Assembly: GCF_019175365.1 (NCBI RefSeq)
Contig: NZ_CP059572.1
Span: 558,001-622,000, forward strand
DNA from: Actinomadura graeca
GTDB lineage: Bacteria > Actinomycetota > Actinomycetes > Streptosporangiales > Streptosporangiaceae
Length of the DNA: 64,000 nt
Direction: 5' to 3'
Positions 1 to 64,000 of this stretch are shown here, piece after piece. The notes below the pieces were generated by a model, which made no database searches, had not been told where the DNA came from, and saw only the letters and a program-made list of their open reading frames with translations. The translations under genes and the position numbers were made by a program. Numbering within the stretch: position 1 is the stretch's first letter; every line of letters begins with the position of its first letter.

Positions 1-988
1 AGCCGCCGATGGCCGACATCGGGCGCGAGGGCTGGAGGAAGGACGGGTCGTCGATGCCGTGCCCGGGGCGCTTGGCGCGGACGGCGGCGCGCCAGCGGCC
101 GGCGAGCTCGGCGTCGGTGGCGCCGCCGCGCAGCGCGTCGCGCAGGCCGGACTCCTCGGTGGCGAACAGGCAGTTGCGGATCTGCCCGTCCGCGGTGAGC
201 CGGACCCGGTCGCAGGCGCCGCAGAACGGGCGGGTCACCGAGCCGATCACCCCGACGGCCGCCGGGCCGCCGTCGACCAGGAACGCCTCGGCGGGGGCGC
301 TGCCGCGGGCGTGCGCCTCGTCCGGCCGGAGCGTGAACGCCGCGGACAGCCGGTCGAGGATCTCGTCGGCGGTGATCATGTCGGCGCGCTTCCAGCCGTG
401 CTGGGCGTCCAGCGGCATCTGCTCGATGAACCGGAGCCGGTAGCCGTGCTCCAGGCAGTACCGCAGCAGCGGGACGGCCTCGTGATCGTTGATCCCCCGC
501 ATGAGCACCGCGTTGACCTTCACCGGCTCCAGGCCCGCGTCCCGGGCCGCGGCGAGGCCCGCCAGGACGTCGCCGAGCCGGTCGCGGTGCGCCAGGCGCT
601 TGAACGTCGCGGCGTCCAGGGTGTCGAGGGAGACGTTGACCCGGTCCAGGCCCGCGTCGGCGAGCGGCGCGGCCAGCCGGTCCAGCCCGATGCCGTTGGT
701 GGTCAGCGACACCTGGGGACGCGGCGTCAGCGCGGCCGTGGCCCGCACGATGCCCGGCAGGCCGCGGCGCAGCAGCGGCTCCCCGCCGGTGTAGCGGACC
801 TCGGTGATCCCGAGGTCGCGGACGCCGATGCCGACGAGGCGGAGCACCTCCTCGTCGGTGAGCAGCTCCGGCTTGGGCAGCCAGTCCAGCCCCTCCGGCG
901 GCATGCAGTACGAGCACCGCAGATTGCACCTGTCGGTGAGGGAGACCCGCAGGTCCGTCGCGACGCGGCCGAAGGTGTCGGCGAGCAC
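1..988 (-). CDS. moaA: GTP 3',8-cyclase MoaA (3' end cut by window edge)
   Basis: Radical-SAM enzyme for the first step of molybdenum cofactor synthesis (GTP to cyclic pyranopterin precursor, with MoaC). The N-terminal cluster motif CNLRCSYC lies at residues 21-28, followed by the TGGEPLLR glycine-rich motif. The C-terminal half carries the second cluster's cysteines (CGACDRVRLT and NCLF). The reading frame reaches the family's usual ending MSAIGG at the window edge, so only the stop codon is missing (about 329 residues seen, normal length). GTG at 988 is chosen over GTG at 994 because AGGAAAGG then sits at a proper distance. Moco is needed by formate dehydrogenase, which agrees with fdhD and the selenium genes further right. 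Function is confident; the exact start is not. Confidence 0.93.
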   Translation of the reverse strand, partial: MLADTFGRVATDLRVSLTDRCNLRCSYCMPPEGLDWLPKPELLTDEEVLRLVGIGVRDLGITEVRYTGGEPLLRRGLPGIVRATAALTPRPQVSLTTNGIGLDRLAAPLADAGLDRVNVSLDTLDAATFKRLAHRDRLGDVLAGLAAARDAGLEPVKVNAVLMRGINDHEAVPLLRYCLEHGYRLRFIEQMPLDAQHGWKRADMITADEILDRLSAAFTLRPDEAHARGSAPAEAFLVDGGPAAVGVIGSVTRPFCGACDRVRLTADGQIRNCLFATEESGLRDALRGGATDAELAGRWRAAVRAKRPGHGIDDPSFLQPSRPMSAIGG

Positions 989-1010
989 GGGCACCCCTTT
1001 CCTGCCTCTG

Positions 1011-1062
1011 GGCGGCCCGTCCCGCGGGCCGCCGCCTGTTCACGGTCGGTCGTCCCAGACTA
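1011..1062 (-). promoter_or_regulatory. moaA leader: -10-like box and 9-bp hairpin
   Basis: On the minus strand TAGTCT (1057-1062) fits an actinobacterial -10 (TAnnnT). Between it and the moaA start is a perfect 9-bp stem (1011-1019 with 1025-1033, 5-nt loop) ending about 17 nt before the ribosome site. No convincing -35 is seen. The conserved core of a Moco riboswitch was looked for and not found, so this is only a possible leader hairpin. Confidence 0.35.
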
Positions 1063-1162
1063 TTCCGGCGGGCGACGATCCGTCGCATCGCGGGCGGCGG
1101 AGTCCGGCCGTCCTGCCCGACAATCGTCCAAGACGGTCCGTTCCGATCGCGGGAGGCCAGGA

Positions 1163-1969
1163 GTGACAACGCCACAGGAGTGGGAGTTCGCGGGGACGCG
1201 GGGCGCCGTCACCGCGCGGATCTGGGCGGCGCCCGAACCCCGCTACGTCGCCGTGCTCGTCCACGGGTACGGCGAGCACCTCGGCCGCTACGGGCACGTC
1301 GCGGACGCGCTCGTCCGGCACGGCGCCACGGTCTGCGGGCCCGACCACATGGGGCACGGGCGCTCGGCGGGCGACCGCGTCCTGATCGAGGACTACGAGG
1401 ACGTCGTCGCCGACGTCCGCACGGTCGCCCGGGCGGCGGCCGGGGACCACCCGGGCCTGCCGGTCGTGATGATCGGCCATTCGATGGGCGGGCTGGTCGC
1501 CGCCCGGTACGCGCAGCTCCACGGCGGGGACCTCGCGGCGCTGGTGCTGTCCGCGCCGGTGCTGGGCCGCTGGCACGTCGTGGACGCGCTGCTCCCGCTG
1601 GAGGAGATGCCCGGCACGCCCCTCGACCCGTCCACGCTGTCCCGCGACGCGTCAGTGGGCGAGGCGTACGCCGCGGACCCGCTCGTCTGGCACGGGCCGT
1701 TCAAGAAGCCCACCGTCCGGGCCCTGGACGCGGCGCTCCGGCGGATCAACGGGTACGGCTCCCTCGGGGCGCTGCCCGTCCTCTACCTGCACGGGACCGC
1801 CGACGAGCTGGTCCGGCCGGAGGACACCCGGGTCGGCATTGAGGCGGTCCGCGGCGAGGGCCTCACCGAGCGGCACTACCCGGGCGCCCGCCACGAGGTC
1901 TTCAACGAGACCAACCGCGCCGAGGTCCTCGGCGACGTGACCGCGTTCGTCGACCGCGTCCTCCCCTGA
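1163..1969 (+). CDS. alpha/beta hydrolase, monoacylglycerol-lipase type
   Basis: Cytoplasmic serine hydrolase of 268 residues, likely acting on monoacylglycerols or similar esters. The oxyanion-hole motif HGYGEH is at about residues 34-39, the nucleophile elbow GHSMGG at 105-110 (Ser107), the acid residue in GTADELV and the catalytic His in ARHEVFNE. The GTG start at 1163 follows GGGAGGCCAGGA. The frame stays open far upstream, antisense to moaA, but codon use and the ribosome site support this start. It is divergent from moaA and followed closely by the nucleotidyltransferase gene on the same strand. No signal peptide. The substrate is inferred from family only. Confidence 0.88.
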   Translation: MTTPQEWEFAGTRGAVTARIWAAPEPRYVAVLVHGYGEHLGRYGHVADALVRHGATVCGPDHMGHGRSAGDRVLIEDYEDVVADVRTVARAAAGDHPGLPVVMIGHSMGGLVAARYAQLHGGDLAALVLSAPVLGRWHVVDALLPLEEMPGTPLDPSTLSRDASVGEAYAADPLVWHGPFKKPTVRALDAALRRINGYGSLGALPVLYLHGTADELVRPEDTRVGIEAVRGEGLTERHYPGARHEVFNETNRAEVLGDVTAFVDRVLP

Positions 1970-2027
1970 GACCCGGGCGGCGGAAATGACGTGCCGGTCC
2001 GTCACCGGCTCCGCCATGATGGGGATC

Positions 2028-2732
2028 ATGACGGCCCCTGGGAACGTGCTCCTCTACGGGATCGTGGGGTCCACCGCCTACGGCCTCGCCGGGCCCGGCT
2101 CCGACATCGACCGGCTCGGCGTCTACGCGGCGCCCACCATCGCCTTCCACGGCCTGAACCCGCCCACCGGACGGCAGGCGACCGTCGTCACCGCGCAACC
2201 GGACGTGACGTTCCACGAGGCCGCCAAGTTCGCGACGCTGTGCCTGGGCATGAACCCGACGGTCACCGAGCTGCTCTGGCTGCCGGACGAGTTGTACGAG
2301 GCCCGCACCCCGCTCGGGGACCGGCTCATCGGCCTCCGGGAGGCGTTCCTGTCCGCCCGCCGGGTCAAGGACGCCTACCTCGGCTACGCCGTGTCCCAGT
2401 TCCGCCGCATGGAGTCACGCGACGCGTCCTCCGGGGCCGGGACCGCGAAGAAGACCGCCAAGCACGCCCGGCACCTCGCCCGCCTCGTCCACCAGGGCCT
2501 TCTCCTGTACAGTGGCGGGACGCTCGACGTCCGGCTCCAGGATCCGCAGTGGTACCTCGACTTCGGGGAGCGCGTCGCGGCCGGCGACCTCACCGCGGCA
2601 CGGGACGTCCTCGCGAAGGCCGAGGCCGACTTCGCCGCCGCCCGCACTCCCCTGCCAGAGGAGCCCGACCGCGCCCGCGTCGAGGAGTGGCTGCACACCG
2701 TCCGCGCCGCCCACCTCCCGCGGCCTTCCTGA
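2028..2732 (+). CDS. RlaP/YcgL-type nucleotidyltransferase domain protein
   Basis: A 234-residue protein of the predicted nucleotidyltransferase family COG3541 (polymerase-beta fold). The signature GSTAYG at residues 14-19 is followed by SDID at 25-28, which supplies the two metal-binding aspartates. The C-terminal half is basic and helical. The substrate of this family is not known. Several in-frame starts exist (1986, 2016, 2019, 2028); 2028 places the catalytic motif at the usual distance from the N terminus. It lies 58 bp after the hydrolase gene and may share its transcript. Confidence 0.75.
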   Translation: MTAPGNVLLYGIVGSTAYGLAGPGSDIDRLGVYAAPTIAFHGLNPPTGRQATVVTAQPDVTFHEAAKFATLCLGMNPTVTELLWLPDELYEARTPLGDRLIGLREAFLSARRVKDAYLGYAVSQFRRMESRDASSGAGTAKKTAKHARHLARLVHQGLLLYSGGTLDVRLQDPQWYLDFGERVAAGDLTAARDVLAKAEADFAAARTPLPEEPDRARVEEWLHTVRAAHLPRPS

Positions 2733-2782
2733 CGACCGCGCCGGATCTTCACCGCCCACGCGCTGCACCGCGCGGCTAGGGA

Positions 2783-3577
2783 CTAAGGCCGCTTGCGGGC
2801 GACGCCACCGGCGCAGGCGACCTCGGGAAGCGAGCCCCACGGCGCGGAGTCGGGCCGCCACCGCGTCACGGGCACGACGCCGGGCTCGACCATCTCCAGG
2901 CCGTCGAGATAGCCGGCGATGTCGTCCAGGCTCCGGGGCGTGTAGGCGACCGCGCCACTGCCTGCGTTGTAGGCGCGGATGGCCTCCATGTAGGCCGGGT
3001 CGGTGTCGGTGCCGTCGTAGACCGCCAGGTAGCTCCCCGGAGCCAACGCCGCCATGAGCCGCGCCACGATCGCGCGGGCGCGGTCGTAGTCGTCCACCAG
3101 GCCCAGGATCCCCATGAGCATGAGCGCCACCGGACGGGTCAGGTCGAGCGTGCGTGCGGCCTCCGCGAGGATGGCGTCCGGGTCGCGGACGTCCGCCTCG
3201 ACGTAGTCGGTGGCGCCCTCGGGGCTGCTCGTCAGCAGAGCCCTCGCATGCACCAGCACCAGCGGGTCGTTGTCGACGTAGACGACGCGCGCCTCGGGCG
3301 CGACCCGCTGCGCGACCTCGTGGGTGTTGTCCATGGTGGGCAGCCCGGTGCCGATGTCCAGGAACTGGAGGATCCCGGCGTCGCCCGCCAGGTACCGCAC
3401 CACCCGGATGAGCATGTACCGGGAGTGGCGCGCCATGTCGACCATCCCCGGAAAGGTCTGGAAGACCCTCTCACCGGCCTGCCGGTCGACGGGATAGTTG
3501 TCCTTACCGCCGAGCAGGAAGTTCCAGACCCGCGCCGAATGCGGCACGGACGTGTCGATCCTGGGGTCTGCGCTCAC
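2783..3577 (-). CDS. SAM-dependent methyltransferase, DUF574 family
   Basis: A 264-residue methyltransferase of the actinomycete family DUF574/Methyltransf_19. The family signature ARVWNFLLGGKDNYP is at residues 15-29, and the SAM-binding glycine loop is FLDIGTGLPT, followed by the acidic VYVDNDP. Such genes are abundant in actinomycetes and their substrates are mostly unknown. The GTG start at 3577 follows GGAGGAGG; the frame continues upstream but lacks a better site. It converges with the nucleotidyltransferase gene across a 50-bp gap. Confidence 0.9.
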   Translation of the reverse strand: MSADPRIDTSVPHSARVWNFLLGGKDNYPVDRQAGERVFQTFPGMVDMARHSRYMLIRVVRYLAGDAGILQFLDIGTGLPTMDNTHEVAQRVAPEARVVYVDNDPLVLVHARALLTSSPEGATDYVEADVRDPDAILAEAARTLDLTRPVALMLMGILGLVDDYDRARAIVARLMAALAPGSYLAVYDGTDTDPAYMEAIRAYNAGSGAVAYTPRSLDDIAGYLDGLEMVEPGVVPVTRWRPDSAPWGSLPEVACAGGVARKRP

Positions 3578-3669
3578 GGCGCCTCCTCCGGTCAGGGCCC
3601 CGTACCCTACGCCGAAGCCGTCCCGAAAGTGACAGACACGGCACGAACGGTATCGGCCCGGGGTGTCCG

Positions 3670-3932
3670 CTAGAAGCGCGTGGTGCCATCGCTCCTGGCC
3701 GCCTGGCGCACTTGCTCGGCCGCCGGCCCGCCACGCAGACCGTGCAGGTCCGCGCCGCATCAGGGCCGACCGCGCCTGATTGACAGCCCCACCCGCTCGG
3801 CCGCCGTCAACGACGCCCGCTCGGCGTCGCCCAGCCGGACGCGCTCACCGGCCAGCCGCCGCGCCGCAGGCCCCACAGCGCCGCCACAACACCCAGTGCC
3901 AGCCCTGTCAACACCATGAAATCCCTCGGCAT
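3670..3932 (-). pseudogene. Frameshifted, internally deleted paralogue of the pentapeptide-repeat protein
   Basis: This stretch reads, in three shifted frames, as both ends of the protein encoded at 5544-6491. An ATG at 3932 with AGGGGG upstream opens MPRDFMVL and ALGVVAALWGL. After a frameshift come LAGERVRLGDAERASLTAAE (intact gene: LSGEHAELTPAERRSLTAAE), then after another shift VNQARSALM (intact: VNQSRSALM). The C terminus AARSDGTTRF-stop matches VARTDASTRF-stop, and the last roughly 45 bases are nearly identical in DNA. The whole pentapeptide domain, about 600 bp, is missing. It is a dead copy left by duplication of the locus. Confidence 0.75.
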
Positions 3933-4029
3933 GGCGTCCCCCTAACAGCGAGTCGCTTCCCCGACTCCTTCGCCTCTCTGACGGTGCGCATACTCTTGCC
4001 GTGACACCTTCACCGATCGGAGCAGCTCG

Positions 4030-4407
4030 ATGGACACGACATTCGGACAGGGCGATGAAGAGCTCAGCGAGCACATCTCTTCGATCAATATGGACGAACT
4101 CCGTCAGATGGCAGAAGACTTGCAGAATCTCGGGGCGGTCCTGGAGACCCCTGCCGGTCACGTGCCACATGTCACCGTGACGGCAGGTGACGTCACCGCC
4201 GAATTATTCCAGGTCACCGATAGAAACGCACCGAACCTGCAACGCGCCCTCCTCCGGGACGACCACTATTACATGCTGATCGTCGACGGCCGCCTCAAAG
4301 GGGTCGTCTTCTCGGAAGAACTGGCCGCCGTACTCGCGGCGGTCCTCGCCACTACGGCCGGCGAGGCCGGGCAAACGGATGCCCGGCCCCTCGAAGAACG
4401 ACCCTAG
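4030..4407 (+). CDS. hypothetical protein, 125 aa
   Basis: Family not recognised. It is a soluble acidic protein without signal or membrane segment. The N terminus is helical and acidic, the middle looks like beta strands (HVTVTAGDVTAELFQV), and the C terminus is alanine-rich. Composition is clearly less GC-rich than neighbouring housekeeping genes, suggesting acquired DNA. The start ATG has GGAG 8-11 nt upstream. Its stop TAG shares a CTAG tetranucleotide with the stop of the convergent secreted-protein gene, so the two genes overlap by 4 bp. Confidence 0.6.
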   Translation: MDTTFGQGDEELSEHISSINMDELRQMAEDLQNLGAVLETPAGHVPHVTVTAGDVTAELFQVTDRNAPNLQRALLRDDHYYMLIVDGRLKGVVFSEELAAVLAAVLATTAGEAGQTDARPLEERP

Positions 4408-4988
4408 AAGCACCACCAGCTCTTCTCGCCGCTTGTCGCGGCGTTGGTGGCGTTCTGGCCCCTGTAGGTGACGGTGAGCCAGGTCTTCGTGCGGTACTTG
4501 TGAGATCCGTGTGCGTCATGAGAGCACTTGTACGAGGCCGTCGACCTGGACGCACGGCCGATGTTGCAGCCGCGCTTCACCGACCCGTTGGCGACGACGC
4601 TCCACACCCCTTCAAAGGTGAAGTACTCTTCGAGGTCGGTTTCCACCCGACAGTCATCAGGCTTGGGCACGGTGCATCGCACGATTTCACCCTGCGCGAT
4701 GATCGGTGGCTTGTTGTAGATGAGAGTGTCCGGGTCATCTGCCCTCACGACACATCCCACCACGGGCGCGTTGACATTTTTCACCGCTGCGAGGACGGCC
4801 TGTCCGCTCTTCACGTCGATACCAGCGAACGCGGAGGAATCACCCCCCGCTCCACCAGGCTTCCCGGGCAGCGTATCCGAGCCCGCACCCGGCGTGGGAC
4901 CGGTAGCCGCATCGGCCAAGTTCGGAGCGAACGCCACGGCTAAGAGCCCCGCAGCCGCAGCAGCGGAAATCCTCGTCTTGATCTTCAT
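4404..4988 (-). CDS. secreted cysteine-rich hypothetical protein
   Basis: A 194-residue exported protein of unknown function. The N terminus MKIKTRISAAAAAGLLAVAF is a Sec signal peptide with likely cleavage after ADAA near residue 29. The mature part has six cysteines (in VGCVV, RCTV, DDCRV, GCNIG, YKCS and the terminal WWCF), an even number consistent with disulfides. The ATG at 4988 is preceded by GGAAGGTGGG; an upstream in-frame start would bury the signal peptide and is not favoured. It lies inside the lower-GC patch. It could be a small secreted effector or surface protein; nothing visible gives an enzymatic role. Confidence 0.72.
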   Translation of the reverse strand: MKIKTRISAAAAAGLLAVAFAPNLADAATGPTPGAGSDTLPGKPGGAGGDSSAFAGIDVKSGQAVLAAVKNVNAPVVGCVVRADDPDTLIYNKPPIIAQGEIVRCTVPKPDDCRVETDLEEYFTFEGVWSVVANGSVKRGCNIGRASRSTASYKCSHDAHGSHKYRTKTWLTVTYRGQNATNAATSGEKSWWCF

Positions 4989-5092
4989 TTCCCACCTTCC
5001 GGCTCTGTCCAGACAAATTCTGTCAAGCGGGGAAGCGGGGTTGGTCAGAATCTGCCTGATCTTGACAAGAACCCGCAAGCGCGAGACCGACT

Positions 5093-5317
5093 GTGGTCAC
5101 CTTCCGCACCCCATGCCCCGGCGCCGAGCCCGTCGTCCTGGCCGCCCTGACCCCGCCCGGCCTGAGCCTCCGTACGAGCCCGACCCGCGTGCTCACCGCG
5201 CTCGGCGACGAGCGCCAGGTCCGTCCGCGCAGCTGGAGGCCGCGCTGCCCGCACGCCTGTGGCGCCGACTGGCCATCACGCGGCGTGTCCCGCGTCCCCG
5301 CCGACGGATCGCCGTGA
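5093..5317 (+). pseudogene. possible frameshifted coding remnant, unknown
   Basis: The 5079-5543 gap holds no convincing intact gene. From 5093 one plus-strand frame (VVTFRTPCPGAEPVVLAALT) has G or C at nearly every third position until about 5225. The signal then moves to another frame (AQLEAALPARLWRRLAITRR), as expected of a broken gene. No family is recognised. A minus-strand frame with a hydrophobic N terminus (5457 downward) is an alternative, but its codon bias is poor. Nothing was recognised from 5330 to 5543. Confidence 0.3.
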
Positions 5318-5543
5318 CGCAACCCGCGCCGCCAGTCTTTGCAGTGCCACCACCTACAAGGACGAGGACGCCGCCGATGGCCGAGGACGATCTGCAGGCA
5401 GGCGGCCCCTCCGGCGGTGACGGAGAAGACGACGGCAGCGAAGACGGCCAGGCGCACGTTCTACCCCGACCTACGGCGATCGGCCCGACTGCGGATACGC
5501 ACCCATGTTGATCCCCGTGCTGCCGAGCTCTCGTGCGTTGGCC

Positions 5544-6491
5544 CTAGAAGCGTGTGGAGGCATCGGTCCTGGCCACCATTCGCAACTGCTTTGGCGTGGG
5601 AGCACCCATGGATGCGCGCAGGTCCGCTCCACGCAAGTCCGTGTGCGTCAGATCCGCGCCGAAAAGCTTCGCGCCGGACAGGTATGCCCCGCGCAGGTCC
5701 GCGCCGGACAGCTTCGCGCCGGTCAGGTCCGCGTGCGCCAGGTCCGCGTGGGTCACGTCCGCACCGGTCAGGTTCGCGCCGGACAGCTTCGCGATGGACA
5801 GCTTCACGCCAGACAGGTTCTTGCCATGAAGGTCGGCATCGCGCAGATCGACGGTGCCCAGATGAAGCTGGGCCCGGCCGAGCACAGTCAGAGCCGATTC
5901 AACGTCCACCGCCAGCCGGGTCCTGTCCGACCCCGCCGGTGGCCTGTCCTGGGCGTGGCTACGGATGTAGGCGGCCAGCACCTCGATGATGGTTGGGCGG
6001 TCGCGCGAGGAGTCGGCCATCAGCCGTTCCAGTGCGTAGATCCCGCCCATGCGCACCTCGGGCCTGCCCGACCCCAGTTGCTCGATCGCCTTGGTGTAGC
6101 GATCGGTGACCTGGGCCTGCCGGCTGATGTCCAGGGTCCGTGCAGTGTAGATCAGGCCAGCTGCGGTGAACGCCACGCCCACGATCACCACCAGCCCGGT
6201 CACCGACTGCATCAGCGCCGACCGCGACTGGTTGACCGCCTCCACCCGCTCGGCTGCCGTCAGTGATCTCCGTTCGGCCGGAGTCAACTCGGCGTGCTCG
6301 CCCGACAGCCAGCGCGCAACTGGTCCGAGCAAACCCCATAACGCCAGTACCGCCGCGCCGACCACGGCCCCGCCCGCAAGCAGCCACCGCACCGTGTCCG
6401 ACGGCCGCCACACCATCGCACCCCAGACGGCCGCCAGCACCCCCAGCGCCAACGCCGTCGCCACCAGTTCCTGTGCCCTCGGCCGCTGCAT
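5544..6491 (-). CDS. membrane-anchored pentapeptide-repeat protein
   Basis: A 315-residue protein with an N-terminal membrane part and a C-terminal right-handed beta-helix. Hydrophobic segments are at about residues 10-26, 36-60 and 105-128, with a charged stretch (SGEHAELTPAERRSLTAAE) between the second and third. A helical linker follows (TDRYTKAIEQLGSGRPEVRM), typical of this actinobacterial family. From about residue 225 come roughly fifteen A(D/N)LxG/H-type pentapeptides (LSGADLRGAYLSGAKLFGAD). The molecular role of the family is unknown. ATG 6491 has GGGGGTGG upstream. A decayed paralogue lies at 3670-3932. Confidence 0.82.
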   Translation of the reverse strand: MQRPRAQELVATALALGVLAAVWGAMVWRPSDTVRWLLAGGAVVGAAVLALWGLLGPVARWLSGEHAELTPAERRSLTAAERVEAVNQSRSALMQSVTGLVVIVGVAFTAAGLIYTARTLDISRQAQVTDRYTKAIEQLGSGRPEVRMGGIYALERLMADSSRDRPTIIEVLAAYIRSHAQDRPPAGSDRTRLAVDVESALTVLGRAQLHLGTVDLRDADLHGKNLSGVKLSIAKLSGANLTGADVTHADLAHADLTGAKLSGADLRGAYLSGAKLFGADLTHTDLRGADLRASMGAPTPKQLRMVARTDASTRF

Positions 6492-6660
6492 GATCCACCC
6501 CCTCGACACCTGAAACGCGCGCCAGGAAGACATGTATCGTTCCGGCACCGCGGCGTGATGCCCTTTCTGTCGAAGTTGCACGGAAACCCGGTCGGACTCG
6601 GTCGAATGTGTGTGCGAGTGCGACGTACGCTGACCTCGTTAACTCCCCCGGTCCGCCGCG

Positions 6661-7060
6661 TCGACGGCGGTCGCCGGACTCGTCCACGACGGGCGCGTCC
6701 ATCTCGCGGAAGTTGTGCCGGGCCCTCAAGCCCAGAGCCGGACGGCGAGGATCTGGGGCGCTTCATGGTGACCACCTTCGTCGACGCCGTCCGGTCTACG
6801 CTGCGTGACTGCGGATGATTGCCCGCGGACGACGAGCGCCAGGACGGCGGCAGGTTCCTGGCGGGCGTCCGTGGGCGCCTGTCTGAGATCAAGGACGACT
6901 TCAAGGTCGGCGAGGCAGCCAGCGGGTATGCCGCGATCGGCTGCGGCGTGGACCCGGCGCTCGGCGCGCTGTATGCCACCGCGCGCTCCTCCCGCCGAGG
7001 CGGCGCCTGGCGGACGGTACTGGAGGGCGCAGCAGGAGTGCGCGCCCGTTCGCGTTGCCC
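6661..7060 (+). pseudogene. Broken Ntn-hydrolase (HslV/proteasome-like) gene
   Basis: Frame-wise G/C at third positions marks old coding sequence in pieces. First comes TAVAGLVHDGRVHLA (from 6664), recalling the N-terminal Thr segment of small HslV-like Ntn hydrolases. After a shift near 6745 come EDLGRFMVTTFVDAVRSTLR, an in-frame TGA at 6816-6818, GGRFLAGVRGRLSEIKDDF, VGEAASGYAAIGCG and ALGALYATA. The order and wording match that family as I remember it. The central part and the start codon are lost, and the TGA sits where related proteins, as I recall them, have Trp. The remaining sequence from 6492 to 6660 shows nothing clear. The family assignment needs a search; the broken state is visible. 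Confidence 0.5.
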
Positions 7061-7085
7061 GGCAGGGCACATCCCGGCACACGGA

Positions 7086-7140
7086 CCCCGGGGAAGTGCC
7101 CGGGATCTGCCGGGGACTCTTGGGGAACACTTCTCCGGGG
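7086..7140. repeat. 13-bp inverted repeat, one mismatch
   Basis: CCCCGGGGAAGTG (7086-7098) pairs with CACTTCTCCGGGG (7128-7140) across 29 nt. It lies between the Ntn-hydrolase remnant and the end of rtcB, where it could act as a terminator for either strand. There is no T-run. Confidence 0.4.
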
Positions 7141-7180
7141 CCAGCGATTCGCGGTTTCACCGCACGTCACCTGCAGGGGT

Positions 7181-8374
7181 TCAGCCCTTGATGCAGATGA
7201 GCTGGCGGAGGTGGGCCACTACCTCGACCAGGTCGGACTGGGCCTCGATCACCGTCTCCAGGTCCTTGTAGGCGGCGGGGATCTCGTCGATGATGCCGCC
7301 GTCCTTGCGGCATTCGACGCCGCGGGTCTGCTCGACCACGTCGTCCACGGTGTAGGTCCTGCGGGCCTTGGTGCGGCTCATCCGGCGGCCCGCGCCGTGG
7401 GAGGCGGAGTTGAAGGCGGTCTCGTTGCCGAGGCCGCGGACGATGTAGGTGCCGGTCGCCATCGAGCCCGGGATGATGCCGAGGTCGCCGGAGGCGGCGC
7501 GGATCGCGCCCTTGCGGGTGACGAGCAGGTCGACGCCGTCGTACTCCTCCTCCGCCACGTAGTTGTGGTGGCAGGAGATGACCTCGCCCCACGTGCAGCG
7601 GGCCTCGCCGAAGCGCTTGGTGACGACGTCCTGCGCGAGCGCCATCATCATCGCGCGGTTGCGGCGCGCGTACTCCTGCGCCCAGAACAGGTCGTGGCGG
7701 TAGGCGTCCATCGTCGTGGTGCCGGAGAGGAACACGGCGAGGTCGGCGTCCGGGAGGTCCTGGTTGTGCGGGAGCCTGCGGGCGGCCTCGACGTGGTGCT
7801 CGGCCAGCTCGTTGCCGATGTTGCGGGAACCCGAGTGCAGGACGAGCCAGATCGCGCCGTCGCCGTCCGCGCACAGCTCCAGGAAGTGGTTGCCGCCGCC
7901 GAGCGAGCCCATCTGCTTGCGCGCGCGGCCGAGGCGGGCGCGCACCGCCGGGTGCAGGTCGTCGAACGCCTTCCAGAAGTCGTACCAGCCGCGCTCCTTC
8001 AGGCTCGGGAGGCCGGACGGGTCGACCGGCTGCCGGTGCGCGCCGCGGCCGACGGGGACCGCGCGCTCCAGCCTGTGCCGGATTCCGGCGAGGTCGTCCG
8101 GCATGTCCTCGACGGTGAGGGACGACCCGGCGGCGGTCATCCCGCAGCCGATGTCCACGCCGACGGCGGCGGGCGACACCGCGTCGCGCATCGCGATCAC
8201 CGAGCCGACCGTGGTGCCCTTGCCGTAGTGGACGTCCGGCATGACGGCGAGGCCCTCCACCCACGGCAGGGCGGAGACGTTGCGGAGCTGGTCGAGGGCG
8301 ATGTCCTCGACGGTGTCGGGGTCGGCCCACATCCGGATGGGAACGCGGCCGCCCTTGAGCGTCTGGTACGGCAT
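7181..8374 (-). CDS. rtcB: RtcB-family RNA ligase
   Basis: A 397-residue 3'-phosphate/5'-OH RNA ligase (GTP- and Mn-dependent) that repairs or splices cleaved RNAs such as tRNA. Visible signatures are MPDVHYGKG at residues 45-53, GVDIGCGM at 72-79 with the metal-binding Cys78, GGGNHF, HSGSRNIGN, the HHNY histidines, GSMATGTYIVRG and the C-terminal SHGAGR, whose His is the guanylation site. Length is that of the shorter bacterial branch. The ATG is preceded by AAGGAGAAGG. It lies 89 nt downstream of selB on the same strand; no functional link between them is established. Confidence 0.93.
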   Translation of the reverse strand: MPYQTLKGGRVPIRMWADPDTVEDIALDQLRNVSALPWVEGLAVMPDVHYGKGTTVGSVIAMRDAVSPAAVGVDIGCGMTAAGSSLTVEDMPDDLAGIRHRLERAVPVGRGAHRQPVDPSGLPSLKERGWYDFWKAFDDLHPAVRARLGRARKQMGSLGGGNHFLELCADGDGAIWLVLHSGSRNIGNELAEHHVEAARRLPHNQDLPDADLAVFLSGTTTMDAYRHDLFWAQEYARRNRAMMMALAQDVVTKRFGEARCTWGEVISCHHNYVAEEEYDGVDLLVTRKGAIRAASGDLGIIPGSMATGTYIVRGLGNETAFNSASHGAGRRMSRTKARRTYTVDDVVEQTRGVECRKDGGIIDEIPAAYKDLETVIEAQSDLVEVVAHLRQLICIKG

Positions 8375-8463
8375 GCCTTCTCCTTGTGCGGGGTCCGGAC
8401 CGTGATCTATGACGCCAGAAACGCCGTGTGCGTTTCAAAGGGTTTTTCCCGCATGGGCGGGTG

Positions 8464-10146
8464 TCATGACCGGCGGCGCTCGGTGAGCCCGAGGCCGTCC
8501 AGGTGCCGCAGGAGGGCGACGGCGACCCGGCGGCTCGTCGCCAGCGCGTCGCCCGCCTGGCCCGGCGTGAACGGCTGCGGGAGCTCCGACAGGATCCGCA
8601 GCGCCTCCCGGTCGGCGCCCGGCAGCAGGACGACGCCGTCCGCGAGGCGCAGGACGGCGCCCGCGCGTTCGGCGGCCGCGAGGGCGCCGCCGGTGAGGCC
8701 CAGCTCGGCGAGCCGTTCGGGGCGGGGCGCCTCGAACGGCGCGCGTTCCATGTCGGCGCGGAGCCGGTCGACGGCCTCGGCGAGGCCCGCGGGCAGGGCC
8801 GGGGCGGGCCCGTGGACGCGCCCCGCCCGCAGGCGCAGCGGCGGCCGGACGAGCGCGGCGGTCAGCCGCCGGGTCGGCAGGCCGAGGCGGAGCCGGGCGG
8901 TCTCCAGCGGGACGCCCGGGGTCAGCGGGCGGTCGGCGGCGTGCCGGGACACCTCCTCGGCGAGGCGCTCGTGGAGCGAGTCCCAGTAGGCGGGGTCGGC
9001 GTACCAGCCGCCGTCCAGGGCGATCGCGTCCTTCGGCGGCGCGCAGCCCATCAGGTCCAGCTCGGACCGCCGGAGCAGGCCGTGGCGGCGCAGAACCACC
9101 GACCCGCCGGGACGGTCCGGCCAGGACGCCAGCTCCCGCGCGCGTGCCGCCCCGGCGCCGCGGCGGACGAGGGTCGGCGGGCGGACGTCCAGGACGCTCA
9201 CCCCGGCGACGGTGCGGCGGACGGGGTCGCGCAGCAGGCCGGTGTCGCCGACGTGCAGCGCCAGCCGCGCGTTGAGGGTCAGCCGGGCCGTGTCGGGGCC
9301 GAGCGGCCGCAGGCGCACCGCGACGGCGGCGGAGCCGATGTGCAGGATCATCTGCCGCGCGAGGCGCCCGGCGGCCTCGCCGAAGCGGGTGCGGACGTCG
9401 ACGCAGGTCGTGTGCGTCCAGCGGCCGGGGCTGATGGCGGCGGTCACCGGCCCGTCGCCGCGCAGGGCGACGGTGACGCGGGCGTATCCGCGGACGGAGC
9501 GGCGGGGCTCGCCGTCGCACTCGATCGATTCGACGCGGCGGCGGGCGCCCGACGGCAGGAGGAGCAGCTCGTCGCCGGTCCGGATCGTCCCGGCGCCGAG
9601 CGTGCCGGTGACGGCGGTGAGCCCGGCGGCGCGGCGCGTGCGGTCGGCCCACAGCCGGACCGGGGCGCCGGGGTCGGGGACCGGGACGCGGCCGGAGAGC
9701 CGTCCCAGGGCGGCCGCCAGCTCGTCGATCCCGGCGCGGGTGACGGTGCTGACCGCGACGGTCTCGATGCCGCGCAGGGACGTCCCGGCGAGCCGCTCGC
9801 GGGCCTGGCGCAGGACGAGCCTCGGGTCGGCGACGTCGGAGCGGGTGACGGCGAGGACGCCGTGCCGGACGCCGAGGGCGTCGAGCGCCGCCAGGTGCTC
9901 GCCCGACCGCGGCCGCCAGCCCTCGTCGGCGGCGACGGCGAACAGCACGGCGGGCGCCGGGCCGGCCGCGGCGATCACGGCGGGGACGGAGTGCTCGCCG
10001 CCGGGCGCGTCCACGAACGCGACGCGGCCGCCCGAGGGCAGGTCCGTCCAGGCGTCGCGGGGTCCCTCCGGGTCCATGCCGGTGAGCGCGCGCACGAGCG
10101 CCGACTTGCCGTGCCCGGCATGCCCGGCGGTGGCGACTACGTGCAT
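8464..10146 (-). CDS. selB: Selenocysteine-specific elongation factor SelB, altered G domain
   Basis: A 560-residue SelB homologue. SelB carries Sec-tRNA to UGA codons that have a SECIS hairpin. The P-loop GHAGHGKS is at residues 8-15 (usual form GHVDHGKS), AADEGW at about 72-77 and the G4 motif TRSD at 101-104. EF-Tu-like barrels and C-terminal winged helices (FTPGQAGDAL, RRVAVALLRHLDGLGL) follow. Two changes stand out. Between GMDPEG and WTDLPSG the roughly 17-residue switch I segment (typically EERRRGMTIDLG) is absent, and G3 reads DAPGGEH instead of DVPGHE, losing the catalytic-type His. GTPase function is therefore doubtful, although the frame is intact. ATG 10146 is the natural start; the ribosome site is weak. 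Confidence 0.85.
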   Translation of the reverse strand: MHVVATAGHAGHGKSALVRALTGMDPEGPRDAWTDLPSGGRVAFVDAPGGEHSVPAVIAAAGPAPAVLFAVAADEGWRPRSGEHLAALDALGVRHGVLAVTRSDVADPRLVLRQARERLAGTSLRGIETVAVSTVTRAGIDELAAALGRLSGRVPVPDPGAPVRLWADRTRRAAGLTAVTGTLGAGTIRTGDELLLLPSGARRRVESIECDGEPRRSVRGYARVTVALRGDGPVTAAISPGRWTHTTCVDVRTRFGEAAGRLARQMILHIGSAAVAVRLRPLGPDTARLTLNARLALHVGDTGLLRDPVRRTVAGVSVLDVRPPTLVRRGAGAARARELASWPDRPGGSVVLRRHGLLRRSELDLMGCAPPKDAIALDGGWYADPAYWDSLHERLAEEVSRHAADRPLTPGVPLETARLRLGLPTRRLTAALVRPPLRLRAGRVHGPAPALPAGLAEAVDRLRADMERAPFEAPRPERLAELGLTGGALAAAERAGAVLRLADGVVLLPGADREALRILSELPQPFTPGQAGDALATSRRVAVALLRHLDGLGLTERRRS

Positions 10147-10336
10147 CGGCGCCGTTCCCGGACGGGGGAGGCAACGGCCCGGGGCGCCGCGGTGCGGGGG
10201 TGGTGCAGACGAAGGTCCACGGAAGGCAACCCTAGGGACGCCGGACCGGCAGGGAAACCCGAGGGGGCCCACACTGCGAGATGGCAAATCTCACGGGACG
10301 GCGCGGGACGCGGGGGCGGCTGCCGGTTCGCGCTGG

Positions 10337-10450
10337 TCAGGGCCCGTTCGGGACCGTTCCGGCGTCGAGCCTGTCGCGGTGGGCCCCGAAGTCGTCGAGC
10401 ATCCGGTGGACGAGACCGGCGAACCGCTCGCGCTCGCCGCCGTTGGACCA
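10337..10450 (-). pseudogene. 3' fragment of a regulator-like gene
   Basis: A short minus-strand frame (WSNGGERERFAGLVHRMLDD ... ending at TGA 10337) looks like the C-terminal helix of a MarR-type regulator. It starts abruptly at the edge of the MFS fragment. No start or upstream domain remains. Confidence 0.35.
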
Positions 10451-10451
10451 G

Positions 10452-10676
10452 AGCGGCATCGCGAGCGGGATCGACTCCCTGGTCCGCACCACCGGCGGCG
10501 GCGTCGCGGGCGCGGTGACGGCGTCGATCCTGGCCGGGCGCGTGATCGCCGGGACGGGCGTGCCGTCGCTCGGCGCCTATGAGCTGTGCTTCTGGATCGT
10601 CGCGGCGGGCGCCGCCCCGGCCGCCGTGGTCGCCCTCGTCCACGGCCTGCGCCACCCGCATCGCAGGCCCGGCTGA
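10452..10676 (+). pseudogene. 3' fragment of an MFS drug-exporter gene
   Basis: The encoded SGIASGIDSLVRTTGGGVAG and the following hydrophobic helices (VIAGTGVPSLGAYELCFWIV) match the last two membrane segments of 14-TM EmrB/QacA-type exporters. The upstream part of the same frame does not look coding, so only the C terminus survives. It abuts the regulator fragment tail to tail, suggesting a deletion joined two neighbouring genes. The rest of the 10147-10796 gap shows no other gene. Confidence 0.5.
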
Positions 10677-10796
10677 CCACCGGCGGGGACGATCGTGACG
10701 GCGCGGGGCCTTGACGAACGGCACCCGCGCCGTGCCCTATAGGTGTGCGCCCCGAAATGCGGATTGGGGCCAGGGGACCGCACCTGGAGGAACGAA

Positions 10797-12686
10797 ATGG
10801 GGGCCTACGCCGCCGCGTACGAGCGCAGCATCGCCGATCCGACCCGTTTCTGGGGGCTGGCCGCCCGGGACATCCGCTGGCTCGTCCCGCCGGACCGCGT
10901 GCTGGACGACGGCGCGCCGCCGTTCTACCGCTGGTTCACCGGCGGTGAGCTGAACACCTGCGACAACGCCCTGGACCGGCACGTGGAGGAGGGACGCGGC
11001 GACCAGGCCGCCCTGATCTATGACAGTCCGGTCACCGGGACGAAGCGCTCCTACACCTTCCGGGAGCTGACCGCCCTCGTCGCCCGGTTCGCGGGGGCGC
11101 TGCGCGCGCAGGGCGTCGACCGCGGCGACCGCGTCATCATCTACCTGCCGATGGTCCCCGAGGCGGTCGTGGCGATGCTGGCGTGCGCCCGGCTCGGCGC
11201 CGTCCACTCGGTGGTGTTCGGCGGGTTCGCGGCGCCGGAGCTGGCCGTCCGGATCGACGACGCCCGGCCCAAGGCGATCGTGTCGGCGTCCTGCGGCATC
11301 GAGGGCGGCCGGATCGTCCCCTACAAACCGCTGCTCGACAAGGCCCTCGAACTGGCCAGGCACAAGGTGGAACGGTGCGTCATCCGGCAGCGCGAGCAGC
11401 TGCACGCCGACCTCGTCCGGCCGCGGGACGTGGAGTGGGACGAGGCGATCGCGGGCGCCGAGGCCGCCGAGTGCGTGCCGGTCGCCGCCACCGACCCCCT
11501 CTACATCCTGTACACGTCCGGGACGACCGGGCGGCCCAAGGGCGTCGTCCGCGACAACGGCGGGCACGCTGTGGCGCTGCGCTGGTCCATGGAGAACGTC
11601 TACGGGGTCGGCCCCGGTGACGTGTTCTGGGCGGCGTCCGACGTCGGCTGGGTCGTCGGGCACTCCTACATCGTGTACGCGCCGCTCCTGACGGGCTGCA
11701 CGACCGTCCTGTACGAGGGCAAGCCGGTGGGCACGCCCGACGCGGGCGCGTTCTGGCGCGTCGCCGCCGAGCACCGGGTCAAGGCGCTGTTCGCCGCGCC
11801 CACGGCGATCCGGGCGATCAAGAAGGAGGACCCGGAGGGCGCGCTGCTCGCCGGGCACGACCTGTCCGCGCTGGACACCCTGTTCCTCGCCGGGGAGCGG
11901 ACCGACCCCGACACCTACCGCTGGGCGACCCGCGTCCTGGACCGTCCCGTCGTCGACCACTGGTGGCAGACCGAGACGGGCTGGCCGATCGTGGCGAACC
12001 TGCGCGGGCTGGAGCCGATGCCGATCAAGGCCGGGTCCCCGTCGGTGCCCGTCCCCGGGTACGACGTGCGCGTCCTCGGCCCGGACGGCGGGCCCGTCCC
12101 GCCGGGTGCGGACGGCGACATCGCGCTGCGGCTGCCCCTGCCGCCGGGCACCCTGCCGACCCTGTGGCAGGACGACGAGCGGTTCGTCGAGTCCTACCTC
12201 ACCCGGCACCCGGGCCACTACCTCACCGGCGACGGCGGGCACGTCGACGAGGACGGCTACGTGTGGGTCATGGGCCGCACCGACGACGTCATCAACGTGG
12301 CCGGCCACCGCCTGTCCACCGGGACGATGGAGGAGGTCATCGCCGCGCATCCGGCGGTCGCCGAGTGCGCGGTGATCGGCGTCCACGACGCGCTCAAGGG
12401 CCAGGTGCCCCGCGGGCTCGTCGTGCTGAAGAGCGGCGTGCTCGCCGAGCCGGACGAGCTGGCCGCCGAGCTGGTGCGGATGGTGCGCGACCAGGTCGGG
12501 CCCGTCGCGGCGCTCAAGGAGATCACGATCGTCGCGGCGCTGCCCAAGACCAGGTCGGGCAAGATCCTGCGGGGCGTGATGCGCGGCATCGCCGACGGGC
12601 AGGAGGTCACCGTCCCGTCCACGATCGAGGACCCGGCCGTCCTGGACGGCCTCCGCGCCGTCCTGCGGCCCCCGGCGCGGGACTAG
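10797..12686 (+). CDS. prpE: Propionyl-CoA-ligase-like acyl-CoA synthetase
   Basis: A 629-residue ANL-superfamily ligase of the acetyl/propionyl-CoA synthetase branch, activating a short-chain acid through an acyl-AMP. The N-terminal motif FGGFAAPELAVRIDDARPK is followed by the ATP loop YTSGTTGRPKG (residues 239-249), VGWVVGHSYIVYAPL, WWQTETGWP, GRTDDVINVAGHRLS and the C-terminal PKTRSGKILR, with catalytic Lys589 that is often acetylated in this family. Overall wording is closest to PrpE, so propionate is the likely substrate, though acetate cannot be excluded. ATG 10797 follows GGAGG at 7 nt. The stop shares a CTAG with the convergent GlsB-type gene. Confidence 0.85.
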   Translation: MGAYAAAYERSIADPTRFWGLAARDIRWLVPPDRVLDDGAPPFYRWFTGGELNTCDNALDRHVEEGRGDQAALIYDSPVTGTKRSYTFRELTALVARFAGALRAQGVDRGDRVIIYLPMVPEAVVAMLACARLGAVHSVVFGGFAAPELAVRIDDARPKAIVSASCGIEGGRIVPYKPLLDKALELARHKVERCVIRQREQLHADLVRPRDVEWDEAIAGAEAAECVPVAATDPLYILYTSGTTGRPKGVVRDNGGHAVALRWSMENVYGVGPGDVFWAASDVGWVVGHSYIVYAPLLTGCTTVLYEGKPVGTPDAGAFWRVAAEHRVKALFAAPTAIRAIKKEDPEGALLAGHDLSALDTLFLAGERTDPDTYRWATRVLDRPVVDHWWQTETGWPIVANLRGLEPMPIKAGSPSVPVPGYDVRVLGPDGGPVPPGADGDIALRLPLPPGTLPTLWQDDERFVESYLTRHPGHYLTGDGGHVDEDGYVWVMGRTDDVINVAGHRLSTGTMEEVIAAHPAVAECAVIGVHDALKGQVPRGLVVLKSGVLAEPDELAAELVRMVRDQVGPVAALKEITIVAALPKTRSGKILRGVMRGIADGQEVTVPSTIEDPAVLDGLRAVLRPPARD

Positions 12687-12949
12687 CGGGCGGACGTCGG
12701 CCAGAACACCGCCACGAGGTACACCCCGACCGCGGCCAGCACGATCTGGAAGAACGTCTCCCAGTAGTCCCAGCCCGGGCGCTCCAGCCCGAACAGGTGC
12801 GTCAGCGCCGTCCCCGCTATGGCCGCGACGATGCCGACCGCGACCAGCAGCCAGCCCGGCATACTCCGCCGGTCCGGCACGGTCAGCCGTCCCAGCACGC
12901 CGATGACGGCGCCCAGGACGATGGCGGCGGCGATCCCCCCGATGGTCAT
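12683..12949 (-). CDS. GlsB/YeaQ/YmgE-type small membrane protein
   Basis: An 88-residue transglycosylase-associated family protein with three hydrophobic segments (IAAAIVLGAVIGVLGRL, WLLVAVGIVAAIAGTAL, FFQIVLAAVGVYLVAVF). The family is linked to general stress in several bacteria, but its function is undefined. ATG 12949 has GGGGGAG upstream. A good promoter flanked by an inverted repeat is visible just upstream. The stop overlaps the stop of the convergent ligase gene by 4 bp. Confidence 0.8.
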   Translation of the reverse strand: MTIGGIAAAIVLGAVIGVLGRLTVPDRRSMPGWLLVAVGIVAAIAGTALTHLFGLERPGWDYWETFFQIVLAAVGVYLVAVFWPTSAR

Positions 12950-12961
12950 GCGCGCTCCCCC

Positions 12962-13024
12962 GGTCGCGTCCCGACGATCTTCTACCCGCTTTCCGATCAT
13001 AGACGCGACCTGCGGGAACGTCAG
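12962..13024 (-). promoter_or_regulatory. Promoter with flanking inverted repeat upstream of the GlsB-type gene
   Basis: On the minus strand CTGACG (13019-13024), 17 nt and TATGAT (12996-13001) form a near-consensus sigma-70-type promoter. The -35 lies inside the 3' end of selD. GGTCGCGTC (12962-12970) and GACGCGACC (13002-13010) are a perfect 9-bp inverted repeat. One arm is in the spacer and the other in the leader, so it could be an operator loop or a terminator for selD. Confidence 0.5.
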
Positions 13025-14013
13025 CGCACCCGGAGCGCGCGGCGGCCCCGGCCGACCAGCTCCCCGATCACCGGCGCGCCGGGCACCTCCCCCGCGACCA
13101 GCAGCCCGCCGGACGTCTGCGCGTCGGCCAGCAGCAGCCGCTCCTCCTCGGCGATCCGGCCGAAGTCGGTGTGCGGCGTCACCCACGCCAGGTTCCGCCG
13201 GGTCGCGCCGGGCACGAACCCGTCGCGGACGGCGGCGCGCGCCCCGTCGAGGTACTCCACCGCCCTGGCGTCCACGACCGCGGTGACCCCGGCGGCCCGC
13301 GCCAGCTTGTAGAGGTGCCCGAGCAGCCCGAACCCGCTGACGCCGGTGGCGCACCGGACACCGCGGTCGAGCGCCGCCCCCGCCGCGTCCGCGTTGAGCG
13401 CGGCCATCGTCTCGACCGCGTGCGCGAACACCTCCCCCGTCGCCTTGTGGCGCGCGTTGAGCACGCCCAGGCCGAGCGGCTTGGTGAGCGAGAGCGGCAC
13501 GCCGGGACGTCCCGCGTCCAGCCGCAGCAGCCGGCCCGGGTCGGCGGCGCCCGTCACCGCGAGGCCGTACTTGGGCTCGGGGTCGTCCGCGCCGTGCCCG
13601 CCCACGACCGGGCACCCGGCGCGCGCCGCCGCGTCCCGTCCGCCGCGCAGGACCTCCCGGGCCAAATCCGCCGGCAGGGCGTCCCGCGGCCAGCCGAGCA
13701 GGCTGAGCGCCATGAGCGGCACGCCGCCCACCGCGTAGACGGCCGACAGCGCGCTCGCGGCGGCGATGCGCCCCCAGTCGTAGGCGTCGTCGACCACCGG
13801 CGGGAAGAAGACCGCCGCGGACACCACCGCGCGCCCCTCCCCCACCCGCAGGACGGCCGCGTCATCGCCGTCCTCGCCCCCGGCGACCAGATCGTCCCCG
13901 CCGCCGGTGAGCCCGGCGACGACACGTTCCAGCTCACCCGGCGGAATGGTGCTCGCGCAGCCCCCGCCGTGGGCGTACTGCGTAAGACGGGCAGTGGGGA
14001 CAACACGGTTCAC
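13021..14013 (-). CDS. selD: Selenophosphate synthetase SelD, altered active-site loop
   Basis: A 330-residue SelD homologue (ATP + selenide to selenophosphate). RLTQYAHGGGC at residues 9-19 carries the catalytic Cys (E. coli Cys17). The following residues are A-S-T where the family has G/A-C-K, so the lysine equivalent to E. coli Lys20 is Thr22. GDDAAVL, VVGGHGADDPEPKYGLAVTG, PLGLGVLNARHK, TGVSGFGLLGHL and the C-terminal ADAQTSGGLL are conserved. The GTG start at 14013 gives normal length; there is no ribosome site, but a promoter 5 nt away suggests a leaderless message. It is divergent from tRNA-Sec. The family call is firm; activity is in question. Confidence 0.88.
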   Translation of the reverse strand: MNRVVPTARLTQYAHGGGCASTIPPGELERVVAGLTGGGDDLVAGGEDGDDAAVLRVGEGRAVVSAAVFFPPVVDDAYDWGRIAAASALSAVYAVGGVPLMALSLLGWPRDALPADLAREVLRGGRDAAARAGCPVVGGHGADDPEPKYGLAVTGAADPGRLLRLDAGRPGVPLSLTKPLGLGVLNARHKATGEVFAHAVETMAALNADAAGAALDRGVRCATGVSGFGLLGHLYKLARAAGVTAVVDARAVEYLDGARAAVRDGFVPGATRRNLAWVTPHTDFGRIAEEERLLLADAQTSGGLLVAGEVPGAPVIGELVGRGRRALRVR

Positions 14014-14018
14014 CCAGA

Positions 14019-14049
14019 AATTTAACGCACAACCATTACAAATGATCAA
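14019..14049 (-). promoter_or_regulatory. selD promoter, apparently leaderless
   Basis: Within an AT-rich island, minus-strand TTGATC (14044-14049), a 19-nt spacer and TAAATT (14019-14024) precede the GTG by 5 nt. Transcription would therefore start at or next to the start codon. The absence of a Shine-Dalgarno sequence agrees. Confidence 0.5.
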
Positions 14050-14232
14050 GAAACGGACGGTACGGACATGGTCACCCAGCGACCCCCTCCCGCCCAGCCT
14101 GCACGAACCGCCCCGGACCCCCCTCCGAACGAGGTTCGACGTGACGCGATTCTGACCCGCAAGGCACCACTGACCAGGCTCCGCCCAAGAACACCGACGT
14201 GATCGCCGCCTGCGCCAACTAAGATCGCCCGC

Positions 14233-14328
14233 GGAGGCGTGAGAGTGCCTGGTGGCCTCCTCGGTCTTCAAAACCGATGGTCCCGAGCACCTCGGGACGG
14301 CGGGTTCGATCCCCGCACGCCTCCGCCA
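14233..14328 (+). tRNA. selC: tRNA-Sec (anticodon UCA)
   Basis: The transcript folds as a selenocysteine tRNA. The acceptor stem has 8 bp (GGAGGCGT with ACGCCTCC), then the discriminator G and encoded CCA. The anticodon stem is TCGGT/ACCGA with loop CTTCAAA, giving TCA at 14268-14270. A long variable arm has a 7-bp stem (TCCCGAG/CTCGGGA), and the T arm is GCGGG-TTCGATC-CCCGC. All stems are perfect, so the RNA looks functional. TAAGAT at 14220-14225 is a fitting -10; no clear -35. selA, which often neighbours this gene, is absent here. Confidence 0.95.
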
Positions 14329-14410
14329 CCACCCACGAGCGGGCTCCGGAACACTCGCCGCACCGCGGCCGCGAAGTTTGCCGCGACCCAATGCCGGTAC
14401 TTTGTGCCGC

Positions 14411-14653
14411 ATGAGTCCAGAAGAAGTCGACGCCAGAGTCGAACTGGCAGAGACCAGGTACCTGAAGGCGAAGAAGGAGGCCGACGCCCTCCTGGAAGAC
14501 CTCTTCAGCGCCTACGTCGACGCCGCCGACGCCGGCCGAACCGCGGACCAACTCGCCAAGCCGGAGATTTTCACCGCAGGCTACATACGCAAGAAGCTCC
14601 GCGAACGCGGCGTCGAGCCCCGGAAAGGCGGCCCCAGAGCCCGCAAGAGCTGA
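14411..14653 (+). CDS. small charged hypothetical protein, 80 aa
   Basis: Family not named. The N-terminal half is a long charged helix (VDARVELAETRYLKAKKEAD). The C terminus (TAGYIRKKLRERGVEPRKGG) resembles a helix-turn-helix recognition segment with a basic tail, so DNA binding is possible. ATG 14411 is preceded by TACTTT seven nucleotides upstream and no ribosome site, hinting at a near-leaderless message. It follows tRNA-Sec by 82 nt on the same strand. The gap from 14654 to 14901 shows no supported gene. Confidence 0.55.
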   Translation: MSPEEVDARVELAETRYLKAKKEADALLEDLFSAYVDAADAGRTADQLAKPEIFTAGYIRKKLRERGVEPRKGGPRARKS

Positions 14654-14901
14654 GAGAGGCATCCCTCCCCCAGGCACACCTCACCCACCCGCACGCATGT
14701 GTTTACTCCCCATGCCCCGCCGAACTGGACCACGGGCGAGGGCACACCGGCGCACAGAACAAGCACCTACCCGCCAGGAACAGTCTCGGAGCGTCCGTTG
14801 GGAGCCGCCGTCCTACCGCATCGTGTCGAGACCTGATGATGGCGTGTTCTTCACGCGTCACGCCCGCGGCAGGGCGATCGCGGGGAACCGGGTGTGCGAC
14901 G

Positions 14902-15579
14902 TCATGTGCGCCGTCGGCCGGGTGAGGGGCGGTGCAGAATCCAGGTCTGCCGGGGGGCCGCCTTTAGCAGGGCGGACACTTCCCGGGCTCGTGCCCGCCG
15001 GGTGGGCAGCTCGGTGAGGAGTCCCTCCCATTCCTCCCGGTACCGGGGTCGATCAGCGGCCGGAAGCATCGCCGTCATCGCCCCCACCATTCGCCGCGGC
15101 ACTCGCCCCAGCTTGCGCAGCTTCACCTCGGCATCGGGACATGGTGGTCTCGACGTCGCGGGGGCGAAGGTCCGCTCGCACTCCCGGAGTGCGGCGACGG
15201 CGGCGATCCTCGCCGCCGCGAGCGCCTGCACCACGGCCTCTGCCGACCCCGTCTCGTCCGCCGCCCGGACCGCGTCGGCCGCCGCATCCGCAGCGCGCAT
15301 CGCGTCCTTCGCACGTGCCGTGCGCGCCGCGCGAGCCGCCGCATCCACCGCGCGGGCCGCGCCCATGGAGATCGTCACCGAGTGCGCCGCATGTGCCGTG
15401 CGCGTTGCGAGTGCCGCGTAGTCGGCCGCGTAGGAGGCGCGTGTCATCCTCGGGGTCTTGGTCGACTTGGTCGGCTTGGCCGCCATCGCCGTCTTGGCCG
15501 CCGCGTTCGCCGCCGGGATGACGTGGCTGGCGAAGGTGGTCAGAGCCTGATTAACGGCGTCTTCCTCGTCGGGCGTCAT
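14902..15579 (-). CDS. alanine-rich helical protein downstream of PadR
   Basis: A 225-residue protein of unknown function. After a short N terminus (MTPDEEDAVNQALTTFASHV), residues 30-135 are dominated by Ala with Arg, Asp and Thr (AARAVDAAARAARTARAKDA and similar), predicting a long amphipathic helix. The C-terminal part, LPAADRPRYREEWEGLLTEL then LPTRRARAREVSALLKAAP, resembles the Tyr/Arg-rich tail of actinobacterial anti-sigma-like or PadR-associated proteins. The start overlaps the padR stop by 4 bp (ATGA), so it is translationally coupled and last in a three-gene operon. There is no signal or membrane segment. Confidence 0.6.
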   Translation of the reverse strand: MTPDEEDAVNQALTTFASHVIPAANAAAKTAMAAKPTKSTKTPRMTRASYAADYAALATRTAHAAHSVTISMGAARAVDAAARAARTARAKDAMRAADAAADAVRAADETGSAEAVVQALAAARIAAVAALRECERTFAPATSRPPCPDAEVKLRKLGRVPRRMVGAMTAMLPAADRPRYREEWEGLLTELPTRRARAREVSALLKAAPRQTWILHRPSPGRRRT

Positions 15580-15917
15580 GAGGTGGCACCGGGGCGCGGG
15601 CTGCCCCACGGGATGGGGGCGGTGGCGCGGTTCTGGTGAGCCTTGGCCAGTGCCAGCCGGGCGGCTTCGGTGCCCTCCTGGGTCAGCTGGTAGTAGCGGC
15701 GGCGAGGGCGGCCCTGCATCTCGTGCTCGGACGGATCCTCCCAGTGGGAGGTGATCCAGCCGCACTGCTCCAGCCGCGTGATGATGGGGTACACGGTGCC
15801 GGACGGGAGTCCGGTGGCCTGCATCATCTCCAGTCCGTACCACTCGCGTGCCGGTTCCAGCAGCGCCTGCCGAAGGACCATCTGGGTCTGCATCGTCATC
15901 CGCGGCCCCTTAGCCAT
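15576..15917 (-). CDS. PadR-family transcriptional regulator
   Basis: A 113-residue winged-helix repressor. The PadR core is visible: YGLEMMQATGLPSGTVYPII, TRLEQCGWITSHWED, and the beta wing RPRRRYYQLTQEG, followed by the dimerisation helix. The ATG has GAAGG upstream and overlaps the end of the preceding membrane-protein gene by 8 bp. It is the middle gene of a three-gene operon. A palindrome between the -35 and -10 of the operon's promoter fits autorepression; the inducer is unknown. Confidence 0.88.
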   Translation of the reverse strand: MAKGPRMTMQTQMVLRQALLEPAREWYGLEMMQATGLPSGTVYPIITRLEQCGWITSHWEDPSEHEMQGRPRRRYYQLTQEGTEAARLALAKAHQNRATAPIPWGSPRPGATS

Positions 15918-16194
15918 GCCGCTCGCCTTCTTCGTCGTTCGTCTGCGTCCGCACGCCTGTCGGCGGTGTGCCCGGCACCAACGCCACAGCACGCTGCCGG
16001 GTGTTGTGATAGATCCCGTACAGCAGCCCGACCACCGCGACGCCCACCCCCACCGGCAGTCCCACGGCCGGGAACAGCGCCGCCAGGACGGCCGTCGCCA
16101 GCCCCGCCGCCCCGATCACCACGGCCACCAGCACCTCGGCCGGGACGAACACCCCCTGCCGCCCCTCCCGGACATCTCCACTCCGCTTGCTCAT
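15910..16194 (-). CDS. two-helix membrane protein, first gene of the PadR operon
   Basis: A 94-residue protein with a charged N terminus (MSKRSGDVREGRQG) and two adjacent hydrophobic helices (VLVAVVIGAAGLATAVLAAL and VGVGVAVVGLLYGIY), then a polar tail. Family not recognised. GAGG lies at a proper distance before ATG 16194. It is read before padR and overlaps it, so it is probably a target of, or partner to, that regulator. Confidence 0.65.
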   Translation of the reverse strand: MSKRSGDVREGRQGVFVPAEVLVAVVIGAAGLATAVLAALFPAVGLPVGVGVAVVGLLYGIYHNTRQRAVALVPGTPPTGVRTQTNDEEGERHG

Positions 16195-16262
16195 CGCACA
16201 CCTCGTCTCCTGTCCTCCGTCCCGCCGCGCCGGCGACCGACCCCAACCCCTACAATGCTCGT

Positions 16263-16292
16263 ACTCTACATAGGTAGAGCTCAAGGTCACAA
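16263..16292 (-). promoter_or_regulatory. PadR operon promoter with embedded operator palindrome
   Basis: On the minus strand TTGTGA (16287-16292), 18 nt and TAGAGT (16263-16268) form the promoter. CTCTAC-ATAG-GTAGAG (16264-16279) is a perfect 6-bp inverted repeat covering the -10 and part of the spacer. A bound dimer would block RNA polymerase, as expected of PadR repression. Confidence 0.6.
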
Positions 16293-16397
16293 CCGCCGCG
16301 ATTCGGAAGGTCGTGGTTCGGAGTGTGGCGTTGACCTGCGGAAACGCCGGAACCGCGCGGCGCGGCGTGCGGGGGCCCAGTCAGGACGCCGTGCCCG

Positions 16398-19307
16398 CTA
16401 CTTTCGAGCCGATGAACGCAGCGGGCCTGGAACCGGGCAGTGGGTACGCGGGTCGCGGCGCTGGCCGGGCTGATACAGCTCGCCGATCATGAAGACGCAG
16501 ACCGGCCGTTCGTTGATGTCGTGGATGTTGGCGATCCTGAGGAGGGCGAGGTTGCGGTGGTCGCCCGCACGGGAGCGGACGAAGTCGATCAGGCCGGTCA
16601 CGCCCGTCGAGGCGAAGCCGGGTTCACGGAAGCGTTGTGCGACGGCCGCCCGGTCGAGTGTCGCGGCCTGGGCCCAGGGCCCGTCCCTCCGAATGCTGAG
16701 GACCGAGTCGATGAAGACGCCGGCGGCGTCGAAGGTGAGCCCCACTCGCTCGGCGGGCCAGCTCAGTCCCGGTTTCTCGCCGGCACTGAGTTTCGCGGCC
16801 AGGTCTTTGTAGAGCGCGCCGTATTCCGAGCAGAACGAGGCGAGCTGGGCCGCTCCCTGAGCTCCGGACGCCTTCCCTTGTTCAGAACAGGAAGAATCAG
16901 CCAGAACCAGGAGACTACCGAGGCTCACATAAGAGACCGGTATACCCGCGAGTGCGCTCGATCTGCGGCTGCCGGCATTGGCGACGAAACGTGAAATGGC
17001 GTCGTCGGCGACGATGGCGGGCAGGGTGCCGCGATCGGCGCAGCCTCCGGTGATCGCGCGCAGGAAGTCGCTGAACTCGTTCTCCCGCCCGGCGAAGAAG
17101 GCGATCTCCTTATGGCGATCCACATCGCACGCCTGATGCAGGTCACCACCGGCGTCCGCCCAGGAAATATCTCCTATTGGGATCCGGAATTCCCTCAGCT
17201 TCTCTTTGGTCGCCTTGACCAGTGAGCCGATGTAGGTGTCATCACCCTGGCCCAGGGGGTGATAGATCACCACTCTCGTGGCGCGCAACGACCGTGCGTA
17301 CTCGGCGAGCAGGATCGCTTGGAACCGATTGCTCGGAACCATCTGGAAATAGAGGGGCGACCTCTTCTCCAGGCCGGTGCCGGTGAGGGTCGTGCCGAAG
17401 GCCGGCACGCCGGCGCCGCCGAACATCGTGATCGCCTCCTCGGTCTGCACGACGGTCCGGTCGAGACCGACCACTCCGAGAAGACGCGGATCCCTTCTGA
17501 AGAGGGAGAGCAGCATGTCGCGGGTGACCCGAGGAGCCTCCCTCATCTTCTCGCCGCCATTGGCGATGATGATCTCAAGGAGCGGCTCGGTGCTGGACTT
17601 GCCGTTCTGTATCCGCTGCCGCAGAAGGAGCCCCTCCAGCTCCTCCGAGACCGCGTGATCGGTGTCCTGAAGTGATCCTTTGTGCGTGAAGGCGGCAAAG
17701 AACACCAGACCGATATAGGGCCTGCCCGGGTTTGCGGCATGGCTGCGCCGAGCCGCTTCGTTCTCGTCAAGGACCTTCTTCTGAACAAGGCGCAGCCGCT
17801 CGTTCGAGCCGAAGATCTGCGTTTTGTCCGCACTGTATCCGACGCACTGGACATCATCACGGCCGAACGTGACGGCCCGGACCGAGACGCGCGATCCGAG
17901 CCGGGGCATCCGCAATGCGCACCCGGCCTCTAATTGCCGGAGAGCGAAGCCGGACAGCGGGAACAGCAGGACGGCCACCGCGCCGAGACCCGCCACCCTG
18001 AGGACCGAACTCCTCGTGAGCCACAAGGCGCGGCGACAGGCGAACGCGTCCGATCGCCAGACGGAAAGATCATCGCCGGGGAGGCGGTCCTCGTTCGCGG
18101 GGACGGCGGCCGGAGGAAGGCGGAAGGGCAGATGCCGGGCATCGGAGGCGAATGTCTGACGCTTGTCGGGCAGATGCCTCCACCAATCCTGCAACGCGAG
18201 GAGCGCCTTCGCCGGATGGTAGACGATCTTCCCGGGCTCGATCGGTTCGGGCGGAGGATCCTCACCGGCCGCGATGACCAGGAGCGGATCGAAGTCACCA
18301 GTTTCGTTCCGGACCGAGTTGATCAGGCCCAGCAGCTCGCCGGCACCGTTGTCGGCCGTGGCGTTGCCGATGAGCAGCACCACGTATCCCGTCCTGCGGT
18401 AGCCGTCCAGGCGCGGGAACACCTTGAAATGGCGCCGTCTGTAGATGACGCGGAGATCCTCCAGAAACGCGTGGACGAGGAGCTTCTTGACGCTCGTCTC
18501 CATCTCGGGCTTACGGTGTCCCACGGTGAGCCGCGTGGCGAAGTCGAGGAAGTTCCGCGAGTGCTTCGGCACCACCATCGCCTGCCGGCGCATGAACCAG
18601 TGGCTTTCGCGTGCCAGCCCGGGCACCGACGCCGGGACGAGGCGGCTTAGGCGGGCGATCCGGTAGCCCAGCCAGAAGAGGCCGAACATCAGTGTGATCG
18701 GCGATGAGGCCACCTGCTGGACGAGGCGGTTCAGCGCCTCCGCCACCCCGCCGCCATCCGGAGCCCGGGCCCCTCCGCCCGCCCACTGCTTGAGGAAGGC
18801 GGTGATCTCGGCCTTGTCATCTCGCGTCCGAGGCGCCTCGAGTTTGGTCCCCGTGAGAAGGTCCGCCACGCGGTAACGGGTGAAGCCGCTCAGCCGCCTG
18901 CCCCTCGTGCGATGGACGGACAGGCCATCGCGGGCCTCGTCGAGCAGGGGCAGCAGAGGAGGCTCGCGGGGCCTCTCGTACGCCTTCGCGGCGTCCTCTC
19001 CGTCCTGCCCGTCAGGCGTGGAGGGCGGCGGGCCGAGGCGCCAGCGCTCCAGGCTGTGCCTTGCCGCGGTCGCGGCGTCCACACGGAGGACCGGGACGTC
19101 CGGCGCGTTCTCGAGTATGGACGTCTCCAGCGAGCGGAGGAATCCGGCCGTCGTCCCGTCGTGCTGGAGATAGATGATCGGGAGGGGGTGGTCCCCCCGG
19201 ATCTCCCGTTCCTGGCTCCACGTGAACGGCCTGGGGCGCTCATAGAGCTTGCGGATGACCTCGACGAGCGTCCCTATTCCGGCGAAAACAGGGTTTCTAT
19301 CAGACAT
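16398..19307 (-). CDS. Membrane receptor: NTPase-like region, TM helix, PBP type-1-like domain
   Basis: A 969-residue protein of no named family (numbering from GTG 19316; ATG 19307 is residue 4). Residues 45-80 (LPIIYLQHDGTTAGFL) sit where a P-loop would be, but the GK is missing. A hydrophobic stretch lies at 205-219, and YVVLLIGNATADN at 311-323 resembles a Walker B/sensor strand. A clear membrane helix spans about 438-459. From about 545 the pattern is that of branched-chain amino-acid receptor domains (GRPYIGLVFFAAF, RRDPRLLGVVGLDRT, FGGAGVPAFGTTLTG, LYFQMVPSNRFQAILLAEYA). Composition is markedly less GC-rich than flanking genes. It may be an extracytoplasmic sensor signalling to a STAND-like interior; the function is inferred only. 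Confidence 0.7.
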   Translation of the reverse strand: MSDRNPVFAGIGTLVEVIRKLYERPRPFTWSQEREIRGDHPLPIIYLQHDGTTAGFLRSLETSILENAPDVPVLRVDAATAARHSLERWRLGPPPSTPDGQDGEDAAKAYERPREPPLLPLLDEARDGLSVHRTRGRRLSGFTRYRVADLLTGTKLEAPRTRDDKAEITAFLKQWAGGGARAPDGGGVAEALNRLVQQVASSPITLMFGLFWLGYRIARLSRLVPASVPGLARESHWFMRRQAMVVPKHSRNFLDFATRLTVGHRKPEMETSVKKLLVHAFLEDLRVIYRRRHFKVFPRLDGYRRTGYVVLLIGNATADNGAGELLGLINSVRNETGDFDPLLVIAAGEDPPPEPIEPGKIVYHPAKALLALQDWWRHLPDKRQTFASDARHLPFRLPPAAVPANEDRLPGDDLSVWRSDAFACRRALWLTRSSVLRVAGLGAVAVLLFPLSGFALRQLEAGCALRMPRLGSRVSVRAVTFGRDDVQCVGYSADKTQIFGSNERLRLVQKKVLDENEAARRSHAANPGRPYIGLVFFAAFTHKGSLQDTDHAVSEELEGLLLRQRIQNGKSSTEPLLEIIIANGGEKMREAPRVTRDMLLSLFRRDPRLLGVVGLDRTVVQTEEAITMFGGAGVPAFGTTLTGTGLEKRSPLYFQMVPSNRFQAILLAEYARSLRATRVVIYHPLGQGDDTYIGSLVKATKEKLREFRIPIGDISWADAGGDLHQACDVDRHKEIAFFAGRENEFSDFLRAITGGCADRGTLPAIVADDAISRFVANAGSRRSSALAGIPVSYVSLGSLLVLADSSCSEQGKASGAQGAAQLASFCSEYGALYKDLAAKLSAGEKPGLSWPAERVGLTFDAAGVFIDSVLSIRRDGPWAQAATLDRAAVAQRFREPGFASTGVTGLIDFVRSRAGDHRNLALLRIANIHDINERPVCVFMIGELYQPGQRRDPRTHCPVPGPLRSSARK

Positions 19308-19513
19308 TCTTGCCACTTCGGATGATCAGCGGCCACCGCGGTCACGGCACCGGGGACTTCGCGAAGATCGCAGGGAAGATCGCTGGACCACGAAAAGTGC
19401 CGTCCGGGCCTCGGCGGATCGGTACCACCCGAATCCGCGGTCCCGTACAAGATCCACGGCATCCGCCCCGCACCGCGTACCTCGCGAAGGTGTCCGAGCT
19501 TCATGCTCGGCAT
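19274..19513 (-). CDS. possible small upstream gene overlapping the receptor start
   Basis: A 79-residue frame (MPSMKLGHLREV at the N terminus, TAVAADHPKWQECLIETLFS at the end) lies between the promoter at 19.6 kb and the receptor gene. It overlaps the receptor's first 34 bases. Codon bias is intermediate, no family is recognised, and the start is uncertain (TTG 19540, ATG 19513 or 19504). It could be a coupled partner or a leader peptide, or spurious. Confidence 0.35.
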   Translation of the reverse strand: MPSMKLGHLREVRGAGRMPWILYGTADSGGTDPPRPGRHFSWSSDLPCDLREVPGAVTAVAADHPKWQECLIETLFSPE

Positions 19514-19579
19514 TTTCCACCGGATCCATACTCCGGCCAAGAGACCGGTCAGAATACTGACTAATCAAATCTTGCGGTC

Positions 19580-19608
19580 GACATAATCTCATCTCACCTC
19601 TTCGTCAA
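19580..19608 (-). promoter_or_regulatory. Promoter of the receptor transcript
   Basis: TTGACG (19603-19608), a 17-nt spacer and TATGTC (19580-19585) on the minus strand form the strongest-looking promoter of this AT-rich gap. It would transcribe the small ORF and the receptor. The rest of 19609-19753 shows no gene. Confidence 0.5.
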
Positions 19609-19753
19609 CGCCTTACATATATCTAGATGTCTGCTTTTAAGCGCCCAGGGCTACATGTGGAGTTTGAACCATAAAGGCCGGAGAAGGGCAGAAGGCCCCC
19701 TGAGGGACGGGCGGACGGGCGGGGGCCGGGGGGTGGCGGCGTAGCGTGGGGGG

Positions 19754-19948
19754 ATGAGGCGGCGCAAGGTGGTGTACGGGATCATGATGGGGGTGTGCCT
19801 CACTCTGTTCGTGCTCGCCTGGGCGGTCGTCCCGCGGTTCTCGCCCGCGGCGGCGGTCGGGATGTCGGTGGTGGCGGCGGTGATCCCGCCGTTCGCGGCC
19901 GTAGTGGCCAACTGGGGCGTCGACCGGACGGACCGGCGCGGCAGGTGA
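19754..19948 (+). CDS. DUF3099 small membrane protein
   Basis: A 64-residue protein with two hydrophobic helices (GIMMGVCLTLFVLAWAVVPR and AAAVGMSVVAAVIPPFAAVV) and basic ends. The layout and wording fit actinobacterial DUF3099, whose function is unknown. The start has a G-run upstream. It is followed after 19 nt by the TRIC gene and may be co-transcribed with it. Confidence 0.68.
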   Translation: MRRRKVVYGIMMGVCLTLFVLAWAVVPRFSPAAAVGMSVVAAVIPPFAAVVANWGVDRTDRRGR

Positions 19949-19967
19949 GCGCCGGCGGGGACGCGGC

Positions 19968-20594
19968 GTGACGGGACCGGGCGTGGCCGGGGCGCTGGAC
20001 CTGGCGGGGATCTTCGTCTTCGCCGTGTCCGGGGGGCTGGCGGCGGTGCGGCAGCGGCTGGACGTCGTCGGGATGGTGGTGCTCGCCGAGATCACCGCGC
20101 TCGGCGGCGGGATCCTGCGGGACCTCCTGATCGGTGCGGTGCCCCCGGCCGCGTTCACGAGCCTCGGGTACGTGCTGGTGCCGCTGACGGCGGCGGCACT
20201 GGTGTTCTTCTGGCATCCGCAGGTGACGCGGCTGCTGCCGGCGGTGCTGCTCTTCGACGCGGCGGGGCTCGGGCTGTTCTGCGTCACCGGGACGCTGAAG
20301 GCGCTGGAGCATGGGCTGTCGCCGCTGCACTCGGTGTTGCTCGGGGTGGTCACCGCGGTCGGCGGCGGGGTCCTGCGGGACATGCTCAGCGGGCAGATCC
20401 CCTCGGTGCTGTACGACCGGCAGCTCTACGCGCTGCCCGCGATGCTGGGGGCCGCGGTGATGGCGGTCGCCTACACGGCCGGCCTGCACGGTGGTGCCGT
20501 CACCGCGGGCGCCGCGGTGCTTGCGTGCGGGCTGCGGCTGATGGCGATGCGGTACGGCTGGCGCGCTCCACGGCCCCGTGGCGTCACGGATTAG
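19968..20594 (+). CDS. TRIC-type cation channel (UPF0126)
   Basis: A 208-residue membrane protein made of two repeats of three helices. The glycine motifs GGGILRDLL and GGGVLRDML, one per repeat, mark the TRIC/UPF0126 family of homotrimeric monovalent-cation channels. The N-terminal [16 protein letters not shown] is also typical. GTG start at 19968. Its physiological role in actinomycetes is not established. Confidence 0.85.
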
Positions 20595-20641
20595 GGCGGG
20601 ACGGTTCGTTTCCGCAGGTTCCGGCGGGTAACGTCACGGTC

Positions 20642-21454
20642 ATGGGGCGGATCACCGTGCGCAGGCCAGTGCTGAGGCTGAGCACCACCGGGACGCGGGG
20701 GCGGCGTCCCGACACGCTGGCCGTCGAGGAGCCGCTGGAGATCCGGGTGGCGGGCAAGCCGCTCACGATCACCATGCGGACGCCCGGCCACGACTTCGAC
20801 CTGGTCGCGGGGTTCCTGGCGGCCGAGGGGATCATCGGGGACGCCGGGGACCTGACGGCGATGCGCTACTGCGCCGACACCGAGGAGCAGAACACCCTCG
20901 ACGTGACGCTGGCGCCCGGGGTGCGGCCGCCGGACGACTCGATGACGCGGGCGTTCGCGACGACCAGCGCGTGCGGGGTCTGCGGGAAGTCGAGCATCGA
21001 GGAGCTGCGCGCGGACCGGCCCTACGAGGTCGCGGACGACCCGGTACGGCTGACTCCCGCGGTGCTGGCGGCGCTGCCCGAGCGGCTGCGGGAGGCGCAG
21101 CGGGTCTTCGAGCGGACGGGCGGGCTGCACGCGGCCGGGCTGTTCGACGCCTCGGGCGCGCTTCTGGCCGTCCGGGAGGACGTGGGGCGGCACAACGCGG
21201 TCGACAAGGTGGTGGGGTGGGCGCTGCGGGAGGGGCTGCTCCCCCTCGGCGGGCGGGTCCTGATGGTGAGCGGGCGGGCGTCGTTCGAGCTGACGCAGAA
21301 GGCGATGACGGCGGGGATCCCGGTGCTGGCGGCGGTCTCCGCGCCGTCGTCGCTGGCGGTGGACCTCGCGGAGGACGCGGGCATGACGCTGGTGGGGTTC
21401 CTGCGCGGGGAGACCATGAACGTCTATACAGGCGCCGAGCGCATCGCCCTCTGA
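20642..21454 (+). CDS. fdhD: Formate dehydrogenase accessory sulfurtransferase FdhD
   Basis: A 270-residue FdhD, which passes sulfur from a cysteine desulfurase to the Mo-bisMGD cofactor of formate dehydrogenase. The essential CxxC is in [11 protein letters not shown] (Cys111 and Cys114). [41 protein letters not shown] and [12 protein letters not shown] are conserved. ATG 20642 is used; the open frame upstream overlaps the TRIC gene in another frame and is ignored. Together with moaA and the Sec genes it points to a formate dehydrogenase elsewhere in the genome. Confidence 0.95.
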
Positions 21455-21460
21455 GGGCCG

Positions 21461-22423
21461 GTGGCACGCGTCACCTTGACCCGGGGCCGTCGCGGGCGGT
21501 TGATTGACGCTGTGTCCAATAGTGAGCGTTTCCGGTGGGTGCGTGGCGACGGGGTGGATCTGGCCTTGTGGGAGCAGGGCGACCGGTCGCGGCCGACCGT
21601 CCTGCTGGTGCACGGGTACCCCGACACCCACGCGGTGTGGGACGAGGTGGCCGAGCGGCTCGCGGCCCGCCACCACGTCGTCCGGTACGACGTGCGCGGT
21701 GCCGGGGCGTCGTCGCGGCCGGCCGGGCGCGGGGGGTATGCCTTCGGCCGGTTGATGGCCGACATGCGGGCGGTGCTGGACGCCGCCGCGCCCGGCCGCC
21801 GGGTGCATCTGGTGGGGCACGACTGGGGCTCGATCCAGTCGTGGGAGGCGGTCTGCACGATGGCGGAGCGGTTCGCCTCGTTCACCTCCATCTCCGGCCC
21901 CTGCCTTGACCACGTGGCGCTCTGGACGCGGCGTGGCCTGGCACGCCCGACGCCGTCGAGCCTCCGGCGGGTGGCCGGGCAGGGCGTCCGGTCCTGGTAC
22001 ATCTGCCTCTTCCAGCTTCCGGTGCTGCCCGAGCTGCTGTGGCGTGCAGGGTTGTCCAGGGTGTTCACGCGGGCCCTGGAGATCGGTGAGGGCGTCCCCG
22101 CCCGCGACGGGCATCCGGCTAGGACGCTGCCGCGCGACGGCGCGTCCGGTGTGGGGCTGTACCGGGCGAACATGGTGCGGCTGCGCAGGCCGCGCGGGCG
22201 CCGGACGGACGTCCCGACGCAGGTCATCGTCCCGACCAGGGACCTGTTCGTCTCGCCCCATCTGGTGGGCGGGCTGCCGGAGCACGTGCCGGACCTGTCG
22301 ATCCGGCCGGTCGCGGCCGGGCACTGGGTGCCGCGCAGCCGTCCGGACGCCGTCGCGCGCTGGGTGGCCGGGCATGTAGCCCGGGTGGAGGACGGGCCGC
22401 GGGCGGCCCGGTCCGCCGGCTGA
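21461..22423 (+). CDS. alpha/beta hydrolase, epoxide-hydrolase (EphD) type
   Basis: A 320-residue hydrolase with HGYPDTHAVWDEV (oxyanion hole), YDVRGAGASSRP, the nucleophile elbow GHDWGS with Asp as expected for epoxide hydrolases and dehalogenases, and AAGHWVPRS with the catalytic His. It resembles the N-terminal hydrolase half of EphD-like fusions, but no dehydrogenase half follows. GTG 21461 lies 6 nt after the fdhD stop with GAGGG before it. GTG near 21512 (VSNSERFRWV) better matches family starts and has TTGACC upstream, so the start is open. Confidence 0.8.
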   Translation: MARVTLTRGRRGRLIDAVSNSERFRWVRGDGVDLALWEQGDRSRPTVLLVHGYPDTHAVWDEVAERLAARHHVVRYDVRGAGASSRPAGRGGYAFGRLMADMRAVLDAAAPGRRVHLVGHDWGSIQSWEAVCTMAERFASFTSISGPCLDHVALWTRRGLARPTPSSLRRVAGQGVRSWYICLFQLPVLPELLWRAGLSRVFTRALEIGEGVPARDGHPARTLPRDGASGVGLYRANMVRLRRPRGRRTDVPTQVIVPTRDLFVSPHLVGGLPEHVPDLSIRPVAAGHWVPRSRPDAVARWVAGHVARVEDGPRAARSAG

Positions 22424-22450
22424 GGCGGCCCCGGCCCTAAGGTGATCGGT

Positions 22451-24076
22451 ATGGCGGACGCGGTGGTCATCGGGGCAGGGCCCAACGGGCTGGTCGCGGC
22501 CAACATGCTCGCGGACGCGGGCTGGGACGTGGAGGTGCTGGAGGCGCAGCCCGAGCCGGGCGGGGCCGTGCGCAGCGACCGGGGGGTCCACCCCGACTAC
22601 GTCAGCGACCTGTGCAGCGCCTTCTACCCGCTCGGCGTGGCGTCCCCCGCCATGCGGGCGCTCGGCCTGGAACGGCACGGGCTGCGGTGGAAGCACGCCG
22701 AGGCCGTCCTCGCGCATCCGCTCCAGGACGGCCGTTGCGCCGTCCTGGAGCACGACCCGCGGGCGACCGCGGAGGGGCTCGACGCCTTCGGGGACGGTGA
22801 TGGCGAGGCGTGGCTGCGGCTGTACGGGCTGTGGGAGGAGATGGGCGAGGCACTGCTGCGGGCCCTGTTCACCCCGTTCCCGCCCGTCCGGGCGGCGCTG
22901 CCTCTGGCCGCGGCGCTGCGGCGCGCGGGCGGGCTGCGCGTCCTGCGGACGCTGGCGGCGCCGGTGCGCGGGCTGGGCGAGCGGGAGTTCACCGGGCCGG
23001 GCGGGCCGCTGCTGCTGGCGGGCTCCGCCCTGCACACCGACGTGTTCCCCGAGACCACGGGCGGCTCGGGGTTCGGGTGGCTGCTGGCGATGGTCGGCCA
23101 GCGGGACGGCTGGCCGGTGCCCGAGGGCGGCGCGGGCGCGCTGACGGCGGCGCTCGTGCGGCGGCTGGAGTCCCGGGGCGGGCGGGTCCGCTGCGACACC
23201 GAGGTCACCTCGGTCGTCGTGGGGAACGGCCGGGCGCTGGGCGTGCGGACGGCGTCCGGGGAGGCCGTGCGGGGGGCGCGGGCGGTGCTGGCGGACGTGT
23301 CGGCGCCCGCGCTCTACGGCGGCCTGGTGGACTGGTCCGACGTGCCCGCCCGCGACCGCCGGGGCCTGCGCGAGGACATGCGGCGCTTCGACTGGGACCA
23401 CGCGACGTTCAAGGTCGACTGGGCGCTGTCCGGCCCGGTCCCCTGGGCGTCCCCCGGCGCCGGACGGGCCGGGACCGTGCACCTGTCCCCCGGCATGGAC
23501 GCGCTGACCTGGTACAGCGCGCAGATCGCGACGGGGTTCGTCCCGTCCGAGCCGTTCGCGCTCCTCGGCCAGATGACGACCGCCGACCCGTCCCGCTCCC
23601 CCGCGGGCACCGAGTCGGTGTGGGCCTACACCCACGTCCCCCAGCGGGTCAGGGGCGACGCCGGGCCGGACGGGATCACCGGCGTGTGGGACGAGCGGGA
23701 GCGGGACGCGATGGCCGGGCGGATCGAGGCGGCCGTCGAACGCCTCGCCCCCGGGTTCCGCGACCGCGTCGTGGCCCGGCGGGTCATCGCGCCGCCCGCG
23801 TTCGGCGGGCACGACGCCAACCTGCACGGCGGCGCGCTGAACGGCGGGACGGCGCAGGCGCACCAGCAGCTCGTCTTGCGCCCGGTCCCGGGGCTGGGGC
23901 GGGCGGAGACGCCGGTCGCCGGGCTCTTCCTGGCGTCGGCGTCGGCGCATCCGGGCGGCGGTGTGCACGGCTCCTGCGGCGCCAACGCGGCCCGCGCGGC
24001 GCTGGCGCACGACGGCTCCGCGGGCCGCCTCGTCCTCACACCGGGCCTTGCGGCGCTGCGCCGCCTCCTGACCTGA
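22451..24076 (+). CDS. FAD-dependent oxidoreductase, CrtI/COG1233-like
   Basis: A 541-residue flavoprotein of the phytoene-desaturase-like superfamily. The N-terminal dinucleotide fold is AVVIGAGPNGLVAANMLADA, ending in EVLEAQPEPGG. A second motif, GALTAALVRRLESRGGRVRC, precedes the substrate region, and the C terminus GGGVHGSCGANAARAAL closes the FAD site. No other carotenoid genes are nearby, so a carotenoid role is not implied; the substrate is unknown. ATG 22451 is preferred over an in-frame GTG at 22442. Confidence 0.85.
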   Translation: MADAVVIGAGPNGLVAANMLADAGWDVEVLEAQPEPGGAVRSDRGVHPDYVSDLCSAFYPLGVASPAMRALGLERHGLRWKHAEAVLAHPLQDGRCAVLEHDPRATAEGLDAFGDGDGEAWLRLYGLWEEMGEALLRALFTPFPPVRAALPLAAALRRAGGLRVLRTLAAPVRGLGEREFTGPGGPLLLAGSALHTDVFPETTGGSGFGWLLAMVGQRDGWPVPEGGAGALTAALVRRLESRGGRVRCDTEVTSVVVGNGRALGVRTASGEAVRGARAVLADVSAPALYGGLVDWSDVPARDRRGLREDMRRFDWDHATFKVDWALSGPVPWASPGAGRAGTVHLSPGMDALTWYSAQIATGFVPSEPFALLGQMTTADPSRSPAGTESVWAYTHVPQRVRGDAGPDGITGVWDERERDAMAGRIEAAVERLAPGFRDRVVARRVIAPPAFGGHDANLHGGALNGGTAQAHQQLVLRPVPGLGRAETPVAGLFLASASAHPGGGVHGSCGANAARAALAHDGSAGRLVLTPGLAALRRLLT

Positions 24077-24121
24077 CGCGTCTTCAGGCCGCGGCCGGTC
24101 CGGTCCGACCCGGCGCGGGTG

Positions 24122-25567
24122 TCACGCCACCTGCTCGGCCGACAGGGGGCGGGCGACGTCCTCCAGCGACCTGCGGGCGGCCTCCACGCCGAGGAACATC
24201 TCCACGATCCCCGCCGCGATCATCAGCGCGGCCCCGAGGAAGTAGCCCGCGGCGACGGCGGAGATCCGCTCGGTCTCCACGAGGCGGCCGAACAGGACGG
24301 GGCCGATCACGCCGCCGAGGCCCGTCCCGACCGCGTAGAACGCGGCGATGGCCATGGCCCGCGTCTCCATCGGGAAGATCTCGCTGACGGTCAGGTACGC
24401 CGAGGACGCGCCGGCGGAGGCGAAGAAGAACACCGCGCACCAGCAGGCGGTGAGCGTCCAGGCGTCCAGCACGTCCGCGCGGAACAGCAGGCCGGTGCCG
24501 ATCAGCAGCACGCCCGAGAGCACGTACGACAGGGTGATCATCACGCGGCGGCCGACGGTGTCGAACAGCTTGCCCAGCAGGAACGCGCCGAGGAAGTTGC
24601 CGATGCCGATCGGGATCAGGTAGTAGCCGACCTTCGCGTCGGGCACCCCGAAGAACGTGTCGAGCACCAGCGCGTAGGTGAAGTAGACGGCGTTGTACAG
24701 GAACGCCTGCCCGATGAACAGCGCGAGGCCGAGGACCGTCCGCCGCGGGTAGCGCCGGACGGCGGTCTCGGCGATCTCCCGGAAGCCGACCACCCGCCGC
24801 TGGCGGACGCGGATCGTCTCCCCCGGCCGTTCCGGCTCGGCGCCGGTCTCGGCGGCGACCCGCCGCTCGATGTCGGCCACCACCCGCTCGGCCTCCTCCT
24901 CGCGGCCGTGGATGAACAGCCAGCGCGGGCTCTCCGGCACCGTCCGGCGGACGAACAGCACGCCGAGGCCGAGGAGCGCGCCGAGGGCGAACAGGGCGCG
25001 CCACCCGAGGTCCTCGGGGACGAGGTCGCCGTTCAGCACCGGGATCGACAGCGCGGCGGCGAACGACGTGCCGATCCAGAACGAGCCGTTCACCACCACG
25101 TCCACGCGGCCCCGGACGCGGGCGGGGATCAGCTCGTCGATCGCCGAGTTGATCGCCGCGTACTCGCCGCCGATGCCCGCGCCGGTGAGGAACCGGCACA
25201 TGTAGAACCACCATGGGCTGAAGGACACCGCGGTCAGGACGGTCGCGGTCAGGTACAGCGCGAGGGTGAGGAGGAACAGCTTCTTGCGCCCGAACCGGTC
25301 GGTGAGGTGGCCGAACAGCAGCGCGCCGAGGCAGGCCCCGATCACGTAGATGGACGCGCCGAGCCCCACCTGCCCGTCGGTGAGCCCGAGCCCCGCGCTC
25401 TCGTCGGTGAGCCGCGGGCCGATCACCCCCACGACGGTGACCTCCAGGCCGTCCAGGATCCAGACGGCGCCGAGACCGATCAGCACGGTCCAGTGCCATC
25501 GCGACCAGGGCAGCCGGTCGAGCCGCGCGGGGATGTCCGTCTCGATGGTCCTGAGCGTCGTCGTCAC
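24122..25567 (-). CDS. MFS metabolite/sugar-type transporter
   Basis: A 481-residue twelve-helix major facilitator. The loop 2-3 signature GHLTDRFGRKKLFLL, RFLTGAGIGGEY in helix 4 and VPESPRWLFIHGREEEAERV after helix 6 mark the sugar/aromatic-acid porter branch. ILDGLEVTVVGVIGP in helix 1 carries the acidic residue typical of proton symporters. GTG start at 25567. The substrate cannot be read from the sequence. It is divergent from the CBS-protein gene across about 170 bp. Confidence 0.87.
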   Translation of the reverse strand: MTTTLRTIETDIPARLDRLPWSRWHWTVLIGLGAVWILDGLEVTVVGVIGPRLTDESAGLGLTDGQVGLGASIYVIGACLGALLFGHLTDRFGRKKLFLLTLALYLTATVLTAVSFSPWWFYMCRFLTGAGIGGEYAAINSAIDELIPARVRGRVDVVVNGSFWIGTSFAAALSIPVLNGDLVPEDLGWRALFALGALLGLGVLFVRRTVPESPRWLFIHGREEEAERVVADIERRVAAETGAEPERPGETIRVRQRRVVGFREIAETAVRRYPRRTVLGLALFIGQAFLYNAVYFTYALVLDTFFGVPDAKVGYYLIPIGIGNFLGAFLLGKLFDTVGRRVMITLSYVLSGVLLIGTGLLFRADVLDAWTLTACWCAVFFFASAGASSAYLTVSEIFPMETRAMAIAAFYAVGTGLGGVIGPVLFGRLVETERISAVAAGYFLGAALMIAAGIVEMFLGVEAARRSLEDVARPLSAEQVA

Positions 25568-25739
25568 CCCGCTGTGGTTCCCGATCTACGACAAATATGC
25601 CGATTCGCTGCGCCGGAGGTTTACCGCCGCGGGGTTTTCCCCGGGGCCGGAACATGCGACCTTTGGCAGGAGAAAGCCCGGCGACCGGCCCCCGGCGGCC
25701 GTCGTCCCCCGGGTCCGAACCGGCAGCGGAGCGTGAGGC

Positions 25740-26174
25740 ATGCGGATTCGCGACATCCTGCGGAGGAAGGGAGACGCGGTGGCCACGGTACGGCCGGACG
25801 CCACCGTGCGGCAGCTGCTCGCCGTCCTGGCCGAGCACAACATCGGGGCGGCGGTCGTGTCGCCCGACGGCACCTCGATCGCCGGCATCGTGTCCGAGCG
25901 CGACGTCGTGCGGCGCCTGCACGAGCGCGGCGCGGCTCTGCTCGACCGGCCCGTCTCGGAGATCATGACATCGGAGGTCCGCAGCTGCGGGCCCGGCGAC
26001 AAGGTCGAGGACCTCCGGCGCACCATGACCGAGCGCCGCTTCCGGCACGTGCCGGTGGTGGAGGACGGCCGGCTCGCCGGCATCGTCAGCATCGGCGACG
26101 TGGTCAAGAGCGCGATCGACGAGCTGCAGAGCGAGCGCGAGCACCTGGTCGACTACATCCAGCGCGCGCCCTGA
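25740..26174 (+). CDS. two-CBS-domain protein
   Basis: A 144-residue protein made only of a CBS pair: VATVRPDATVRQLLAVLAEH with GIVSERDVVRRL (first), and VRSCGPGDKVEDLRRTMTER with GIVSIGDVVKSAI (second). This layout is shared with hypoxic-response protein 1 of mycobacteria. Such pairs sense adenine nucleotides or other ligands. GGAG is upstream of ATG 25740. A G4T4C4 hairpin lies in the divergent promoter region at 25630-25643. Confidence 0.87.
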   Translation: MRIRDILRRKGDAVATVRPDATVRQLLAVLAEHNIGAAVVSPDGTSIAGIVSERDVVRRLHERGAALLDRPVSEIMTSEVRSCGPGDKVEDLRRTMTERRFRHVPVVEDGRLAGIVSIGDVVKSAIDELQSEREHLVDYIQRAP

Positions 26175-26211
26175 CCCGCCCGCGTCCCGCCGTCTGCGTC
26201 CGATGCGGGGA

Positions 26212-27678
26212 TCAGACGTAGACGGGCAGGGGACGCCCGGCCGGGGCCGCCTGCACCTCCCGGTGGACCGCCGCGAGCCGCTCGACCGCCGTGCGCAGCA
26301 CCGCGGCCGGCAGCACGTACGGCAGCCGGACGTAGTCCTCCAGGACGCCGTCCGCGGCGAACACCGGGCCCGGCACCACCCGCACGCCCGCGCGCTCGGA
26401 CGCCTCGGCGAGCTGGGTCGCCACCGGCGCGCCGATCCGCGCCCACAGTGACATCCCGCCCGCGGGCAGCCGGAACTCCCAGCCGGGCAGCAGCTCGCGC
26501 AGCGCGGCCGCGAGGGCGTCGCGGCCGCGGCGCAGGTCCTCCGCCCGCTCCGCCCGGACCTCCCCGCCCCGCAGCAGCAGCTCCCGCACGATCAGCTGGT
26601 CGAGGACGGGACTGGCCATGTCGAACGGCTCGCGGGCGAGCACCAGGCGGCGGGCCAGCGGCGCGGTCGCGCGGATCCAGCCGATGCGCAGCCCGCCCCA
26701 CAGCAGCTTGGACGCCGACCCGATCGTGATCACCCGGCCGCCGTTGTCGAACGAGGCGGCGGGCGGCTCGCGCGGCGCGTCCGGGTCGTGCGCGAGGTCG
26801 GCGAACGTCTCGTCCACGACGAGGAACGCGTCGGCGCGGCGGGCGGCGTCCACCAGCGCGGCCCGCTCGCCCGCGGGCATCAGGTGGCCGGTCGGGTTGT
26901 GGAAGTCGGGGATCGTGTAGGCCATCCGGACGGCGGCCTGCCGCATGGACCCCGCGGCCAGCTCCACGTCCCAGCCCTCGTTCACGCCGACCGGCACGAG
27001 CCGGGCGCCGCGGCGGCGCAGCGCGCCGAGGGCGTGCGGATAGGTCGGCCGCTCCACCATGACGGGGTCGCCGGGCTCGACCAGCGTCTGCGTCAGCAGC
27101 GTGAACGCGTGCTGCGCGCCGGTCGTCACGACGATCTGGTCGGCGCGGGTCGGCACGCCGCGCGCCGCGTACCCGGCGGCGATGACCTCGCGCAGCTCCT
27201 CCAGCCCGGCGGGCTCGTACCCGGGGCCCGCGCTGTACCGGGGCAGCTCGGCGACGGCGGCCTCGACCGCCGCGCCGAAGATCGCGGGGGCGCCGGGCGT
27301 GGCGCAGCCGAGGTCGATGAACCCGTCGCCGGGCGGCGGGTGGACCCCGCCGAACCGCCCGCCGGTGCCCGCCCCCGGGCGGGGCTCGGCGGCCGACATC
27401 GCCACCGGCGGCAGCGCCGTCCAGCTACCGGCGCCCTGGCGGCTCTCGACATAGCCCTCCTCGCGGAGCCGGTCGTAGGCCGCCGTCACGGTCGTGCGGC
27501 TGACGCCCAGGGCCGCGGCCAGGTCGCGCTCGGCGGGCAGCCGCATCCGCGCCGCGAGCCGCCCGTCCAGGACGAGGCCGCGCACCGACCGGGCCAGCGC
27601 CGCGTAGACGGGCCGCTCACGCGGCACGTCCCCGAGTAGCCTGGCCAGCTGCACACCGTTCACGTAACGCACGCTCAT
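26212..27678 (-). CDS. MocR-family regulator (GntR HTH + aminotransferase-like)
   Basis: A 488-residue regulator. The N-terminal GntR winged helix contains LPAERDLAAALGVSRTTVTA and YDRLREEGYVESRQG. The class I aminotransferase-like domain has TTGAQHAFTLLTQTL, DFHNPTGHLMP and the PLP lysine in GSASKLLWGGLRIGW. The family senses PLP or amino-acid-PLP adducts. ATG 27678 (MSVRYVNGVQLARL) is preferred to an upstream in-frame start. It is divergent from the YczE-type gene, a pairing common in actinomycetes, and the shared intergenic region holds three AAGTG repeats. Confidence 0.9.
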   Translation of the reverse strand: MSVRYVNGVQLARLLGDVPRERPVYAALARSVRGLVLDGRLAARMRLPAERDLAAALGVSRTTVTAAYDRLREEGYVESRQGAGSWTALPPVAMSAAEPRPGAGTGGRFGGVHPPPGDGFIDLGCATPGAPAIFGAAVEAAVAELPRYSAGPGYEPAGLEELREVIAAGYAARGVPTRADQIVVTTGAQHAFTLLTQTLVEPGDPVMVERPTYPHALGALRRRGARLVPVGVNEGWDVELAAGSMRQAAVRMAYTIPDFHNPTGHLMPAGERAALVDAARRADAFLVVDETFADLAHDPDAPREPPAASFDNGGRVITIGSASKLLWGGLRIGWIRATAPLARRLVLAREPFDMASPVLDQLIVRELLLRGGEVRAERAEDLRRGRDALAAALRELLPGWEFRLPAGGMSLWARIGAPVATQLAEASERAGVRVVPGPVFAADGVLEDYVRLPYVLPAAVLRTAVERLAAVHREVQAAPAGRPLPVYV

Positions 27679-27683
27679 ACAGA

Positions 27684-27724
27684 CCACTTTTGCATATTGG
27701 CCCTGCACTTTCCAGGCCACTTCC
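27684..27724 (-). promoter_or_regulatory. MocR operator: three AAGTG repeats
   Basis: Read on the minus strand, GGAAGTGG (27717-27724), GAAAGTGC (27705-27712) and AAAAGTGG (27684-27691) are direct repeats. The last continues as AAAAGTGGTCTGT, close to the AAAGTGG-type motif I recall for PdxR regulators of the MocR family. They lie between the divergent mocR and yczE-like genes and probably control both. Confidence 0.5.
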
Positions 27725-27772
27725 CTTCATGATGGGCATCTCAGGGTACTCTGACGAGCTTGGAGCGCAGCA

Positions 27773-28546
27773 ATGGCCTCGATGGGGCGCCGTCTGGTGC
27801 AGTTGTACATCGGATTGGCCTTGTACGGGCTCGGGATCGCCCTCCAGATCCTGTCGGGCCTGGGCAACGACCCCTGGGACGTCCTCCACCAGGGCCTCTC
27901 GCGCCGGTTCGGGCTGTCGATCGGCGTGTGGATCGTCATCGCCGGGGCGCTGGTGATGCTCTGCTGGATCCCGCTGCGCCAGCGGCCGGGCTTCGGGACG
28001 ATCAGCAACGTCGTCTTCCTGGGCGCCTTCGCCGACCTGTTCCTGTGGCTGCTGCCCGATCCGGCCGGTCTCACGGCCCGGTGGGCGTACCTGGTCGCGG
28101 CCGTTCTCGTCGGCGGCTTCGCCACCGGCTGCTACATCGGCGCGGGCCTCGGCCCGGGCCCCCGCGACGGGCTGATGACCGGGCTGGCCGCGGACGGGCG
28201 CTCCATCCGCGTCGTGCGCACCGGCATCGAGCTGGGCGTCCTCGCGGCCGGCTGGCTCCTGGGCGGGACGGTCGGGATCGGCACGCTCCTCTACGCGCTG
28301 GCGATCGGCCCGCTGACGCACGTGTTCCTCCCCCGCCTGACCGTCGGCAGGCCCGCGCCGGTCAAGGGTCCTCCGGAGGACGCCGCGGCCGCTCCCTGGC
28401 CGTCGATGGAGCCCCCGGTGTCACGCGAGCACGCCGTCTGCCCCAGCGGGGCAGTGGCGCATGCGAGCCTGACCGAGGCGGATCGCGAAGCGGCGTCGGG
28501 CCCGCGCGATCACGGCCCTGGGCCTGCCTCCGAGCGGGTCTCCTGA
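27773..28546 (+). CDS. YczE/YyaS/YitT-type integral membrane protein
   Basis: A 257-residue protein with five or six hydrophobic segments in its first 210 residues. The family marks are QLYIGLALYGLGIALQILSG, LGNDPWDVLHQGLS, and GLGPGPRDGLMTGLA. The remaining 45 residues are a disordered Pro/Ala tail, longer than usual. Function is unknown; genes of this family often sit divergent to a MocR regulator, as here. The start ATG has GGAG upstream. Its 3' end overlaps the convergent glycerate kinase gene by 37 bp. Confidence 0.82.
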   Translation: MASMGRRLVQLYIGLALYGLGIALQILSGLGNDPWDVLHQGLSRRFGLSIGVWIVIAGALVMLCWIPLRQRPGFGTISNVVFLGAFADLFLWLLPDPAGLTARWAYLVAAVLVGGFATGCYIGAGLGPGPRDGLMTGLAADGRSIRVVRTGIELGVLAAGWLLGGTVGIGTLLYALAIGPLTHVFLPRLTVGRPAPVKGPPEDAAAAPWPSMEPPVSREHAVCPSGAVAHASLTEADREAASGPRDHGPGPASERVS

Positions 28547-29676
28547 CCGGGGCCGAGGAAGCAGCGGGTCACCTGGTCGGCGAGCGCGGCCAGCAGCGGT
28601 GCCGCCTCGGCCTTCAGCTCGTCCAGGGTCCGGGGGCCGTCGGCGAGGCTGAACGCGGCGGTGAGGCCGAGGTCGTGCAGTCCAGCGAGCGGCCCGGCGA
28701 CGGCTCCGGCGAGGGCGACGGCAGGGACGCCGCGCTCGCGGGCGAGGGCGGCGACCGCGGAGACGACCTTGCCGCCCGCGCTCTGCCCGTCCACCCGCCC
28801 CTCACCGGTGATCACCAGGTCGGCGCCGGCGAGGGCGGCGGGCAGCCCGACGGCCTCGGCGACGAGCGCCGCGCCGGGGGCGGGCTCGGCGCCGAGCGCG
28901 GCGACCAGGCCGCCGCAGGTGCCGCCCGCGGCGCCCGCCCCGGGCAGGTCGTGGACGCGGACGCCCGAGCGGGCCGCGAGGACGTCGGCGAACCGGGTGA
29001 GCGCCGCGTCCAGCTCGCGGACCTGGCTCGGCGTCGCGCCCTTCTGCGGGCCGAAGACCGCGGCGGCGCCGGACGGGCCCACCAGCGGGTTCGTGACGTC
29101 GCAGGCGACACGGAAGCGGGTGGCGCGGACCTCGGCGGGGACTTCGGAGTCGTCGACGCGGTCCAGCCGGGCGAGCGCCGCGCCGCCGGGCGGGAGGTCC
29201 GCGCCGGACGCGTCGAGGAACCGCAGGCCAAGTGCGCGCAGCAGCCCGGCGCCGCCGTCGGTGCCGGCGCTGCCGCCGACGCAGACCAGCACCTCGCGGG
29301 CGCCCCGCCGGACGGCGTCGGCGATCAGCTCGCCGGTGCCCGCGGACGAGGCGCCCAGCGGGTCGGGCGGGACGTCCTCGACGAGGGTCAGCCCGGACGC
29401 GGCGGCCAGCTCCACGACCGCCGAGGTCCCGTCGCCCGAGAGCGCGTAGCGGGCGGTGACCGGGCGTCCCAGCGGATCGGTGGCGGCGGCCTCCACCGGG
29501 GTGCCGCCGCGGGCGCCGAGGAAGCAGTCGAGGGTGCCCTCGCCGCCGTCGGCCATCGGCACCGCGACCACCTCGGCGGCGGGCACGGCGCGGCGGACGC
29601 CGGCCCCGATCGCGGCGCAGGCGGCCACGGCGGACAGGCCGCCCTTGAACGAGTCCGGCGCGACGACGACGCGCAC
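28510..29676 (-). CDS. Glycerate kinase (GlxK/GarK family)
   Basis: A 388-residue glycerate kinase phosphorylating D-glycerate. MRVVVAPDSFKGGLSA opens the protein, followed by PMADGGEGTLDCFLG, CVGGSAGTDGGAGLLRALG, CDVTNPLVGPSGAAAVFGPQ, and LVITGEGRVDGQSAGGKVV, all family hallmarks. GTG 29676 gives the usual N terminus; an in-frame TTG at 29685 would overlap the upstream stop (TTGA). It is last in an operon with the two genes above it. The link to serine or glyoxylate metabolism is inferred from family. Confidence 0.9.
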   Translation of the reverse strand: MRVVVAPDSFKGGLSAVAACAAIGAGVRRAVPAAEVVAVPMADGGEGTLDCFLGARGGTPVEAAATDPLGRPVTARYALSGDGTSAVVELAAASGLTLVEDVPPDPLGASSAGTGELIADAVRRGAREVLVCVGGSAGTDGGAGLLRALGLRFLDASGADLPPGGAALARLDRVDDSEVPAEVRATRFRVACDVTNPLVGPSGAAAVFGPQKGATPSQVRELDAALTRFADVLAARSGVRVHDLPGAGAAGGTCGGLVAALGAEPAPGAALVAEAVGLPAALAGADLVITGEGRVDGQSAGGKVVSAVAALARERGVPAVALAGAVAGPLAGLHDLGLTAAFSLADGPRTLDELKAEAAPLLAALADQVTRCFLGPGQETRSEAGPGP

Positions 29677-29681
29677 GGGCG

Positions 29682-30572
29682 TCAATGCTCCGCGGCGAGG
29701 GCGGTGAGGACGGACGCGAACTCCTCCGGCAGCACCAGCGTGTCGCCCTCGTACCGCGTCTCCAGAAGGGTCAGCTCACCCGCGCGCCACCAGTACAGGT
29801 GCGGGCTGAGCGAGCCGGGCCCCTCCTCGTAGGCGCGGTGGGCCTGGGCCTGGAGCTCGTGGGCGGCGGTCACGGCCGCCCGGTAGCGGGCCCGCGGGGA
29901 GTTCTCGGCGATCCGCAGCGAGTGCGCGACGATCAGGCTGCGGTTGGGGGCGATGACCAGCGCGCCGTAGGGGCCGATCGGCAGGTACTCCTCCAGCCAC
30001 GCCAGGTGGGTCGCGGCGTAGAACGTCCAGCCGTGCAGGACCGACACCCGGACGCCGCCGAGCTCCTGCTCGTCGTGCTGGAGCGGCCCGTCGCCGCGCA
30101 CGTTCGCGCGGCCGAGCATGAACAGCGCGTCGCCGGACACCGGCCAGCCGTGCATCTCCTCGTTGCTGACGGTTCGGACGCTGGTGGGGGTGTCGACGAC
30201 CACGACCTCGATCAGCCCGGGGGCGAAGGGCCGGGCGGCGAACCCGCCGTTGTCGGCCTCGACCGGATGGATGCGGGTGCGCAGCAGATGCTGGGCGAGG
30301 TCGAAGTCGGACAGGTCGAGGGGCTCCTCCATCGCGGTGACGATCGTGGTGACCTGGTCGGAGACCAGCGCGGGCCAGTCGTCGCGGGGCACCAGGCGCG
30401 CCAGCTGCCGCAGGTCGCGCAGGCTGACGGGGAGCCGGTTGGGGCCCTCAAGCATGATCACCTCCCCGGGGTAGCGGCGGCAGGTGTAGCCGAGGCTCTC
30501 GGCCACCAGCACCACCAGCGACTCCAGGGTCCCGTCGTCCCCCGGGACGGGACGGGCGTGCCGTCCCCTCAT
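29682..30572 (-). CDS. conserved hypothetical protein (DUF1444-like?)
   Basis: A 296-residue soluble protein. Segments such as VRTVSNEEMHGWPVSGDALF, LGRANVRGDGPL, and YGALVIAPNRSLIVAHSLR vaguely recall DUF1444, but I do not recognise the family with certainty. There are no membrane segments or enzyme motifs. The start overlaps the S66-peptidase stop by 4 bp (ATGA) with GGGAGG before it, so it is coupled in an operon between that gene and glycerate kinase. Confidence 0.65.
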   Translation of the reverse strand: MRGRHARPVPGDDGTLESLVVLVAESLGYTCRRYPGEVIMLEGPNRLPVSLRDLRQLARLVPRDDWPALVSDQVTTIVTAMEEPLDLSDFDLAQHLLRTRIHPVEADNGGFAARPFAPGLIEVVVVDTPTSVRTVSNEEMHGWPVSGDALFMLGRANVRGDGPLQHDEQELGGVRVSVLHGWTFYAATHLAWLEEYLPIGPYGALVIAPNRSLIVAHSLRIAENSPRARYRAAVTAAHELQAQAHRAYEEGPGSLSPHLYWWRAGELTLLETRYEGDTLVLPEEFASVLTALAAEH

Positions 30573-31624
30573 CGCGCACCTCCCGGCGCTCGCAGGGTGA
30601 GTGCTCCGGCGTCCAGGATGGCGGGGGCGCCGAGCTCCAGGGTGCGCTGGCGGGGGCCGTGCCCGGCGGGGACGCCGGCGAGGACCGGCACGCCGAGCGG
30701 CCCGAGCCGCGCCGAGAACACCGCGTCCAGCTCGGCGGGGTCGCCGGACCGTTCCCACGACCCCAGCACCACCCCCGCCGCCCCGTCGAGCCATGCGGAC
30801 TGGAGGAGCTGGACGAGCATCCGGTCGATCCGGTACGGCGCCTCGGACACGTCCTCCAGGAAGACGATCCGGCCCTCGGCCCGCGGCGGCGCGTACGGGG
30901 TGCCCAGCAGGGCCGTGAGGAGCGTGAGGGTGCCGCCGGTGAGCGGGCCCTCCGCCCGGCCCGGGGCGAGGGCGTGGGTGCCGGTCAGGACGTCCTGGCC
31001 GGTGCCGAACAGCGCCGCCAGCAGGCCGTCGCGGGTGAGGGCGTCGTCGGCGCCGGTCGCGGCGGGGCCGAGGTCGGCGATCCGCCCGGCGGGCATCGGC
31101 CCGAACGAGGTGGTGACGCCGAGGCGCGCCCCGAACGCCACGTGCAGGGCGGTGATGTCGCTGGACCCGTGCAGCATCTTGGGGTCGGGGCCGGTGGCGG
31201 CGGCCAGGGCGTCCCAGTCGAGGTGGTCCAGGACGCGGGTGGCGCCGTAGCCGCCGCGCGCGCAGACCACCGCGCTGACGCGGGGGTCGGACCAGGCCGA
31301 GGCCAGGTCGGCGGCACGGTCGGCGTCGCCGCCGGCGAGCTGCTGCCAGCCGTCCCTGAGGGGGCCGGGTCCGCCCAGGTTGACTCGGTCGAGGGCGTGC
31401 TGTCCGAGCACGACGTCAAGGCCGAGGCCGCGTAGAACGGCGCAGCCCTCCTCCAGCCGGGCCGGGTCGGCGGGGCCGCTGGGCGCGACGACCGCGACCC
31501 GGTCACCGGGCCGCAACGCCTTGTACCGGCGAGCTTCGGAACGTTCGGCCCGCCCGCCGGGCATGCCGACGGCGGGCGCGTGAGATGACTCGTCGGCCAC
31601 CTCCGCGCGGGCGCCCCCGCTCAT
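30569..31624 (-). CDS. LD-carboxypeptidase, peptidase family S66
   Basis: A 351-residue muropeptide LD-carboxypeptidase or MccF-like self-immunity peptidase. LRPGDRVAVVAPSGPADPAR opens the fold, ARGGYGATRVLDHLDWD follows, and GSSDITALH holds the nucleophile Ser (usual GxSD). The C-terminal half contributes the Glu in FLEDVSEAPYRIDRML and the His in AGHGPRQRTLELG. There is no signal peptide, so it acts in the cytoplasm on recycled peptides. ATG 31624 has GGAGGG upstream and begins a three-gene operon. Confidence 0.87.
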   Translation of the reverse strand: MSGGARAEVADESSHAPAVGMPGGRAERSEARRYKALRPGDRVAVVAPSGPADPARLEEGCAVLRGLGLDVVLGQHALDRVNLGGPGPLRDGWQQLAGGDADRAADLASAWSDPRVSAVVCARGGYGATRVLDHLDWDALAAATGPDPKMLHGSSDITALHVAFGARLGVTTSFGPMPAGRIADLGPAATGADDALTRDGLLAALFGTGQDVLTGTHALAPGRAEGPLTGGTLTLLTALLGTPYAPPRAEGRIVFLEDVSEAPYRIDRMLVQLLQSAWLDGAAGVVLGSWERSGDPAELDAVFSARLGPLGVPVLAGVPAGHGPRQRTLELGAPAILDAGALTLRAPGGAR

Positions 31625-32040
31625 CAACCCGATCCCTCCTCGCACCGCGACGCATAGAGCTTGTCAGGATCCGGACGCCAGCGGAAGGGGCCGCCGGTCA
31701 CGACCCGCCAACAGATCATCTCGCGTTTCCCGGCGTCCGGCGCGCGGCCCGCCCGCCCTTGCCCGGCCCCGGTGCGGGCCGCCGGAGCGGGCCGTGTGCG
31801 TTGTCCGTGGTCAGCGCCTGTGCGCGGCCCCTCCACCGAAATCCCAGGGCGGGACCGGCGAGCGTCTGGGGAGCGTCCATCCCCCAAGGCTAGGGCTGGA
31901 AGGGCCTCCGCGCGTGTGTATCGGTGCCCCTCGGCGGCCGAGTCCTCCAGCAGTGTGCCCGCCCCTTTCCAGGTATTCGGTCAGGCCGCACGGAGCGTCA
32001 CGATCCGTTCGTCCTGAAAAGGTGACAAACTTGTTCCGGT
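31625..32040. other. intergenic region without a supported gene
   Basis: About 416 bp between divergent genes. A 31-codon minus-strand frame (MICWRVVTGGPFRW at its N terminus, 31719 down to 31624) ends in a TGATG overlap with the S66-peptidase start. It could be a leader peptide, but support is weak. Nothing else coding was recognised. The last 60 bp before 32041 are AT-richer and probably hold the sulfotransferase promoter. Confidence 0.3.
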
Positions 32041-33009
32041 ATGAGATCGCCGCCGCACATCCTCGTGATCAACGGCACCAAGGTCCGCCGCCCGGTCTTC
32101 GTTCTGGGCGCACCCCATTCCGGTGCGGACCTGCTGGCGCGCGCGGTCAAACGCTCCGCGGGCTTCCACCTCACCACCGGCCGTCCCGGCGTCCTGAGGG
32201 TCAGCTACGCCTTCGCGCGCCAGCCGTCGATCGCCACGCAGCGTGGCCAGGGCGCCGCGCGCGTCCTCCGCGACGCCTACGCCGAGACCTGGCAGATCTC
32301 CGGGCGGGCGTGCGCGGAGTGCCCGCCCGAGTGCCGCGAGCTGGCCGGGCTCCCCCCGGCCTCGCCCACGCCGCCCGGGCGGCCCGCCCGCGACGGCGAG
32401 CGGGCCGGGCCCTGCGTCCAGCCGGCGGACGTCGTGCGCTTCGCCGACGCCTCCCCCGACCTCATCTACAGCGCGGACGTGCTGCTGGACGCCTTCCCGG
32501 ACGCCCAGCTCGTCCAGGTGATCAGGGACGGCCGGGACGCGGTCGCCGACATGCTCGACGACGACCGCTGCCTGGCCTGGTTCAAGCCGGGCCTCGCCAA
32601 CCTCGACACGGTGTTCCCCAACCCGTTCCTCGGCGTCGAGGACCACACCGAGCGCAGCCGCTGGCCGAGCGCCGCGCCGGCGGTCAAGTGCGCGCTGCGC
32701 TGGCGCGGCTCGGTGCGGCTCAGCGCGCGGCTGCGGCAGCAGGTCCCCGAGGAGCAGCTGTTCACCGTCCGCTACGAGGACCTCGCCGCCCATCCGCGCC
32801 GGGTCGCGACCGAGGTGTCGGAATACCTGGACCAGGCGATCTCCAGCACGGTCCTGTCGGGCCTGGTGCGGTCCGGGACGCGCGACGCCGCCGAGCTCGG
32901 CGTCGGGTCCTGGCGCGAGCGGCTGACGCCGCGTCAGAGCGCCCAGGTGGAGAAGGTCGCCGGCGCCGAGCTGCGGCGCCTCGGCTACCGGCTGGCCGCC
33001 GACGCCTGA
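32041..33009 (+). CDS. sulfotransferase-family protein
   Basis: A 322-residue PAPS-dependent sulfotransferase homologue. The 5'-phosphosulfate loop is FVLGAPHSGADLLARAV (usual GxxRSGTT), and the 3'-phosphate site is LVQVIRDGRDAVADML. VRYEDLAAHPRRVATEVSEYL is also typical. An inserted Cys-rich stretch (RACAECPPECRELAG) near residue 85 is unusual and might bind a metal. The acceptor is unknown. ATG 32041 has no clear ribosome site. The 3' end overlaps the convergent ABC exporter gene by 25 bp. Confidence 0.8.
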   Translation: MRSPPHILVINGTKVRRPVFVLGAPHSGADLLARAVKRSAGFHLTTGRPGVLRVSYAFARQPSIATQRGQGAARVLRDAYAETWQISGRACAECPPECRELAGLPPASPTPPGRPARDGERAGPCVQPADVVRFADASPDLIYSADVLLDAFPDAQLVQVIRDGRDAVADMLDDDRCLAWFKPGLANLDTVFPNPFLGVEDHTERSRWPSAAPAVKCALRWRGSVRLSARLRQQVPEEQLFTVRYEDLAAHPRRVATEVSEYLDQAISSTVLSGLVRSGTRDAAELGVGSWRERLTPRQSAQVEKVAGAELRRLGYRLAADA

Positions 33010-34970
33010 GCGCCGCTCTCCTCCTCGCCGCCCTCCGCAGCGCCCTCCGCGGCGCCCTCCTCCTCCGCGTCGCCGTCCTGCCGGGCGAACTGCGTGCGGT
33101 ACAGCTCGGCGTACAGGCCGCCGCGCAGCAGCAGCTCCTCGTGGCGGCCCCGCTCGGCGATCCGCCCGTCCTCGATCACCAGGATCTGGTCGGCCTCGCG
33201 GATGGTGGACAGCCGGTGCGCGATCACCAGGGACGTGCGCCCGGCCAGGGCGGTGCGCAGGGCGCGCTGGACGGCCGCCTCGGACTCGGAGTCCAGGTGC
33301 GCGGTCGCCTCGTCCAGGACGACGACCGACGGCGCCTTGAGCAGCAGCCGGGCGATCGCCAGCCGCTGCTTCTCCCCGCCGGACAGCCGGTAGCCGCGGT
33401 CGCCGACGACCGTGTCCAGGCCCTCGGCCATCGACGCGACCAGCCCGCCGACCTGCGCGGACTCCAGGGCCTGGAGGATCTCGGCGTCGGTGGCGTCCGG
33501 GCGGGCGTAGCGCATGTTCTCCCGGATGGTGTCGTGGAACAGGTGCGCGTCCTGGCTCACGACGCCGATCTCGGCGCGCAGCGAGTCGAGCGTGACGTCG
33601 CGGACGTCCGTCCCGCCGATCCGGACCGCGCCGCCGGACACGTCGTAGAGCCGCGAGACCAGGTGCGTGATCGTCGACTTGCCCGCGCCGGACGGCCCGA
33701 CCAGCGCCACGAGGCGGCCGGGGGCCGCGGTGAAGTCCACGTCGTGCAGGACCTCGCGGGCGGGCGCGGTGTCGGTCCGCGCGATCGACTCCAGCGAGGC
33801 CAGCGACACCTCCTCCGACGCGGGGTAGGCGAACCGGACGTGGTCGAACTCGATCGCCGGCGCGGCGGGCCCGTCCCCGGCCTGCGGCCCGCCGAGGGAG
33901 CGGGCGCCCTCGCGGTCGCGGATGAGGGGCTTGAGGTCGAGCACCTCGAACACGCGGTCGAAGCTGACCAGCGCGGTCATCACGTCCACGTGGACGTTGG
34001 ACAGCGCGGTCAGCGGCCCGTACATGCGGGTCAGCAGGGTGGCGAGGGCGACGAGCGTGCCGAGTTCCAGGCCGCCGTCCACGACCAGGAAGCCGCCCAT
34101 GCCGTAGACCATGGCGGTGGCGAGCGCGGCGACCAGCGTCAGGGCGGTGAAGAACACGCGGCCGTACATGGCGGCGACGACGCCGATGTCGCGGACGCGC
34201 GCGGCCCGCTGGGAGAAGTTCTCCTCCTCCTCGGCCGGGCGGCCGTACAGCTTGGCGAGCATCGCGCCCGCCACGTTGAACCGCTCGGTCATCAGCGAGC
34301 TCATCTCGGCGTCCAGCACCATCTGCTCGCGGCTGATCCGCGACAGCCGCCGCCCGACCCACTTGGCGGGCAGGATGAAGACCGGCAGCAGCAGCAGCGC
34401 GATCAGCGTCACCTGCCAGGACAGGATCAGCATCGTCACCAGCACCAGGATCAGGCTGATCACGTTGGACACCACCGAGGACAGGGTGGTGGTCAGTGCG
34501 CGCTGGGCGCCGATGACGTCGTTGTTGAGGCGGCTGACGAGCGAGCCCGTCTGCGCGCGCATGAAGAACGCGACGGGCTGCCGCTGGACGTGCCCGAACA
34601 CCTGCGTGCGCAGGTCGTAGATCAGCCCCTCGCCGATGCGCGCGGAGTACCAGCGCTGCGCCAGGCCGAGCACCGCCTCCAGCAGCGCCAGCCCGGCGAC
34701 GCCCGCGGCGAGCCAGACCACGAGGTCCTGGCGGCCCGGCACGATGCCGCGGTCGATGATCGCCTTGAGCAGCAGCGGGTTCGCGATGACGATCAGCGCG
34801 GCGATGGTGTTCAGCACGAGGAACAGGACCAGCTCGCGGACGTACGGGCGCGCGTAGCCGGCGATCCGCCCGACGGTGCCGGGCTTGAGCTTCTGCTGGG
34901 TCACCGACCCGTCCCTGCGGAACGAGGCCATCACCTGCCAGCCGTTGCCCGGCGTTCCCGGCATCCCCAC
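32985..34970 (-). CDS. ABC exporter, fused permease-ATPase (MsbA/LmrA type)
   Basis: A 661-residue half-transporter. Six membrane helices lie in roughly residues 45-330, including QTGSLVSRLNNDVIGAQRAL. The nucleotide-binding domain has Walker A LVGPSGAGKST, the Q-loop VVSQDAHLF, signature YRLSGGEKQRLAIARLL, Walker B VVVLDEATAHLDSES and the switch IAHRLSTI. The C terminus is an acidic Glu/Ala tail. GTG 34970 follows GGAGG; ATG 34964 is possible. The substrate cannot be inferred. The leader holds a strong hairpin. Confidence 0.92.
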   Translation of the reverse strand: MGMPGTPGNGWQVMASFRRDGSVTQQKLKPGTVGRIAGYARPYVRELVLFLVLNTIAALIVIANPLLLKAIIDRGIVPGRQDLVVWLAAGVAGLALLEAVLGLAQRWYSARIGEGLIYDLRTQVFGHVQRQPVAFFMRAQTGSLVSRLNNDVIGAQRALTTTLSSVVSNVISLILVLVTMLILSWQVTLIALLLLPVFILPAKWVGRRLSRISREQMVLDAEMSSLMTERFNVAGAMLAKLYGRPAEEEENFSQRAARVRDIGVVAAMYGRVFFTALTLVAALATAMVYGMGGFLVVDGGLELGTLVALATLLTRMYGPLTALSNVHVDVMTALVSFDRVFEVLDLKPLIRDREGARSLGGPQAGDGPAAPAIEFDHVRFAYPASEEVSLASLESIARTDTAPAREVLHDVDFTAAPGRLVALVGPSGAGKSTITHLVSRLYDVSGGAVRIGGTDVRDVTLDSLRAEIGVVSQDAHLFHDTIRENMRYARPDATDAEILQALESAQVGGLVASMAEGLDTVVGDRGYRLSGGEKQRLAIARLLLKAPSVVVLDEATAHLDSESEAAVQRALRTALAGRTSLVIAHRLSTIREADQILVIEDGRIAERGRHEELLLRGGLYAELYRTQFARQDGDAEEEGAAEGAAEGGEEESGAQASAASR

Positions 34971-34989
34971 AAGCGCCTCCGAGGGATCG

Positions 34990-35020
34990 CTGCCCGCCCC
35001 GCGGGAGCCCGGGCGGGCAG
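34990..35020 (-). promoter_or_regulatory. 10-bp hairpin in the ABC exporter leader
   Basis: CTGCCCGCCC (34990-34999) pairs perfectly with GGGCGGGCAG (35011-35020) around an 11-nt loop. It ends 20 nt before the exporter's start, just upstream of its GGAGG. It could attenuate transcription or control access to the start; no T-run follows on either strand. Confidence 0.4.
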
Positions 35021-35115
35021 GTACGTAATCAAGTAAGCATCTCAGTATCCGGCTGGGACAACGCCGCCGCCCCCGCCCGGCTTCCCCGCTCCGCTCACGG
35101 CGTAACGCCCATGAC

Positions 35116-35154
35116 GCGCCCGCCCGCCGCGCCCGCCCGCCGCGCCCGCCCGCC
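35116..35154. repeat. three tandem copies of a 13-bp GC repeat
   Basis: GCGCCCGCCCGCC is repeated three times without a mismatch between the divergent ABC exporter and peptidase genes. It is likely slippage-prone simple sequence; a regulatory role is not evident. The remainder of 34971-35246 holds TTATGG-17 nt-TAGTAC at 35175-35203, a possible promoter for the peptidase gene. Confidence 0.7.
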
Positions 35155-35246
35155 GGAACCGATAACGGGCGATCTTATGGACTTCCCGCGGCACCGGTAG
35201 TACATGTGATCAACAACCTCCGGCTCACACCCCCCAGGAGCCCCCA

Positions 35247-37166
35247 GTGAGACGACGCTTCCCGCGAGGCGGCGCCGGCGTGATCACCCTCACGGCCGCG
35301 CTGCTCGCCACCACCGCACTCCCCGCGGGTGCCGCGCCCACAAGGCCGGCGCGCGGCGCGGAGACCGCCCCGAAGGTCACGGTGAGGGACGGCGAGACCC
35401 AGCCGGTCTTCTCCCGCGCCGACGCGGTCACCCAGACCGTCAGCATCGAGACCACCGCCGACAGCGACCACGACGGCGTCCGCGACCGCGTCGAGATGCG
35501 GATCATGCGCCCGAAGGAGACCGACACCGCCGGGCTCAAGGTCCCGACGATCCTGGAGGCCAGCCCGTACTGGGCCGGCACCCACAACGTCCCCAACCAC
35601 CCCGTCGACATCGGCGACGCGCAGGCGAAGGCCCTGCCCGGCGGCAAGCGGGGCGTGGCCGACGTCTTCCCCGGCTACTACGACAACTACTTCCTGCCGC
35701 GCGGCTACGCCATCGCCAACCTCGACAGCATCGGCACGGGCGGGTCCACCGGCTGCCCGACCGCCGGCGACCGCAGCGAGCAGGCGGGCGCCAAGGCCGC
35801 CGTGGACTGGCTGAACGGCCGCGCGAAGGGCTGGGCCCCGGACGGCACGCCGGTCGAGGCGGGCTGGTCCACCGGGAACGTCGGCATGATCGGCCAGTCC
35901 TACAACGGGACGCTGCCGAACATGGCCGCCGCGACCGGCGTCCGCGGCCTCAAGGCCATCGTGCCGATCGCGGGCATCTCCAGCTGGTACGACTACTACC
36001 GCGCCAACGGCGGGGTCCTCGCGCCCGGCGGCTACCAGGGCGAGGACCTGGACGTGATGGCCAAGATCGTGCTGACCCGGAAGGATCCCGAGGTCTGCGC
36101 CAAGGTCATCGACGCGATCGCGGCCGGGCAGGACCGCGAGACCGGCGACTACAGCGACGTGTGGGAGCAGCGGGACTACGTCGACCAGGCCCGGAAGGTG
36201 CGCGCCGCCGTGATGGTCGTGCACGGGCTGAACGACTGGAACGTCAAGGTCAAGAACTCCGTCCAGTGGTGGAACGCCCTGAAGGAGGCCGGGGTGCCGC
36301 GCAAGCTGTGGCTGCACCAGGCCAACCACGCGACGCCGTTCCGCTGGCGCCTTGAGGAGTGGCTGCGCCAGACCCACCACTGGTTCGACCGGTACCTGTA
36401 CGGCCTGCGCAACGGCATCGACAAGGAGCCGCGCGTCGACATCGAGCGCGCCCCGGGGCAGTGGGAGACGGCCAAGGACTGGCCCGTCCCCGGCACCCGG
36501 ACGGTCTCGTTCAGCCTGAACGCCGGCGCGTCGGGCCAGCCGGGCGTCCTCGGCGAACGGCCCCGGCACGGCGACGACCAGTCGCTCGTGGACGCCGGGA
36601 AGGCCCGCAGCGCCGAGGAGTTGCTGGTCAACGAGGACAAGGCCGACCCCAACCGGCTGGCCTACCTCACACCGGCGCTTGAGGAGCCGCTGCGCGTCAA
36701 CGGCATCCCGCAGATGTCGGTCCGGGCGTCGCTGGACGGGCGGTCGCCCTACCTGACGGCCTTGCTCGTCGACTACGGCACCGACACCCGCCCCACCGGC
36801 GCCCGCAGCGACACCGGTGAGCGCGTCTGCTACGGCCAGGGCGTCCCGGGCGACGACGGGTGCACGACCCGGCAGGCACTGCTGACCGAGACCGCCCCGT
36901 TCAAGATCATCACGCGGGGCTGGCTGGACGCCAGGAACCGGCACGACCCGGGCCGCACCGAGCAGATCGAGGCCGGCGAGACCTATCGGTTCCGCTGGGA
37001 TTTCGAGCCGACCGACTACGTCGTCAAGGCCGGCCACCGGCTCGGCGTCGTCGTGCTGTCCACCGACCGCGACTACACGCTCCGCTACCCGGCGGGCACC
37101 AAGGTCGTCCTCACCCCCGGGACCAGCAGGCTGCTCCTGCCGCTGGCCCGCGCATCGGGCCGGTGA
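35247..37166 (+). CDS. secreted X-Pro dipeptidyl-peptidase (S15/CocE type)
   Basis: A 639-residue exported serine peptidase. RRRFPRGGAGVITLTAALLA is a signal peptide, cleaved near AGAAP (residues 27-31). The catalytic fold has SPYWAGTHNVPNH, DSIGTGGSTGCPTAGD, nucleophile motif GMIGQSYNGTLPNM, HGLNDWNVKVKN with the Asp, and LHQANHATPFR with the His. The C-terminal jelly-roll domain follows. Two Cys (GERVCYG, DDGCTT) could form a disulfide. GTG 35247 has AGGAG upstream. It probably releases X-Pro dipeptides outside the cell. Confidence 0.88.
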   Translation: MRRRFPRGGAGVITLTAALLATTALPAGAAPTRPARGAETAPKVTVRDGETQPVFSRADAVTQTVSIETTADSDHDGVRDRVEMRIMRPKETDTAGLKVPTILEASPYWAGTHNVPNHPVDIGDAQAKALPGGKRGVADVFPGYYDNYFLPRGYAIANLDSIGTGGSTGCPTAGDRSEQAGAKAAVDWLNGRAKGWAPDGTPVEAGWSTGNVGMIGQSYNGTLPNMAAATGVRGLKAIVPIAGISSWYDYYRANGGVLAPGGYQGEDLDVMAKIVLTRKDPEVCAKVIDAIAAGQDRETGDYSDVWEQRDYVDQARKVRAAVMVVHGLNDWNVKVKNSVQWWNALKEAGVPRKLWLHQANHATPFRWRLEEWLRQTHHWFDRYLYGLRNGIDKEPRVDIERAPGQWETAKDWPVPGTRTVSFSLNAGASGQPGVLGERPRHGDDQSLVDAGKARSAEELLVNEDKADPNRLAYLTPALEEPLRVNGIPQMSVRASLDGRSPYLTALLVDYGTDTRPTGARSDTGERVCYGQGVPGDDGCTTRQALLTETAPFKIITRGWLDARNRHDPGRTEQIEAGETYRFRWDFEPTDYVVKAGHRLGVVVLSTDRDYTLRYPAGTKVVLTPGTSRLLLPLARASGR

Positions 37167-37171
37167 CCGCC

Positions 37172-37219
37172 GCGCGGCGGGCCGCCGTCACGGCAGGCGC
37201 CTGACGCGGCCCGCCGCGC
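37172..37219. terminator. 14-bp bidirectional hairpin
   Basis: GCGCGGCGGGCCGC (37172-37185) and GCGGCCCGCCGCGC (37206-37219) pair perfectly around 20 nt. It lies between the convergent peptidase and enoyl-CoA hydratase genes. There is no U-tract, which is usual in actinomycetes. Confidence 0.65.
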
Positions 37220-37241
37220 CGTCCCCGCCGTCCCCGCCGTC

Positions 37242-38093
37242 TCAGCGGGCGAAGAGCTCGCGGAGACGCCCGGCCTGCTCGCGGCGCTCGGCGGCGCACT
37301 GCTGTTCGAGGGTGTTGCCCGGGGCCTGCCACAGCAGGCGCTTGGTGGCGACGGCGGCGCCCGCGTCCACCGTCAGCAGCGCGGCGACCAGGTCGGCGAC
37401 GGCCGCGTCGAGCCCGTCGCGCGGGACGACGGTCTCGGCCAGGCCGAGCCGCGCGGCCTCGTCGGCGCGCACGGTGCGGGCGGTGAGGCACAGCTCCAGC
37501 GCGCGGGCGACGCCGACGATCTCGACGAGCGGCTTGGTGCCGGTCAGGTCGGGGACGAGACCGAGCGCGGGCTCCTTCATGCAGAACCGCGCGTCGTCGG
37601 CGGCCACGCGGATGTCGCAGGACAGCGCGAGCTGGAAGCCCGCGCCGATGGCGTGGCCCTGCACGGCCGCGACGGTGACGAACGCGGGGTCGCGCAGCCA
37701 GGTGTACCCCTCCTGGAGCCCGGCGATGAAGCGGTCGGTGGCCTCGGCGTCGGAGCCGTCGGCGAAGCCCTCGCCGTCGCCGGAGAACAGGGCGAGGTCG
37801 ATGCCCGCCGAGAAGGACGGGCCCGCGCCGCGGAGCACGACGACGCGCACGCCCGCCGGAAGGGACCTGCCGATCGCGGCGAGTCCCCGCCAGGTGTCGA
37901 ACGTCATGGCGTTGCGCCGTTCGGGACGGTCCAGCGTGACGGTCGCGACCGCGCCGTCCACGTCCAGCCGCAACCCGGCCCCGGCCAGATCGATCCCGTC
38001 CGGATCGTCCGCTGGCAGATCGTTTCCTGCCAGGTCTGCCTCTCCCGGGGCCGTGACCGCTTCCGGTCGCCGGCCCGCGTCCGCGTCCGCCAT
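37242..38093 (-). CDS. enoyl-CoA hydratase/isomerase family protein
   Basis: A 283-residue crotonase. TLDRPERRNAMTFDTW, FSAGIDLALFSGDG (first oxyanion NH), VQGHAIGAGFQLALSCDIRV (second oxyanion loop) and ALGLVPDLTGTKPLVEIVG are conserved. The catalytic Glu of true hydratases near GHAIGAGFQ is not obvious, while KEPALGLVPD resembles isomerase-like members. The N-terminal 45 residues are an Asp/Ala-rich extension. ATG 38093 has GGAGAGGGAG upstream. The substrate is unknown; fatty acid degradation is likely. Confidence 0.86.
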   Translation of the reverse strand: MADADAGRRPEAVTAPGEADLAGNDLPADDPDGIDLAGAGLRLDVDGAVATVTLDRPERRNAMTFDTWRGLAAIGRSLPAGVRVVVLRGAGPSFSAGIDLALFSGDGEGFADGSDAEATDRFIAGLQEGYTWLRDPAFVTVAAVQGHAIGAGFQLALSCDIRVAADDARFCMKEPALGLVPDLTGTKPLVEIVGVARALELCLTARTVRADEAARLGLAETVVPRDGLDAAVADLVAALLTVDAGAAVATKRLLWQAPGNTLEQQCAAERREQAGRLRELFAR

Positions 38094-38291
38094 GCGCTCC
38101 CTCTCCGCTGTGACCTGTCCGGCGGCGGGGTCCGCGGCCGGGGCGGGAAGGCGGGACGCATGGGGGCGCACTGGGTCCCGCCCCGCCGTCCACGGGGCGG
38201 AACCCACCCTGTCCGCCGCCGCGGCCGAACCCTACTCGGCCGGCCGCGGCGGCGGCTCAGGCGGTGCGCTCATCCGGGGGTCGGTGTCCGT

Positions 38292-38504
38292 TCAGGACTT
38301 CTTGCCCCGGGTCGCGCCGCCGCGACCGCGCAGGTTGACGCCGGACTCGGTCAGAATCCGGTGGATGAACCCATACGAGCGGCCGGTGGCGGCTGCCAGG
38401 GCGCGGATGCTCTCGCCGGAGTCGTACCTCTTCTTGAGGTCCGCCGCCAGCTTGTCGCGCTCGGCACCGGTCACGCGGGTGCCCTTCTTAAGGGTCTCGG
38501 CCAC
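38292..38504 (-). CDS. conserved small helix-turn-helix protein, 70 aa
   Basis: A short basic protein, MAETLKKGTRVTGAERDKLA at its N terminus, with an HTH in YDSGESIRALAAATGRSYGF and IHRILTESGVNLRGRGG. I recall near-identical proteins across actinomycetes; they are unstudied and probably bind DNA. GTG 38504 has GGGAGG upstream; the in-frame ATG at 38552 would add 16 poorly coding residues. It follows the ABC-F gene by about 115 nt on the same strand. Confidence 0.8.
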   Translation of the reverse strand: MAETLKKGTRVTGAERDKLAADLKKRYDSGESIRALAAATGRSYGFIHRILTESGVNLRGRGGATRGKKS

Positions 38505-38620
38505 GAGTACCTCCCGTAGTGATGTGGTGACCGCTGCGTTATCCCCCGCCATGATCAGTCATTCCCGCGCGTTCGGCTACCCACTCGGCCAGAAAAGATC
38601 TGCGGAAGGCAGTCCCCAGG

Positions 38621-40219
38621 TCACGCAAGTGCCACCAGATCAGCAAACTCGTCACTCCAGATGTCTTCGACACCATCCGGCAGCAAAATCACTCTTTCCG
38701 GCCGCAGCGCCTCGACGGCGCCCTCGTCGTGGGTCACCAGCACGATGGCCCCGGCGAAGGTGCGCAGCGCCGCCAGGATCTCCTCGCGGCTGGCCGGGTC
38801 CAGGTTGTTGGTGGGCTCGTCCAGCAGCAGGACGTTGGCGCTGGACACCACCAGCATGGCCAGGGCGAGACGGGTCTTCTCACCGCCCGACAGGACGCCC
38901 GCGGGCTTGTCCACGTCGTCGCCGGAGAACAGGAACGAGCCGAGGATCTTGCGGACCTCGACCGGCGCCATGCCGGGCGCGGCGGACTGCATGTTCTCCA
39001 GCACCGAGCGCTCGACCTCCAGCGTCTCGTGCTCCTGCGCGTAGTAGCCGACACGCAGGCCGTGACCGGCCACGACGGCGCCGGTGTCGGGCTTGTCGAC
39101 GCCCGCCAGCATGCGCAGCAGCGTCGTCTTCCCCGCGCCGTTCAGGCCCAGCACGACGACGCGGCTGCCCCGGTCGATCGCCAGGTCCACGTCGGTGAAT
39201 ATCTCCAAAGATCCGTACGATTTCGACAAACCCTCCGCGGTGAGCGGAGTCCGGCCGCACGGCGCCGGATCCGGGAAGCGGATCTTGGCGACCTTGTCGG
39301 CCTGCCGCTCGCCCTCGACGCCGGCCAGGAGCTGCCTGGCCCTGCGGTCCATCTGCTGCGCCGCCTTGGCCTTGGTGGCCTTGGCGCGCATCTTGTCGGC
39401 CTGCGACAGCAGCGCGGACGCCTGCCGCTGGGCGTTGGCCGTCTCGCGCTTGCGGCGCCGCTCGTCGGTCTCGCGCTGGCCGAGGTAGGTCGACCAGCCG
39501 ACGTTGTAGATGTCGATCACGCTGCGGTTGGCGTCCAGGTGGAACACCCGGTTGACCACCGCGTCCAGCAGCTCCACGTCGTGGCTGATGACGACCAGGC
39601 CGCCCTGGTGGGACCTCAGGAAGTCGCGCAGCCAGACGATCGAGTCGGCGTCCAGGTGGTTGGTGGGCTCGTCCAGCAGCAGCGTGTCGGCGCCGGAGAA
39701 CAGGATGCGGGCCAGCTCCACGCGGCGCCGCTGGCCGCCCGAGAGCGTCCCGAGGGGCTGGGCCATGACCCGGTCCGGCAGGCCCAGGCTGGAGGCGATG
39801 GAGGCGGCCTCGGCCTCGGCGGAGTACCCGCCGAGGATGTGCAGCCGCTCCTCCAGCCGCCCGTAGCGCCGGACGGCCTTGTCGCGCTCGGCGTCGGACG
39901 CGGCCGCCATCGCCTCCTCCGCGGCGCGCAGCTTGCGGATGACCTCGTCCAGGCCCCGCGCGGACAGGATCCGGTCGCGGGCCAGCTCTTCGAGGTCGAC
40001 GCCGCGGGGGTCCTGCGGGAGGTAGCCGATCGTGCCCGAGGACGTCACGCTGCCCTGCGCGGGCAGCGCCTCCCCCGCCAGCACTTTCGTGAGGGTGGTC
40101 TTGCCGGCGCCGTTGCGGCCGACGAAGCCCACCCGGTCGCCGGGGTTGACCCGGAAGGAGGCGGCCTCGATCAGCAGCCGGGACCCGGCGCGCAGCTCGA
40201 TGTCGTTCGCGATGATCAC
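38621..40219 (-). CDS. ABC-F family ATPase
   Basis: A 532-residue duplicated ATPase without membrane segments, of the ribosome-acting ABC-F class (translation factor or antibiotic protection). Domain 1 has GFVGRNGAGKTT, LSGGQRRRVELARIL and LLLDEPTNHLDADSI. The linker contains the charged helix TDERRRKRETANAQRQASAL. Domain 2 has VLGLNGAGKTTLLRML, LSGGEKTRLALAML and LLLDEPTNNLDPASR. GTG 40219 is the likely start. No resistance phenotype can be assigned; it resembles the housekeeping-type actinobacterial members. Confidence 0.92.
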   Translation of the reverse strand: MIIANDIELRAGSRLLIEAASFRVNPGDRVGFVGRNGAGKTTLTKVLAGEALPAQGSVTSSGTIGYLPQDPRGVDLEELARDRILSARGLDEVIRKLRAAEEAMAAASDAERDKAVRRYGRLEERLHILGGYSAEAEAASIASSLGLPDRVMAQPLGTLSGGQRRRVELARILFSGADTLLLDEPTNHLDADSIVWLRDFLRSHQGGLVVISHDVELLDAVVNRVFHLDANRSVIDIYNVGWSTYLGQRETDERRRKRETANAQRQASALLSQADKMRAKATKAKAAQQMDRRARQLLAGVEGERQADKVAKIRFPDPAPCGRTPLTAEGLSKSYGSLEIFTDVDLAIDRGSRVVVLGLNGAGKTTLLRMLAGVDKPDTGAVVAGHGLRVGYYAQEHETLEVERSVLENMQSAAPGMAPVEVRKILGSFLFSGDDVDKPAGVLSGGEKTRLALAMLVVSSANVLLLDEPTNNLDPASREEILAALRTFAGAIVLVTHDEGAVEALRPERVILLPDGVEDIWSDEFADLVALA

Positions 40220-40463
40220 AGTGACAGGGCTCCCCTGACGGACGGCTCGACGGACAGGCGCAAAACGGCGCGCCGCGCGGTCCATGCGACCGGGGCGCGC
40301 CTGGGCGGCCTGTCAGCTCGGGAGCGAAACCATCTGATCAGTGTACGTGACGCGGAGCCCTGGCCCGTGCACGCCGGCCGATCCTTACGGATCCGTCCGA
40401 ACACATGTGTGAACCGCCGGGGAGAGGCCAGGATGGTGGGGGTACGGGCGTGCGGCAGCGGAC

Positions 40464-40485
40464 CCGGGGCCGTGAGCGGCCCCGG
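40464..40485 (+). promoter_or_regulatory. tetraloop hairpin in the VOC gene leader
   Basis: CCGGGGCCG-TGAG-CGGCCCCGG is a perfect 9-bp stem ending just before the AAGGAA ribosome site of the gene at 40506. The rest of 40220-40463 contains the divergent promoters but no gene. Confidence 0.35.
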
Positions 40486-40505
40486 CAACAAGGAACGGTG
40501 GCCAG

Positions 40506-41276
40506 ATGACCCATGTGACGAGCAACGCGCCGACAGGGACGCCCACGTGGCTCGACCTCGGCATCCCCGACCTCGACCGGGCCAAGACCTTCTACGGGAC
40601 GCTCTTCGGCTGGCAGTTCCAGGACGTCGGCCCCGAGGGCGGGCACTACAACATGTGCACACTGCGCGGGGAGCCCGTCGCCGCCATGATGCAGAACCCT
40701 GACGAGCAGGCCACCAAGTTCTGGTGGAACGTCTACTTCGCCACCGACGACATCGGCGAGGTCGTGGACCGTGCCGCCAAGGCCGGCGGCGAGGTGGTCC
40801 AGCCCGCGATGGACGTGATGAGCCAGGGCCGGATGGCGATCGTCAAGGATCCGCAGGGCGGCCAGTTCGGCCTCTGGCAGGGGCAGGACCACGTGGGCGC
40901 CGCCTACGTCAACGAGCCCGGGACCCTCGTCTGGAACGATCTGGTCACGGCCGACGCCGACACCGCCCGCGCGTTCTACACCGCGGTCTTCGACTACGGG
41001 CTGGAGCCCGTCCCGGGCATGGACTACACCGCCCTGCGCCGTCCCGACGGCCACTACATCGGCGGAATCCATGGCGAGCCGGGGGCGGCCGAGACGTCCT
41101 GGATCAGCTACTTCGACGTGGCCGACGCCGACGAGGCGGTCCGGCGGGTGCGGGCGGGCGGCGGCACCGTCGACGAGGAGCCGCAGGACACCCCCTACGG
41201 GCGCATCGCGGCGGTCCGCGACCCGTTCGGCGCGCCGTTCCGGGTGATGAAGACCGCGCCCGCGCCGACGTCCTGA
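40506..41276 (+). CDS. VOC (glyoxalase/dioxygenase-fold) protein, two domains
   Basis: A 256-residue protein with two vicinal-oxygen-chelate modules. The first runs from WLDLGIPDLDRAKTFYGTLF to VKDPQGGQFGLWQ, the second from WNDLVTADADTARAFYTAVF to VRDPFGAPFRVMK. This layout matches actinomycete proteins annotated as hydroxylases or glyoxalase-like. Metal ligands are not fully conserved, so the activity is unknown. AAGGAA precedes ATG 40506. Confidence 0.88.
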   Translation: MTHVTSNAPTGTPTWLDLGIPDLDRAKTFYGTLFGWQFQDVGPEGGHYNMCTLRGEPVAAMMQNPDEQATKFWWNVYFATDDIGEVVDRAAKAGGEVVQPAMDVMSQGRMAIVKDPQGGQFGLWQGQDHVGAAYVNEPGTLVWNDLVTADADTARAFYTAVFDYGLEPVPGMDYTALRRPDGHYIGGIHGEPGAAETSWISYFDVADADEAVRRVRAGGGTVDEEPQDTPYGRIAAVRDPFGAPFRVMKTAPAPTS

Positions 41277-41290
41277 CCGCCCGGGCACGG

Positions 41291-41334
41291 GCCGGAGCGC
41301 CGGGCCCCGCACGTGCGGGGCCCGGGGCTCCGGC
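41291..41334. terminator. 44-nt near-perfect palindrome
   Basis: A 26-bp perfect palindrome (41300-41325, centred CAC/GTG) is extended by eight more pairs (41291-41298 with 41327-41334) around a single G-G mismatch. It sits between the convergent VOC and AIM24 genes and should terminate both. Confidence 0.75.
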
Positions 41335-41339
41335 GCCGG

Positions 41340-42101
41340 TCAGCCCTGGCGTTCGGCGGACAGCCGCTGGGTGATGGTGTGCTGGAGCCGCTGGAGCCCG
41401 GAGGTGCCGACCAGGCCGATCTGGCCCTCCAGGTCCCGCAGCAGGACGTCCTCGTTCATCACGACCTCGGACGACTGCATCAGCACCGTCCCCTCCCCGG
41501 TGAAGTCGAACTGGTGCTCCTCACCGGAGGACCCGCCGACCCCGAAGATCATCCGCGCGGCGCCGAGCGCGCCGCGCATGTAGGAGTGGTCGTAGTGGTG
41601 GCACGGCGACGGGCAGTCCGCCCAGCCGAGCAGCGCCTGCGGGTCGACCCGGATCGGCGGCTCGACGAAATGCACCGGCCCGTTGGAGGCGGCCACGAAC
41701 CGGCCCGTCCCGATGAGCGTGAGGAAGCCCGGGATGATCGACTGCTTGAGCTCCAGGCCCGGCTCGAACGCCAGCAGGTTCCCCGCCCGGACGGTGAGGT
41801 TCCCCTGGTCCAGGTCGAAGGAGTTGACGTCGAACCCCCGGTCGGCCAGGACGAGCTTGCCCTGGCCCTGCGCGACGATCCAGTCGTGGGCGTACAGCGG
41901 GGAGTTGAAGGTGTGCGCGACCAGGGCGTCCAGCGGGCCCGCCGACAGCGCCTCGAACCTGATCTGCCCGTAGTAGGCGATCATCTTGCCCTTCTGCGCG
42001 AACCACTGCCCGTTGAGGTCGACGCTGAAGGCGTAGGGGTTGACGTTGTCGTTGGACGGGAGCGTCCCGGCGTTCCAGGTCTGCGTGCCGAAGGTGCTCA
42101 C
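41340..42101 (-). CDS. AIM24-family protein (third of three)
   Basis: A 253-residue beta-rich protein of the AIM24/DUF124 family, function unknown. FAQKGKMIAYYGQIRFEAL, GQGKLVLADRGFDVNSFDLD, VRAGNLLAFEPGLELKQSI and GEGTVLMQSSEVV follow the family's TRAP-like beta barrel. It is longer than its two paralogues upstream and has an inserted CPSPCHHYDHSYMRG stretch. The GTG start at 42101 lies 2 nt after the preceding stop, with GAGGAAG upstream. Confidence 0.82.
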   Translation of the reverse strand: MSTFGTQTWNAGTLPSNDNVNPYAFSVDLNGQWFAQKGKMIAYYGQIRFEALSAGPLDALVAHTFNSPLYAHDWIVAQGQGKLVLADRGFDVNSFDLDQGNLTVRAGNLLAFEPGLELKQSIIPGFLTLIGTGRFVAASNGPVHFVEPPIRVDPQALLGWADCPSPCHHYDHSYMRGALGAARMIFGVGGSSGEEHQFDFTGEGTVLMQSSEVVMNEDVLLRDLEGQIGLVGTSGLQRLQHTITQRLSAERQG

Positions 42102-42103
42102 GG

Positions 42104-42757
42104 TCAGATCTTCCTCTCGCTGGCCTGGACGTAGACGACGCCGGAGCCGCTCAGCTCCAGCTGGAAGCCCTCGCCGGACCCGCGTCCGATCAGGTCCCTC
42201 AGCCCCACCGCCGTGGTGAGCTTGTTCTGCACCTGTCCGCGGTGCGCCACGTACGCCTGCGGGTCGACGTGGACCGGCCGCTGCGGGCCGATCGGCAGCT
42301 CCATGACGCCGCCGTGCGACAGCAGCCCGCACGAGCCGTGCCCCGAGAGGGTCGTGGTGAACAGCCCCTGCCCGGTGACCGCGCCGCGGATGACGCCGCG
42401 CACGCCGCCCTGCTCGCCCATGAACATCGTGCCGACCTGGAGGGTCGCGTCGTGCACCAGCAGCCGGTCGGCCTCGACGTACAGGGTGTCGGCCCCGGTC
42501 AGGTCGACGACGGTGACGTGCAGGCCGCCGTGCCCGAACATGACGGTGCCCTGGCCGGTGACGTGCATCATCGCGCTCCGCTCGCCGGCGACGGCGCGGC
42601 CGAGGGTGCCGCCGATGCCCTGCCCGGCGGTGGCGGTCGGCGCGAACGCCACGGGCCCCGCGTAGGCGAGCATCGCGCCGCGCTTGCTGTAGACCTCCTG
42701 GCCCGGGCCGACCGGCACCTGGAGCATCTTGGAGTTGATCGACTGGTATCCCGGCAT
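42104..42757 (-). CDS. AIM24-family protein (second of three)
   Basis: A 217-residue member. KRGAMLAYAGPVAFAP, HVTGQGTVMFGHGGLHVTVV, LYVEADRLLVHDATLQVG, LFTTTLSGHGSCGLLSHG and VHVDPQAYVAHRGQVQ are the conserved strands. The start overlaps the stop of the first paralogue by 4 bp (ATGA). The three adjacent, diverged copies suggest a hetero-oligomeric assembly, which is inference. Confidence 0.84.
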   Translation of the reverse strand: MPGYQSINSKMLQVPVGPGQEVYSKRGAMLAYAGPVAFAPTATAGQGIGGTLGRAVAGERSAMMHVTGQGTVMFGHGGLHVTVVDLTGADTLYVEADRLLVHDATLQVGTMFMGEQGGVRGVIRGAVTGQGLFTTTLSGHGSCGLLSHGGVMELPIGPQRPVHVDPQAYVAHRGQVQNKLTTAVGLRDLIGRGSGEGFQLELSGSGVVYVQASERKI

Positions 42758-43395
42758 CAGATCTCCAAGATTCCGCCGCGCTCGGCGGGCTGGACGTAGA
42801 CGAGGCCGTGGCCCTGGTAGCGGAACTGCACGCTCTCCCCCGACCCCTGGCCGAGGACCGTCCGCCAGTTGACGTCGGTGACGACGTCCTGCTGGAGCTG
42901 CCCGTGGTGGGCGACGTAGGCGTGCGGGTCGACGCACAGCGGCATCTGGGGTGTCACCTCCAGCGCGATGGCAGGCCCGTCCGACAGCACCGCGACGGTG
43001 CCGTGACCGTCCACCTTCGTGGTGGCGAGGCCCTGCCCCGTCCCCATCCCGCGCAGGCCGATGAACTGGACGCCGGTCTTCAGGTCCCCGTCCAGTGCGA
43101 GCAGGCTGTCGGACTCCACGAAGAGCGTGTCGCCCGTCAGCCGGACGAGCGTGACCTCGGTCGCCTCGCTCGCCAGGTACACCGTCCCCTGCCCCGTGAT
43201 CTCCATGAGGGTCATCCCCTCACCGGCGATCTTCCGCTTCAGGGCCCCGCGCAGGCCCTCGCCCCCGGTCATGCCCTGCCGTTTGAACGCCATCTGCCCC
43301 TCGTAGGCGACCATGGAGCCGTTCAGCGCCCTGATCGTCTCGCCCGCGAGATCGACGGCGAGCATTTTCGAGCCGTTCATTCGAAATTGCGCCAC
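42757..43395 (-). CDS. AIM24-family protein (first of three)
   Basis: A 212-residue member starting the triplet. NGSMVAYEGQMAFKRQGMTG, EITGQGTVYLASEATEVTLV, LFVESDSLLALDGDLKTGV, LATTKVDGHGTVAVLSDGP and LCVDPHAYVAHHGQLQ align strand for strand with the second gene. GTG 43395 lacks a ribosome site; TATGTT 8 nt upstream may be a -10, implying a near-leaderless message. ATG 43380 is an alternative start. Confidence 0.84.
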   Translation of the reverse strand: MAQFRMNGSKMLAVDLAGETIRALNGSMVAYEGQMAFKRQGMTGGEGLRGALKRKIAGEGMTLMEITGQGTVYLASEATEVTLVRLTGDTLFVESDSLLALDGDLKTGVQFIGLRGMGTGQGLATTKVDGHGTVAVLSDGPAIALEVTPQMPLCVDPHAYVAHHGQLQQDVVTDVNWRTVLGQGSGESVQFRYQGHGLVYVQPAERGGILEI

Positions 43396-43481
43396 GGACG
43401 GAGAACATACCGGCACCGGGCCTGGGCGCACCGGCGCGTTGCAGGTCCGTTGCGTCCGCGGATCGGGAAGGATATGTCCTC

Positions 43482-43877
43482 ATGTGGATCGCTCCCGAAC
43501 GCCGCAGCCTCAGCAGGTGGGCCGTCCCCGGGCTCGTCCTCGGTGCGGCGGTGGTGGTCGGGGTCGTGCTGGCCGCCGACGGGCGGTCGGGGACGGCCCT
43601 CGTCGCGCTCGCCGCCCTAAGCGGCTACTCGGCGTACCTGGCGTACCGGCGCAACGAGCCCGCGCTTCCGCTCGGGGAGGGCTTCGGCTCGGGCCACCGG
43701 GCGCGCGCCCACCTGAGGGCCGCGGCGATGACCGGTGACGTGCTGACCGTGGCGGTCGTCGGGGCGCTGGTGGTGCAGGCGCTGCGCGGCGCCGACATCT
43801 CCGCCTACGCGTGGCTCGCGGCGGTCGCGGGCGTGACCTACCTGCTGTCGGCGCTGGCGGGTGGACGCGGGCTGTGA
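43482..43877 (+). CDS. hypothetical membrane protein, 131 aa
   Basis: Four hydrophobic segments are visible (VPGLVLGAAVVVGVVLAA, ALVALAALSGYSAYLAY, DVLTVAVVGALVVQAL, AYAWLAAVAGVTYLLSAL). The loop between the second and third is RRNEPALPLGEGFGSGHRAR. No family is recognised. GGAAGGAT lies before ATG 43482. It is divergent from the AIM24 operon. Confidence 0.65.
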   Translation: MWIAPERRSLSRWAVPGLVLGAAVVVGVVLAADGRSGTALVALAALSGYSAYLAYRRNEPALPLGEGFGSGHRARAHLRAAAMTGDVLTVAVVGALVVQALRGADISAYAWLAAVAGVTYLLSALAGGRGL

Positions 43878-43994
43878 TCGGATGGGGCGAACCCCGTGAC
43901 ATGGTTCGCGACCTGCGCCGATGCCCGGCGAATAGTTGGTTAACTTCTCCTGACAACTGCCGGTTCGGGGGATTCGCGGGGACATGATGCGGCT

Positions 43995-45122
43995 GTGTCA
44001 GCCGTTGATGTCCTGCTTCCGGCGCGCGCGGTGTTCCATCCGGTGGTCGATCTCGGCACCGGAACCGTCGTCGCCGTGGAGACGCACGCGGGCCCGCCCG
44101 CCGCGGCCGTTCCTCCCGTGCGGGTCGATCCCGCCGCGGAGGACGTCCGGCGCGCGGTCGAGGCGGCCCGAGCGACAGCGGACCTGGGCACCCCCCTTCC
44201 GCTGCAGATCGGCCTGCGGGCCGAGACCCTGACCCACGGAGACGCCTTCCTCGGCGAGTTGCATCACGGGCTCGGGGAGACGGGACGGCGTCCACAAGAG
44301 TTCATCATCTGCGTCGCGGGCGGATTCCCGCCCGCCCAACGGCCGGCCGTCGCCGCCGCCCTCTCGGGGCTGCGCCGGGCCGGCTACCTCGTCGGCCTCG
44401 CGGGCCTCGGCGCCGGGCACGCGCCGCTGGACCTGCTCGTGGACGGCGCGTCCTATCTGCTGAAACTCGATCCCGAGCTGGCCCGCAGGGCCCGCGCGGA
44501 GCCGCGCCGCTCGGCGCTGGTGGCGAGCCTCGTCGAGCTGGCGCACCGGCTCGGCACGCACGTCCTGGCGCCGGGCCTGGCCACGCAGGACCAGGTGGTG
44601 CACCTGCGCGGGCTGGGCGTCCGCCTGGTCCAGGGGCCGGCGCTCGCCCCGCCGGAGTGGCGGCCGGGGATGCCCATCACCGTGCCGGTCGCGCCCCGCG
44701 AGGAACCGGCGGCACAGGACCTCGGCCTCGGGCCGCGGGTGTCGGAGTTCACGCTGCCCGCGGTGACGCTGCCGCACACCGCGACCGCCGACGAGGTGCT
44801 GACCGCGCTCAACGCCGAGACGGGCATCACCAGCGTCGTCCTGGTCGACGAACGGCAGCGGCCCCGCGCCACGGTGGACCGGACCCGGTTCCTGCTGCGG
44901 CTGTCCGGCGCGTACGGGCACGCCCTGCACGCCCACCGGCCCGCGGCGCGGCTGGCCGACCAGCCCCGCCCGGTGCCGCGCACGGTCCCTGCCGTGGCGG
45001 CGCTCCGGGCCGCAGGGAAGGAGGAGGAACGGGTCTACGACGATCTGGTCGTGGTGGACGAGGTCGGGCGCTGCCTCGGCATCGTCCGCGTCGCCGATCT
45101 GATCCGCGGGCTGTCCCCATGA
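43995..45122 (+). CDS. catalytically dead EAL-like domain plus CBS pair
   Basis: A 375-residue protein. Residues 1-235 follow the c-di-GMP phosphodiesterase fold: FHPVVDLGTGTVVAVETHA (EAL position reads ETH), LRRAGYLVGLAGLGAGHAPL where DDFG should be, LLKLDPELAR (Lys kept), and VLAPGLATQDQVVHLRGLGV where AEGVET is expected. Most metal and catalytic acids are gone, so it cannot be a normal phosphodiesterase. Residues 255-375 form two CBS repeats ending DEVGRCLGIVRVADLIRGL. It is probably a nucleotide-sensing scaffold. GTG 43995; the start is uncertain. Confidence 0.72.
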   Translation: MSAVDVLLPARAVFHPVVDLGTGTVVAVETHAGPPAAAVPPVRVDPAAEDVRRAVEAARATADLGTPLPLQIGLRAETLTHGDAFLGELHHGLGETGRRPQEFIICVAGGFPPAQRPAVAAALSGLRRAGYLVGLAGLGAGHAPLDLLVDGASYLLKLDPELARRARAEPRRSALVASLVELAHRLGTHVLAPGLATQDQVVHLRGLGVRLVQGPALAPPEWRPGMPITVPVAPREEPAAQDLGLGPRVSEFTLPAVTLPHTATADEVLTALNAETGITSVVLVDERQRPRATVDRTRFLLRLSGAYGHALHAHRPAARLADQPRPVPRTVPAVAALRAAGKEEERVYDDLVVVDEVGRCLGIVRVADLIRGLSP

Positions 45123-45151
45123 CACCGACCCCCGGACCTCTTCCCTGAGAA

Positions 45152-45167
45152 CGGCGCTGGGGCGCCG
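45152..45167. terminator. short GC hairpin between convergent genes
   Basis: CGGCGC-TGGG-GCGCCG, a 6-bp stem with a tetraloop, lies between the EAL-like gene and the response regulator. It is weak but well placed. Confidence 0.35.
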
Positions 45168-45185
45168 AACGGGCCCGGGTGGCCC

Positions 45186-45842
45186 TCAGTGACCACTCGG
45201 GCCCCCCGCCCCGTCGGCGGCCGTCTCCTGGGCGAGGATGGCCGCCTGGACCCGGCTGCGCAGCCCCAGTTTGCCCAGAATGCGGCTGACATGGGTCTTG
45301 GTGGTGGTCTCGGCCATGTGCAGCCGCCGGGCGATCTCCCCGTTGGACAGGCCCTCCCCGAGGCAGCGGAACACCTCCCGCTCACGCGGGGTGAGCCCGT
45401 CCAGGCCCGGTACCCCGGGTCTCGCCGCGGGACGCGCCGCGAACGCCCCGATGAGCCTGCGGGTCACCTTCGGCGCGATGATCCCCTCCCCCGCCGCCAC
45501 GGTCCGCACCGCCTCCACGAGCCGGTCGGCGTCGACGTCCTTCAGCAGGAACCCGGACGCGCCCGCCCGCAGCGCGCCGAAGACGTACTCGTCCAGGTCG
45601 AACGTCGTCAGCACCAGCACGTCCGCGATCCCGGCGATCTCCCGGGTCGCGCTGATGCCGTCCAGGCGGGGCATGCGCACGTCCATCAGCACCACGTCCG
45701 GGCGCAGCTCGCGGGCCAGCGCCACCGCCCGCTCCCCGTCCGCGGCCTCGCCGATCACCCGCACGTCCGGCGCCGCGCCCAGGATCAGCACCAGCCCGGC
45801 GCGCACCGCCGCCTGGTCGTCGGCGACCAGGACCTCGATCAC
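45186..45842 (-). CDS. NarL/LuxR-family response regulator
   Basis: A 218-residue regulator. The receiver has VADDQ with the acidic pair, phospho-acceptor Asp54 in VVLMDVRMP, TTFDLDEYVFGALRAGASGF and LLKD. The C-terminal LuxR HTH is LTPREREVFRCLGEGLSNGE followed by IARRLHMAETTTKTHVSRIL. GTG 45842 overlaps the kinase stop by 4 bp (GTGA), so it pairs with the kinase upstream. The target is unknown; it might control the neighbouring membrane-protein gene. Confidence 0.94.
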   Translation of the reverse strand: MIEVLVADDQAAVRAGLVLILGAAPDVRVIGEAADGERAVALARELRPDVVLMDVRMPRLDGISATREIAGIADVLVLTTFDLDEYVFGALRAGASGFLLKDVDADRLVEAVRTVAAGEGIIAPKVTRRLIGAFAARPAARPGVPGLDGLTPREREVFRCLGEGLSNGEIARRLHMAETTTKTHVSRILGKLGLRSRVQAAILAQETAADGAGGPSGH

Positions 45843-47014
45843 GGCGTCCTCCCGAAGTCGAGGGGCAGCTCGGCGTGCACCCGCCAGCGGCCGTCCTCCG
45901 GCCCCGCGGCGAACTCCCCCGACAGCATCGCCGCCCGCTCCCGCATCCCGATCAGCCCGCTGCCCGTCCCCGGCAGCCGCGCGCCGTCCCGCCCGAGCGG
46001 GCTCAGCACGTCGATGACCACGCGTCCCCCGGCGTGCTCGACGCGGACCTCGGCGCGTCCGGGCCCGGCGTGCTTGAGGGCGTTGGTCAGCGACTCCTGG
46101 ACGATCCGGTACGCGGCCAGCTCCACCGCGGCGGGCAGCTCCGGCGGCGGCTCGCCCCTGACCTCCAGGCCCGCCGACAGGTCCGACCGGGCCGTGTGCG
46201 CGACGAGCCGCTCCAGCCCGGCGAGCCGGGGCACGGCCGGAGGGTCCTCGTCCCCGCCGTCGCGCAGCAGGCCGATCATGCGGCGCATCTCCGCGAGGCC
46301 CTGGACGCTGTTCTCGCGGATGACCTCCATCGCGCGGTCGAGGCCCTCCCGGTCCAGGTCCCGCACCTTCAGCACGGCCGAGGAGTGCAGCGCGACGGCG
46401 CTCAGATGGTTGGCGATCACATCGTGCAGCTCGCGGGCCATCCGGGCCCGCTCACCGCCCACCGCCGCCCGCCGGTCCATCTCGGCCAGCCGCGCCACCT
46501 GCTCGGCCCGCTGCCGCTCCGCCTCCGCCCTGGACCGGTGCTCGCGGACGGCCATCGCCGTCAGCACCGGTGCCACCCACGTCACCCCGGCGACCGCCGC
46601 GCCCAGCACGCCCGCCGGCACCTCCCGCAGCGCGATCCCCGCACCCGCCCCCGCCAGCAGCGTCCCCCCGATGGCCGTCCCGAGCAGCCACTCCGCCGTC
46701 CGCCGCCGCCCGTACAGGCTCGCCGCGTAGAGCGTGTCCCCATAGATCACCGCCGTGGCGAAGCCCGGCCCCATGGCCACGTCGGCGAAGTTGAAGGGGG
46801 TGGCCAGGGCCAGCGACGTCAAGGGCGCCGTCCGCCGCAGCAGCATCGTCGAGCACAGCCCGACGAGCGGGACGAGCCGCCACCACGGCGACGGGTCCCA
46901 GGACGCCCCCCACGTCGAGTACCCGTGCACGGCGATCATGAGCAGCCCGCCCGCCAGCCCCCCGGCGGCGATGAGCGCGTCCTGGCGGGTGGTCAGGCGG
47001 CGGATCGGAAGCAC
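45839..47014 (-). CDS. sensor histidine kinase, HisKA_3 type
   Basis: A 391-residue kinase with four to five hydrophobic N-terminal helices (to about residue 155) and no large extracellular loop, then a coiled segment. The phospho-His lies in ARMARELHDVIANHLSAVAL. The ATPase domain has VQESLTNALKHAGPGRAEV (N box) and GTGSGLIGMRERAAML (G box). This class usually senses membrane or envelope state. GTG 47014 after GATGGGGG. It is operonic with the response regulator. Confidence 0.93.
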   Translation of the reverse strand: MLPIRRLTTRQDALIAAGGLAGGLLMIAVHGYSTWGASWDPSPWWRLVPLVGLCSTMLLRRTAPLTSLALATPFNFADVAMGPGFATAVIYGDTLYAASLYGRRRTAEWLLGTAIGGTLLAGAGAGIALREVPAGVLGAAVAGVTWVAPVLTAMAVREHRSRAEAERQRAEQVARLAEMDRRAAVGGERARMARELHDVIANHLSAVALHSSAVLKVRDLDREGLDRAMEVIRENSVQGLAEMRRMIGLLRDGGDEDPPAVPRLAGLERLVAHTARSDLSAGLEVRGEPPPELPAAVELAAYRIVQESLTNALKHAGPGRAEVRVEHAGGRVVIDVLSPLGRDGARLPGTGSGLIGMRERAAMLSGEFAAGPEDGRWRVHAELPLDFGRTP

Positions 47015-47146
47015 ACCCCCATCTCAGCATCCCCGCGGCGTGCCCGTCTCCGACCTGCTGACGGCCCCGCGTACATCCTTCGGACGACCCACGGAACCCC
47101 ACCCCAGACGAGGCGCCTCCCCCGCCCGCGACGCGACGATGGAGAC

Positions 47147-47722
47147 ATGCTCATCGCGGTCATCGCCGGATGCGAGATCGGCTTCTGGGTCGTCCTCGCC
47201 GCCGGGCTCGCCGCCCGGTACCCGCTGCGCATGCGCCGGACCGGCGCGGCGCTCCTGCTGTGCGTCCCGCTGGTCGACGTCGTGCTCCTGACGGCGACGG
47301 TGATCGACCTGCGCGGGGGCGCGGCCGCCGGCTTCCGCCACGGCCTCGCGGCCGCCTACATCGGCTACTCGGTCGCCTTCGGCCACCGCATGATCCGCTG
47401 GGCCGACGAGCGGTTCGCGCACCGCTTCGCCGGCGGCCCCCCTCCCCGGGGCAGGCCCGCCCACGGCCGGGCGCGCACGCGCCACGAGTGGCGAGAGTTC
47501 GCCAAGGCGGTCATCGCGACCGCGCTGGCCTGCGGGATCCTCCTCCTGCTGATCGCCCTCGCGGACGACCCGGACCGCACCCGCGAACTCACCGGCTGGA
47601 CAGCCCGCCTCGGCGTGATCCTGGCGATCTGGTCGCTGTGGCCGATCACCTACACCCTCGCCCCGGCCAAGCCCAAGAAGCGCCCCGCCCAGCGCCCCAC
47701 CGGCGGCCCGCCGCCCCGGTGA
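47147..47722 (+). CDS. hypothetical membrane protein, 191 aa
   Basis: Helices at about residues 3-23 (VIAGCEIGFWVVLAAGLAA), 35-55, 66-82, then after a basic loop (GRPAHGRARTRHEWREFAK) at 118-136 and 150-168. The tail is Pro/Lys-rich. I recall similar proteins beside two-component genes in actinomycetes but cannot name a function. ATG 47147 with GGAG directly upstream. It is divergent from the histidine kinase, so it may be regulated by that system. Confidence 0.72.
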   Translation: MLIAVIAGCEIGFWVVLAAGLAARYPLRMRRTGAALLLCVPLVDVVLLTATVIDLRGGAAAGFRHGLAAAYIGYSVAFGHRMIRWADERFAHRFAGGPPPRGRPAHGRARTRHEWREFAKAVIATALACGILLLLIALADDPDRTRELTGWTARLGVILAIWSLWPITYTLAPAKPKKRPAQRPTGGPPPR

Positions 47723-47733
47723 CGAGCGGAGTT

Positions 47734-47770
47734 CCTCAGGTACACCTGAGGCCGCGTCCGGGCGGACGCG
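47734..47770. terminator. double hairpin ending the suf operon
   Basis: CCTCAGGT-AC-ACCTGAGG (47734-47751) is followed by CGCGTCC-GGGC-GGACGCG (47753-47770), both perfect stems. They sit between the convergent membrane-protein gene and sufT and should terminate both directions. Confidence 0.65.
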
Positions 47771-47787
47771 ACCTCGCAGGCGGTGGG

Positions 47788-48114
47788 TCAGACGTTGAAG
47801 CCGAGGGCGCGGAGCTGGTCGCGGCCCTCGTCGGAGATCTTGTCGGGCCCCCACGGGGGGAGCCACACCCAGTTGATCTTGACGTCCTTGACGAGGCCCT
47901 CCAGGGCGCTGTGGGCCTGGTCCTCGATCACGTCGGTGAGCGGGCAGGCGGCGCTGGTGAGGGTCATGTCCAGGGTCGCGACCTCGTCGGCGAGATTGAC
48001 GCCGTACACCAGGCCGAGGTCGACGACGTTGATGCCGAGCTCGGGGTCGACGACGTCCTTGAGCGCCTCGAGGATCTCCTCCTCGGGGACGGCGGTCTCC
48101 GTGGTGTCGGTCAT
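47788..48114 (-). CDS. sufT: SufT-like metal-sulfur cluster assembly factor (DUF59)
   Basis: A 108-residue MIP18/DUF59 protein that helps maturation of Fe-S proteins. ALKDVVDPELGINVVDLGLV and TLTSAACPLTDVIEDQ, with the family's Cys, are clear; WVWLPPWGPDKIS follows. The start overlaps the sufU stop by 4 bp (ATGA). It is the last gene of the suf operon, its usual place in actinobacteria. Confidence 0.92.
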   Translation of the reverse strand: MTDTTETAVPEEEILEALKDVVDPELGINVVDLGLVYGVNLADEVATLDMTLTSAACPLTDVIEDQAHSALEGLVKDVKINWVWLPPWGPDKISDEGRDQLRALGFNV

Positions 48115-48569
48115 GATGCCTCTCCGAGAGCGCGGGCTGTCGCGTCCTTCCACGCCATCCAGGCGAGCAGGGCGCACTTGATCCTGGCCGGGTACTTCGA
48201 CACCCCGGCGAAGGCGATGGCGTCCTCCAGGACGTCCTCGTCGGGCGAGACGTCCTGGCCGCGGGACTGCATGAGCGTCAGGAACTCCTCGCCGACCGCC
48301 ATCGCCTCCTTCACGGACTTGCCGATGATCAGGTCGGCCATCACCGAGGCGCTGGCCTGGCTGATCGAGCAGCCCATGGCGTCGTACGAGACGTCGGCGA
48401 CCGCGGCGTCCTGGCCCGTGCCCTCCAGGTGGACGCGCAGCGTCACCTCGTCGCCGCAGGTCGGGTTGACGTGGTGCGCCTCGCCCTCGTACGGCTCCCG
48501 CAGCCCCTTGTGATGGGGGTTGCGGTAATGGTCCAGGATGACCTCCTGGTACATCGCCTCGAGCTGCAT
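48111..48569 (-). CDS. sufU: SufU, zinc-dependent sulfur-transfer partner of SufS
   Basis: A 152-residue SufU. MYQEVILDHYRNPHHKG opens the protein. The metal ligands are Cys38 with Asp40 (PTCGDE), Cys67 (GCSISQAS) and Cys132 (IKCALLAW), all conserved. The insertion typical of SufU against IscU lies between the second and third Cys. It accepts persulfide sulfur from SufS. AGAAAGGA precedes ATG 48569. There is a 36-nt gap after sufS. Confidence 0.94.
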   Translation of the reverse strand: MQLEAMYQEVILDHYRNPHHKGLREPYEGEAHHVNPTCGDEVTLRVHLEGTGQDAAVADVSYDAMGCSISQASASVMADLIIGKSVKEAMAVGEEFLTLMQSRGQDVSPDEDVLEDAIAFAGVSKYPARIKCALLAWMAWKDATARALGEAS

Positions 48570-48605
48570 GTCGTCCTTTCTCTCTCGCTACAACCAGGGC
48601 ACCCG

Positions 48606-51083
<2,478 letters not shown>

Positions 51084-51087
<4 letters not shown>

Positions 51088-52220
51088 CGGGCCGTCTCCC
51101 GGTCGAGCTCCGCCTCGATCGCCTCGCGGACCTTCTCGCGGACCTCGGCGACCTCGATGCGCTCGACGAGCTGGCCGAGGAAGCCGCGCACGACCATGCG
51201 GCGGGCCTCGTCGAAGGTGATGCCGCGGGCCTGGAGGTAGAACAGGTGCTCGTCGTCGAGCCGGCCGGACGCGGAGGCGTGCCCCGCCCCGGCGACCTCG
51301 CCGGTGAGGATCTCCAGGTTCGGCACCGAGTCGACGCGGGTCCCGTCGGTGAGGACGAGGTTGCGGTTCAGCTCGTAGGTGTCGGTGCCCTCGGCCTCCG
51401 CGCGGATGATCACGTCGCCGATCCAGACGGCGTGGGCGTCCTGGTCCTGGAGCGCTCCCCGGTAGTCCACGCGGCTGCGGCAGTTCGGCACGGCGTGGTC
51501 GACGAGGAGGCGGTGCTCCAGGTGCTGGCCGCCGTCGGCGAAGTACACCCCGTACAGCTCGGCGTCGCCGCCGGGCCCGTCGTAGGAGACCGACGGGGAG
51601 ATCCGCACGAGGTCGCCGCCGAGCGTGACGTTGTGCGAGACGAACCGCGCGTCGCGGCCGAGGCGGGCGTGCTGGTGCGAGACGTGGACGCTGCCGTCGG
51701 ACCAGTCCTGCAGGCTGATCACCGACAGCCGGGCGCCGTCGCCGACGACGAACTCGACGTTGTCGGCGTAGGTCGCCGGGCCGCGGTGCGCGAGCACGAC
51801 GGTGGCCTCGGCGAACGGCTCCAGGATCACGGTGGTGTGCCCGTAGGCGGCGGACGAGGCGTCCTCGCCGCGCAGCCGCAGGACGGTCGGCGCCGAGGCG
51901 ACGGCCTCCTTCGGGACGGTCACGACCGTCGCCTGGGTGAACGACGTCCACGCCTGGGCGCTGACGCGGTCGGCGGGCACGTAGGCCCGGCCGAGGCGGG
52001 CGTCCTCGCGGCCGACCGTCTCGACGGTCACCTCGGGCGCCGCCTCCGCCTCCAGGACGATCTTGCCGTGCGCCTCCGCAGTGCCGTTGTGCAGGCCGCG
52101 CAGGCGGCGCAGCGGGGTGAACCGCCACTCCTCCTCGCGGCCCGTGGGCACATCGAAGTCGCCCACCTCGTACGACGCCTTCTCGTGCAGCGTCGACAGG
52201 GGGATGGTGTCGAGCCCCAT
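51084..52220 (-). CDS. sufD: SufD, Fe-S scaffold subunit
   Basis: A 378-residue SufD, partner of SufB and SufC. REEEWRFTPLRRLRGLHNG is the N-terminal family motif. The beta-helix core has VSHNVTLGGDLVRISPSVSY, ELYGVYFADGGQHLEHRLLV and the conserved His. The C-terminal GHASASGRLDDEHLFYLQAR, then GFLGQLVERI, is the SufC-binding end. The ATG shares its A with the sufB stop (TGATG). Confidence 0.94.
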
Positions 52221-53632
52221 CAGCCGACGGCTCCTTCCATCTGCAGCTCGATGAGCCGGTTCAGCTCCAGGGCGTACTCCATCGGCAGCTCGCGCGCGAT
52301 CGGCTCGACGAAGCCGCGCACGATCATCGCCATGGCCTCGTCCTCGGTGAGGCCGCGGCTCATCAGGTAGAACAGCTGGTCCTCCGAGACCTTGGAGACG
52401 GTGGCCTCGTGGCCCATCTCCACGTCGTCCTCGCGGACGTCCACGTAGGGGTAGGTGTCGGACCGGCTGATCTGGTCGACCAGCAGCGCGTCGCACTTGA
52501 CGGTGGACTTGCTGTGCTCGGCGCCCTCCTGGATCTGCACCAGGCCCCGGTAGGACGTGCGGCCGCCGCCCCGCGCCACCGACTTGGACACGATGGTGGA
52601 GGAGGTGTTGGGCGCCGCGTGCACCATCTTGGCGCCGGCGTCCTGGTGCTGGTCCTCACCGGCGAACGCGATCGACAGGGTCTCGCCCTTGGCGTGCTCG
52701 CCCAGCAGGTACACCGCCGGGTACTTCATGGTGACCTTGGAGCCGATGTTGCCGTCGATCCACTCCATGGTGGCGCCCTCGTAGGCGACGGCGCGCTTGG
52801 TCACCAGGTTGTAGACGTTGTTCGACCAGTTCTGGATGGTCGTGTAGCGGACGCGGGCGTCCTTCTTCACGACGATCTCCACGACGGCCGAGTGCAGCGA
52901 GTCCGACTTGTAGATCGGGGCGGTACAGCCCTCGACGTAGTGGACGTAGGAGCCCTCGTCGGCGATGATCAGAGTCCGCTCGAACTGGCCCATGTTCTCG
53001 GTGTTGATCCGGAAGTAGGCCTGGAGCGGGATCTCCACGTGCACGCCCGGCGGGACGTAGATGAACGAGCCGCCCGACCAGACGGCGGTGTTCAGCGCGG
53101 CGAACTTGTTGTCGCCGACCGGGATCACCGAGCCGAAGTACTCCTGGAAGATCTCCGGGTGCTCCTTCAGGCCGGTGTCGGTGTCGAGGAAGATGACGCC
53201 CTTCTCCTCAAGGTCCTCGCGGATCTTGTGGTAGACGACCTCGGACTCGTACTGGGCCGCGACGCCGGCGATGAGGCGCTGCTTCTCCGCCTCGGGGATG
53301 CCGAGCTTGTCGTAGGTGTTCTTGATGTCCTCCGGGAGGTCCTCCCAGGACGCCGCCTGCTTCTCGGTGGAGCGGACGAAGTACTTGATGTTGTCGAAGT
53401 CGATCGCCGACAGGTCGGAGCCCCACGTGGGCATCGGCTTCTTGTCGAACAGGCGCAGGCCCTTCAGGCGCAGGTCGAGCATCCAGTCCGGCTCGCCCTT
53501 CTTGCCTGAGATGTCGCGGACGACGTCCTCGTTCAGGCCGCGCCGCGCGGAGGCCCCGGCGACGTCGGAGTCGGCCCAGCCGAACCTGTACCTGTCGAGC
53601 CCCTCCAGCTCGGGGTGGGCTGCCGTAGTCAT
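52220..53632 (-). CDS. sufB: SufB, Fe-S scaffold subunit
   Basis: A 470-residue SufB on which clusters are built. [70 protein letters not shown] with the conserved Cys, and [20 protein letters not shown] are typical. The ATG overlaps the sufR stop by 4 bp. There is no intein in this copy, unlike some actinobacterial SufB proteins. Confidence 0.96.
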
Positions 53633-54543
53633 AGGGGTGTCCTCCCGGACTCCTCGTCAGTGTTCAGTGTCGTTTCGGGGGACCGCTCCCCCGCGTCCCC
53701 CCGCGGGGTGACGCCTCCCGCCCCCGGCCCGCACAGCGAGCGCGAGCTGACGTGGGTGGTGCAGATGCCGTCGCCGTGGGCGATGGTGGCCAGCCGCTGC
53801 ACCGGGGTGCCCAGCAGCCTGCTGAACGCCTCGGTCTCGGCCTCGCACAGCTGCGGGAACTCGGCGGCGACGTGCGCGACCGGGCAGTGGTGCTGGCAGA
53901 GCTGCTCGCCGGAGCCCTGCGGCGCCTTGGCGGCCGCCGCCGCGTAGCCGTCGCCCGACAGCGCCTCGGCGAGGGTGCGGACCCGCTGGTGGGGCGGGGC
54001 CGCCTGCACGACCGGGCGGTAGCGCCGTTCCAGGTCGGCGATCTGCCGCCGCGCGAACTCGGCGACCGCGTGGTCGCCGGCCGTCTCGGCGAGGAAGCGC
54101 AGGGCGCTGGTGGCGAGGTCGTCGTAGGCGTGCACGAACGCGCTGCGCCCGGCGTCGGTGATCGCGAACCACTTGGCGGGACGGCCCCGGCCGCGCCGCG
54201 TCTGGGTGGGCCGGGCCCGGCGGACCTCGATCATGCCCTCGGCCAGCAGGGCGTCCAGGTGCCTGCGGACCGCGGCGGGCGTGAGGCCCACGCGCTCCCC
54301 TAGAGTGGACGCGGTGACCGGGCCGTGCTCCAGGATCAGCCGGGCGACGCGGGCGCGGGTGTCGCGCTCGGCGTTGCCTCCGGACAGGGCCGGGCCCGTG
54401 AGGGCGTCGCCCGGATGGGCTCCGCCACCCTGGGAACCGCCCTGGGGACCGCCCGTACCGCCGTGAGCAGCGGAGGACGGCATGCCGGACGGCCGCACGG
54501 CGGCGGCCCTGGCACTCGTCTCGTCCTCGCTCACGTTTTTCAC
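53629..54543 (-). CDS. sufR: SufR, Fe-S sensing repressor of the suf operon
   Basis: A 304-residue winged-helix regulator. A Gly/Ala-rich leader precedes the [23 protein letters not shown] and the wing [20 protein letters not shown]. The C-terminal cysteines in [27 protein letters not shown] and GDGICTTH are suited to hold a [4Fe-4S] cluster. It is first in the operon and coupled to sufB. GTG 54543 is chosen, GTG 54534 or 54603 being alternatives; no start has a good ribosome site, so the N terminus is uncertain. Confidence 0.88.
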
Positions 54544-54603
54544 AACATCAGTGTGCCGTAATTCCTTCCCCCGAAACAGCGGAATGCCGATGTCTTGCCT
54601 CAC

Positions 54604-54622
54604 GCAGGTAAGCCTTACCTAA
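54604..54622 (-). promoter_or_regulatory. DtxR/IdeR-type iron box upstream of sufR
   Basis: AGGTAAG-C-CTTACCT (54606-54620) is a perfect palindrome. The 19-bp window GCAGGTAAGCCTTACCTAA matches the DtxR/IdeR consensus (TTAGGTTAGSCTAACCTAA) at 15 positions by my count. It lies 60-80 nt upstream of the sufR start in an AT-rich patch, with no plus-strand gene to control. Iron-responsive control of suf is inferred. Confidence 0.6.
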
Positions 54623-54628
54623 TTTTTG

Positions 54629-55570
54629 TTAGCGACCGGCCGACGCCTCCGGGCGCGGCGCCGCGCCACGCGGCAGGACCAGCACCGGGCACGGCGACGC
54701 CCGGACGATCTTGCCGGAGCCCTCGCCGAGGAAGACCTTGCGGAGCGGGCCGTCGTGACCGGACATGCAGGCGAGGATCTCCCCGGGCGGCATGTCCAGG
54801 CCCGCGACGGTCGTGGCGATGCCGGTCCCGGCGGCGGTCTCGGTCACCACGTCGGTCCCGTCGGTGAACAGGGCGGCGGCCTGCGCGAGGTCCTCCTGCG
54901 CCTGCGTGAGCTGCCGGGCCAGCAGCTCGTCGGCGTCGCGGAGCCGCGCGGCCAGGCCAGGCGGCCTCAGCACCAGCGTGACCAGCCGTACCGGCAGCCC
55001 CAGCCGCCTCGCGATGCCGGCCGCCGCGGCGAGCGGCCCGCCGGCGTCCTGGCGGCGCCAGTGGGCGTGCCAGTAGGCGACCGTCAGCCGCGAGAACCGG
55101 GGCGGCGCCTCGGCGGCGTACCCGCGGGGCGCCAGCAGCACGGGCACGGGCGAGCCGTGCAGGAGCTGGTCGGCGGTGCTGCCGATGGCGATCCGGCCGC
55201 GCCGCCCGCGCGGCGCGGAGCCGATCACGATCAGGTCGGCTCCGGTGTCCGCGGCGACCTCGATGAGTCCCCGCCCGCTGCCCCGGTGGGCGTGCACGCG
55301 CAGCGCCGCGTCCTCCGGGGGCACGCCCAGCCCGCCGAGCAGCCCGGCCGCGCGGGCGAGCGCGGCGTCCGACCGCTCCCGCAGGTAGGCCACCCACTCG
55401 GCGTCCACGGAGCCGGGCCCGCGCGTGCGCCAGCCCGGCGGATGGACGTTGGCCACGGTCAGCCGCCCGCCGGCGGCCCGGACCACCAGCGCGCCCAGGG
55501 CGAGGGCGTCGCCGCCGCGCTCGTCGGGCGAGTAGCCCACGAGGACGTGCATGCCGCCCGGGTCGCTCAT
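54629..55570 (-). CDS. universal stress protein, two UspA domains
   Basis: A 313-residue tandem USP. Domain 1 (HVLVGYSPDERGGDALALGA) ends in GADLIVIGSAPRGRRGRI then GSTADQLLHGSPVPVLLAP, a normal ATP-type G2xG9xG(S/T) motif. Domain 2 is less regular (SGHDGPLRKVFLGEGSGKIV, RASPCPVLVLPRG). The start overlaps the APC permease stop by 4 bp, so it ends a three-gene operon with carbamate kinase and the permease. Confidence 0.86.
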   Translation of the reverse strand: MSDPGGMHVLVGYSPDERGGDALALGALVVRAAGGRLTVANVHPPGWRTRGPGSVDAEWVAYLRERSDAALARAAGLLGGLGVPPEDAALRVHAHRGSGRGLIEVAADTGADLIVIGSAPRGRRGRIAIGSTADQLLHGSPVPVLLAPRGYAAEAPPRFSRLTVAYWHAHWRRQDAGGPLAAAAGIARRLGLPVRLVTLVLRPPGLAARLRDADELLARQLTQAQEDLAQAAALFTDGTDVVTETAAGTGIATTVAGLDMPPGEILACMSGHDGPLRKVFLGEGSGKIVRASPCPVLVLPRGAAPRPEASAGR

Positions 55571-57039
55571 GCGGTCCCCCTCCCGGCGCCGTCCGACCCG
55601 CCGTCCGCCGCGAGCCGTGAATGGCGGCGGCCGTAGAGGAAGTAGACGGCCAGCCCGGCGAGCGTCCACAGCAGGAACACCAGCCAGGTCACCCCGCCGA
55701 GGCCGACCATGAGGTACACGCAGAACCCGACCCCGAGCAGCGGGGTCAGCGGGTAGAGCGGCGTGCGGAAGCTGCGGGGCAGATCGGGCCTGGTCCGGCG
55801 CAGGACGATGACGCCCACGCTGACCAGCGCGAACGCGAACAGGGTGCCGATGCTGGTGGCGTCCACGAGCCGGCCGAGCGGGACGAGCGCGGCCAGCGCG
55901 GCGATGAACACCGCGACGATGAGGGTGTTGGCGACGGGGACGGCGCGCCGGGGGCTGACCTTCTGGAATACGTCCGGGACGAGCCCGTCGCGCGACATGG
56001 CGAACAGGATGCGGGTCTGCCCGTACATGACCGTGAGCACGACGCTGGCGATGGCGACCACGGCGCCGAGGGAGAGGATCATGGACGGCCAGGACCGCCC
56101 GGTCGCCTCGTCCAGCACCTGCGCCAGGGACGCCTCCGAGCCGCTCAGCTCGAACCGCTTCCAGTTCATCGCGCCGACGGCGGCGAGCCCGACGAGCACG
56201 TAGACGGCGGTCACGATGGCCAGCGACAGCACGATCGCCAGCGGCAGGTCGCGCCGGGGGTTGCGCGCCTCCTCGCCCGCGGTGGAGGCGGCGTCGAAGC
56301 CGATGTAGGAAAAGAACACCTTGGAGCCCGCGGCGCTGATCCCGGCCCAGCCCATCGGCGCGAACGGGGTGAGGTTCCCGCCCTCGAACGCGGTGAAGGC
56401 CACCGCGCAGAAGAACAGCAGGACGCCGATCTTGAGGAACACCATGATCGTGTTGGCGGTGGCGCTCTCGGACGTGCCGCGCAGCAGCAGCAGCGTGGCG
56501 ATCAGCACCACGGCCACGGCGGGGAGGTTGACGATCCCGCCGTCCTCGCCCGGGGAGTTGCTGATCCCGGCGGGCATCGTGAAGTGGAACGCGCTGGAGA
56601 AGAACTCGTTGAGGTAGGACCCCCAGCCGACCGCGACCGCCGACACCGAGACGGCGTACTCCAGCAGCAGGCACCAGCCGCACACCCACGCGACCAGCTC
56701 GCCCAGGGTGGCGTAGGCGTAGGAGTAGGACGAGCCGGACACCGGGATCGTCCCGGCCAGCTCGGCGTAGGACAGGGCCGAGAACAGCGCGGTGACCGCC
56801 GCGAGGGCGAACGCCAGCACGACCGCCGGGCCCGCCTTCGGCACCGCCTCCCCCAGCACGACGAAGATGCCGGTGCCGAGCGTCGCGCCGACGCTGAACA
56901 GCGTGAGCTGGAGCAGGCTCATGGTCCGCTTCAGCTCGCCGCCCTCGCCGTGCCCGCCCTCGGCGACGATCCGGTCGACGGGCTTGGTCCGGAACAGGCC
57001 CCGCAGGGAGCCCGGGCCCGCCCCCGCCGCCGTGGTCAC
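55567..57039 (-). CDS. APC-superfamily amino acid permease
   Basis: A 490-residue transporter with twelve hydrophobic helices. SVGATLGTGIFVVLGEAVPK in helix 1, ALSYAELAGTIPVSGSSYSY in helix 3 and FFSYIGFDAASTAGEEARNP in helix 6 mark the cationic amino acid transporter (CAT-like) branch. The N-terminal FRTKPVDRIVAEGGHGEGGE is also typical. The GTG start overlaps the carbamate kinase stop (GTGA). Substrate inferred: arginine, ornithine or a related amino acid, supported by the kinase next door. Confidence 0.9.
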   Translation of the reverse strand: MTTAAGAGPGSLRGLFRTKPVDRIVAEGGHGEGGELKRTMSLLQLTLFSVGATLGTGIFVVLGEAVPKAGPAVVLAFALAAVTALFSALSYAELAGTIPVSGSSYSYAYATLGELVAWVCGWCLLLEYAVSVSAVAVGWGSYLNEFFSSAFHFTMPAGISNSPGEDGGIVNLPAVAVVLIATLLLLRGTSESATANTIMVFLKIGVLLFFCAVAFTAFEGGNLTPFAPMGWAGISAAGSKVFFSYIGFDAASTAGEEARNPRRDLPLAIVLSLAIVTAVYVLVGLAAVGAMNWKRFELSGSEASLAQVLDEATGRSWPSMILSLGAVVAIASVVLTVMYGQTRILFAMSRDGLVPDVFQKVSPRRAVPVANTLIVAVFIAALAALVPLGRLVDATSIGTLFAFALVSVGVIVLRRTRPDLPRSFRTPLYPLTPLLGVGFCVYLMVGLGGVTWLVFLLWTLAGLAVYFLYGRRHSRLAADGGSDGAGRGTA

Positions 57040-57971
57040 AGCGTGCTGGCCAGCGGCCAGGTCGCATTCGGCGTGACGATCGTCCCGGCCGTCCCCTCCA
57101 AAATCTGGAGGCACTGGCCGAGCGTCCCGATCGCGGCCATGTCGCCGGTCCGCTCGACGAACCCCGCCGCGGCCTCGACCTTCGGCCCCATCGACCCCGC
57201 GGGGAACTTCTCGTCGCGCAGCTCGTAGGGGGTGGTGTGGCCGATCCCCTCCTGCCGGGGCGTGCCGAAGTTCCGCATCACCTGCGGGACGTCGGTGAGG
57301 ATCAGCAGCGCGTCCGCCTCCAGCGCCTCGGCCAGGATCGACGCGGTGAGGTCCTTGTCGATCACCGCCTCGACGCCCTCCAGCTGCCCGACGTCGTTGC
57401 GGAACACCGGGATCCCGCCGCCGCCCGCGCACACCACGACCGCCCCGGCGCCGACGAGCTGCCTGATCAGCCGGGTCTCGATCACCCGCTGCGGCCGCGG
57501 CGAGGGGACCACCCGGCGCCAGCTGTCCCCGTCCTGCGCGATCGCCCAGCCGTACCGGGCGGCCAGCCGCTCGGCCTCCTCGTGCGGGTAGACCCGGCCG
57601 ACGAACTTGGCAGGGTCCTCGAACGCCGGGTCGACCGCCGAGACGAGCGTCTGGTTGATCATCGCGACCACCTGGCGCCCGGGCAGCGCGTTCTGCAGCG
57701 CCTGGAGCATCCAGTAGCCGATCATGCCCTGGGTCTCGGCGCCGATGGTGTCCAGCGGGTAGGGCCTGGTGAGGTCGGGGTCGTTGACGCTCTCCAGCGC
57801 CAGCACCCCGACCTGCGGCCCGTTGCCGTGGGTGAGGATCAGCTCGTGCCGCTCGGCGAGCGGCGCGAGCGCGCGCACCGCCTTCATGACGTTGGCCCGC
57901 TGGAGATCGGCGTCGGGCGTGTCCCCTCGTTCGACCAGCGCGTTGCCGCCGAGCGCGACCAGTACACGCAT
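57036..57971 (-). CDS. arcC: Carbamate kinase
   Basis: A 311-residue carbamate kinase (carbamoyl phosphate + ADP to ATP + carbamate). LVALGGNALVERGD, LTHGNGPQVGVLALES, TQGMIGYWMLQALQNAL, VCAGGGGIPVF, AVIDKDLTASILAEAL and GSMGPKVEAAAGFVE are all conserved. No arcA or arcB is present, so it may serve another carbamoyl-phosphate source. It is first in an operon with a permease and a universal stress protein. Confidence 0.95.
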   Translation of the reverse strand: MRVLVALGGNALVERGDTPDADLQRANVMKAVRALAPLAERHELILTHGNGPQVGVLALESVNDPDLTRPYPLDTIGAETQGMIGYWMLQALQNALPGRQVVAMINQTLVSAVDPAFEDPAKFVGRVYPHEEAERLAARYGWAIAQDGDSWRRVVPSPRPQRVIETRLIRQLVGAGAVVVCAGGGGIPVFRNDVGQLEGVEAVIDKDLTASILAEALEADALLILTDVPQVMRNFGTPRQEGIGHTTPYELRDEKFPAGSMGPKVEAAAGFVERTGDMAAIGTLGQCLQILEGTAGTIVTPNATWPLASTL

Positions 57972-58092
57972 CCCGTCCCGCCCTCCCGCTCCGCCCGTAC
58001 GGGCGGTGAGCTACCCGGCGCCCGGCCCGCGGAAACGCGCGGGGGCGGCGCCGGGCGCGGAACGGGCCAGGCCCGGACCTAGACTCGTCTGC

Positions 58093-59019
58093 ATGACACC
58101 CCCCGGAGACGGCGCGGTCGAGCTGGCCTCGCTCGTCAAGCGCTACGGCACGGTGACGGCCGTGGACGGCCTGTCGCTCAGCGCCGCCCGGGGCGCCGTC
58201 ACCGCCCTGCTCGGGCCCAATGGGGCCGGCAAGACCACCACGATCGAGATCTGCGAGGGCTTCCGGCGCCCCGACGCCGGGTCCGTGCGCGTGCTCGGCC
58301 TGGACCCGGTCGCCGACGCTCGGGCGCTGAAGCCCCGCGTGGGCGTGATGCCGCAGACGGGCGGCGTTCCGGGCACGGCGCGGGCCGCGGAGTTCCTCCG
58401 GCTCGTCGCCTCGTTCCACTCCTCCCCCCTCGACCCGGACGCGCTGCTCGCGCGGCTCGGCCTCACCGAGCACGCCCGCACCCCGTTCCGGCGCCTGTCG
58501 GGCGGGCAGCAGCAGCGGCTGTCCCTGGCGGTCGCCGTGGTCGGGCGGCCCGAGCTGGTGTTCCTCGACGAGCCAACCACCGGGCTCGACCCGCAGGCCA
58601 GGCACGCCACCTGGGAGCTGATCGAGGCGCTGCGCGCCGCGGGCGTGTCGGTGGTGCTCACCACGCACAACATGGAGGAGGCCGAACGCCTCGCCGACCG
58701 GGTGGTCATCGTCGACCGCGGCACCGTCGTGGCCGAGGACGCCCCCGCCGGGCTCACCGGCGCCGAGCGGCAGCTGCGCTTCCGCGCCCGTCCCGCGCTC
58801 GGCCTGGAGGAGCTGCTGGCGGCGCTGCCCGCGGGGAGCGCCGCCAAGGAGTCGCCCGCCGGGCACTACGTGATCGAGGCGGACGTGCGGCCCGAGCTGC
58901 TGGCCACCGTCACCGCCTGGTGCGCCTCCCACGGCGTCCTGACCGAGGACCTGCGGATCGAGCGCCGCACCCTGGAGGACGTCTTCCTGGAGCTGACCGG
59001 ACGGGAGCTGCGCCCATGA
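58093..59019 (+). CDS. ABC transporter ATPase (ABC-2 type)
   Basis: A 308-residue ATPase of the drug/lipid exporter class. Walker A LLGPNGAGKTTT, VGVMPQTGGVPGTARAAEFL, signature RLSGGQQQRLSLAVAVV, Walker B LVFLDEPTTGLDPQ and TTHNMEEAERLADRV are present. The C-terminal extension after residue 215 is typical of DrrA-like exporters. ATG 58093. The stop overlaps the permease start by 4 bp. Confidence 0.93.
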   Translation: MTPPGDGAVELASLVKRYGTVTAVDGLSLSAARGAVTALLGPNGAGKTTTIEICEGFRRPDAGSVRVLGLDPVADARALKPRVGVMPQTGGVPGTARAAEFLRLVASFHSSPLDPDALLARLGLTEHARTPFRRLSGGQQQRLSLAVAVVGRPELVFLDEPTTGLDPQARHATWELIEALRAAGVSVVLTTHNMEEAERLADRVVIVDRGTVVAEDAPAGLTGAERQLRFRARPALGLEELLAALPAGSAAKESPAGHYVIEADVRPELLATVTAWCASHGVLTEDLRIERRTLEDVFLELTGRELRP

Positions 59020-59822
59020 CCGCCACGACACCGCGCCGCGCGGGCCCCTCGGCGGCGGACCCGCTGGACCTCACCCCCGCGCCGGGCGCCGCCCCGCTGC
59101 CGCGGATGGTGCTGTCGCAGGCCGGCTACGAGCTCCGGACGCTGCTGCGCAACGGCGAGCAGCTCCTCCTCACGCTGATCATCCCGGTGGTGCTGCTCAC
59201 GCTGTTCAGCGCCACGTCCCTGCTGGACCTCGGCGCCGGCCGCCGCGTCGACTTCCTCACCCCCGGGATCCTCGCGCTGGCGGTGATGTCCACCGCCTTC
59301 ACCGGGCAGGCGATCGGGACGGGCTTCGAGCGGCGCTACGGCGTGCTCAAGCGGCTCGGCGCCACGCCGCTGCCGCGCGGCGGCCTCATCGCCGCCAAGA
59401 CCCTCACCGTCCTCGCGGTCGAGGCCCTCCAGGCGGTGGTGGTCTGCGCGGTCGCGCTGGCGCTCGGCTGGCACCCGCACGGCGACCCGGTGTCGGCGCT
59501 CGCGCTGATCCTGCTCGGCACCGCCGCGTTCAGCGGGTTCGGGCTGCTGATGGCCGGGACGCTGCGCGCCGAGGCCACCCTCGCCGCCGCCAACCTCGTG
59601 TACGTCCTGCTGCTGGCCGCGGGCGGCGTGGTGTTCCCGCTGGAGGAGTTCCCGGGCGGGGTGCGGCACGTCCTGGAGCTGCTGCCCGTGTCGGCGCTGG
59701 CCGACGGGCTGCGGCGGGTCCTGCAGGACGGCGCCGCGTTCCCGGGGGGGCCGCTGGTGATCCTGGCCGTCTGGGCCGTCGCGGGCCTCGCGCTCGCGGC
59801 CCGGTTCTTCGAGTGGGAGTGA
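59016..59822 (+). CDS. ABC-2 type permease
   Basis: A 268-residue membrane subunit with six helices, for example LLLTLIIPVVLLTLFSATSL and VYVLLLAAGGVVFPLEEFPG, with the family's GGxVFP motif. RYGVLKRLGATPLPR before the central helices is the ABC-2 coupling region. It is coupled by ATGA to the ATPase gene. Substrate unknown. Confidence 0.9.
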   Translation: MTATTPRRAGPSAADPLDLTPAPGAAPLPRMVLSQAGYELRTLLRNGEQLLLTLIIPVVLLTLFSATSLLDLGAGRRVDFLTPGILALAVMSTAFTGQAIGTGFERRYGVLKRLGATPLPRGGLIAAKTLTVLAVEALQAVVVCAVALALGWHPHGDPVSALALILLGTAAFSGFGLLMAGTLRAEATLAAANLVYVLLLAAGGVVFPLEEFPGGVRHVLELLPVSALADGLRRVLQDGAAFPGGPLVILAVWAVAGLALAARFFEWE

Positions 59823-59825
59823 CCG

Positions 59826-60764
59826 GTGGCACTCGCTGAGGCGCCCGGGCCGTCCCCCGGCGGCGCCGCCCGTGCGGCGGGAGGCGGCCGGGCGCTGTCG
59901 CTCGGCTCGGTGCCGCCGCCCGCGCTGATCCTGATCGGCATCGTCTCGGTCCAGGTCGGCGCGGGCCTCGCCAAGCACCTGTTCGACCGGCTGCCGCCGA
60001 GCGCCGTCGTGACGATCCGGCTGCTCACCTCGGCGATCGTGCTGGCGTTCGTCGCCCGCCGGGCGCTGCGGACGGTGCTGCGCGACCACTCCCGCTCCAG
60101 CCTCGCCGTCGCGGGCGGGTTCGGGCTGGCGCTGGCGCTGATGAACTTCTCGATCTACCAGTCGTTCTCCCGTATCCCGCTCGGCGTCGCGGTGACGATC
60201 GAGTTCCTCGGGCCGCTGCTGGTCGCCATCGTCGCGTCCCGCCGCCCGCGCGACCTGATCTGGGCGGTGCTGGCGGGCGCGGGCGTCGTCCTGCTGGCCC
60301 GGGGCGGCGGGGACGCCGACCTCGCCGGGATCGGCTTCGCGCTGCTGGCGGGGGCGTGCTGGGCCGCCTACATCCTGCTCACCGCCGCCACCGGACGGCG
60401 GTTCTCCGGCTCCACCGGCCTCGCCCTGGCCAGCGTCGTCGGGACGGCCGTGGTGCTGCCGCTCGGCGCCGCGTCCGGCGGCGCCGCGTTCCTCGACCCG
60501 GAGCTGCTGCTGATCGGCGTCGGCGTCGGGCTGCTGTCCTCGGTGATCCCCTATTCGCTGGAGCTGGAGGCGCTGCGGCGGATGCCCGCCCGGGTGTTCG
60601 GCATCCTGATGAGCATGGAGCCCGCGGTCGCGGCGCTGGCCGGCGTGGTGATCCTCGGCGAGGTCCTCAGCGGGCGGCAGTGGATCGCGATCGGCTGCGT
60701 GATCGTGGCGTGCGCGGGCGCCACCCGCGGGCAGAAGGACCCGCCCGAGGCACCCGAGGCCTGA
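59826..60764 (+). CDS. EamA/DMT-family transporter (RhtA-like)
   Basis: A 312-residue ten-helix transporter with two EamA repeats: SVQVGAGLAKHLFDRLPPSA opens the first, and LLAGACWAAYILLTAATGRR the second. SRIPLGVAVTIEFLGPLLVA and MSMEPAVAALAGVVILGEVL are signature segments shared with RhtA/YddG amino-acid exporters. The GTG start lies 3 nt after the ABC permease stop, so it is probably in the same transcript. Confidence 0.88.
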   Translation: MALAEAPGPSPGGAARAAGGGRALSLGSVPPPALILIGIVSVQVGAGLAKHLFDRLPPSAVVTIRLLTSAIVLAFVARRALRTVLRDHSRSSLAVAGGFGLALALMNFSIYQSFSRIPLGVAVTIEFLGPLLVAIVASRRPRDLIWAVLAGAGVVLLARGGGDADLAGIGFALLAGACWAAYILLTAATGRRFSGSTGLALASVVGTAVVLPLGAASGGAAFLDPELLLIGVGVGLLSSVIPYSLELEALRRMPARVFGILMSMEPAVAALAGVVILGEVLSGRQWIAIGCVIVACAGATRGQKDPPEAPEA

Positions 60765-60846
60765 CCGGCGCTCCGCCGGGTCGCGACCGCCCTCGGCGGC
60801 GTGCAAGGATCGGTACGGACGATCGCCGACAGGGAGAGGAGCCGCC

Positions 60847-61686
60847 GTGACCGGCCGGACCGAGGACCAGGGAGTGCCGCCCGAGTTCTTCGAGGCGGGA
60901 TCGGCGTCGTTCGTCGACCTCCTGCGCGTCCACTCCCCCGACCTGCTGCCGGTCAACCGGGTGCCGGACGCCGGGACCGTCCCCGAGCTGCCGCATGGCA
61001 CGACCGTCCTGGCGCTGACGTTCCCGGGCGGGGTCATGATGGCCGGGGACCGCCGCGCCACCCAGGGCAACCGCATCGCCTACCGGGAGCTGGAGAAGGT
61101 CCAGCGCGGCGACGAGTACTCGGCCGTGGCGTTCGCGGGCACCGTCGGCCTCGCCCTGGAGATGGTGCGCCTCTTCCAGGTCGAACTGGAGCACTACGAG
61201 AAGATGGAGACCGTGCCGCTGTCGCTGCCGGGCAAGGCCCGCCGCCTCGGCGCCGTCATCCAGGCCAACCTCGCGCAGGCGCTCCAGGGCCTCGCCGTCG
61301 TCCCGCTGTTCGCCGGATACGAGCCGGGCGCCGACACCGGGCGGATCTTCACCTACGACATCACCGGCGCCCCGCAGGAGGCCCGCGGCTTCCACGCCGA
61401 CGGCTCCGGCTCCCCGTACGCGCTGGGCGCCCTGAAGAAGCTCTACCGGCCGGACCTGTCGATCCGGGACGCCGCCACCGTCTGCGTCCAGGCCCTCTAC
61501 GACGCCGCCGACGACGACAGTGCCACCGGCGGGCCGGACCCGGCGCGGCGCATCTACCCGACGATCGCCGTCGTCACCGAGGACGGCTACCGCGCCCTGC
61601 CCGCCGACGAGGTCGCCGCCGTCGCCGGCGAGGTGCTGGAGGGACGGCTGGCCGCGCCCGGCGGCCCGGTCGCGCCGCTGCGCTGA
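60847..61686 (+). CDS. prcB: PrcB-type proteasome beta subunit, encoded alone
   Basis: A 279-residue beta subunit. A 51-residue propeptide (PPEFFEAGSASFVDLLRVHS) is followed by the cleavage site PHG/TT, making Thr52 the nucleophile. Asp68 (GDRRAT) and Lys84 (ELEKV) take the Asp17 and Lys33 positions, so it should be active. VRLFQVELEHYEK and GPDPARRIYPTIAVV are PrcB hallmarks. The usual neighbours prcA, pup, dop and pafA are absent; polX follows instead. It may be a second, diverged beta gene. GTG 60847 after GAGAGGAG. Confidence 0.88.
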   Translation: MTGRTEDQGVPPEFFEAGSASFVDLLRVHSPDLLPVNRVPDAGTVPELPHGTTVLALTFPGGVMMAGDRRATQGNRIAYRELEKVQRGDEYSAVAFAGTVGLALEMVRLFQVELEHYEKMETVPLSLPGKARRLGAVIQANLAQALQGLAVVPLFAGYEPGADTGRIFTYDITGAPQEARGFHADGSGSPYALGALKKLYRPDLSIRDAATVCVQALYDAADDDSATGGPDPARRIYPTIAVVTEDGYRALPADEVAAVAGEVLEGRLAAPGGPVAPLR

Positions 61687-61737
61687 GCGTCCCGCCGGTC
61701 CCCGGCGGCGTCGGACCCGGCTCGTAGACTCGCCGGT

Positions 61738-63459
61738 ATGGCACGGGCGAACGACGAGGCGGCGGCCCTCATCCAGGAACTGGCGGACCTGCTCTCGATC
61801 ACGGGCGGCGACGCGTTCAAGATCAGGGCGTACGAGAAGGCCGCGCGGGCCGTCGCCGGGCACCCCGACGACATCACCGGCCTCGACCTCGCCGGGCTCC
61901 GCGCGATCCCCTCGGTCGGCGACGCCATCGCCAAGAAGATCCTCGACTACACGGCCACGGGCACGATCCGGCAGGTCGAGGAACTGCGCCTGCAGATCCC
62001 CGCGGGGGTGCGGGCCCTCACCGCCATCCCGACGCTCGGCCCGAAGAAGGCCCTGGCCGTCTACGAGCAGCTCGGCATCTCCTCGGTGGACGAGCTGGCC
62101 GCCGCCATCGCCGAGGGCCGGCTCGCCGGCCTCAAGGGCTTCGGCGCCAAGACCGAGGAGAACATCCTGCGCGGCATCGGGCTGATGCGCGACGCCGGCG
62201 AGCGCGTCCTGGTCGACGCGGCCGCGGGCGTCGCCGACGAGGTCGTCGCCGCGCTGTCCCGGCTGCCGCAGGTGGAGCGCTGCGCGCACGCCGGGTCGCT
62301 GCGCCGGATGCGCGAGACGATCGGGGACGTCGACGTCCTCGCCGCGTCCCGCGATCCCCGCCCGGTCATGGAGGCGTTCACCGCGCTGCCGTTCGCCGCC
62401 GAGGTCGTCGCGGGAGGCGACAAGAAGACCTCGATCCGCACGTCCACGGGCCTCCAGGTCGACCTGCGGGTCGTGCCGCCCGAGTCGTGGGGCGCGGCCC
62501 TCCAGTATTTCACCGGCTCCCAGGCCCACAACATCCGCACCCGCGAGATCGCGGTCAAGGCCGGCCTCAAGCTGTCGGAGTACGGCCTGTTCCACGCCGG
62601 ATCCGGCGAGCTGGTCGTCTCCGAGACCGAGGAGGAGGTCTACGGGCGGCTCGGCCTGCCCTGGATCCACCCCGCCCTCCGCGAGGACACCGGCGAGATC
62701 GAGGCCGCGCTCGGCGACGCCCTCCCCTCCCTGGTCACCGTCGAGGACCTGCGGGGCGACCTGCACAGCCACACCGACCTGACCGACGGCGTCGCGACGC
62801 TGGAGCAGATGGCCGACGCCGCGGCGGCCCGCGGCCTGGAGTACTACGCGATCACCGACCACGCGCCGGACCTGGTCATGCAGCGCATGACCGACGAGAA
62901 GATGCTCGCCCAGCGCGACCGGATCGCCGCGCTCCAGGAGCACTATCCCGGGCTGGTGCTCCTCCACGGCACCGAGCTGAACATCGGCCCCGACGGCGGC
63001 GTCGACTGGGACGCCGGCTTCCTGTCCGCGTTCGACGTCTGCGTCGCCTCCGTCCACTCCCACTTCACGCAGGACCGGCGGGACATGACCCGGCGCCTCG
63101 TCCGCGCCTGCGAGAACCCGCACGTCCACGTCATCGGGCACCCCACCGCCCGCAGCATCGGCCGCCGCGCGCCGGTGGACGCCGACTGGGACGAGGTCTT
63201 CCGCGCCGCCGCCCGCACCGGCACCGCCATGGAGATCGACTCGTTCCCCGACCGGCTCGACCTGCCCGCCGACCTGGTCCGCCGGGCCAAGCGGCTCGGG
63301 GTCGTGTTCGCGATCGACACCGACGCCCACTCCGTCGGCCATCACGCCAACATCCGCTACGGCGTGGGCACCGCCCAGCGGGGCTGGCTGACCCCCGACG
63401 ACGTCATCAACACCTGGCCCCTGCCGCGCCTCCGCGAGTTCCTCCAGAAGAAGCCCTGA
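61738..63459 (+). CDS. polX: DNA polymerase/3'-5' exonuclease PolX
   Basis: A 573-residue two-domain enzyme for base-excision-type repair. The 8-kDa-like part has ELADLLSITGGDAFKIRAYE and HhH motifs (AIPSVGDAIAKKIL, FGAKTEENILRGI). The X-family palm has GSLRRMRETIGDVDVLAASR, with the DxD, and DLRVVPPESWGAALQYFTGS. From about residue 340 the PHP domain begins (DLHSHTDLTDG), with ITDHAP, HGTELNI, ASVHSHF, GHPTAR and DTDAHS metal ligands, all intact. ATG 61738. Confidence 0.94.
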   Translation: MARANDEAAALIQELADLLSITGGDAFKIRAYEKAARAVAGHPDDITGLDLAGLRAIPSVGDAIAKKILDYTATGTIRQVEELRLQIPAGVRALTAIPTLGPKKALAVYEQLGISSVDELAAAIAEGRLAGLKGFGAKTEENILRGIGLMRDAGERVLVDAAAGVADEVVAALSRLPQVERCAHAGSLRRMRETIGDVDVLAASRDPRPVMEAFTALPFAAEVVAGGDKKTSIRTSTGLQVDLRVVPPESWGAALQYFTGSQAHNIRTREIAVKAGLKLSEYGLFHAGSGELVVSETEEEVYGRLGLPWIHPALREDTGEIEAALGDALPSLVTVEDLRGDLHSHTDLTDGVATLEQMADAAAARGLEYYAITDHAPDLVMQRMTDEKMLAQRDRIAALQEHYPGLVLLHGTELNIGPDGGVDWDAGFLSAFDVCVASVHSHFTQDRRDMTRRLVRACENPHVHVIGHPTARSIGRRAPVDADWDEVFRAAARTGTAMEIDSFPDRLDLPADLVRRAKRLGVVFAIDTDAHSVGHHANIRYGVGTAQRGWLTPDDVINTWPLPRLREFLQKKP

Positions 63460-63517
63460 GCCACCGGACGCGGCGCAGATCCCCGGTCCGGCCCCCGTGG
63501 GAGGCGGTCCAGGGGCG

Positions 63518-64000
63518 TCAGGCGGGCTGAGGCGCCTCGGCCGCCGCAGGACCGGGCGCGGGCGACGCGGTCACCGGCGCGGGCCCCCGGTCCCGCAGGG
63601 CGCAGACGAGGCGCCACGCGGCGATCCACATGAGGACGGAGCCGAGCATGTGCAGCACCACCAGCGGCCCCGGCACACCCATGAAGTACTGGATGTAGCC
63701 CACCGCCCCCTGGGCGAGTTCCAGGGCGATCAGCTCGTGGACGCGGCGGCGCGCGGCCGGCGGCGCGCCCACACGGTGGAGCGCGGCGGCGGTGAGGACC
63801 GTCAGGGCGACCGCGGCCCAGGCAAGGACGCTGTGCACGCGGGTGACGTCCTCGATGTTGAAACCCCAGCGGCGGGACTCGGCGTCCCCCGCGTGCGGGC
63901 CGGTGCCGGTGACGACCGTGCCCGTCACGAGGACGGCGCCGCAGGCGGCCACGAGCCCGGCGGCCAGGCGGCGGACGGGACGCGGGACGAGCGGCCGGGG
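63518..64000 (-). CDS. ctaA: CtaA/COX15-type heme A synthase (5' end beyond window)
   Basis: The visible C-terminal 160 residues carry the final membrane helices of a heme A synthase. The loop TGTVVTGTGPHAGDAESRRW contains the conserved GPHAGD, RVHSVLAWAAVALTVLTAAA supplies a heme-ligand His, and LELAQGAVGYIQYFMGVPGP with LVVLHMLGSVLMWIAAWRLV gives the second His pair. The frame continues past position 64000, so the start is not in the window. It converges with polX across 58 bp. Confidence 0.9.
   Translation of the reverse strand, partial: PRPLVPRPVRRLAAGLVAACGAVLVTGTVVTGTGPHAGDAESRRWGFNIEDVTRVHSVLAWAAVALTVLTAAALHRVGAPPAARRRVHELIALELAQGAVGYIQYFMGVPGPLVVLHMLGSVLMWIAAWRLVCALRDRGPAPVTASPAPGPAAAEAPQPA

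Follow-up and report, generated by a model that had tools for sequence, protein, structure and literature searches.

SelB has been called a signature of selenocysteine decoding (PMC5029168). Archaeal aSelBL proteins, which include 'EF-Pyl', are found mostly in genomes without selenocysteine, and their function is given as unknown (PMC3037878); the accessible text of a survey of translational GTPases names aSelBL in archaea only (PMC4342817). Two further cases bear on the gene described here. Yeast Ski7, a pseudo-translational GTPase related to Hbs1, binds GTP stably and has a non-decoding role (PMC4509514), and in metazoan SPS1, a group of SelD paralogs without Sec or Cys, the catalytic residue has been lost repeatedly and the role is unrelated to Sec synthesis (PMC4561486). 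Here and below, these characterizations reflect the accessible portions of the sources. The literature searched, mostly open with few subscription papers, yielded no report of a bacterial SelB of the selB2 kind.

The selB2 gene and its altered G domain

The window, a 64,000-nucleotide stretch of Actinomadura graeca DNA, contains a SelB-like gene, selB2, in an open frame whose product scores above the Pfam cut-off for both GTP_EFTU (PF00009) and SelB-wing_3 (PF09107), the best GTP_EFTU stretch starting at residue 41. The gene and its landmarks are:

8464 to 10146, minus strand: selB2 (the alpha copy), SelB-like without switch I, 560 amino acids
10102 to 10125, minus strand: P-loop GHAGHGKS, residues 8-15, with Lys14 and Ser15 kept
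10051 to 10077, minus strand: junction MDPEGPRDA, residues 24-32, in place of switch I, 12 residues shorter than in normal copies
9997 to 10011, minus strand: G3 motif DAPGG, residues 46-50, with Gly50 for the catalytic His
9835 to 9846, minus strand: G4 motif TRSD, residues 101-104, kept (residue tally)
9640 to 9645, minus strand: aminoacyl-pocket Asp168-Arg169, kept (alignment)
9478 to 9480, minus strand: aminoacyl-pocket Arg223, invariant in 99 aligned homologs
8467 to 9174, minus strand: winged-helix half, residues 325-560, boundary approximate (PF09107 and structural model)

The G domain runs in the order GHAGHGKS, ALVRALTG, MDPEGPRDA, WTDLPSG and, further on, VDAPGGEH. The initial annotation was right that switch I and its conserved Thr are missing and overestimated the loss at about 17 residues: the P-loop Ser and the G3 Asp are 30 residues apart in selB2 and 42 apart in 12 of 12 normal alpha copies, a net loss of 12. 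It also had GMDPEG followed by WTDLPSG without switch I, which is the case, and joined directly, which is not, since the four residues PRDA lie between them. The motif RRRG(L/M)T(I/L)(D/E)LG is absent together with the Thr, and in the normal copy of the window's genome (GHVDHGKS...GMEPDRLEEERRRGLTIELGFAWTDL...VDVPGHER) the stretch from TG to WTDL is 12 residues longer. The reported change of G3 from DVPGHE to DAPGGEH stands, with Gly50 at the His position and a His two residues beyond it. A third change in the G domain had gone unremarked, namely Gly11 in place of the P-loop Asp of GHVDHGK.

Set against functional bacterial SelB, selB2 has the P-loop Lys and Ser, the D168/R169/R223 pocket and the winged helices, and lacks the switch I Thr and the G3 His. 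Its Asp168-Arg169 pair aligns with DR in E. coli SelB and with DH in archaeal SelB. The protein ends 5 residues past Thr555, where normal copies continue for 10 or more, and the C-terminal end is shortened in many altered copies. A structural model of the full-length protein has a pLDDT of 90.7, and its closest structure is the bacterial EF-Sec 4zu9. The model also matches the nucleotide-bound crystal entries 3pen and 3sjz, whose titles describe aIF2-gamma with residues 37-47 or 41-45 deleted.

The surroundings of selB2 contain the following features:

7181 to 8374, minus strand: rtcB, RNA ligase (PF01139), 89 bp downstream of selB2
10281 to 10676, plus strand: short frame between selB2 and the acyl-CoA ligase gene, by eye perhaps a transporter remnant
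10743 to 12686, plus strand: acyl-CoA ligase gene (named by eye), a conserved neighbour
13024 to 14010, minus strand: selD2, a SelD paralog (PF00586/PF02769), start codon not settled
14233 to 14324, plus strand: tRNA-Sec, near selB2 and adjoining selD2

Synteny was considered as a pointer to a partner of selB2 and decides nothing, as rtcB, the acyl-CoA ligase gene, selD2 and tRNA-Sec also surround normal alpha loci. The gap before rtcB, at 8375-8463 in the window, shows striking conservation across many loci (CATAGATCACGGTTCGGATCCC...AAGGAGAAGGC-ATG); it is perhaps a promoter or RNA element and, judged by eye, may be rtcB's own promoter.

Normal and altered selB genes across Actinomadura

The window's genome (8.98 Mb in 3 contigs) holds one other full-length selB match, G000:C1:1953329-1955098, which is 56% identical. 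This is the second, normal selB whose presence the initial annotation had raised: a complete copy in a selA-selB-selD cluster, reading DRLEEERRRGLTIELGFAWTDL and DVPGHER, with a formate dehydrogenase gene carrying an in-frame TGA adjoining the cluster. The tRNA-Sec beside selD2 is the sole one over the cut-off in this genome, with no second one found.

All 65 genomes of the genus have a selB match. We inspected the N-terminus of the native gene, here called alpha, in each of them and found a full switch I in 12 genomes; the motif is lost in the other 53, being deleted in 45 and rewritten in 8. In the deleted kind the distance from P-loop to G3 is 29-35 residues in 42 of 43 measured loci, compared with 42 in normal copies; G3 itself was not found in the remaining locus, L121, and the alpha N-termini of three further genomes were assigned by eye. 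The rewritten kind measures 37-42 residues in six genomes described below as selenocysteine-free, 50 in L109 and 61 in L102. The deletion is thus common to close relatives, in which the gene is kept by selection (see below), and its spread led us to reject a sequencing or assembly error, one of two objections raised with the initial annotation. The other, that SelB proteins of proven function might share the short G domain, found no example: among copies resembling the working SelB, switch I is full in 12 of 12 alpha-normal N-termini and in 39 of 39 second or third copies, all 39 of which have the switch I Thr, the P-loop Asp and the G3 His.

The state of the alpha gene tracks its company. Upstream of normal alpha selB lies selA in 12 of 12 cases, and selA adjoins altered alpha selB at none of 51 loci, in a count where locus L086 gives only 659 bases upstream of selB. 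No second selB was found in the 12 alpha-normal genomes, an extra piece in G022 being by identity the rest of a contig-split alpha copy. A second selB is present in 45 of the 53 altered genomes, or 45 of the 47 that also have tRNA-Sec; the remaining two are drafts of 600 contigs. Of the 65 genomes, 46 have a formate dehydrogenase match containing one TGA. All 46 are altered genomes with tRNA-Sec; the 12 alpha-normal and 6 selenocysteine-free genomes lack such a match, and G001 has no match. The alpha-normal genomes (L065, L068, L087-L091, L093-L095, L097, L117) have SelA and tRNA-Sec, and a search of two formate dehydrogenase families for a selenoprotein served by their normal alpha system gave no TGA-bearing match; a Mo-enzyme frame near L065 has no stop in its motif region and, by eye, a Cys.

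Several loci have features of their own. The single contig G050:C1 carries two alpha loci, L085 and L092, near its two ends, with identical rtcB and acs proteins; the second selB2 of this genome diverges near its end. Six loci in two clades (L105, L110, L112, L114, L115, L116) have in-frame linker expansions past residue ~450, giving selB2 proteins of 629-724 amino acids. The second selB of G058, G006 and G033 (L157, L158, L159) has no selA or selD nearby and is ~57% identical to the usual second copy. Among G006, G033, G042, G048, G057 and G058, selA adjoins the formate dehydrogenase gene on another stretch in 5 of 6, the two lying on separate contigs in G006, and G006, G033, G042 and G048 have a second tRNA-Sec with a better score.

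Six genomes (G003, G011, G035, G039, G055, G062), one of them (G062) a single contig, have no second selB, no SelA match and no credible tRNA-Sec, and are the ones we call selenocysteine-free. SelA matches are absent from nine genomes in all, the other three being drafts of 510-600 contigs. No tRNA-Sec match was found in five of the six, and G003 has one of 72 nt and 50.5 bits. We consider 72 nt too short for a bacterial tRNA-Sec. Switch I is rewritten in all six, and the deleted form occurs only with tRNA-Sec (45 genomes). Five of the six each have an intact alpha selB and one selD; in G055 selB is interrupted by a TGA and selD is absent. By sequence, G003 is matched by Actinomadura atramentaria, whose strain DSM 43919 has been listed as 'orphan SelD', that is, SelD without other selenium genes (PMC5029168). 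Beyond that listing, G003 has retained a SelB-like gene whose switch I is rewritten, and in its SelD a Gly replaces the first active-site Cys.

A protein tree was built from 49 proteins with most of the G domain removed, using every second row of the large clade and 13 database proteins; it omits L120, L121 and partial rows, and the N-terminal cut varies among rows. On this tree the altered and normal states need 4 changes (bootstrap range 3-4), none of 200 trees needs only one, and the starred branches force at least 2. A tree of rtcB+acs, covering 58 of 63 alpha rows after those short of rtcB+acs sequence were dropped, also needs 4. The protein tree, which contains no archaeal sequences, places selB2 within actinobacterial SelB, beside normal alpha copies. 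The deletion is found in a single clade, possibly from one origin, and the other changes of state are rewritings of switch I. A pattern rule classed the 120 best database relatives as 69 altered, 48 normal and 3 unclear, and the named altered ones are Actinomadura or Spirillospora with one exception. P0035, a SelB of the altered kind whose G domain is much like the Actinomadura ones, is filed under Mycobacterium tuberculosis and is probably a mislabelled or contaminated record.

Conserved residues and selection

The 53 altered alpha genes comprise 43 that are complete and intact, 3 that are disrupted (G055, G001, G043) and 7 cut or split by contig ends. Residues were tallied over 43 complete altered proteins, namely 36 of the deleted clade, L102/L109 and 5 selenocysteine-free ones, omitting L092, L120, L121, G043-G045 and the contig-cut L101, L108, L111, L113, L117 and L118. 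The P-loop Lys, P-loop Ser/Thr, G3 Asp, G3 Gly, G4 Thr, G4 Asp and G5 Ser are each present in 43 of 43. The P-loop Asp is lost in 42 of 43 and the G3 His in 38 of 43. At the switch I Thr position, 3 of the 43 proteins have Thr (L114-L116, with the segment shortened and the motif absent), and L102/L109 have Ser. The G3 His is retained in L102, L109 and L103, the last of which also keeps the P-loop Asp, and judging by these residues the three may be less impaired. In the aminoacyl pocket, whose positions were matched via the alignment and PMC3037878, Asp168 is found in 38 of 43, Arg or His169 in 39 of 43 and Arg223 in 43 of 43.

Read from these residues, the protein looks like one that has retained its nucleotide site and shed its timer. 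The P-loop Asp and switch I jointly hold a monovalent ion in related GTPases (PMC4509514), which would explain their being lost together in the deleted clade. The suggestion in the initial annotation that this SelB has either ceased to hydrolyse GTP in the normal way or acquired a different role is borne out as far as residues can tell: those for the gamma-phosphate and catalysis are lost, those contacting the nucleotide are kept, and a normal selB lies elsewhere in the genome.

Altered selB is under purifying selection. Omega was estimated with a purpose-written codon likelihood routine, and is given below for the whole gene and then for G domain, barrels and winged helices:

Alpha-normal (11 rows): 0.100; 0.065, 0.076, 0.145
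Deleted clade (11 of 36 complete rows): 0.133; 0.151, 0.110, 0.144
Selenocysteine-free (5 of 5 complete): 0.188; 0.229, 0.169, 0.173
Second copies (10 of 39): 0.126; 0.086, 0.134, 0.154

Compared by domain, altered genes show roughly a twofold relaxation in the G domain and none in the winged-helix half. Whole-gene omega of altered sets and pairs is 0.086-0.188, with a top domain value of 0.229, and omega = 1 is rejected in every codon-model set and pair (2dlnL 52 to 178 across six altered pairs); an iqtree log gives 0.090 for one set against 0.133 here, so the absolute values are model-dependent and it is the contrasts and the rejection of 1 that are usable. The pair of the window and L060 has an omega of 0.089, L102/L109 0.178 and three other altered pairs 0.086-0.136; L099/L100, from within one selenocysteine-free species, gives 0.138 with a 2dlnL of 52. 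Differences at the three codon positions number 33:28:112 for the window and L060 and 13:15:45 for L099/L100. NG86 ratios of altered pairs are higher, at 0.22-0.56 for the whole gene and up to 0.97 for the G domain in one pair (L063/L098). GC3 of altered copies is as high as in normal copies. A pseudogene is not supported by the low omega and the codon-position bias, the three disrupted copies being exceptions.

The neighbouring SelD has changed as well. The active-site motif of selD2 is GGGCASTIPPG where the reference reads GGGCACKIPPG, with the Cys kept and Thr for Lys. E. coli SelD requires Cys17 and Lys20. The first Cys and the Lys are both present in 20 of the 37 altered loci that could be read (2 could not), in all 5 readable normal loci and in 1 of 5 selenocysteine-free ones, and second-cluster SelD reads CACK in 33 of 33 (3 unread); the erosion of SelD2 is therefore partial and lineage-specific. 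Its omega is 0.100 in altered, 0.131 in selenocysteine-free and 0.079 in normal loci, which indicates purifying selection. Retention of SelD2 for selenouridine was considered and rejected, SelU (TIGR03167) being found in 0 of 65 genomes with a positive E. coli control.

What selB2 may do, and its nearest known kin

We favour, with a probability of about 0.58, a reading of selB2 as a displaced native SelB kept as a nucleotide-holding pseudo-GTPase with a non-decoding, probably RNA-binding role. The native selB of the genus would have been freed from selenocysteine delivery, mostly with a second selA-selB-selD set present, and in a few lineages when selenocysteine was apparently given up, and would then have been retained as a nucleotide-holding pseudo-GTPase, with switch I deleted in the window's clade and rewritten elsewhere. 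Guanine nucleotide would be bound as a structural cofactor. Because the gamma-phosphate would not be sensed and the ribosome could not fire it, selB2 would not be an elongation factor; it would act as a non-cycling RNA-binding protein through its two beta-barrels and winged helices. Constraint on the winged helices in altered selB equals that in working SelB (0.144 vs 0.145), and the keeping of altered selB even where selenocysteine has seemingly been given up suggests a different job. The higher omega in selenocysteine-free species and the restriction of the deleted form to genomes with tRNA-Sec count against this reading, as do the three disrupted genes, the NG86 G-domain ratio of 0.97, Gly169 in 4 of 5 complete selenocysteine-free proteins, the residues kept in L102, L109 and L103, and the shortened C-terminal ends.

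That same restriction makes a tRNA-Sec holdase or regulator the strongest rival for the window's gene, although we consider it unlikely on balance. Here selB2 would bind tRNA-Sec charged with Sec or Ser while undergoing no GTP cycle, and would either buffer it for the second SelB or compete with that protein. The sole tRNA-Sec of the window's genome lies in the selB2 locus, and binding of Ser-charged tRNA-Sec by bacterial SelB is insensitive to guanine nucleotides according to work cited in PMC3037878. The pocket fits too: the 38 complete altered proteins from tRNA-Sec genomes all have Arg or His169 and Arg223, and Gly169 appears in 4 of 5 complete selenocysteine-free proteins and in no other tallied protein. 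These four form one clade, however, and therefore represent one event; moreover, the rewritten-switch gene is under selection in species without tRNA-Sec, and proteins of the deleted clade lack the Phe/Tyr at the switch I lid position.

Slow decay, in which a displaced gene drifts toward loss and has not yet stopped, is improbable. More than one loss on the tree, the raised G-domain omega with its NG86 pair at 0.97, the three disrupted copies and the eroded SelD partner would all suit it, but omega is far below 1 in all codon-model sets and pairs, the P-loop Lys, G3 Asp/Gly, G4 Asp and G5 Ser are unchanged throughout the tally, and GC3 remains high.

We give similarly little credence to an RNA-repair adaptor that brings RtcB to tRNA or ribosomes in the way that PrfH pairs with RtcB2, a reported operon (PMC9223846, accessible portion). 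In all 40 altered loci measured the gap to rtcB spans 35-241 bp, and the 6 selenocysteine-free loci have 80-115 bp; normal loci range from 74 to 3242 bp, with more than 800 bp in 6 of 10. Yet rtcB adjoins normal alpha selB too, so the order may be inherited, and the conserved stretch in the gap may serve rtcB itself. Continued delivery of selenocysteine by an unusual GTPase mechanism, for which the full domain layout, the aminoacyl pocket and the adjacent tRNA-Sec might speak, is very improbable given a second SelB in nearly all altered genomes with tRNA-Sec and altered copies in selenocysteine-free genomes.

A SelB-family gene is under selection in genomes without SelA or credible tRNA-Sec, which makes SelB alone a misleading basis for annotation and calls for a different reading of one organism listed as 'orphan SelD'. 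The gene is also a natural experiment on what remains of a translational GTPase once its timer is removed. Tentatively, and at somewhat less than even odds, we propose more broadly that bacteria have on more than one occasion made SelB a switchless nucleotide-holding RNA-binder, kept with an eroded SelD after selenocysteine was handed over or lost. If so, both proteins would have had a further, selenium-independent function in this lineage from the outset, and the presence of SelB would be an unsafe marker of selenocysteine use.

The nearest known kind is archaeal aSelBL. As described in the accessible text of PMC3037878, aSelBL is like selB2 in being SelB-derived, with switch I and G3 altered, the G3 His not conserved and the aminoacyl pocket largely kept. 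The P-loop carries deletions in many aSelBL proteins, but its Lys and Ser/Thr are invariant in altered selB; aSelBL has no C-terminal extension, whereas selB2 keeps the bacterial winged helices; and aSelBL is broad and old, whereas selB2 is found in one genus and close kin. Metazoan SPS1 parallels the SelD half, that is selD2 and, by analogy, selB2, although it concerns SelD only and is eukaryotic (PMC4561486). The nearest functional analogue is Ski7, in which the G3 His is likewise replaced; switch I is still present there, with Asn in place of the P-loop Asp (PMC4509514), and both are gone in selB2. The combination typical of Ski7, a lost catalytic His with the nucleotide site otherwise kept, is found in selB2 as well.
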